Shown here in pieces: positions 1 through 26,610 of a DNA stretch of 26,610 nucleotides. A program made the position numbers and the translations under genes. Origin of the DNA: a virus. Position 1 is the first letter of the stretch. Every line of letters starts with the position of its first letter. The notes beneath the pieces were generated by a model. It saw only the letters and a list, made by a program, of their open reading frames with translations, did no database searches and had not been told where the DNA came from. Where the stretch lies: IMG/VR virus record IMGVR_UViG_3300017666_000013, positions 1 to 26,610 of that record; one strand, written 5' to 3'.

Positions 1-234
1 TGCGTCTTCGCTGCGCGCGACCACACCAGGGCCGCGATCCGCGTGCTGGTCGGCGTCATGCGCAGCGAAGACGCAACGCCGGCGGCGCGCGTCTCGGCCG
101 CGAACGCGATCCTGGAACGCGGCTGGGGCAGGGGCGTGCCGTCGATCGACGATGCGGACGCGACCGCCCTGCAACTGTTCGACCGCATCGAGCGCATCAT
201 CGTGCATCCCGGCAGCGCAGCGCGCGAGTCCTGA
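1..234 (+). CDS. Putative terminase small subunit (C-terminal part, cut by window edge)
   Basis: The reading frame is open from the first base and ends with TGA at 232-234, so only the last 77 codons are seen; the GTG at 43 is probably internal. The visible part is helical, with a segment reading AARVSAANAILERGWGR. I recall this type of segment from small terminase-like or DNA-binding proteins encoded just before the large terminase in rhizobial prophages. The role would be recognising phage DNA for packaging and recruiting the large subunit. The position directly before a clear large terminase supports this. The DNA-recognition domain lies outside the window, so a generic helical DNA-binding protein remains possible. 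Confidence 0.55.
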   Translation, partial: CVFAARDHTRAAIRVLVGVMRSEDATPAARVSAANAILERGWGRGVPSIDDADATALQLFDRIERIIVHPGSAARES

Positions 235-324
235 GTTGCGCCGGCACGATGCGGCATCCGCATCGGCGGTTTGACACGTCGGGCAAAACACTGGCAGAAT
301 GGCATCATCGAAAAATTCGGTCAG

Positions 325-359
325 CCCGCGCGGAGTCATCCTGCGCGGGTTTTTCTTTT
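325..359 (+). terminator. Rho-independent terminator between small and large terminase genes
   Basis: Seven-base arms CCCGCGC (325-331) and GCGCGGG (343-349) enclose an 11-base loop and are followed by a T-rich tract (TTTTTCTTTT, 350-359). A short A-run lies on the other side (311-315). It probably ends the transcript carrying the small terminase. It also argues against starting the large terminase at the upstream TTG at 271, because the hairpin would then lie inside the coding region. Confidence 0.75.
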
Positions 360-468
360 CGATCCCGACGAGCCGATGCCTGACGGTCCTGGCGGACAAA
401 TGTTGTCCGGCGGAGCCGCGCTCGACGTTCCTCGCCGCCATGCGGCGGCGGAGGGCCAGCCTCGCGGC

Positions 469-513
469 AAGCGAGCCGATCCCAAGCGAGCCGACCCCAA
501 GCGAGCTGATCCA
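469..513 (+). repeat. Three 15-bp tandem repeats directly before the large terminase start
   Basis: Three adjoining units at 469-483, 484-498 and 499-513 share the core AAGCGAGC(C/T)GA(T/C)CC. The last ends exactly at the TTG proposed as the terminase start. Just upstream are an inverted repeat with arms GGACAA/TTGTCC (394-408) and another with core GCCGCC/GGCGGC (434-449). If translated in the terminase frame, the repeat would encode (K)RADP three times. It could be a protein-binding site near the terminase genes or simple slippage; no function is shown. Confidence 0.7.
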
Positions 514-1800
514 TTGTCGACCTTGAAAATTCCGACCGCCAAGATTTTCGAGCCGCTGCTGCAACCGGCCCGCTACAAGGGCGTTTACGGAGGGCGCGGC
601 TCGGGCAAGTCGCATTTCTTCGGCGAACTGCTGGTCGAGACCTGCCAGGCCGCGCGCGGCACGCTCGCGGTCTGCATCCGCGAGGCGCAGCGCACGCTGG
701 CGCAGTCGTCGAAGCGGCTGATCGAGGGCAAGATCGCAGGCCTCGGGCTCGGCCACGGCTTCAGGATCTTCAGCGACAAGATCGAGACGCCCGGCGACGG
801 CCTCATCATCTTTCGCGGACTGCAGGATCACAACGCCGAGTCGATCAAGAGCCTGGAGGGATTCCGCATCGCCTGGATCGACGAGGCGCAATCGCTCAGC
901 GCGCGGAGCCTGGCGCTGCTGCGGCCGACCATCCGCGCCCGGGAGTCCGAATTGTGGGCGAGCTGGAATCCGCGCCGCAAGAGCGACGCCATCGACGACT
1001 TCCTGCGCGGGCGCAGGCCCGAGGGCGCGCGCGTCGTCAAGGCGAACTGGCGCGACAATCCGTGGTTTCCCGGGGTGCTCGAGGAGGAGAGATTGCTCGA
1101 CCAGAAGCTCTATCCCGAGCGCTACGACCATATCTGGGAAGGCGACTACGCGCGGGCCTTCGAGGGCGCCTATTTCGCCGCGCTGCTATCCGACGCTCGC
1201 GCGCAGGGGCGGATCGGCAAGGTCGCCGCGGATCCGCTGTTGCCGCTGCGCGCCTTCATCGACATCGGCGGCGCGAGGGCCGCGGCGGATGCCTTCACGA
1301 TCTGGATCGTGCAATGGGTCGGCAGCGAAATCCGCGTGCTGGATTACTACGAGAGCGTCGGCCAGGTGCTCGCCTTCCACGTCAACTGGCTCCGCGCGCG
1401 CGGCTATGACAACGCCATCCTTCATCTGCCGCATGACGGCCTCGCCGCCAACAACGTCACCGGCAAGCGCTACGAGGATCATCTGCGCGAGGCCGGCTTT
1501 GCGGTCGAGCCGCCGGTGAAGAACCAGGGGCCGGGCGCTGCGATGATGCGGATCGAGGCGCTGCGCCGGCTCGGCCCGCAGCTCTGGTTCAATGCGGAGA
1601 CGACCGAACCCGGCCGCGAGGCGCTCGGCTTCTATCACGAGCGCCGGGACGAGACGCGCAACATCGGCCTCGGCCCCGAGCACGACTGGTCGAGCCATGC
1701 CGCCGATGCGCTCGGACTGATGGCGATCTGCTACGAGCAGCCGGGCCGGGTGGCCGCGTTCAACCGGCCGCTCCGCTATGCCGAGCAGGGCTGGGTGTGA
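514..1800 (+). CDS. Terminase large subunit (packaging ATPase/nuclease)
   Basis: This is the DNA packaging motor that drives phage DNA into the procapsid and cuts it. Counting from the TTG at 514 (428 aa), a Walker A motif GGRGSGKS lies at residues 26-33. A Walker B strand with the DEAQ signature (WIDEAQ, catalytic Glu about residue 124) follows. The C-terminal RNase H-like nuclease half shows FIDIGG and a late HDWSSHAADA acidic motif. Length and motif order fit the large terminase family. The frame is open back to a TTG at 271, but that stretch holds a terminator and a tandem repeat, and homology-like sequence starts at the TTG at 514. No good ribosome-binding site is seen there, so the ATG at 376 is an alternative start. 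Confidence 0.92.
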   Translation: MSTLKIPTAKIFEPLLQPARYKGVYGGRGSGKSHFFGELLVETCQAARGTLAVCIREAQRTLAQSSKRLIEGKIAGLGLGHGFRIFSDKIETPGDGLIIFRGLQDHNAESIKSLEGFRIAWIDEAQSLSARSLALLRPTIRARESELWASWNPRRKSDAIDDFLRGRRPEGARVVKANWRDNPWFPGVLEEERLLDQKLYPERYDHIWEGDYARAFEGAYFAALLSDARAQGRIGKVAADPLLPLRAFIDIGGARAAADAFTIWIVQWVGSEIRVLDYYESVGQVLAFHVNWLRARGYDNAILHLPHDGLAANNVTGKRYEDHLREAGFAVEPPVKNQGPGAAMMRIEALRRLGPQLWFNAETTEPGREALGFYHERRDETRNIGLGPEHDWSSHAADALGLMAICYEQPGRVAAFNRPLRYAEQGWV

Positions 1801-1831
1801 GCGATGCCGACCGCACGGATGAAACCTGGGG

Positions 1832-1859
1832 TTGACAAATGTTCCTATTCTGTTCCAAT
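1832..1859 (+). promoter_or_regulatory. LexA-type (SOS) operator within a promoter
   Basis: A -35 element TTGACA (1832-1837) is followed by GTTC-CTATTCT-GTTC (1841-1855), an exact match to the alphaproteobacterial LexA consensus GTTC-N7-GTTC. The -10 position (about 1854-1859) is weak. The flank ACCTGGGGTTG also precedes the second copy of this arrangement near 18534. It sits about 110 bp before the membrane protein gene at 1970 and probably makes the accessory genes behind it DNA-damage inducible. The operator match is direct; regulation is inferred. Confidence 0.75.
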
Positions 1860-1969
1860 GCGCGCCGAGCCCGCGTCTGTGTGAAATGTCGACCTTGTGT
1901 CATCGTGCTGCAGGCCGCGGCGCTCGCGTGTCCTGGCGGGGCGCGGGCGTCGACGGGATGTGAGGCCAG

Positions 1970-2344
1970 ATGAAGGTGGGAGGGGCCGTGAAGTTCAGCC
2001 GCAGCGGTTTGATCAGCGTTGGAATCTACGTGGCCTACGCTCTGCTCCTCATTGTGCCAGCCCTCCTGATCTTCGATGGCATGACGGCACACGTCCTGAT
2101 GGTTCTCAGCACGATACCGGGCGGGATCGTCGTCGGAGCCGTAACGGATGTCGTGGTCCACCATTCTCCGCCGGGCCACGAAGTGGCCCTCGCGCTGAGC
2201 CTTTCGATCGCCAGCTATCTGGCGAGTATCGTCATCGCCTATGTCGTCGGCTGGGCTGTCGGCACGGTCAATCTCGGCATCATGACCGCGATGGACCGGC
2301 TCGATCAGCGATTCCTCGATCGCTTGCGGCGCGGCGATCGATAG
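1970..2344 (+). CDS. Small membrane protein of unknown function (accessory gene)
   Basis: I do not recognise a named family. The 124-aa product has three hydrophobic stretches: about residues 15-36 (rich in L, I, V, A), 43-63 (VLMVLSTIPGGIVVGAVTD) and 73-102. It ends in a charged tail (MDRLDQRFLDRLRRGDR) that should be cytosolic, and it has no cleavable signal. The start may be ATG 1970 or GTG 1988; a purine-rich GGGAGGGG lies just before the latter. It is the first clear gene behind the LexA-type promoter and is followed about 130 bp later by a candidate cysteine hydrolase. A moron such as a superinfection-exclusion protein, an immunity partner or a lysis accessory would fit, but nothing in the sequence chooses among these. 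Confidence 0.65.
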   Translation: MKVGGAVKFSRSGLISVGIYVAYALLLIVPALLIFDGMTAHVLMVLSTIPGGIVVGAVTDVVVHHSPPGHEVALALSLSIASYLASIVIAYVVGWAVGTVNLGIMTAMDRLDQRFLDRLRRGDR

Positions 2345-2473
2345 GCCGCCGCGAGTCTCGGTCGGACCGCATCCCGCCGGGCGGTGACGCCCGCCCTCCA
2401 CGATCGCATCCCGGGAGTTCAACAGCGCCAGCGCCGGCGCCTTCGTCGCGCGCGTCCATGCAAGGAGGTATCG

Positions 2474-3247
2474 GTGCCAGATCGACATGCTCTCACAATT
2501 CAGCTGATGCCTGGGACGGTCGGACATGCGGCCGTGACGCTGACCGACCCGTCCGGGCAGACCTATGCGGGTTTCGGACCGTCATGGCACAAGATGCCGA
2601 CGAGTCCTCCGCAGTTCGACGTGCATACCGTGCCGCCGGGAACGACGTCGCTTCCTTCCGACTACTCCAACGTGTTTGGAGACACGGGCTATCGGACCTT
2701 TACGCTGCCGATCACCGCGGAGCAGGCGAACTCCGCCCACGCGGAAATCGGTCGCATCGCGAACGAGAAGGACCTCTACAACGTCCTGAGTTCGGATCCT
2801 CGCGTCTGCACCTCCATCGTCGACCGCATCATGCGCGCGGCCGGCGTGAATGCCGGCCTGTCGCTGTTTCCGCAGGTGGAATTCGACCGCTTCTCCGACA
2901 TTTCGGAAACCCTTGCGAAGGATCCGAAGGCGCGAGTCACAAACCTGAATGAGCGCCAGTTCTCGATCCCGGAGGCGCTGCGCGGTCTTCAGCCCGATTA
3001 TGCCTATGTCGGCGCCGGATACGATACGCCCTCCGAGCGGGTTCGGCGTGTTCGGCCCGGTGTCGATGATGGCGGGCAACGGGATCAGGCTGCGCCGTTC
3101 GCGGACCGGTTCGGGAGCTGGCTTGCGTCCCCGGTCGGGACCGTCCCGGCCGCCGGCGAAACCGAAGAACCTCTGGCTCGCGCCGGAAGGCCCCTTCGTC
3201 CCGAGGACATGCGCCGACTGACTCGCATGCCACCGGTGGATCGCTGA
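2474..3247 (+). CDS. Putative papain/NlpC-like cysteine hydrolase (probable frameshift near C-terminus)
   Basis: The GTG at 2474 is chosen because AAGGAGG (2462-2468) precedes it at good spacing; the longer open frame from 2384 adds an Arg-rich leader with no family character. The product (257 aa) shows a near-N-terminal GHAAVTLTD motif (His18) and later YNVLS...VCTSIVDRIMRAAG (Cys112). This His-before-Cys order is typical of circularly permuted papain/NlpC-like amidases, including some secreted effectors. The likely target would be a peptidoglycan peptide or an amide bond, but catalysis is inferred. From about 3030 the +1 frame (open to a stop at 3219-3221) has clearly higher GC3 and more natural residues, so the true C-terminus may be shifted. 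The gene lies between terminase and portal and looks like an accessory insert. Confidence 0.55.
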   Translation: MPDRHALTIQLMPGTVGHAAVTLTDPSGQTYAGFGPSWHKMPTSPPQFDVHTVPPGTTSLPSDYSNVFGDTGYRTFTLPITAEQANSAHAEIGRIANEKDLYNVLSSDPRVCTSIVDRIMRAAGVNAGLSLFPQVEFDRFSDISETLAKDPKARVTNLNERQFSIPEALRGLQPDYAYVGAGYDTPSERVRRVRPGVDDGGQRDQAAPFADRFGSWLASPVGTVPAAGETEEPLARAGRPLRPEDMRRLTRMPPVDR

Positions 3248-3342
3248 TGATGACGGTACTTTTCGCGGCGGCCAACGCAGCAAGCCTTGTCGATCCGCAA
3301 GCCTGTCAATCCAAGGCCCTTGCCCAACAAAAGGTCTCGCAA

Positions 3343-3972
3343 ATGAAAATGTCGATCTCCGACGTGAAGGCGATGCTCGCCGCCGAGAAGGCCAATGCGC
3401 TCGCCGCGATGTCGGCGGCGCGGCTGGCCGAGGAGCGGGCCGATGCGATGGACTATTACCTCGGCGACATGCGCAAGGACATGCCGGCGCAGGACGGCCG
3501 CTCGCGCGCGGTGTCGACCGACGTCGCCGACACCATCGAGGGCCTGATGCCGCAGCTGATGGATATCTTCGCCGGATCGGACGAGGTGGTCCGCTTCGAG
3601 CCGGTCGGTCCGGAGGACGTCGCGGCCGCGCAGCAGGAGACCGACTACGTCAACCACGTCTTCATGCAGCAGAACGGCGGCTTCATGGTGCTCTATTCCT
3701 TCATCAAGGACGCGCTGCTGTCGAAGGCCGGCATCGTCAAGGTCTGGTGGGAGGAGCGGGAGGAGGAGAGCCGCGAGACCTATTACGATCTCAGCGACGA
3801 GCAGTTTGCACTGCTGGCGCAGGACGTGGCGGTATCGAACGGGGCGATGAAGATCGTCGCGCATACGGTGCACGGCGCCGGCGCGTTGCAACCGGACCGC
3901 GGCGACGATGATCGCCATGCCGACGTCGGAGGCATGAACGTGCGCGATGTGCAGGGCGATGCAATCGGATGA
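3343..3972 (+). CDS. Portal protein, N-terminal fragment (P22-like), interrupted
   Basis: This is the first half of the dodecameric portal through which DNA enters and leaves the capsid. From the start (ATG 3343 or 3349) the sequence is portal-like: a helical MSISDVKAMLAAEKANAL start, then AMDYYLGDMRKDMP, VSTDVADTIEGLMPQLMDIF, and a GGFMVLYSFIKDALLSKAGIVKVWWE segment split here only for naming. This matches P22-type portals before the clip domain. Portal-like sequence ends near 3875 (KIVAHTVHG), after which about 30 unrelated codons run to a TGA at 3970-3972. The same frame resumes with portal sequence near 4165. A functional portal would need the intervening stretch to be removed or read through. 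Mutational inactivation is the simplest reading. Confidence 0.8.
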   Translation: MKMSISDVKAMLAAEKANALAAMSAARLAEERADAMDYYLGDMRKDMPAQDGRSRAVSTDVADTIEGLMPQLMDIFAGSDEVVRFEPVGPEDVAAAQQETDYVNHVFMQQNGGFMVLYSFIKDALLSKAGIVKVWWEEREEESRETYYDLSDEQFALLAQDVAVSNGAMKIVAHTVHGAGALQPDRGDDDRHADVGGMNVRDVQGDAIG

Positions 3973-4008
3973 TGGCTCGATCGGGAGACGGCGACGGCTG
4001 TCTCCGTC

Positions 4009-5673
4009 GTGCTCCTGTGTTCCCTTCTGCCCCGTCCGGCGCAATGCCTCGTCGCCGGACAATCCCAGATCGCTGGGGCTGCCACGCATATCGAACCGAA
4101 AGTTCAACCAGACATGCCTGTTCCCTTGCTCGCCCCGGCGCCATCCGCGCCGATGGGGCCTCTCATCACGCATGACGTCACCGTCGTCACCACGCGCAAG
4201 CTTGCGCAGGCGCGGGTGATGGGCGTGCCACCCGAAGAATTCGGCATCGAGCGTGGCGCGCGCAGCATCCGCGACTGCAACTATTGTTTCCATGAGGTCG
4301 TCACCAAGACCGAGGCGCAGTTGATCGCTGAGGGCTTCGATGCCGGCCAGGTCAGGGCGTTGCGGCCCCAGACCGGCACGACCGAAATCGAGACGCTGGC
4401 GCGCGACACGGTGGAAGAACATCTGTCCGCGACCGCCGGCGGCGGTAGCGTCAATTCGGCCGCGCGGCTCGTGCGCATCACCGAGCACTATGTCCGGATG
4501 GACTATGAGGGCTCGGGTCGACCCTGCCTCTACCAGGTCATTACCGGCGGCGACCAGGCCGAGATCCTGCGCAAGGACGGCAAGGACTGCATCACGCCGT
4601 TCGACGAGATGCCGTTTGCGGCAACGACGCCGGTGCCGGTGACGCACCGCTTCTTCGGGCGATCGATCGCGGACCTCGTGATGCCGTTGCAGCGCGAGAA
4701 GACCGCGCTGAAGCGCGGCGCGCTCGACAATCTCTACCTGCACAACAATCCGCGCGTCGAAGTCGCCGAGCAGAATGCCGGGCCGAACACGCTGGACGAC
4801 CTGCTGGTATCACGGCCGGGCGGCGTCGTCCGCACCAAGACGGCGGGCGGGCTGAACTGGCAGGTGGTCCCCGACATCACCACGTCGATCTACCCGATGC
4901 TGCAATACATCGACGCCGAGCTCGAGATCCGCACGGGTCTCGCCAAGCAGACGCAGGGCATCGACGCCAACGCGTTGCAGAACCAGTCCGCGACCGCGGT
5001 GGCGCAGGTGTTCTCGGCCTCGCAGATGCGCATCAAGCTGATCGCGCGCATCATGGCCGAAGGCGTACGCGACATTTTTGCGCTGCTGCATGCCACGATC
5101 CGCAAGCATGGCCAGCGGCAGGAGACGGTACGGCTCCGCAACGCCTGGGTCGAGGTCAATCCGCGGAACTGGAAGACGCGCGAGGACATGACCATCCATG
5201 TCGGCCTTGGCGCCGGCGGCAAGGCGCAGCAATTCGCCCAGACCATGGCGATCGCCAACGTGCAGAAGGAACTGCTGGCCGGCGGCAAGATCAATCTGGT
5301 CGGTGATCGTCAGCTCTACAACACCGCGGCCGAACTGACGCGGATCATGGGCCACCGAAACCCCGACCTGTTCTTCAACGATCCCATGGCCGTCAACTCG
5401 CAGAACGGGCAGCTCCTGAACCCGCCGCCGGCGCCGCCGCAGCCGCCGCCGGACCCGAAGGTGCTGGCCATCCAGGCGAAGGCGCAGGCCGACGCCGCAT
5501 CGGCCGCGCAACAGGCGCAGCTCCAGCAGCAGAAGGCGCAGAACGACGCGCTCCACCTCCAGGTCAAGACGCAGGGGGAGATCGAGCTTGCCAGGATCAA
5601 GGCCGCGCTCGACGCCAGGATGGCGGTGCTCGAAACGCATCTGAAGGCGGCGATCGGGGACGGGAAGGCGTAG
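4009..5673 (+). CDS. Portal protein, C-terminal fragment (P22-like)
   Basis: The frame is the same as that of the N-terminal fragment. True portal sequence begins near 4165 with THDVTVVTTRKLAQARVMG and VPPEEFGIERGAR, typical of the portal body. Further on are FFGRSIADLVMPLQREKTAL, HNNPRVEVAEQNAG, TGLAKQTQGIDANAL and IGIG-like barrel helices. The last 100 residues are rich in Pro, Ala and Gln (coiled-coil or barrel type). Possible starts are GTG 4009, ATG 4114 or ATG 4153, none with a strong ribosome-binding site, so independent translation is doubtful. The stretch 3880-4160 before it has no portal character. The frame stops at a TAG (5671-5673) but continues coding-like for 33 codons more, so this stop may also be a mutation. 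Confidence 0.8.
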   Translation: MLLCSLLPRPAQCLVAGQSQIAGAATHIEPKVQPDMPVPLLAPAPSAPMGPLITHDVTVVTTRKLAQARVMGVPPEEFGIERGARSIRDCNYCFHEVVTKTEAQLIAEGFDAGQVRALRPQTGTTEIETLARDTVEEHLSATAGGGSVNSAARLVRITEHYVRMDYEGSGRPCLYQVITGGDQAEILRKDGKDCITPFDEMPFAATTPVPVTHRFFGRSIADLVMPLQREKTALKRGALDNLYLHNNPRVEVAEQNAGPNTLDDLLVSRPGGVVRTKTAGGLNWQVVPDITTSIYPMLQYIDAELEIRTGLAKQTQGIDANALQNQSATAVAQVFSASQMRIKLIARIMAEGVRDIFALLHATIRKHGQRQETVRLRNAWVEVNPRNWKTREDMTIHVGLGAGGKAQQFAQTMAIANVQKELLAGGKINLVGDRQLYNTAAELTRIMGHRNPDLFFNDPMAVNSQNGQLLNPPPAPPQPPPDPKVLAIQAKAQADAASAAQQAQLQQQKAQNDALHLQVKTQGEIELARIKAALDARMAVLETHLKAAIGDGKA

Positions 5674-5775
5674 CGTCCCTATCCGCCGGGCGCGCGCAAG
5701 GCGAAAGGCGGTCACCACGACGTGCCGGATGCCGAGCGGCCCGGCAAATATCTGCTGGTCCTGCACCATGACTGA
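5674..5775 (+). other. Coding-like extension of the portal frame beyond an in-frame TAG
   Basis: After the TAG at 5671-5673 the portal frame stays open for 33 codons to TGA 5773-5775. It reads like a conserved protein end, including GGHHDVPDAERPGKYLLVL; I recall similar 'DP-RPGKY' ends from rhizobial phage proteins near the portal. No ATG starts it, and the only start-type codon is a GTG at 5721. Its stop overlaps the next gene's ATG at 5768 (ATGACTGA), and that gene has no ribosome-binding site of its own, so translational coupling through this frame is likely. It may be a nonsense mutation, a readthrough tail or the remnant of a small gene. Confidence 0.5.
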
Positions 5776-6343
5776 GTATTCGCTGGTGCCGGTCGCGCAT
5801 CAGCCGGACTTCGCGAATGCCTCGCTCGTTCCAGTCGAGCACGATCCGTTCAGCGATCCTGGCCCAACGCAGCAGGCGCAATTTCGGGAGCTGCAGCCGC
5901 AGGCTCGACAAGCGCCCGAATTCGGTCCGCAACAGTCAACCACGGGCGCCGGACGCCTCTATGTCGGTCCGGCGGCGAGGATCGAGCAGACGTCAGAACA
6001 GGGAAACTCCCGGGATCCGGACAGCGCAACGAACGCGACGTCCACACCCGAGCAGCCGCTCGCATCGACGCTCCGGCCAGACAAGCCTCCGCCTGAGTTG
6101 CCGCACTTTGTACCGCTGGGGGAGCTGAAGCCGGCAACCTTCACGCCCACACAGCAGATCGGGCATCGCGCCATCGATGCGCTGACCGCTTTCGGCGTAC
6201 CGCTGCACAATGCTCAGGAACTGGCGACGCGAATCGGCAATCTGCTGGGCTTGACGGCGTCGGAACGACCGCAAATGGCGGGCCGACTTTTGCAGGAACG
6301 CAGCCCCTCTATCGCGTGGCACCTGGGCAACGTAACATTGTGA
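5768..6343 (+). CDS. N-terminal part of a polymorphic-toxin-like protein (truncated by frameshift)
   Basis: Starting at ATG 5768 the product opens with an imperfect internal repeat, SLVPVAHQPDF then SLVPVEHDPFS. A Gln/Pro/Ser-rich disordered stretch follows to about residue 115, then a more ordered LKPATFTPTQQIGHRAIDAL and RIGNLLGLT segment. I recall such a 'LVPV-H-DPF' prefix and 'TPTQ-IG' domain at the start of larger toxin-like proteins in rhizobial prophages. The last 30 residues before the stop are unlike that family. A different frame (from about 6245) carries the C-terminal toxin domain, so this ORF is best seen as the surviving front of a broken gene. It overlaps the end of the portal frame. 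Confidence 0.6.
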   Translation: MTEYSLVPVAHQPDFANASLVPVEHDPFSDPGPTQQAQFRELQPQARQAPEFGPQQSTTGAGRLYVGPAARIEQTSEQGNSRDPDSATNATSTPEQPLASTLRPDKPPPELPHFVPLGELKPATFTPTQQIGHRAIDALTAFGVPLHNAQELATRIGNLLGLTASERPQMAGRLLQERSPSIAWHLGNVTL

Positions 6344-6569
6344 GAATAAGGCTTAGCGGCGGCCGAAAAGGGCGACGTCTTGCAAACAGCGAAGCTAATC
6401 TTCCTGGAACGCCGGTAGGATATCAATGGCACCACGTCGACGACTTCGATCCGGTGACTGGGAGGCCACGCTGGAACTGGTGACCGCGGGGGCGCATCGA
6501 TCCGCGAATCCCCATGCTGGCTCCGTTGCAAACTACGTCAACCAACATGGTGTCCCGTATCGGCGTTGA
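6244..6569 (+). pseudogene. Remnant of HNH-type (WHH/HHH-like) nuclease toxin domain
   Basis: In the frame of base 6241 the sequence reads GVGTTANGGPTFAGTQPLY, then NIVRIRLSGGRKG, then NLPGTPVGYQWHHVDDFDPVTG split here by the frame break. The next frame continues with EATLELVTAGAHRS and ANPHAGSVANYVNQ to TGA 6567-6569. The WHH core, ELV strand, AH and PHAG histidines are the layout of HNH-superfamily toxin tips such as Tox-HNH-HHH. The break falls in a G-run at 6460-6462; one extra G would join both parts perfectly. The domain is also out of frame with the N-terminal ORF at 5768, so two lesions separate it from a working toxin, possibly with an internal deletion. A SUKH immunity-type gene follows at once. 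Confidence 0.65.
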
Positions 6570-6583
6570 CGAGGAGAAAAGCA

Positions 6584-7039
6584 TTGGTTGTCTTCGAAGG
6601 GACCGCTCCCCCGCTTTCCGAGTTGGACATTCGGCGCGTCGAGCGCAAGCTGGGGATTCGTTTGCCGCAAGATCTCAAGGAGCACTACCTCCGCTTTAAC
6701 GGCGGAACCCCCCGGCCTGAATTCTTCGTCAAGGATGGAGAGGCCTATGACGTCAAAAAAGTCCTGCCTATGAACATTCGCGACGACATCGGATTAACCT
6801 TCGAAGATACCTACTTATTCCTGGTCCATGAGAAGCCAGAGTTCCCGCTCGGATATATACCGTTCGCGTGCGATTCAGCAGGTGATTACTTCCTGTATAG
6901 CGTCCAGCCCGGGTCCTTCGGGACCATCATGTTCAACTCAAGGGCAGATTACGGAGACGACGATCGGTACGTTTTCTTTCTCGCTGCTAGCTTGAGAGAA
7001 TTCATCAATTCTCTCACTGAATGCCCTGAAGGGATGTAG
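6584..7039 (+). CDS. SMI1/KNR4 (SUKH) family immunity protein
   Basis: The start is set at TTG 6584 because GAGGAG (6571-6576) lies seven bases before it; a TTG at 6566 would add six residues and overlap the toxin stop. The 151-aa product has SUKH hallmarks: an N-terminal LSELDIRRVERKLGIRLP helix, DLKEHYLRFNGG, the central IPFACDSAGDYFLY strand pair, and a final VFFLAASLREFINSL. SUKH proteins commonly act as immunity proteins that bind and neutralise nuclease toxins, including HNH types, in polymorphic toxin systems. The gene lies directly behind an HNH-type toxin remnant, as expected for a toxin-immunity pair. It is intact and appears less GC-rich than its neighbours. An orphan immunity gene could still protect the host against sibling toxins. 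Confidence 0.85.
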   Translation: MVVFEGTAPPLSELDIRRVERKLGIRLPQDLKEHYLRFNGGTPRPEFFVKDGEAYDVKKVLPMNIRDDIGLTFEDTYLFLVHEKPEFPLGYIPFACDSAGDYFLYSVQPGSFGTIMFNSRADYGDDDRYVFFLAASLREFINSLTECPEGM

Positions 7040-7133
7040 TGACGGGAGAGCCGGGACAGCGGCGCGTGATCCCGCCGTATCTCCCGACGTCGTCGGCAGG
7101 ACGATGTTCATCAAGACAATAGGGAGAAGACCG

Positions 7134-7433
7134 ATGCCTGACCAAAGTGCGTTGGAGCATGCGGCTGCGCGGGCCGTGCGGGCCGAGGCATTGCTCGGCG
7201 ACGAGCTGCTGAGCGAGTCCTTCGATGCGCTCGAGAAGAGCTACATCGCAGCCTGGCGTGCCACGACGATCGACGATGCTGCCGGCCGGGAGAAGCTGTT
7301 TCTCGCCATCAACATCCTCGGCAAGGTGCGCGACCACCTCGCGGGTGTCGTTGCGAACGGCAAGCTGGCGCGGGCAGAACTGAAGGAGCTCGCAGAGACA
7401 GGGGAGCGCCGGAAGCGGTTCGGGATCATTTAG
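7134..7433 (+). CDS. Small conserved phage protein (portal-region)
   Basis: ATG 7134 follows a purine-rich AGGGAGAAG (7121-7129), better than the upstream in-frame ATG at 7104. The 99-aa product is almost wholly alpha-helical and charged, with ALLGDELLSESFDALEKSYIAAW, GREKLFLAINILGKVRDHL and LKELAE blocks (named in pieces). I recall proteins of this type directly behind the portal in P22-like rhizobial prophages. No enzymatic motif is visible and the function is unknown. Its presence suggests that the toxin-immunity cassette was inserted between the portal and this core gene. Confidence 0.7.
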   Translation: MPDQSALEHAAARAVRAEALLGDELLSESFDALEKSYIAAWRATTIDDAAGREKLFLAINILGKVRDHLAGVVANGKLARAELKELAETGERRKRFGII

Positions 7434-7568
7434 GTGTTGCAACCGAAACGAGAGTCGTGAAGAATGTTTCGCGTTTGTTCTTGCGATGGTGACGTGTCTT
7501 CATCTCAAGCGGCGTTGCCAAACTGAGCGGCATCCATGCGGTGCCGGCTGATAAATGGTGATCCGTAA

Positions 7569-8417
7569 ATGGGCTTCAGAATAGTCCAGGTCAGAACGCC
7601 AGTCTTATCTTCGCTTGCTGCGCTGTTGTCGCTGTCGAGTCTCCTCCTGGTCGGTCAGTCCAACGCCGAAGAGAGCTTGTTCGACCGAAATGTGTTGCGA
7701 GGTGCAGTTGACGGATGCCAACGTGTCGTCGTGCGTCCCATCGCGCTTTCCGACAGCCAGGACGTCGTGTGTTTCGATGGCCGGATCGAGAGGGAAGCCG
7801 ACGTAGCAGCGGCGCTGAAATTGAAGGAAGGCGGGATCTTCGTCGTCCGGAGCGCCGGAGGCGACATCGCGGCGTCGATCGCTCTGGCCAACATTCTTCG
7901 CGACCGGCGTGCAGTGGTCGTCGTCCATGATCAATGTTTGTCCAGCTGCGCGAACTATATTCTGATCGCATCGGCTCGGAGCTATGTGCTCAAGGGCGCT
8001 CTGGTCGCATGGGACTACGAGAGCAGCGATCCCGCTCTACCATCATGCGCCACATTTGCGATGGAGAAGACGCGAGATGGAGATTTCCGCCTGCAGCGCG
8101 GCTCCTGCCAGCCCTTGTCTGCCGACGAGGCTCAATGGCGGAAAATCGTGCTGGCCCAGACCGCATTCTACCGGGAGCGGATGATCGACCCGCGCTTTGA
8201 GCCGCCGCCGGACAATCGGTATCTGCGAAAGATGGTCAAGTCTCTCTATCCCGATACTCGCGCCTACCACCATATCGGGTGGACTCTTCACCCCAGATAC
8301 TTCGAGAGGTTGTTCAAGACCAAGATTGTCTACGAGGCCTATCCGGAAGGGCAGGCCGAAGTAGACGAGATGGTGGACCGGCTGCGTCTCGACATGAGGG
8401 TGATTTACGACCCGTAG
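7569..8417 (+). CDS. Secreted ClpP/crotonase-fold-like protein (accessory)
   Basis: The N-terminus (282-aa protein) is a Sec signal: a basic start, a Leu/Ser-rich core at residues 11-30, and a likely cleavage after SNA (residue 33). The mature part shows a ClpP/crotonase-like pattern: a GGIFVVRSAGGDIAASIALANIL strand-turn-helix, with SAGG like the oxyanion region, followed by HDQCLSSCANYILIASA. There a Ser in C-L-S-S-C-A (about residues 125-126) is in the place of the nucleophile of related periplasmic proteins (COG3904-like). It would act in the periplasm, perhaps as a serine hydrolase; a His or Asp partner cannot be assigned by eye. There is no structural role in virions that I know of, so it is probably a moron. 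A near-match to a LexA half-site pair lies upstream but is weak. Confidence 0.6.
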   Translation: MGFRIVQVRTPVLSSLAALLSLSSLLLVGQSNAEESLFDRNVLRGAVDGCQRVVVRPIALSDSQDVVCFDGRIEREADVAAALKLKEGGIFVVRSAGGDIAASIALANILRDRRAVVVVHDQCLSSCANYILIASARSYVLKGALVAWDYESSDPALPSCATFAMEKTRDGDFRLQRGSCQPLSADEAQWRKIVLAQTAFYRERMIDPRFEPPPDNRYLRKMVKSLYPDTRAYHHIGWTLHPRYFERLFKTKIVYEAYPEGQAEVDEMVDRLRLDMRVIYDP

Positions 8418-8507
8418 GCCAGGCGCTCGGCCGATGGCGAAGTGAACCAATCCGTTTTCCGCCCTCCGTTCTTCGCCCCGTGAATTGGCAAGCGTGGTGC
8501 ATTGAAG

Positions 8508-8861
8508 ATGAAAGAAATACCGACCGACAGCGATCGAACGACTCCGATCCTCGATTATCCCGGCTATTCCATGCCTGGCTTTTTGTCGTGGTTGCCGGGT
8601 GAGATCCCAGGGCTTGGTATCCCGGACTGGGGTCCCATTCCACAGCTGCGGCGTGAGCGGCCGGTGACGCCGCCGTCTCGGAATCCGAATCTGCCGCCGG
8701 CGCACGAAGTCGATCCTCCGGATCGACCTCCTGAATGGCTGTTCGGTCCGCCGCGCATCGTCGAAGCCCCGCGTGTCTCGCGCCAGACGATGGCCGAGAC
8801 TCCTCCGGCGACGGCACGACCGTCGTCAACGCCACCAGCCGATCTCATCATCGGCGGATGA
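8508..8861 (+). CDS. Proline-rich hypothetical protein (possible truncated effector prefix)
   Basis: ATG 8508 is used; TTG 8502 is also in frame. The 118-aa product is rich in Pro, Gly and Trp: DYPGYSMPGFLSWLPGEIPG, GIPDWGPIPQL, then PPSRNPNLPPAHEVDPPDRP and WLFGPPRIVEAP. It has no membrane segment or catalytic motif and is probably extended. Prefixes of this kind seem familiar to me from larger effector-like ORFs in rhizobial prophages, but I cannot confirm that without a search. The same frame beyond the stop at 8859 continues open for some distance, and an ATGA overlap (ATG 8858) begins a 52-codon ORF. Truncation of a longer gene is therefore possible. Confidence 0.45.
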   Translation: MKEIPTDSDRTTPILDYPGYSMPGFLSWLPGEIPGLGIPDWGPIPQLRRERPVTPPSRNPNLPPAHEVDPPDRPPEWLFGPPRIVEAPRVSRQTMAETPPATARPSSTPPADLIIGG

Positions 8862-9264
8862 CTGGCGCGTCCAACAGCAAACGGGAGTCGGACGCCATCG
8901 TCTGCTTTCAATGCGGGATCCTTACCGCTACGGGGCCGTCCCCCAGCGGGGCTCCAGAGATCCGGGCCGGTCAAAAGACGAGTCCTCTCAAGACAAGTCG
9001 CCGATCCGATACTTGACGCGTGTCCGCCCAGGCTGACGTCGCGCGAGAAAGTGCAGATCACGTAACGATCGAAGTGCCGACCCCGTGCGATACGCGCGGG
9101 CGCCCGGCGGAGGCTTCTCGCGGATCCGCGAACCGTAAACTTACGTTTCCGCGCCATCGCGTGAGCGAGAACAGATACGCCATCAACTCCAGCCGCAGTT
9201 CCGAGAGAGGCGCAACCACATCGTTGCCCTGCCGGAGCGGCATGGCTCTCACAAGGAAATATCG
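8862..9264 (+). other. Region without a convincing gene before the capsid gene
   Basis: About 400 bases separate the Pro-rich ORF from the capsid start. Short open frames exist, such as ATG 8858 to 9016 (52 codons), but their composition is not convincing. The last bases hold the capsid ribosome-binding site (AAGGAAA, about 9253). I see no clear promoter, terminator or repeat. It may be the decayed remainder of the ORF ending at 8861. Confidence 0.4.
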
Positions 9265-10227
9265 ATGTCCCTTCCGACTTCCACTTTCGTCACGTATTCC
9301 GCGGTGGGTAACCGCGAAGACCTCAGTGACATGATCTATCGCATCGATCCCGTCGACACGCCCTTCATGAGCGGCGTCGACAAGGAGAAGGCCACAGCGG
9401 TCAACCACGAATGGCAGACCCAGGCCCTCGCTGCGGCCGACAGTGCCAATGCCCAGCTCGAGGGCGATGACCCCAACACCAACACGACCACGCCGACCGT
9501 GCGCCTCGGCAATCTCTGCCAGATCTCCTACAAGGTCGCGCGGGTCTCGGGCACGCAGCAGGCGGTGGATCACGCTGGCCGCGACAACGAATTGGCGTAT
9601 CAGGAGATGCTCAAAGGTCTCGAGCTGAAGCGCGACCTCGAAACCATCCTGTGCGGAACCAACCAGGCCAAGGTGGCGGGCAACACCACCACCCCGCGCA
9701 AGAGTGCGTCCGTGCTGTCCTGGATCGTATCGAACACGTCCAAGGGCACCGCCGGTGGTGCAGCGGACCCGGCAGCCGCCGACGGCACGGGCACGCGAAC
9801 CGACGGCACGCAACTCGCCTTCACCGAGGTGCGCCTGAAGACCGTGCTGTCCTCGATCTGGATCAATGGTGGCAAGCCCGGCACCATCATGACCGGCGCC
9901 TTCAACAAGCAGGTGTTCTCGACCTTCACCGGTCGCTCGACCGCGATCGAGGAATCCAAGTCGAAGAAGATCGTGGCATCGGTCGACGCCTACGAGTCCG
10001 ATTTCGGCAAGCTGAAGGTGATCGCCAACCGCTTCCAGCGCCCGCGCGACGTCCTCGTGCTTGAGATCGAGAAGTGGGCGGTGGCCTACCTCAATGGCCG
10101 CAACATGATCTCGATCCCGCTGGCCAAGACCGGCGATTCCGATCGCCGGCAGATCCTGGCGGAATATGCGCTGGTGTCCCGCAACGAGAAGGCCTCGGGC
10201 GGCGTCTTCGACAATACCACCTCCTGA
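9265..10227 (+). CDS. Major capsid protein (SU10-like, DUF5309 type)
   Basis: This 320-aa protein should form the icosahedral shell. It opens with TSTFVTYSAVGNREDLSDMI and IDPVDTPFMSGV, typical of SU10/DUF5309 capsid proteins. HEWQTQAL, a DNELAYQEMLKGLELKRDLE spine helix, a Gly/Ala/Thr-rich loop (about residues 160-185), and INGGKPGTIMTGAFNKQVFS follow. The end has RNMISIPLAKTGDSDRRQIL and a YALVSRNEKASGGV strand. ATG 9265 has AAGGAAA about eight bases before it. Length fits the family. A strong terminator-like hairpin follows immediately, which would give the capsid gene higher transcript levels than its downstream neighbours. Confidence 0.93.
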   Translation: MSLPTSTFVTYSAVGNREDLSDMIYRIDPVDTPFMSGVDKEKATAVNHEWQTQALAAADSANAQLEGDDPNTNTTTPTVRLGNLCQISYKVARVSGTQQAVDHAGRDNELAYQEMLKGLELKRDLETILCGTNQAKVAGNTTTPRKSASVLSWIVSNTSKGTAGGAADPAAADGTGTRTDGTQLAFTEVRLKTVLSSIWINGGKPGTIMTGAFNKQVFSTFTGRSTAIEESKSKKIVASVDAYESDFGKLKVIANRFQRPRDVLVLEIEKWAVAYLNGRNMISIPLAKTGDSDRRQILAEYALVSRNEKASGGVFDNTTS

Positions 10228-10252
10228 ACGATCAGGATCTTCCCTCGTCATC

Positions 10253-10283
10253 GGGGCGGCCTTCGGGCTGCCCCTTCTTTTTT
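10253..10283 (+). terminator. Terminator/attenuator after the capsid gene
   Basis: The arms GGGGCGGCC (10253-10261) and GGCTGCCCC (10266-10274) pair along nine positions with one G-U wobble. They enclose a stable TTCG tetraloop and are followed by TTCTTTTTT (10275-10283). It ends 12 bases before the next gene's ATG, whose ribosome-binding site GGAGAG begins at 10284. It probably attenuates rather than fully stops transcription, since no new promoter is evident. Confidence 0.85.
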
Positions 10284-10294
10284 GGAGAGCCAAG

Positions 10295-10657
10295 ATGCCG
10301 CTTCCCGGCAACCGCACCCTCAATACCGCCGATCTTACGGCTTACACGCCATCTTGCGGCGCAACCCCGGTGGCTGCCTATGTTCGCGTTCCCTTTCGCT
10401 GTCGCGTCCTGAAGGTCGCCGGCATCCTCGGCGGCGCGATCACCACGGCGGACGGGACCGTTACCGCCTCCGCCAACGCGGCCACGCTGGCGACGTTCAC
10501 CGTCACGCAGGCCGGCTCCGCGGCCGGACAATTGTTCTCGGCCGTGCCGCCGTCGCCGACCTATCTGAACGAGGACGACGTGATCGTCCTGACGCCGTCC
10601 GGTGCCTCCGGCACCGCGATCCCCATGCATTTTTCCGTTTCGGTGAGGGCTGCCTGA
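10295..10657 (+). CDS. Putative virion protein (head decoration or minor head type)
   Basis: ATG 10295 follows GGAGAG (10284-10289). The 120-aa product is beta-rich, with VAAYVRVPFRCRVLKVAGIL and Gly/Ala/Thr runs, then LATFTVTQAGSAAGQL and VIVLTPSGASGTAIPMHFSV. Such small beta-sandwich proteins next to capsid genes often decorate the head, but this role is inferred from position and composition only. It is separated from the next ORF by a single base, indicating co-translation within the structural operon. Confidence 0.6.
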   Translation: MPLPGNRTLNTADLTAYTPSCGATPVAAYVRVPFRCRVLKVAGILGGAITTADGTVTASANAATLATFTVTQAGSAAGQLFSAVPPSPTYLNEDDVIVLTPSGASGTAIPMHFSVSVRAA

Positions 10658-10658
10658 C

Positions 10659-10970
10659 ATGTCGTTCCTCCCCAAGCAGAGCTCATCTCGGGTCGGTCCA
10701 ACCCAGACGATCGCCTATGACAGCAGCGTCGGGATTACCAACGCATTCGGACCCGGGACTTATCAGCTGCGCCTCGTCTCCAATTCCGGCTGCTGCTATC
10801 GCATCGGCGACGGTGCGCAGACCGCGACGATTGCGGACCCCTACCTGCCGGCCAACGTCGTCGAATATGTCACGGTCAGTCCCGGCCAACGCATTGCAGC
10901 GCTGAAAGCCGCGACCAACGGTCTGGTCACGGCCACGGCCGGCACGCTCTGGGTGACGGAGCTGTCGTGA
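10659..10970 (+). CDS. Small structural-type phage protein
   Basis: A 103-aa beta-rich protein starting one base after the previous stop. It has YQLRLVSNSGCCYRIGDGAQ, a pattern of short strands seen in small virion proteins, then VVEYVTVSPGQRIAALKAA and TAGTLWVTELS. There is no enzymatic motif or membrane segment. Its stop overlaps the next start (TGATG arrangement at 10968-10972). It is probably a head or tail accessory protein; its exact place is unknown. Confidence 0.6.
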   Translation: MSFLPKQSSSRVGPTQTIAYDSSVGITNAFGPGTYQLRLVSNSGCCYRIGDGAQTATIADPYLPANVVEYVTVSPGQRIAALKAATNGLVTATAGTLWVTELS

Positions 10971-11302
10971 TGGATGGCGTACAGATCAGGCCTCATCTCG
11001 ACAGTAACGGCCGCGAGCTTGCGATCGAACACGTTCAGGACGTGGCGCCGATCCTGGAATGGAACAGGCGGGCGCGGAGCGACGAGCAGCGCGGCGACTG
11101 GGGGCGGCACGTCGCCCGCATCCCGAACGTCGTCTATGTCCAGTGGCTCAATGAAGAGCACGCGCGCGGCAACACCGCGCTGCGGCTGTTCACCCCCGAG
11201 TTCGACGCGATCGTGCAGCGCAAGCTCGACGATCCGGAGTGGGCCTATCTGCGCACCGACAGACCGAAACTTCAGGCCGGCTGGACAGCGGAGCTCGCGT
11301 GA
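10970..11302 (+). CDS. Conserved phage hypothetical protein (structural operon)
   Basis: ATG 10970 overlaps the preceding TGA by one base (GTG 10967 is an alternative start). The 110-aa product is helical and charged, with ELAIEHVQDVAPILEWNRRA, DWGRHVARIPNVVYVQWLNE and LDDPEWAYLRT pieces. I recall comparable short proteins between capsid and adaptor genes of podoviruses of this type, with no assigned function. Its stop overlaps the adaptor gene's GTG by three of four bases, so translational coupling is likely. Confidence 0.65.
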   Translation: MDGVQIRPHLDSNGRELAIEHVQDVAPILEWNRRARSDEQRGDWGRHVARIPNVVYVQWLNEEHARGNTALRLFTPEFDAIVQRKLDDPEWAYLRTDRPKLQAGWTAELA

Positions 11303-11952
11303 CACAGATCATCGACTGCGCTTCGCTGCAGACCGCAGTGACCGAGTACCTCGCGCGCGACCAGGATACGACGTTGATTGCGCGAATCCCGACCTTCGTC
11401 CAGCTGGCGGAAGCCAAGTTCAATCGGCAGCTCTTCGTGCGGCAGATGGAGCAGCGCGCGACCGCACTCGTCGATCTCGGCGCGGGTGAGCCCGAATTCA
11501 TCTCGCTGCCCTCGGACTTCCAGTCCATGCGGCGGGTCCGCCTGTCCAGTGTGACGGGGAAGCCATGCCTGGAGTTCAAGTCCGGGACGCAGATGGACGA
11601 ATACCGCTTCGCGACATCGGACATCGCCGCCCGACCGCGGTACTTCACCGTGTTCGGCAACGAGCTGGAACTCGCGCCGAGCCCCGACGCGGCCTACACG
11701 ATCGAGATGGTTTATCGGCAGAACGTGCCATCGCTCGCCTCGACCGGCAGTAACTGGCTGCTGGCCATGGCGCCCGATCTCTATCTCTACGGCGCGCTGC
11801 TGGAATCCGCGCCATACATCAAGGAAGACGGCCGGATCCAGACCTGGGGACTCGGCTTCACGTCGGCACTCGCCGATCTCAACAATCTCGGACTGACCTC
11901 GACCTTCAATGCCGGGCCGATGACGGTGCGCGTGTCCGGACAAGTCATCTAG
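11299..11952 (+). CDS. Head-tail adaptor protein (SU10-type)
   Basis: GTG 11299 overlaps the previous stop (GTGA). The 217-aa product begins MTQIIDCASLQTAVTEYLAR and continues IPTFVQLAEAKFNRQL. It then has the beta-rich LPSDFQSMRRVRL region, ELELAPSPDA, and near the end a helix with APDLYLYGALLESAPYIKED. This layout is that of podoviral adaptor proteins that bind the portal from below and connect it with the nozzle. Place in the operon between capsid and tail genes agrees. The longer upstream frame from 11239 overlaps the previous gene and is rejected as the start. Confidence 0.8.
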   Translation: MTQIIDCASLQTAVTEYLARDQDTTLIARIPTFVQLAEAKFNRQLFVRQMEQRATALVDLGAGEPEFISLPSDFQSMRRVRLSSVTGKPCLEFKSGTQMDEYRFATSDIAARPRYFTVFGNELELAPSPDAAYTIEMVYRQNVPSLASTGSNWLLAMAPDLYLYGALLESAPYIKEDGRIQTWGLGFTSALADLNNLGLTSTFNAGPMTVRVSGQVI

Positions 11953-11962
11953 GAGCGGACCA

Positions 11963-12394
11963 ATGGCAGCCTTCAACAAGTTATACTGCTTCGTGCAGGA
12001 CGTCGCCAATGCCCTGCACGACATGAAAACGGGGACGGCCCAGATCTACAAGATCTATCTGACCAACACGGCACCCGTCGTCACCAACACGGTGTACAAC
12101 GCGCCTGCGGACCTCGCGTCGGGCAATGGCTATACCGCCGGCGGCAACAGCATCGGTACCGTCACGGGGGGACAGACCACGGGCACGTTCAAGTTCGTCG
12201 GTTCTGCAGATCCGAGCTGGACGGCCTCCGGCGGCTCGATTGGTCCGTTCCAATATGCCGTGCTCTACAATTCGACGTCCTCGACCAAGCCGCTGATCGG
12301 ATGGTGGGACTACGGTGCGGCGGTTACGCTGACCAATGGCAACACCTTCACCGTCGATCTCGACCAGACCAACGGCATTCTGACGATCACCTGA
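11963..12394 (+). CDS. Putative tail/virion structural protein
   Basis: ATG 11963 follows AGGAGCGG (about 11952-11959). The 143-aa product has a helical MAAFNKLYCFVQDVANALHDM start and then beta-type sequence rich in Thr, Gly and Asn, ending QYAVLYNSTSSTKPL, GWWDYGAAV and FTVDLDQTNGILTI. The composition and place in the operon suggest a small tail or head-surface protein. No known catalytic or binding motif is seen. It is separated from the next gene by one base. Confidence 0.65.
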   Translation: MAAFNKLYCFVQDVANALHDMKTGTAQIYKIYLTNTAPVVTNTVYNAPADLASGNGYTAGGNSIGTVTGGQTTGTFKFVGSADPSWTASGGSIGPFQYAVLYNSTSSTKPLIGWWDYGAAVTLTNGNTFTVDLDQTNGILTIT

Positions 12395-12395
12395 C

Positions 12396-13229
12396 ATGGC
12401 AGCCTTTCTCGACGTTTGCAGGTTCACGCCTTCGGCCGGCGGCACCACCGACTGGACCTATGCTGCGGCCGTTACGGGCTATCAGAGCCCAGCCGCAGCC
12501 GGCGTGGTCAACGGCCGGCTGTACAAATATCGTGCCGAAAGCACCGACCTCAGCCAGTGGGAGGTCGGCGAGGGCGCCTACAATACCTCGTCGGGTGTAC
12601 TGGCGAGAACGACGGTGCTTTTCAACTCGTCGGGTACAACCGCGAAGATCAACTTCGCAGCAGCGCCGCAGGTCGCCGTCGTGGCGCTCAAGGAAGACTT
12701 GATCTCGATCGAGGAAAGCAACGGCTTTACCACGACGCAACAGGCGCAGGCGCGAAGCAACATCGGCGTGACGGCGATTGGCGCGGCCAGCATCGGACAG
12801 ATCCCGGGCACGACCTCGACCACGCAACCGTCCGCCGGAAACATCGGCGAGGTGATCATCATCAATTCCTCGCTCACCTTGTCCGGCTCCGGTGTCAGCG
12901 GAAACGTCGGCAGTGCGAGCGTCACTCCAGGCATCTACGACGTGACCATCTCCGGGACGTTCGGCGGACCCGGTGCGACCACGTCGTCCGACTGGAATCT
13001 GGCCTTCGGGACCTCCAGTGCCACGGTGGGGGGAAGCCAGGTCATCCAGCTTCATGAGCGTATCGGCAGTTCCTCGCCCATGGGGGACATGGCGATCGTG
13101 TTGTCGTCCGCCTCGGTCCGCATCACCGTCGCGAGCACGACCACTCATTTTCTCTGCGCGCAGGCCAGCTACTCCGGGGCCGGAGGCTATTCGGTCCAGG
13201 CGCAGGCCTTTATCCGCCGCGCAAGCTAG
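12396..13229 (+). CDS. Putative tail fibre/appendage protein
   Basis: The 277-aa product starts with a domain common at the front of phage appendage proteins: TTDWTYAAAVTGYQSPAAAG, then LYKYRAESTDLSQWEVGEG and NTSSGVLARTTVL. A TTQQAQARSNIG motif (about residues 112-123), typical of fibre proteins, separates this from a Ser/Thr/Gly-rich beta C-terminal domain that may be the exposed part. It would be attached to the tail or nozzle and contact the host surface. The next ORF may encode a small assembly helper. No collar or esterase motif is present. Confidence 0.65.
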   Translation: MAAFLDVCRFTPSAGGTTDWTYAAAVTGYQSPAAAGVVNGRLYKYRAESTDLSQWEVGEGAYNTSSGVLARTTVLFNSSGTTAKINFAAAPQVAVVALKEDLISIEESNGFTTTQQAQARSNIGVTAIGAASIGQIPGTTSTTQPSAGNIGEVIIINSSLTLSGSGVSGNVGSASVTPGIYDVTISGTFGGPGATTSSDWNLAFGTSSATVGGSQVIQLHERIGSSSPMGDMAIVLSSASVRITVASTTTHFLCAQASYSGAGGYSVQAQAFIRRAS

Positions 13230-13240
13230 GACGTCGGAAC

Positions 13241-13672
13241 ATGGCATATCAGTCCAAGGACTACGTGCTTGCGTTGACCAGCCTGTGTCCGGGCCTGGCC
13301 GTCAATGTCGATTTCGAAGTGTCGGATCACGGCAGCGGACCGTTCATTTCCCGCTGGGAACGAGCTGACGTGACGCAGCCGACTCTTGCGGAGATCGAGT
13401 CCGTCGACACCGATGCTCTGCTGCGGGAGCAGGCGACCTTCGCCGCGCGCGACCTGATGGCCCAACTCGTGCCCGACGATTACGCAAGAATCCAGTCGGC
13501 AATCGCATCGAGCCCCGCCTTGGGGCTGCTGTGGTCCGCCTTGCTTGCCCAGGGAGAAGCGCCGATCTCGGTCGGCTCCGACCGCTTCAAGCAGGGATGG
13601 ACAGGCATGATGTCCGCGTTGGGCGAGGCGCGTGCGCGGACCATAGCCGACGCCCTGCGCATTCAGGTGTGA
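13241..13672 (+). CDS. Small phage protein, possible tail-fibre assembly or XkdW-like protein
   Basis: The 143-aa product has an N-terminal beta-like half with YQSKDYVLALTSLCPGL and VDFEVSDHGSGPFISRW, and a helical C-terminal half with AARDLMAQLVPDDYARIQ and FKQGWTGMMSALGEARA. The combination of a short N-terminal sheet with a helical tail, behind a fibre-like gene, resembles XkdW-like proteins. This is a weak family call. It could be a fibre chaperone or a minor virion part. Spacing to both neighbours is small, so it belongs to the structural operon. Confidence 0.5.
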   Translation: MAYQSKDYVLALTSLCPGLAVNVDFEVSDHGSGPFISRWERADVTQPTLAEIESVDTDALLREQATFAARDLMAQLVPDDYARIQSAIASSPALGLLWSALLAQGEAPISVGSDRFKQGWTGMMSALGEARARTIADALRIQV

Positions 13673-13675
13673 CCG

Positions 13676-14287
13676 ATGGCGCTTCTCGGATTTGGAGCCG
13701 TCGGGCGCCATGCGCTCGGGCAGTTGCCTGCGCTCGGGTTCACCAACACGGTGTTGATCGCCACGGCGGCGGGCTATGCAGCTGCCGGGCAAGGATCCGT
13801 GTTTCGATCGATGATGCCCCTCAATTCCGGCGCGTCTGCGAGCTTTGGCAGTGCCGCGGCCCTGGGAACTTCGCTGTCTGCGATGTCCGCCGGCTTCAAC
13901 ATGAGCCTGAATGCCTCGGCATTCAGGCGGGTGCTGTCAGTGAGTTCGTCGGCCTGCAGTGCCAACGGGCTGCAGACAGTGACTCTCGTTCGCATGCCGT
14001 CGCTGACCGGCGCGCATCTTCTCGCGGGAAAGACGGCCGCGACGGCGACGTCCGTGAGACTGGGCGGTGGCACGTATGTCGTCAGCGGTTATCCGTCAGG
14101 CGTGATCAGGGATTTCGAAGCCTGGTTTCCGCGGACGTTCGATGCAAGTGGCTGGACCGGTGTTGGGCCCGCGGCGGACACCTGGACCGCACAGAACCGA
14201 AGTGCCATCGCCTGGACGGGGAAGGCGGTGCCAACCGATCCTTGGATGTCCGCGACCCGTCAACCAGAGTCCTGGACGATCGAATAA
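13676..14287 (+). CDS. Structural-type hypothetical protein with Trp-rich C-terminus
   Basis: The 203-aa product is hydrophobic and low-complexity at first (LLGFGAVGRHALGQLPALGF, then many Ala/Ser/Gly). It has a beta domain VRLGGGTYVVSGYPSGV and ends in repeated Trp motifs (DTWTAQ, IAWTGKA, DPWMSA, ESWTIE, spaced about nine to ten residues). Trp-spaced ends like this occur in small appendage proteins. It lies between the XkdW-like ORF and the nozzle-type gene. No function is assigned. Confidence 0.55.
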   Translation: MALLGFGAVGRHALGQLPALGFTNTVLIATAAGYAAAGQGSVFRSMMPLNSGASASFGSAAALGTSLSAMSAGFNMSLNASAFRRVLSVSSSACSANGLQTVTLVRMPSLTGAHLLAGKTAATATSVRLGGGTYVVSGYPSGVIRDFEAWFPRTFDASGWTGVGPAADTWTAQNRSAIAWTGKAVPTDPWMSATRQPESWTIE

Positions 14288-14301
14288 TCGAGCAAACGAA
14301 A

Positions 14302-15774
14302 ATGTCTCTCCTTGCCTATGGCGAATATCGCCCCGACGTCAGCGACTACGAAGGCCAGGCCACGCGCAATATCCTCAATGTCATTCCGCGCGGCGACGGC
14401 TACGGACCGTTCCCGTCCTTCTCGGCCTATACATCGGCCCTTCCCGGAGCCTGCCGCGGCGCATTCTACGCGCTGAAATCGGACGGTTCCGTCGTCACCT
14501 TTGCGGGCACGAGCAACAGGCTTTACCGGCTCAACAACATCGATTTCACCTGGGGCGAGGTCTCCAAGGGCGGTGCGCCCTATTCGGCGCTGTCGGCCGC
14601 AGCCCAGTGGCAGTTCGCTCAGACCGGAAACTTCGTGTTTGCGACCCAGGCCAATGCCGTGTTGCAGGTGTTCGATCTCTCGTCGTCCACGGCCTTCGCC
14701 GACGCGCTGGGCGCGCCGCCGCAGGCCGCCTATATCAGCGTCGTCGGTCGCTTCCTGGTGCTGTCCGGACTGCTGTCGACGCCTTACCGGATTCAGTGGT
14801 CGGGCCTGAACAATTTCAACGCGGCGGACAGCTGGACCAGCGGCGTGAAATCGTCGGACTTCCAGGACTTTCCGGACGGCGGCATCGTCCGCGGCGTCGC
14901 CGGCGGCGAATCCGGCATCGTCTTCCAGGATCAGGCCATCCGGCGCATGTCCTACGTGCCGGGCTCGCCGATCATCTTTCAGATCGACCGCATCACGCAG
15001 GACAAGGGGATCTATGCACCGTACTCGATCATTCGTGCCGGCGAACGCATCTTCTTCTACGCCGGGCAGGGCTTTCACAAGATCGAGCCGGGCGGCGTGC
15101 CGCAGCAGATCGGACGCGAGAAGGTCGACCGCAGCTTTCTCGCCGATCTCGACAAGGGGAATCTGCAGCTCTTCATGGGCGCCGCAGACCCGCGCGCGAC
15201 GCGCGTCTACTGGGCCTACAAGTCGGTGTCGGGCACGGCCGGAACCTATGACAAGCTGCTCGGCTACGACTTCCTGCTCGACCGCTTCTTCCCGGTTGCG
15301 GTGACAGGCGAGTATCTGCTCGGCATCTCCCAGACCGGGTTGACGCTGGAGAATCTCGACAGCATCTCGTCCTCCCTCGACGCGCTGACGCTGAGCCTGG
15401 ATGCCTACGCGACGGCCGTGCAGCCGGAGATCGCGCAATTCTCCAATGCCCATCTGCTCGGCTTCTTCCGGGGGCCCAGTCTCGAGGCGACGCTGGAAAG
15501 CCCGGAGCAGGGCACGGACGAGAATCGCATCACCATCCGCGGCTTCCGCCCGGTGACCGACGCGGCGACGCTGTTTGGGTCGGTGTCGTGGCGCGATACG
15601 CCGTCGGCGACGGCGACGCCGGGCGCGGAGGTGTTGGTGAACGCCCGGACCGGCCGGTGCGACGTTCGGCGTGACACACGCTATTCGCGCTTCAAGGTCC
15701 GCATTCCCGCAGCGACGTCATGGTCCTTCTGCGCCGGCATCGTTCCCGATCTCACACCGAACGGCACGCTATGA
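14302..15774 (+). CDS. Tail nozzle / packaged-DNA stabilisation-type protein
   Basis: The ATG at 14302 is chosen because the longer open frame upstream overlaps two other genes and is Arg-rich. The product (490 aa) is beta-rich with propeller-like repeats: YRPDVSDYEGQATRNILNV, FYALKSDGSVVTFAGTSNRL, NFVFATQANAVLQVFDLS, VVGRFLVLSGLLSTPYRIQW, GIVFQDQAIRRMSYVPGS and RIFFYAGQGFHKIEPGG. I recall this family from podoviruses, where it forms the tail nozzle or plugs the portal after packaging (gp10-like). It follows the adaptor gene by several ORFs, as in related phages. The 3' end overlaps the next start by four bases. Confidence 0.8.
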   Translation: MSLLAYGEYRPDVSDYEGQATRNILNVIPRGDGYGPFPSFSAYTSALPGACRGAFYALKSDGSVVTFAGTSNRLYRLNNIDFTWGEVSKGGAPYSALSAAAQWQFAQTGNFVFATQANAVLQVFDLSSSTAFADALGAPPQAAYISVVGRFLVLSGLLSTPYRIQWSGLNNFNAADSWTSGVKSSDFQDFPDGGIVRGVAGGESGIVFQDQAIRRMSYVPGSPIIFQIDRITQDKGIYAPYSIIRAGERIFFYAGQGFHKIEPGGVPQQIGREKVDRSFLADLDKGNLQLFMGAADPRATRVYWAYKSVSGTAGTYDKLLGYDFLLDRFFPVAVTGEYLLGISQTGLTLENLDSISSSLDALTLSLDAYATAVQPEIAQFSNAHLLGFFRGPSLEATLESPEQGTDENRITIRGFRPVTDAATLFGSVSWRDTPSATATPGAEVLVNARTGRCDVRRDTRYSRFKVRIPAATSWSFCAGIVPDLTPNGTL

Positions 15775-16085
15775 CAGCCTACGTTCCTGGCATCACCGAG
15801 ACCGACCTGAAGAAGATCGTGCTCGCGATCCAGCAACTGGCCGCCGGCAGGTCGAACGCCACCGGCAGCGTGACGCTGGCGACGGGGGTATCGAGTACGA
15901 CCGTGACGACGGCCAATTGCGCGGCGGGTTCGGTGCCGATCCTGGTGCCGGCGTCAGCCAATGCGGCGGCGGAGGTCGGGAACGGGACGATGTATGTCAG
16001 CGCCGTCGCAAGCGGCGCGTTCACGATCGCCCATGCGAATTCGGCGACGCCGGGGCGGGTGTTTTTGTGGGCGGTGGTGGGGTGA
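15771..16085 (+). CDS. Small conserved phage protein downstream of nozzle gene
   Basis: ATG 15771 overlaps the nozzle stop (ATGA), pointing to translational coupling. The 104-aa product starts with a short helix, GITETDLKKIVLAIQQLAAG, then a Ser/Thr/Ala/Val-rich beta domain ending GRVFLWAVVG. It is probably a trimeric or hexameric accessory part of the tail. No motif gives a function. It marks the end of the first structural block, since an accessory island follows. Confidence 0.65.
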   Translation: MTAYVPGITETDLKKIVLAIQQLAAGRSNATGSVTLATGVSSTTVTTANCAAGSVPILVPASANAAAEVGNGTMYVSAVASGAFTIAHANSATPGRVFLWAVVG

Positions 16086-16230
16086 GGGCGAAATCGCGCG
16101 GGCATACGCGATCCTGCGCCTCCGCTGAGAACACCAGCTCTGTCGGTCGAGCCGGCCGAGCCGCATCAATCAGCACACCGAACGAGTGTGTCTGCGTCCA
16201 ATTGATCGATAGATAGACGATAGGAAGTCC

Positions 16231-17292
16231 ATGAGTGCTCCCGACATCCAGGACCTTTACACGCGCTATTTGCGAGTACTTGGCGGTTCGAGCAATTCGC
16301 CGAAGTCTCCCCCTTCAATGCCGTTGAACCAACCCCGGCAGTTCGGTGTCACGGTGACGCCTGAGAACCATCCGGCAAGTGGCGGCTATCGGTCCGGAGG
16401 TGTGCTTGGAGCGCTGAGCATGATGACGCAAGGCATTCCTGCGCGTGGAATGGGGGCGATCACGCCTCCAGTCCCGGTACCGACGGGCTTGCGAGGAATA
16501 TCCCCACTTCGTCGGTTTGGTGTTCAGCCAGGTGTCTCGGGATTTGTGCCGGGCAGTACGGTCGAGATTCCGAATCCTCATCTCGACCGGTTTGTTCCTC
16601 AGACGACGCGGGACATCTGGACGGCGGCTGCTCTCCTTCCCTGGATATTGCGGGGCAAATTGACGGGCGAGGATCCTTCCCGTGAAACCCCACAGGAACA
16701 AGTCAACTCGCGCTCGTCCGAAGACATGCCTCAACCTCCCGTTCTCCGTCCCGGCGGTCAGCCTCCGTGGATCATGGGACCAGCCATATTGGACGCGGCT
16801 CGGGGACGAAAGGAAGCGCTCGATACGGAGGAGAAAGTCGAGGCGCGGCCGGATAGTCAGCAGCGTGAATTGAGGACGGTCGAGCCAGATGGTCAAGTGA
16901 CTGAAATCATATCTCTTGCGCCTGATCCTTCAATGATGGGCTGGCGCAAGAAACTGAAGGGAAAAGGAGGACGAATACCCGGAGGCCGCAGCGTTTGGAA
17001 GGTGCGTCCAAACGTCGGCTTCGGAAATAATGGACCAGGCGGAAAAGGTCCTGGCGAAAACGGTGACGATGACGATTTTTGTTCAAGCCGCAGACGGAAA
17101 GAAGACAAGAAATGCTCGAAGAGGTGGCGCGACGGTGAGTACGCTCACAAAGACTTCTATTGGGGATGTAAGGAGAGAGCAAAAACAAGATGGGAAGGTT
17201 GCTATAAGAATGGCGGAACCCCGCCGGACGACGAACCTGCGGAATGGAGTCTGGATCCGGATGGAGAGCTGTACATCAACATAGACCGTTGA
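16231..17292 (+). CDS. Accessory protein with C-terminal four-cysteine domain (effector-like)
   Basis: I recognise no named enzyme. The 353-aa product has a long Pro/Gly/Arg-rich, probably disordered front (residues 1-200, for example QPPWIMGPAILDAARGRKEA). A basic hinge around residue 240 (KKLKGKGGRIPGGRSVWKV) and an acidic GDDDDF turn lead to a compact C-terminal domain. That domain has Cys284, 295, 313 and 324 spaced C-X10-C-X17-C-X10-C, with GCKERAKTRWEGC and YKNGGTPPDDEPAEW. I recall this Cys-pattern ending from toxin-like ORFs of rhizobial prophages. It could be a disulphide-stabilised or metal-binding effector. The DNA looks less GC-rich than the flanking structural genes, consistent with later acquisition. 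A TPR-like gene follows. Confidence 0.6.
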   Translation: MSAPDIQDLYTRYLRVLGGSSNSPKSPPSMPLNQPRQFGVTVTPENHPASGGYRSGGVLGALSMMTQGIPARGMGAITPPVPVPTGLRGISPLRRFGVQPGVSGFVPGSTVEIPNPHLDRFVPQTTRDIWTAAALLPWILRGKLTGEDPSRETPQEQVNSRSSEDMPQPPVLRPGGQPPWIMGPAILDAARGRKEALDTEEKVEARPDSQQRELRTVEPDGQVTEIISLAPDPSMMGWRKKLKGKGGRIPGGRSVWKVRPNVGFGNNGPGGKGPGENGDDDDFCSSRRRKEDKKCSKRWRDGEYAHKDFYWGCKERAKTRWEGCYKNGGTPPDDEPAEWSLDPDGELYINIDR

Positions 17293-17365
17293 TGAGGCTT
17301 TTCTTTCCAACGTGGACAAGATTGAATGTGGTCATTCCAATTGGTTCAGAATGTGGTGCTCAGGA

Positions 17366-17983
17366 ATGGCCATGCCGCAAGATGATACCCTGACCAGCCT
17401 CATTTGCTGGACAGAGCAATTGCGACGAGAGCAGTCGCTTGATCTTGTGATCGACATCGTTGCTCAGCGAGCAGATCAAGAAGAGGGGGAGGTTCATCTC
17501 TTCCTCGTCTACGAACTCGCTGGACTCTTGAACGAAGCCGGGCGATCTGCCGAAGCCATCCAACTGCTTGAACAAACGTTGGATCGTTATCCGGACGAGG
17601 TTCGTCCTGCCCTGATCATGACGTCAATCCATCTCACAACGCTCGAACGGCCGGAAGACGCACTCATGTCCATAGAGGTTGCACTGGAGCGAGCGCGTCG
17701 GAGCGGGGCGTTCCTGCGGGAGGCGCTTGGCAACAAAGCTCGAATACTGCTGGAGCTTTCTCGCGGTAACGATTTGTCGGACGTGCTGGAGGAGATCATG
17801 TCTGTTCAAGTGAGGCCATCCGTGCCGGACATTGCGCGCGAGCGCGACTTCGTCGACCGTGCGCCTCCGGGGCTCATCCGCGCAAACGTTCTGGAGCGCT
17901 ACAATGAATTCCGCCCGAGACGTTCAAGTGATGGATCAGGCCACGAACCCCCGGAGTTCGGACCGGCAAAAGACTTCAATTGA
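17366..17983 (+). CDS. TPR-like helical protein, possible partner of the four-cysteine protein
   Basis: The start is uncertain: GTG 17312, ATG 17366 or ATG 17372; family-like sequence begins near residue 10 of the ATG 17366 form. The product (about 205 aa) is made of paired helices: WTEQLRREQSLDLVIDIVAQ, LFLVYELAGLLNEAGRSAEA, IQLLEQTLDRYPDEVRPALI, PEDALMSIEVALERARRSGA and REALGNKARILLELSRGNDL. These repeat like tetratricopeptides. The end is charged and probably flexible. Such a protein would bind another protein, and its place behind the effector-like gene makes it an immunity or chaperone candidate. There is no direct evidence of interaction. Confidence 0.6.
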   Translation: MAMPQDDTLTSLICWTEQLRREQSLDLVIDIVAQRADQEEGEVHLFLVYELAGLLNEAGRSAEAIQLLEQTLDRYPDEVRPALIMTSIHLTTLERPEDALMSIEVALERARRSGAFLREALGNKARILLELSRGNDLSDVLEEIMSVQVRPSVPDIARERDFVDRAPPGLIRANVLERYNEFRPRRSSDGSGHEPPEFGPAKDFN

Positions 17984-18085
17984 AGCGCTGGTCGGGTCCG
18001 GTTCGCTCGCCTGAACTCCATTGAGTCGGAAGAGAGGCTTCTCATCGTACACGCTGTTCGACTCGTCTGCATCGACCCACTGTCA

Positions 18086-18463
18086 GTGCGTTCGATCTGG
18101 CCGCTTGCGGCCCCTCTTCTCAGGAAGGCCGTCGTCAAAACCGGCCTGGCGGATTTCGCGGTGATCGAATGCGATGTCCTTGAAGGGCGTTCGCTGCTTT
18201 GGGTCGCGTGGAACGGATCGGCCATCGTCGCAGCCGCATCGACGAGCCTGCAGCAGACGGAGGCCGGCCGGGTTTGCGTGATCACGGCCTGTGCAGGGAG
18301 AGACATGCATGACTGGCTGCCGCTGATCGGCGGAATCGAAGCCTATGCAACCGCGGAAAGTTGTCGCTGCGTCCGCATCTTCGGACGGAAGGGATGGTCG
18401 CGCGTGCTGGCGGGATATCGCGAGACCTACGCCATCATCGACAAGCCTCTGTGCAACGCCTGA
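18086..18463 (+). CDS. Small GNAT-like phage protein (start uncertain)
   Basis: Coding-like sequence begins before the first standard start: in frame are AVRLVCIDPLSVRSIWPLAA, then the GTG at 18086 sits inside this block. A purine-rich AGAGAGG (18031-18037) lies six bases before an in-frame ATC at 18044, where a normal start would be expected. The remainder shows LLWVAWNGSAIVAAASTSL, RVCVITACAGRDMHDWLPL, IEAYATAESCRCVRIFGRKG and WSRVLAGYRETYAI, a GNAT-like fold resembling small podoviral acyltransferase-like proteins. No acetyl-CoA signature is clear. Either translation starts at a non-standard codon, or at GTG 18086 with a shortened protein, or the gene lost its ATG. Confidence 0.6.
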   Translation: MRSIWPLAAPLLRKAVVKTGLADFAVIECDVLEGRSLLWVAWNGSAIVAAASTSLQQTEAGRVCVITACAGRDMHDWLPLIGGIEAYATAESCRCVRIFGRKGWSRVLAGYRETYAIIDKPLCNA

Positions 18464-18533
18464 GCGGGGGACAGCGCGGGCAAGGACACTGAAATAAGCC
18501 CTCAGCAGCGCCATCCAATCGGACGACCTGGGG

Positions 18534-18562
18534 TTGCATAAGTTCCTGATTTGTTCTAATAT
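18534..18562 (+). promoter_or_regulatory. Strong promoter with embedded LexA-type (SOS) operator
   Basis: TTGCAT (18534-18539), a 17-base spacer and TAATAT (18557-18562) form a near-consensus sigma-70 promoter. The spacer holds GTTC-CTGATTT-GTTC (18542-18556), an exact alphaproteobacterial LexA box, so bound LexA would block polymerase. The flank ACCTGGGGTTG is the same as at the first copy near 1832. The next convincing gene starts at 18925. Sequence match is direct; control by LexA is inferred. Confidence 0.85.
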
Positions 18563-18924
18563 ATCTACGGTCCGCCCGGCTGGGAGTGATCGAGAATGTC
18601 GCCTTCTGGAGCTTGCGGGGATTGGGCACCCGCCCCCGTGTTGGCCGAAACTGCCTGGGGCCCGCGCCTCGAAGCTCGCGCAGGGCGGGTCGGCAGAGGT
18701 GCGTCGTCGAGGCGGCGTCTGCCAGCGTGCGTCGGCGATCGCCAATCTGTTTCGCGATCGAGGTGCGATCTTGGTGATCGGGGATTTTTGCTTTCCCCGC
18801 CTTGGGGCGCGTCTTTGCTGGATCTGTTCAACCACCCACCGTTTTTCCGATCGACGAGACGAAGTGCGGCGCTGCGACGCCGTGGAATATGTATCACGCC
18901 AACTCACAGCCAAGGACATCATTC
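18563..18924 (+). other. Leader region behind the SOS-type promoter, no convincing gene
   Basis: About 360 bases. The first ATG behind the promoter (18596, ATGTCG) opens an Arg/Ser-rich ORF that overlaps the next gene and does not look like a real protein; other frames are no better. The region may be a decayed gene once controlled by the promoter or a long untranslated leader. The ribosome-binding site for the next gene (AAGGA, 18912-18916) lies at its end. Confidence 0.5.
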
Positions 18925-19779
18925 ATGGGCGGCCAATCCACCTCGACACAGACTGTGCAATCGCAGACGGCGCCCTGGCTAGCCGCGCAGCCTGCGCTGC
19001 AGACGATGCTGGGACAGATCAATACGGGTCTTGCCAATACCGGGCTGACGTCGGCGGAGAGCGCGGCGCTGGATACGCTGAAGGCCAATGCCGCCGGCGG
19101 CAATCCCTATGCGGACCAGATTGCGGGCTACGCGCAGTCCTTGCTGAACGGCGGCGGCGCCACGACGCAGGCCGGCAGTGTGCAGGACAATCTGGCCACT
19201 TATCGGAAGGCGCTGACGCCTTATGCGAATGGCAGCATGGTCGGAAACAATCCCGCCCTGATGGCGCAACTGGCGCAGATCCGCGCCGATGTCGGCAACG
19301 ACGTCAATGGCCAGTTCGCAGCCGCGGGGCGCGAGTTCAGCGGAGCCAACAGCATGGCCTATGGCCGAGGCGTGGCCGCCGCGGAGGCGCCGGTGATCGC
19401 GGCTCAATACAATCAGGATGTGGCGAACCAGCTCGCTGCGTCAGGGGCGCTCTACAATGCCGGCAACACCACGGCCAACACGCTGGCGCAAATGCAGCAG
19501 GCCGATCTGACCAATCGCGGCCAGGGCGTCACCGCTGCGCAATCGGCACTCGATGCCAGAAACTACGGCGCCAATGCCACGCTTGCCGAAGAGGCGTTAC
19601 GCCGCGGCATTCCGGTGCAGGCGCTCAGCCTGCTCGCCCAGATCGGTGTTCCCATCGCACAGCTGGGGACCCAAGGTAACAGTACGACGACGGGTACCCA
19701 GCAGAAGTCCGCCGTCGACCAGTTCGCCACGATCGCCGGCGGCATCAGCGGCCTGGTCAATGCCTTCAAGGGCAAATAA
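18925..19779 (+). CDS. Putative internal virion/ejection protein
   Basis: ATG 18925 has AAGGA eight bases upstream; the longer frame to 18802 adds unlike sequence. The 284-aa product is rich in Ala, Gln, Asn, Gly and Thr and mostly helical: TAPWLAAQPALQTMLGQINT, ADQIAGYAQSLLNGGGATTQ, MAQLAQIRADVGNDVNGQF, NSMAYGRGVAAAEAPVIAAQ and AVDQFATIAGGISGLVNAFK at the C-terminus. The small-residue-rich helices and final Gly-Leu motif resemble podoviral internal virion proteins ejected with the DNA to cross the envelope. I cannot name a family. It starts the block behind the SOS-type promoter and runs into the scaffold-like gene with a 12-base gap. Confidence 0.55.
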   Translation: MGGQSTSTQTVQSQTAPWLAAQPALQTMLGQINTGLANTGLTSAESAALDTLKANAAGGNPYADQIAGYAQSLLNGGGATTQAGSVQDNLATYRKALTPYANGSMVGNNPALMAQLAQIRADVGNDVNGQFAAAGREFSGANSMAYGRGVAAAEAPVIAAQYNQDVANQLAASGALYNAGNTTANTLAQMQQADLTNRGQGVTAAQSALDARNYGANATLAEEALRRGIPVQALSLLAQIGVPIAQLGTQGNSTTTGTQQKSAVDQFATIAGGISGLVNAFKGK

Positions 19780-19790
19780 GGAGCTCGTGA

Positions 19791-20987
19791 ATGACTGCCG
19801 CAATCAACGGTGAGCCCACCGGAGCCAGTTTCGACCTCGCAAATGCGGGCTATGCCGAAATGCCGGATCCGCACCGCGACAGTGATCGCGAGCCGATCGG
19901 CGGTGACGGCGCCTCGCTCCGGGAGGTTGCCGATCGACGCTCCGAGCCGCCGCCCAAGACGGTTGTCAGGCGTTACACCGATGGTGAGGGCAAGCCTGCC
20001 GCCGCCAACGAGGCCGTGACGCTGGCGCGCGCCGCTCGCGATTATGCCCATGCAACGGCTGCTGACAAACGGACCAGTGAGAACGAGTCCGCGGAAGCGC
20101 TGGCAGCGAATATCGACGCGATGCGGGCGGACGTCGCCGCACACGATCCCGATGCTGCCGACTTCTACGGCTTTGAGCAACCGGATGCCGTCGAAAGAGG
20201 CGAGGAGGACGTCGCTGCCGCGTCAAACCCGGCCGAGCAACGCGAGGAGCGAGCCGACAGACTCGATCCCGATCTCGAACAGCTCATGCGCCATCCCCAG
20301 GTGCGGCTGGCACTCGAGGAAAAAGTCGGCGAGGTCGAGCGGGCCCGGCAGGTTTACCTCCAGGGTCTCGACGCGGCGATGCAGATCGCGCAGACGAGCT
20401 TCATGAGCCAGTTTCCGGAGTTGGCTGCGCTGCCTCCCGAACGTCTGCCGGACGCCCTCGCGCAGCTGGCCCAGCAGGATCCCGCGAAGCTGGCGCGGAT
20501 CCAGGCGATCGTTGCGGGGAGCGAACAGCTGCGCGCGCGGCAGGACGAGGAGAGACGGCGCGCGGCGGACGACCAGCGGCGTCATTTCCAGAGCTATGCG
20601 AGGGCTGAGGACGACAGGCTGGAGGGGATGCTGAAGGACGAGACGACCGCGGTGAGACAGGCCGTCGCGCAGGAGATCATGGCATCGGCCAAGGCCAGCG
20701 GCATCGAGCCGGAGGAGCTGCGGCGCCTGTTCGACAGCGAGCCGCTGATGCGCAATGCCACTTTCCAGCGCATGATGTACGATGCCGGAAAGTACAGGCT
20801 GATGATGAAGGCCAGGGACGCCGTCACGTCGAGGCCGATGCCGCCGGTGCAAAGGCCGGGCATGGCGGCCAGCCCGGGCGAGCGCAACCAGCATGATCTC
20901 CGGACGCTGAGCGCCCGGCTGTCCAGCTCGGGCGATCTCAAGGACGCAGTGGCGCTCTATCAGGCGAAGACGGCCGGCCGACGGTGA
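19791..20987 (+). CDS. Scaffold-like or internal virion coiled-coil protein
   Basis: ATG 19791 is preceded by AAGGAG (about 19779-19784). The 398-aa product is highly charged and helical: a disordered acidic front, DAADFYGFEQPDAVERGEED (about residues 122-141), a long helical region VGEVERARQVYLQGLDAAMQ, LPDALAQLAQQDPAKLARIQ, ARQDEERRRAADDQRRHFQ, and the C-terminus LSARLSSSGDLKDAVALYQA. The basic helix at the end could bind the capsid, as scaffolds do; however, scaffold genes usually lie between portal and capsid, whereas this one is about 9.5 kb behind the capsid gene. I recall the C-terminal SGDLKDA block from rhizobial prophages. An internal virion protein is the alternative. Confidence 0.55.
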   Translation: MTAAINGEPTGASFDLANAGYAEMPDPHRDSDREPIGGDGASLREVADRRSEPPPKTVVRRYTDGEGKPAAANEAVTLARAARDYAHATAADKRTSENESAEALAANIDAMRADVAAHDPDAADFYGFEQPDAVERGEEDVAAASNPAEQREERADRLDPDLEQLMRHPQVRLALEEKVGEVERARQVYLQGLDAAMQIAQTSFMSQFPELAALPPERLPDALAQLAQQDPAKLARIQAIVAGSEQLRARQDEERRRAADDQRRHFQSYARAEDDRLEGMLKDETTAVRQAVAQEIMASAKASGIEPEELRRLFDSEPLMRNATFQRMMYDAGKYRLMMKARDAVTSRPMPPVQRPGMAASPGERNQHDLRTLSARLSSSGDLKDAVALYQAKTAGRR

Positions 20988-21078
20988 GAGTTCTCAGGCC
21001 CGTGAACCTGCATGCCCACAAAGACAGGTGCATCGCCGGTGATCTCGAACAGCAGCATTTTCCCAGGGTTGGATCCCC

Positions 21079-21537
21079 ATGTCGTTTAGACCGGTTTTGT
21101 TCGTCATCATTGGGATGACAAGCCTTCTCGCCTCAATCGATGCATTCGCCGGTGACTATACCGTCTCTTATGCCTTCGATCGCACGACGAGGGAGGATGT
21201 TACAGCAGGCGCGACGAGCCCGTTCAATGAGGCGGGGACTACGAATGAGTGCCAGTATGACAGATATTGCAGGATAGTGCTGCCGAAGTCGGATCTGACG
21301 ATATCGCTCAAGGTCGAGCGGTCGGGTTACCACAAGGTGGTCGTGCTGGCCGACGGCGGCCGTAGCCGCAGTATCGGGTGCTGCTTTTTCTCGGACGGCG
21401 AGCGCCGGGTTGAGCGCGATGTTGTCGAGCCCCTGCTTCGCCTGCGCATTTTCGAAGGGCGCGCGCGCAGGAGGAACGAATTCGTCGAGAACCTTCCGCT
21501 GGGTCTTCTGTATCTGCAGCTCTCGAACCTGAAATAG
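21079..21537 (+). CDS. Small secreted protein of unknown function (accessory)
   Basis: The 152-aa product has a clear signal peptide: MSFRP, then hydrophobic VLFVIIGMTSLLASI and a cleavage site AFA|G after residue 24. The mature part is beta-rich and holds two cysteine pairs (ECQYDRYC and GCC), which may form disulphides in the periplasm. The C-terminal half is charged (RLRIFEGRARRRNEF). There is no structural role known to me. It sits between the scaffold-like gene and an ORF with a DPNPFAPP element. Probably a moron affecting the host envelope or an exported partner of its neighbour; this is inference. Confidence 0.6.
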   Translation: MSFRPVLFVIIGMTSLLASIDAFAGDYTVSYAFDRTTREDVTAGATSPFNEAGTTNECQYDRYCRIVLPKSDLTISLKVERSGYHKVVVLADGGRSRSIGCCFFSDGERRVERDVVEPLLRLRIFEGRARRRNEFVENLPLGLLYLQLSNLK

Positions 21538-21630
21538 TTCGCAGCTTCGGCTCGTCTTCATCGCCCCCCATTTCGTCAGCCGGTCGGTCCCTCTCATTGC
21601 AGGGGCGCATCGGCATGTTTCCAGGATCAC

Positions 21631-22173
21631 ATGATGGCCACCATCGAACGGCAGTACCTGCCCCCCTTGAATGCCGAGACGACCATTGCGGAGGCTGATC
21701 GCCCGCGCATTTACGATATCGTTCGCAAACAATTGGCCGATCTCCTCGAAGGCGAGCAATCCTACTATCCGGATGGTGTCCAGAAGGACTGGCAGGCTCG
21801 GTCCGAGGATCTCGATGGTCTCATCGGATCAATCTCGAGCTTGAGAGGACGTGTCAACGATCCGGCCGATATCCTGGGAGACGTCGTCCGGCATCTCGGT
21901 GAGCATGCAGCCGCATTCCGCGATCGCATCAAAGAGGCGGGACCGTCGGACCCGATCGAGCTGCCGCCGGCATTGTCGCCGACCACCCGGGACAGGAACG
22001 AACTCTACATCGATCCAAATCCGTTCGCTCCGCCGATGGAGGCTCTTCCCCGTCCGAGACAGGAATGGCCGATGTCAGCGATCGCTGGCGATCCCACTGG
22101 CAGGAGAGCGGTCAGGCCGGAACGACGCGTCGCGCCACCAATATTCTTTCCGATGCAGAGCCGGGTCCGTTGA
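21631..22173 (+). CDS. Hypothetical protein with DPNPFAPP element (accessory)
   Basis: ATG 21631 (or ATG 21634) begins a 180-aa product. The front is helical and acidic: TIAEADRPRIYDIVRKQLAD, GVQKDWQARSEDLDGLIGSI, ADILGDVVRHLGEHAAAFRD. The rear is extended and Pro-rich: ELYIDPNPFAPPMEALPRP and RRVAPPIFFPM. I do not recognise the family, although similar ends seem familiar from rhizobial phage ORFs near effector-like genes. It follows a secreted protein gene by about 90 bases. It may be the partner of that protein or a small phage accessory factor. Confidence 0.55.
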   Translation: MMATIERQYLPPLNAETTIAEADRPRIYDIVRKQLADLLEGEQSYYPDGVQKDWQARSEDLDGLIGSISSLRGRVNDPADILGDVVRHLGEHAAAFRDRIKEAGPSDPIELPPALSPTTRDRNELYIDPNPFAPPMEALPRPRQEWPMSAIAGDPTGRRAVRPERRVAPPIFFPMQSRVR

Positions 22174-22230
22174 TCGCCTCACCCCCCGCGCGCCAATCAC
22201 AAAAGCGAATTCACGACGGGACAATGCACC

Positions 22231-22497
22231 ATGACCGAGGACGACCGCAATTTCATTGAACGCGCCGAGTCCATCACCGGGAATCTCTACGGTGAACCGC
22301 TGTCGCCGGACAGGATCGCGGAGAACTTCGCACTTTACGGCCTGAAGAAACGTGTCGCTGCGCTCGAGCGGTTCGATGCCGAACTCGGCGGCGAGATCGA
22401 TTCGAGCCCCCACGGCTTGCGCAGGCGCGTGCAGCTCGTCGCTCTGCGCCGGCGTATGGGGGATCTTCATGATGCGCTGCGAAAAGCCAGGCGATGA
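22231..22497 (+). CDS. Small helical phage protein
   Basis: ATG 22231 to a stop overlapping the next start (ATGA at 22494-22497). The 88-aa product is wholly helical: EDDRNFIERAESITGNLYG, LKKRVAALERFDAELGGE and LVALRRRMGDLHDALRKARR. Its charge pattern suggests a coiled coil or a DNA/protein-binding helix pair. No function can be given. The overlap implies co-translation with the recombinase-domain-like protein behind it. Confidence 0.6.
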   Translation: MTEDDRNFIERAESITGNLYGEPLSPDRIAENFALYGLKKRVAALERFDAELGGEIDSSPHGLRRRVQLVALRRRMGDLHDALRKARR

Positions 22498-22982
22498 CGC
22501 ATCCGCTGCTGAACGCACTTGCAAAGGCGCGGCTGCGCGATGCGCCGATGTTCGCCAGATGGTGCGAACTGCACGGCGTGACCGCCTGTCCGGCGACCCC
22601 TGCGTCGGTGGCGCGTTTCGTGACCGATTGTGCGACCCTCGGCATGGAGCGGCTCTGGCCCGCCGTGCAGGACATCTCGCGCATGCACGTCGCGCTCGGC
22701 CTTGCCGATCCCACGCTGGGAGCAGTGGCGGCAAGCGCCATGAGCGCGATCGCGGCCATCCCGCCACCTCGGTCGTGGCCGGGTCCGTTGAAGCAGCGCT
22801 TCGGCGCGCTGCCCTATGACGTCCAGCAGCATCTGGCCACGCAAGAGGCGCAGCGGGAACGTGCGCTGCGGCGCGCGCAGAACGAGGCCGCATCCCTCCG
22901 CCAGAAGCTCGCTGCCCTCGAACCCCGGACGAAAGAGGAAGGCAACCATGACAGTCAAACAGCAGAAGACGGCAAGGCTTGA
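22494..22982 (+). CDS. Orphan SAM-like DNA-binding domain protein (tyrosine recombinase N-terminus-like)
   Basis: The 162-aa product has a first half that resembles the SAM-like core-binding domain of tyrosine recombinases: FARWCELHGVTACPATPASV, ARFVTDCATLGMERLWPAVQ and DISRMHVALGLADPTLGAV. The expected catalytic domain (R...HxxR...Y) is absent; instead comes a helical tail (PYDVQQHLATQEAQRERALR, EAASLRQKLAAL). Length and overlap with both neighbours suggest a complete gene rather than a truncated integrase. It would bind DNA, perhaps in packaging or regulation. I recall such integrase-like short proteins in rhizobial prophages near the tail end. Confidence 0.55.
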   Translation: MTHPLLNALAKARLRDAPMFARWCELHGVTACPATPASVARFVTDCATLGMERLWPAVQDISRMHVALGLADPTLGAVAASAMSAIAAIPPPRSWPGPLKQRFGALPYDVQQHLATQEAQRERALRRAQNEAASLRQKLAALEPRTKEEGNHDSQTAEDGKA

Positions 22983-23169
22983 AGAGCGGATCACAGATCT
23001 GCGCAGCGAAATCGACACCATCATCGAGGCTCGTGTGGCCAGGATCGCCAGCGAGAGTCCGGGCGTGCCGGCAGGCGTGATCCGCAACCTCCTGACGGCC
23101 CGGGCGCCGGCCTGCCGATGCGCCCAGTATCTCGAATTGTGCAACCAGGGCGTCACGCAGATCGATTGA
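22948..23169 (+). CDS. Small phage protein with N-terminal coiled coil
   Basis: ATG 22948 follows GAGGAAGG (about 22935-22942) and lies inside the end of the previous gene (35-base overlap). The 73-aa product has a helical, charged start (KQQKTARLEERITDLRSEID) and then RNLLTARAPACRCAQYLEL with two cysteines as C-R-C. It resembles small conserved phage proteins without assigned role. The longer in-frame ORF back to 22816 is rejected because it is wholly inside the previous gene and Arg-rich. Confidence 0.65.
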   Translation: MTVKQQKTARLEERITDLRSEIDTIIEARVARIASESPGVPAGVIRNLLTARAPACRCAQYLELCNQGVTQID

Positions 23170-23241
23170 GCGGCAAGGCGTCCCGCACGCGAGACGCCGG
23201 ATACGGTCGATGGCAACGACACTCGGCATCAAGGAAACAGG

Positions 23242-24228
23242 ATGACTCTCTACAAATGGTCGCAGACGGCCTCTGCGGACGCCACGGCGGATTCCACGAT
23301 CAATTGGGCGGAAGGTCAGTCTCCGGCCAGCGTCAACGACTCCGCGCGCGCGATGATGGCAGCGATAGCGAAATACCGGGATGACGTCGCAGGCGCGATC
23401 GTCACCAGCGGCACCAGTACCGCCTACGCGGTCAATACGTATCAGGTGTTTCAGTCGCTGGCGCAGCTGAACGGTCAGGTCGTCGCTTTCACGCCGCATG
23501 CGACGAACGGCGCCACGGTCACGCTCAGCGTCGACAGCCTCGGCGCCAGGCCGCTCCGGTCGGCGCCCGCGGTCGACTTGCCCGCCGGAACGATCATCCA
23601 GGGGACGCCCTATGCCGCGCTGTACAACAATGCGGACGCCGCCTTCTATCTCGTCGGCTTCTTCAATAATCCCTACAACGTGCCGATCGGATCATGCATC
23701 GACTTCTTCGGGACGACGGCGCCGAACAGCGCGTTCGTGCTCGCCTATGGCCAGGCCGTTTCGCGCACCGCCTACGCAACGTTGTTCTCACTGTTCGGCA
23801 CGACTTACGGTACTGGAGACGGCTCGACTACCTTCAATATCCCCGATCTCCGAGGGCGCGTGGTCGCGGGTAAGGATGATATGGGAGGGAGCGCTGCGGG
23901 CCGGTTAAGCGCGACCTATTTTGGTGGGATAGCAACTAACCTGGGAGCGGCCGGAGGTGCTGAAAGTCATACGTTGACCACTGCGCAAATTCCGTCCCAC
24001 ACTCACAATAACACACTCGCTGACCCAGGACATTTCCACAAGATCAATCCATCGGCCGGTGGAACAGCGGGTGGTTCTGGCTCCGGAAGTGCGATGCAGA
24101 ACGTCGATCAGTTTACGGATACGAGGACGACGGGGATTACGTTGACCAACGCAGCTACAGGCGGTGGCAATGCACACAACAATGTTCAACCCACCATCAT
24201 AAGTAATAAACTGATCCGAATTATCTAG
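23242..24228 (+). CDS. Tail fibre protein with phage tail-collar domain
   Basis: The start ATG 23242 follows AAGGAAACAGG. The 328-aa product begins with a short attachment-like domain (MTLYKWSQTASADATADST, INWAEGQSPASVNDSARAMM). A tail-collar domain (PF07484 type) follows at about residues 148-214, with PIGSCIDFFGTTAPNSAFVL and FNIPDLRGRVVAGKDDMGG. The C-terminus has two H-X-H motifs (about 253-255 and 264-266) and a later NAHNNVQPT, as in fibres with metal-bound trimer tips. It would be the receptor-binding spike. From about 23880 the DNA appears lower in GC than the first two thirds, suggesting that the tip was exchanged by recombination. Confidence 0.88.
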   Translation: MTLYKWSQTASADATADSTINWAEGQSPASVNDSARAMMAAIAKYRDDVAGAIVTSGTSTAYAVNTYQVFQSLAQLNGQVVAFTPHATNGATVTLSVDSLGARPLRSAPAVDLPAGTIIQGTPYAALYNNADAAFYLVGFFNNPYNVPIGSCIDFFGTTAPNSAFVLAYGQAVSRTAYATLFSLFGTTYGTGDGSTTFNIPDLRGRVVAGKDDMGGSAAGRLSATYFGGIATNLGAAGGAESHTLTTAQIPSHTHNNTLADPGHFHKINPSAGGTAGGSGSGSAMQNVDQFTDTRTTGITLTNAATGGGNAHNNVQPTIISNKLIRII

Positions 24229-24293
24229 CGCAGTTTCCGAACAAGGTAGCAACCGGACCGCGGCACCTTTCCAAGGAGTCGCGAGGAACGAAC

Positions 24294-24368
24294 ATGAATG
24301 TAACCGCTGCTATTGCGGCGACGGCAACCAATAGTGTTGCATCGTATCTATCCATCTCTGCTGTCTAG
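24294..24368 (+). CDS. Possible 24-residue ORF (low confidence)
   Basis: ATG 24294 to TAG 24366-24368 gives 24 residues, mostly Ala, Thr, Ser and Val (MNVTAAIAATATNSVASY at the start). A purine-rich GAGGAACG lies about seven bases upstream, and the surrounding DNA shares the lower GC of the fibre tip. It could be a small membrane-active peptide, a remnant of a fibre-tip partner that was exchanged with the fibre end, or chance. Confidence 0.25.
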   Translation: MNVTAAIAATATNSVASYLSISAV

Positions 24369-24394
24369 CAGATCAAATCTCAGTAGAGCAACCC

Positions 24395-25081
24395 ATGGTA
24401 GACCTCAACGCCCTCACTCGGGCGAATGCCGGCCGCTGGGCGAATGCCAGGCTGGTCCGGAAGACCGAGGCGGCGAACGTTGCCGCTCGGCTGTGCAAGG
24501 CCCGGCCGCGATACCAGGCCGTCGAACGCAGGACGGGCGTGCCCTGGCCGCTCGTTGCGGTCATTCATGAACGGGAATCGTCCCAGGACTGGCGGGCGTC
24601 GCTCGCCCAGGGAGATCGCTGGGATCGGGTTTCGGTTCACGTACCGGCGGGACGGGGGCCCTTCGAGTCCTGGGAAGCGGCCGCGGTCGACGCGCTGGTC
24701 GCGTGTCCGCCTTATCTGGCGCGTCGCAAGGACTGGTCGGTCGCGGCCGCCCTGACCGCGCTCGAGACCTACAATGGCATCGGATACGCGGCGCGTGGCG
24801 TGCCGTCGCCTTACCTGTGGTCCGGCACCAATCAGTACCGCGCCGGCAAGTATGTCCGCGATGGTGTTTACGATTCCGGCCGGGTCGATCAGCAGCTCGG
24901 CTGTGCCGCGCTTCTCATCGCGATGAAGGAGCTGGATCCCGAGATCGGGTTTGCCGGCGGTGGCGCAGCCCGAGGTGACATCAACGATACTGCCGCACGG
25001 CCGTCGCTCAGGAACCCGTCGAAAGGCTCGATAGGCGCGTTCGTTGTCAGTCTGTTCAAGGCCATGTCCGGGAGGAAATGA
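24395..25081 (+). CDS. Endolysin (lysozyme-like peptidoglycan hydrolase)
   Basis: ATG 24395 begins a 228-aa protein. A lysozyme-like core is clear: a helix VERRTGVPWPLVAVIHERES (His58, Glu59, Glu61; one of the Glu residues is the likely catalytic acid), SLAQGDRWDRVSVHVPAG, ALTALETYNGIGYAARGVPS, and YLWSGTNQYRAGKYV. It would cut the glycan strand of peptidoglycan at lysis. There is no signal peptide, so it needs a holin for export, and four small membrane protein genes follow. The C-terminal 40 residues look linker-like. I recall this family as a phage lysozyme in rhizobial phages. Confidence 0.8.
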   Translation: MVDLNALTRANAGRWANARLVRKTEAANVAARLCKARPRYQAVERRTGVPWPLVAVIHERESSQDWRASLAQGDRWDRVSVHVPAGRGPFESWEAAAVDALVACPPYLARRKDWSVAAALTALETYNGIGYAARGVPSPYLWSGTNQYRAGKYVRDGVYDSGRVDQQLGCAALLIAMKELDPEIGFAGGGAARGDINDTAARPSLRNPSKGSIGAFVVSLFKAMSGRK

Positions 25082-25083
25082 AC

Positions 25084-25233
25084 ATGCATACGATCGTCGA
25101 CATCATGCTCTTTGTAGCCGGTTTTGCCGCTTCCTGGTTCTGCAAGGACCACATCCTGCGCGCCGTGGCCGGTGCCGACGCGCTGATCAAGGTAATCGAG
25201 GACAGGCTCGCGGCCCTGCGGAGCAAGGTCTGA
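25084..25233 (+). CDS. Small single-span membrane protein (lysis cassette)
   Basis: ATG 25084 follows GGGAGG (about 25071-25076). The 49-aa product has one hydrophobic stretch (VDIMLFVAGFAASWF, residues 5-19) and then a charged amphipathic helix with LIKVIEDRLAAL. It starts three bases after the endolysin stop, and its own stop overlaps the next ATG (TGATG at 25231-25235). The layout fits a pinholin, antiholin or spanin-like part of a lysis unit, although no family can be named. Confidence 0.6.
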   Translation: MHTIVDIMLFVAGFAASWFCKDHILRAVAGADALIKVIEDRLAALRSKV

Positions 25234-25484
25234 TGCTCGGGAAAATCAAGGCTGCCTGCCTGCATTCGGCGACCATTGCCTGGAGCTACTGCATTGCACT
25301 CGCCGGCGTCGCGGCGTCCGTCGTCGATGACCTCGCCGACGCACTCGGGGATCCCGGCTTGAAGGAACAGATCAGCGCGGCGATTGGCGACACCAGAACG
25401 ACGGGTCGCGTTCTGCTTGCAGTCTCCGTCGTGACGATCGTGGCGCGGCTGCGAACACTCAGGAGGAACAGTTCATGTGGATGA
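25233..25484 (+). CDS. Holin-like membrane protein
   Basis: ATG 25233 shares its A with the previous stop. The 83-aa product has a hydrophobic N-terminal segment (SATIAWSYCIALAGVAASVV, about 12-31), an acidic loop (DDLADALGDPGLKEQI), a second hydrophobic segment (GRVLLAVSVVTIVARL, about 58-73), and a basic end (RTLRRNSSCG). Two spans with a basic tail are typical for small holins, and it lies directly behind the endolysin region. The longer frame to 25044 covers the previous gene and is rejected. Confidence 0.6.
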   Translation: MLGKIKAACLHSATIAWSYCIALAGVAASVVDDLADALGDPGLKEQISAAIGDTRTTGRVLLAVSVVTIVARLRTLRRNSSCG

Positions 25485-25858
25485 CGATCATTTCGTTTCT
25501 CGGCGGGCCTGTCGTCAAGGCGCTTGTTGACGCTTACAGCGCAAAGCTCAAGGCCGAGAATGTGGACAGCAGGATCGCCGCCGATCTGGCTGCCAGCGAG
25601 ATCGCAGCGCAGTCTGCCGAGGCTCGCATCATTGGCAACTATCGCGTTGCAGAGTTGGGGCTCTGGTATGAGCCCGACAAGCTGATGGGATACGCGGTGG
25701 CGCTCTACTTCGCGAAGCTCCTCGTCTGGGACAAGGTTCTAGGCCTCGGCTCGACAGATGCATTGGCGGGCTTTGCGGCGATCACGGCCAACCTCGTGGT
25801 GTCGTTCTATTTCGCGAAGCGCGGTTTCGAGAATGTTGCAAGGATCATCAAGCGGTGA
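25475..25858 (+). CDS. Membrane protein of the lysis cassette (holin-like)
   Basis: ATG 25475 overlaps the end of the previous gene by ten bases (ATG 25481 is an alternative). The 127-aa product has a short hydrophobic front (IISFLGGPVVKALV), a coiled-coil-like Ala-rich helix (NVDSRIAADLAASEIAAQSA), then LGLWYEPDKLMGYAVALYFA and a second hydrophobic part DALAGFAAITANLVVSFYFA. It is followed by a four-base overlap with the next gene. I recall similar proteins as holins of rhizobial and gene-transfer-agent-like clusters. A spanin-like role is the alternative. Confidence 0.6.
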   Translation: MWMTIISFLGGPVVKALVDAYSAKLKAENVDSRIAADLAASEIAAQSAEARIIGNYRVAELGLWYEPDKLMGYAVALYFAKLLVWDKVLGLGSTDALAGFAAITANLVVSFYFAKRGFENVARIIKR

Positions 25859-26154
25859 AACCACAGGACGACGACATCAGGGCGATCGTTGCCGAGACGC
25901 TGGCCGAGCAGCACCGGATCCAGCAAGAGAATATCGACAGCATCGTCATGAAATCGGTGGCGTCGGTGCTGGCCTCTTTCGGAATCGAAGACGATGACCG
26001 CCGAGAGGTTCGGGCAGATTTCCAGCATCTTCGACGCTGGCGGAAGAGCGTGGAGCAGGCTCAGAGCTACACGTTCAAGGCAGTGATCACGGTGATCGTC
26101 AGCGGTCTCGTGGGCGCCGTCTGGCTCGGCGTCAAGGTCATGTTGGGCAAGTGA
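25855..26154 (+). CDS. C-tail-anchored small phage protein (DUF6127-like)
   Basis: GTG 25855 overlaps the previous stop (GTGA). The 99-aa product has a charged helical front with DDDIRAIVAETLAEQHRIQQ and REVRADFQHLRRWRKSVEQA, and a C-terminal membrane span (about residues 74-95; FKAVITVIVSGLVGAVWLGV). The order of charged domain then C-terminal anchor is that of a small lysis regulator or antiholin. The HLRRWRKSVEQAQSYTFKA stretch is what I associate with DUF6127-type phage proteins. Coupled translation with the preceding gene supports a shared role. Confidence 0.6.
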   Translation: MKPQDDDIRAIVAETLAEQHRIQQENIDSIVMKSVASVLASFGIEDDDRREVRADFQHLRRWRKSVEQAQSYTFKAVITVIVSGLVGAVWLGVKVMLGK

Positions 26155-26163
26155 GCGCTAGTC

Positions 26164-26610
26164 ATGTCGATCAAGCCGCCGCTCTACAGGATTCGCCTGG
26201 TCGACACGGACGACGACGACATCGTCGACACCCTGGTCGATCTGCACCGGTCCACCTTCTTCGACGCCGCGCGGGTCCCCTCATTCGGGCAGGGAGCGTG
26301 GTGGCTTGCCTATCATCGTGATGCTGCAGTGGGGTTTGCCGGACTGGTTCCATCCACACATGTGGCAAGTGGCGCCTATCTATCGCGGGTCGGAGTCGTC
26401 GAGCGCCATTGGGGGAGAGGATTGCAGTGGCGCTTGATGAGAGCGGCCGAGGTGCGGGCAAGGCGGCAGGGATGGAAGTCCATCGTTTCCGACACGACCG
26501 ACAATCCTGTATCCGCCAACAATTTCATCCGGTCAGGCTATCGGCTCTATAGTCCGGAGGTGCCCTGGGCGTGGCCGAATTCCCTGTATTGGAGAAAGAT
26601 GCTGGTTTGA
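26164..26610 (+). CDS. GNAT family N-acetyltransferase
   Basis: The 148-aa product has the GNAT fold order: an N-terminal RIRLVDTDDDDIVDTLVDLH helix, WLAYHRDAAVGFAGLVPS (strands 3-4), GAYLSRVGVVERHWGRGLQW with the acetyl-CoA-binding RHWGRGLQ loop (about residues 78-85), and NNFIRSGYRLY near the end. It would move an acetyl group from acetyl-CoA to a protein or small molecule. It is the last gene in view, nine bases after the lysis cassette. Phages of this kind often carry such a gene near lysis or tail genes; its target is unknown. Confidence 0.8.
   Translation: MSIKPPLYRIRLVDTDDDDIVDTLVDLHRSTFFDAARVPSFGQGAWWLAYHRDAAVGFAGLVPSTHVASGAYLSRVGVVERHWGRGLQWRLMRAAEVRARRQGWKSIVSDTTDNPVSANNFIRSGYRLYSPEVPWAWPNSLYWRKMLV

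Follow-up and report, generated by a model that had tools for sequence, protein, structure and literature searches.

What are two copies of a host-type SOS operator, the direct repeat GTTC-N7-GTTC, doing among the structural genes of a virus, and which genes do they serve? The DNA that we analyzed is IMG/VR virus record IMGVR_UViG_3300017666_000013, positions 1–26,610 (26,610 bases; hereafter, the window). It encodes TerL (271–1800), a portal divided over two ORFs (3247–3972 and 4009–5673), a SU10-type major capsid protein (9265–10227), tail genes and probable lysis genes. The lysozyme-like and holin-like ORFs, judged by eye, lie close to the end of the record (24395–26154), and the segment 24395–25081 had no Pfam match. 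The explanation that we favor, to which we assign a probability of roughly 80%, is that the boxes belong to LexA-repressed, SOS-induced promoters of accessory cassettes, carried by a SU10-like element of Bradyrhizobium.

Both boxes named in a preliminary description of this DNA are present and exact, and so is the flank that they were said to share. Site 1 (1824–1861, + strand) consists of the flank ACCTGGGGTTG (1824–1834), a perfect −35 element TTGACA (1832–1837), the box GTTCCTATTCTGTTC (1841–1855) and a weak −10 element (1856–1861), which reads as CAATGC after 18 bp or as CCAATG after 17 bp. Site 2 (18526–18562, + strand) repeats this layout, with the same flank at 18526–18536, a −35 element TTGCAT (18534–18539), the box GTTCCTGATTTGTTC (18542–18556) and, at a spacing of 17 bp, a −10 element TAATAT (18557–18562). 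At site 2, TTGCAT matches at 3/6 positions and the −10 element at 4/6, so the 'near-consensus' label given to the second promoter was overstated, and a generic promoter scan of the window listed neither site. A third, decayed box was found at the g7104/MCP junction (site 3, 7439–7486, + strand); its sequence, GTTTCGCGTTTGTTC (7466–7480), has GTTT in place of GTTC in the first half, and intact counterparts exist in five related loci (L005, L025, L031, L033 and L036). Site 1 likewise has same-junction counterparts in L004, L031, L035 and sp21, as does site 2 in L003, L006 and L009, where the cassette is still in place.

Counting the bare motif says little about these sites. The window contains 2 copies where 0.81 are expected, and 14 of 100 shuffled sequences reach 2 copies, which is not significant; the case therefore had to rest on relatives. 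A capsid protein query returned 27 loci in bacterial genomes, nearly all of them Bradyrhizobium, and 80 in viral contigs, and dereplication at 98% capsid DNA identity left 94 SU10-like loci, mostly from Bradyrhizobium. Exact GTTC-N7-GTTC sites were collected from every locus; most fell at the same few core-gene junctions and pointed along transcription. From 62 dereplicated sites, all of them outside the window, we built a profile with a sigma-70-like layout, TTGAC(A)-N17-TA, in which the 17-bp spacer between the −35 and −10 elements is filled by the box; operator and promoter thus overlap throughout the training set. The conserved columns are both GTTC halves, T8, T/A9 and T10, while the outer flanking columns carry about 0 bit. 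Conserved T positions within a spacer are unexpected for a sigma-70 promoter and fit an operator.

Scored with this profile, site 2 reaches 38.3 bits, site 1 19.0 and site 3 14.1, compared with a top score of 9.3 bits among 40 Markov-shuffled windows; site 1 nevertheless scores below every site used in training. Across the 94 loci, the profile matches junctions 79 times on the coding strand and 0 times on the other, with 1 match in core genes. A genus-wide search of 147 genomes with TTGACN3GTTCN6TGTTC returned 79 matches versus 8 for the reversed control; the usual spacing in host genomes is TTG-N5, and a search with TTG-N6 missed most sites. One might still attribute the GTTC repeats to chance, without regulatory meaning, and take the promoters next to them for those of ordinary morons, given a bare-motif count near expectation in the window and the weakness of sites 1 and 3. 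For the family as a whole, however, chance is statistically refuted by the 79:0 strand bias, by the per-position conservation across the 94 dereplicated loci and by the link to cassettes described below, and we consider this reading extremely improbable.

The link to cassettes was quantified by sorting junctions between core genes into those that are empty and those that are filled with extra DNA. Excluding portalC/g7104, a box is present in 69 of 192 filled junctions and in 0 of 59 empty ones (94 loci, p = 2.8e-10); the remaining 123 of 192 filled junctions have no recognizable box. The g11963/g13531 interval always holds another core gene and was counted as filled, which makes the comparison conservative. 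Boxes are located at the upstream edge of the inserts: the core gene before the insert is usually no more than 150 bp away from the first box (53 of 73; median 47 bp). The proposal that host-type SOS operators head accessory cassettes is borne out by this distribution, since boxes occur almost exclusively in junctions with extra DNA and in the coding direction.

The same counts bear on a second suggestion of the preliminary description, that late genes themselves may answer to LexA. According to this alternative, the boxes place the late structural genes under LexA control and the cassettes are bystanders. Two features of the window agree with it: box 2 now points straight at the core gene g18802, and a simple scan found no coding-strand terminator after cassette A, which makes read-through possible. 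Yet not one of the 59 empty junctions is boxed; the upstream-edge position of the boxes argues in the same direction. We therefore regard control of the late genes as quite unlikely: the box marks accessory cassettes, not late genes.

Why, then, does site 2 face a core gene? In relatives, this site is followed by two cassette genes, one ClpP-like and one Pro-rich. The window shows no homology to these relatives between about 18563 and 18897, a stretch without recognizable cassette genes (18563–18897, + strand), and homology returns at about 18898, at g18802. No RNA family was found in the window, so this stretch is unexplained by a known RNA gene. Compared with relatives, site 2 is an orphaned promoter (18534–18562) that faces g18802 only because the cassette behind it has disappeared.

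The flank shared by sites 1 and 2 had been taken as a sign that a promoter module was copied, perhaps from a host SOS operon. The flank proves to be the 3′ edge of a conserved junction, and it returns, slightly altered, at the same junctions in relatives; it was not found at the host recA or lexA promoters. An origin in a host operon is consequently unsupported, and the orientation of the host boxes, given below, speaks against it as well. Copying of the promoter between the junctions of sites 1 and 2 is possible.

We now turn to the genes that these promoters would control. All cassettes of the window lie on the + strand. Cassette genes score poorly in a codon model because their codon usage is atypical; the ORF calls in the relatives' cassettes are accordingly approximate, and one 48-member ORF cluster mixes at least two families. 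Cassette A, behind site 1, encodes a 124-aa membrane protein (1970–2344; homologs in L031 and L143), for which no family match was found and which would be immunity-like by its position, followed by a 257-aa protein (2474–3247). The latter also lacks a family match, but contains an invariant His18 and Cys112, which make it a possible cysteine hydrolase, and ends in a DRFGSW ... RRLTR tail that it shares with other cassette proteins. A structure model of this protein was set aside for its mean pLDDT of 43. Cassette C, behind the decayed site 3, encodes a secreted ClpP-fold protein (7569–8417; Foldseek match to ClpP, E = 3e-5), whose family is among the commonest in box-led cassettes, and a Pro-rich protein of the cassette repertoire (8502–8861). 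Neither cassette A nor cassette C contains a known immunity family.

The other cassettes of the window have no box. Cassette D (16231–17983) encodes a 353-aa Pro-rich protein, a basic protein and a TPR protein, at a junction that is boxed in some relatives. Cassette F (21079–22173) encodes a secreted protein and a 180-aa protein and is led by an SOS box in L184, L190 and L211. Cassette B (5729–7039), at the portalC/g7104 junction, combines a VPVEHDPF-type protein (5729–6343) with a SUKH immunity protein (6566–7039). Cassettes with VPVEHDPF-type proteins at this junction never have an SOS box, and none of its 22 filled cases does. The cargo of boxed and unboxed junctions also differs: a hydrophobic N-terminal segment is present in 44 of 79 box-led first genes versus 1 of 21 at portalC/g7104 (p = 1.3e-5), a comparison that rests on the approximate ORF calls.

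Across relatives, box-led cassettes include M23 peptidases as well as ClpP-fold secreted proteins, cassette products include DUF6968 proteins, and many cassette proteins have no family. The loci contain 48 occurrences of the motif [DE]R[FYW]GxW, all of them on the coding strand and almost all within cassette ORFs, whose N-terminal parts differ. At the C-terminus, the motif is often accompanied by GGLPGMI and RRL(T/S)R stretches (2474–3247, L005, L008, L018, L077 and others), and such a shared tail could possibly serve in sorting or loading. The ClpP-like family is found at three different junctions, and the 21079/21631-type cassette at several; from this distribution, cassettes appear to move among junctions. 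As in the window, the portal is divided over two ORFs in almost every relative; the first ORF often ends in a conserved ATS-stop, and the split houses cassettes of up to 5.4 kb. A single uninterrupted portal ORF was seen in L017 and in Kaistia L026 (comparison of the window, L017, L026, L031, L036 and L073).

Of the genus-wide matches to TTGACN3GTTCN6TGTTC, 30 loci were examined, and a DUF4261-type gene comes first in 14 of them (L183, L185, L188, L191–L195, L198–L200, L204, L207 and L210). The gene behind it at L198 is Imm11 (E = 6e-32), and at L191 a DUF4261/Imm11-type pair adjoins the same Nramp gene as the one flanking the element elsewhere. At L120 (G003:C20:49576-49598), an SOS-box promoter precedes a gene with a nucleotide-cyclase-like start, possibly a defence gene. 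A role of the cassettes in toxicity and immunity would fit these family resemblances and pairings.

Which repressor would bind the box? Phages usually control their genes with regulators of their own, and four genomes have an S24 repressor-like gene on the contig of the element, upstream of it. Both points would favor boxes that are operators of an element-coded CI- or Cro-like regulator using a GTTC direct repeat, with cassettes that follow the element's own lytic switch. We rejected the S24 gene as the cassette regulator, however, because it lies outside the element, among conserved chromosomal neighbors, and because its own promoter region has TTCCGATATTCCGAA-type repeats and not GTTC-N7-GTTC. 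The element itself yielded no S24/LexA-type repressor, nor did the 40.5-kb record G004, and the same promoters head DUF4261 genes even in genomes without a detected capsid gene. An element-coded regulator also leaves aside that the box is common to host SOS genes: GTTC-N7-GTTC is found upstream of recA and of lexA, each in three Bradyrhizobium genomes, with T10 shared. We consider such a regulator unlikely.

The boxes of host recA and lexA support the host-type character claimed for the operator, although their orientation is opposite to that of the gene, whereas cassette boxes read along transcription. The alphaproteobacterial LexA site is GTTCN7GTTC/GAACN7GAAC, with both orientations accepted (PMC3091678). 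Host LexA is thus the best candidate repressor and, judged by operator sequence, very likely controls the cassettes; another regulator with the same half-site is possible. In the host genomes at L121 and L136, a GTTCTTGATTTGTTCC box lies 38 bp before a radical-SAM gene, which is likely a host SOS gene. Its identification as imuA was rejected, as its Pfam match is Radical_SAM. A literature search found no papers about Bradyrhizobium prophages that deal with LexA or SU10-like elements.

The chromosomal setting indicates what kind of element carries these cassettes. It lies between the same chromosomal genes in OK095, sp21, BTAi1, PAC48 and others, about 11 genomes altogether, while more divergent relatives are not at this site within the stretches that were fetched. 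No tyrosine integrase (PF00589) was found near the element in 7 genomes, and no tRNA that might mark an att site was seen near it. The capsid gene is present in 28 of the 147 genomes of the genus, some 20 of them close relatives. Taken together, the shared locus, the lack of a detected tyrosine integrase or tRNA beside it and the distribution of the capsid gene suggest a resident, domesticated element, possibly GTA-like.

We propose the following mechanism. Each site would be a sigma-70-type promoter, with the LexA operator of alphaproteobacteria occupying its spacer. In an undamaged cell, host LexA would sit on the operator; upon DNA damage, LexA would cleave itself with the aid of activated RecA, the promoter would fire, and the accessory cassette behind it would be transcribed. 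Promoters of this kind would recur at the head of interchangeable cassettes lodged between core genes in the SU10-like, phage-derived element. Because secreted or membrane proteins, peptidases and immunity-type proteins make up most of the cassette products, the likeliest role of these products would be an SOS-induced toxin/immunity-like arsenal, made alongside phage-like particles or carried by them. A more specific version may also be entertained, in which the domesticated element serves as an SOS-induced weapon platform. Its LexA-box cassettes, each pairing an envelope-targeted protein with a DRFGxW/RRLTR-tailed effector, would be swapped between docking sites at set junctions, including one within the divided portal gene, and the effectors would be attached to phage-like particles through the tail. 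We put forward this weapon platform tentatively and consider it, on the whole, doubtful.

If LexA-repressed, SOS-induced cassette promoters are the correct explanation, then the accessory genes of a phage-derived element are wired, cassette by cassette, to the host's DNA damage response, through a stereotyped promoter repeated at several of the insertion sites. Envelope-targeted genes frequently come first in box-led cassettes, and the portalC/g7104 junction is never boxed, a pattern suggesting that the type of control follows the type of cargo. With the promoter as a simple sequence tag, antagonism genes under SOS control could also be located throughout Bradyrhizobium, a genus of agricultural importance.

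Several known systems share parts of this arrangement. Gene transfer agents, such as RcGTA and BaGTA, are phage-derived clusters of terminase, portal, capsid and tail genes at a fixed chromosomal site and without an integrase; the element resembles them in gene content and locus, but has a SU10-like capsid and portal and variable cassettes. Morons are accessory genes with their own promoter, placed between phage genes and often expressed in the lysogen, whereas the cassette promoter described here appears, from its operator, to be repressed by LexA until DNA is damaged. Colicins and other SOS-induced bacteriocins are antagonism genes under LexA repression that come with an immunity partner. 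Here, in contrast, several cassettes with putative toxin activity alternate with capsid and tail genes, in an element that also has packaging genes.

The operator itself is that of the alphaproteobacterial LexA regulon (PMC3091678), as found before recA and lexA of the same hosts; what differs is its placement along transcription within the promoter spacer of a phage element. In phage GIL01 of Bacillus thuringiensis, host LexA represses the lysogenic promoter (PMC4551915). The likeness lies in a phage promoter directly under host LexA and induced by the SOS response, which for our sites is suggested by sequence; the difference is that LexA and the phage protein gp7 run the main switch of GIL01, whereas here separate accessory cassettes carry the box. 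The MuF polymorphic toxins of temperate phages of Firmicutes are phage-coded, modular, located near the packaging module and proposed to be phage-delivered (PMC5576092). The cassettes would be similar in coding modular, putative toxins near a packaging module; however, no MuF domain was found in the cassette proteins scanned, their common part is the C-terminal DRFGxW/RRLTR tail, and SOS promoters are an added feature. LexA-controlled phage or bacteriocin genes and phage-coded polymorphic toxins of the MuF type are therefore known, while what appears to be new is the arrangement, in which a repeated SOS-box promoter stands at the head of exchangeable cassettes, often directed at the envelope, within a resident SU10-like element.
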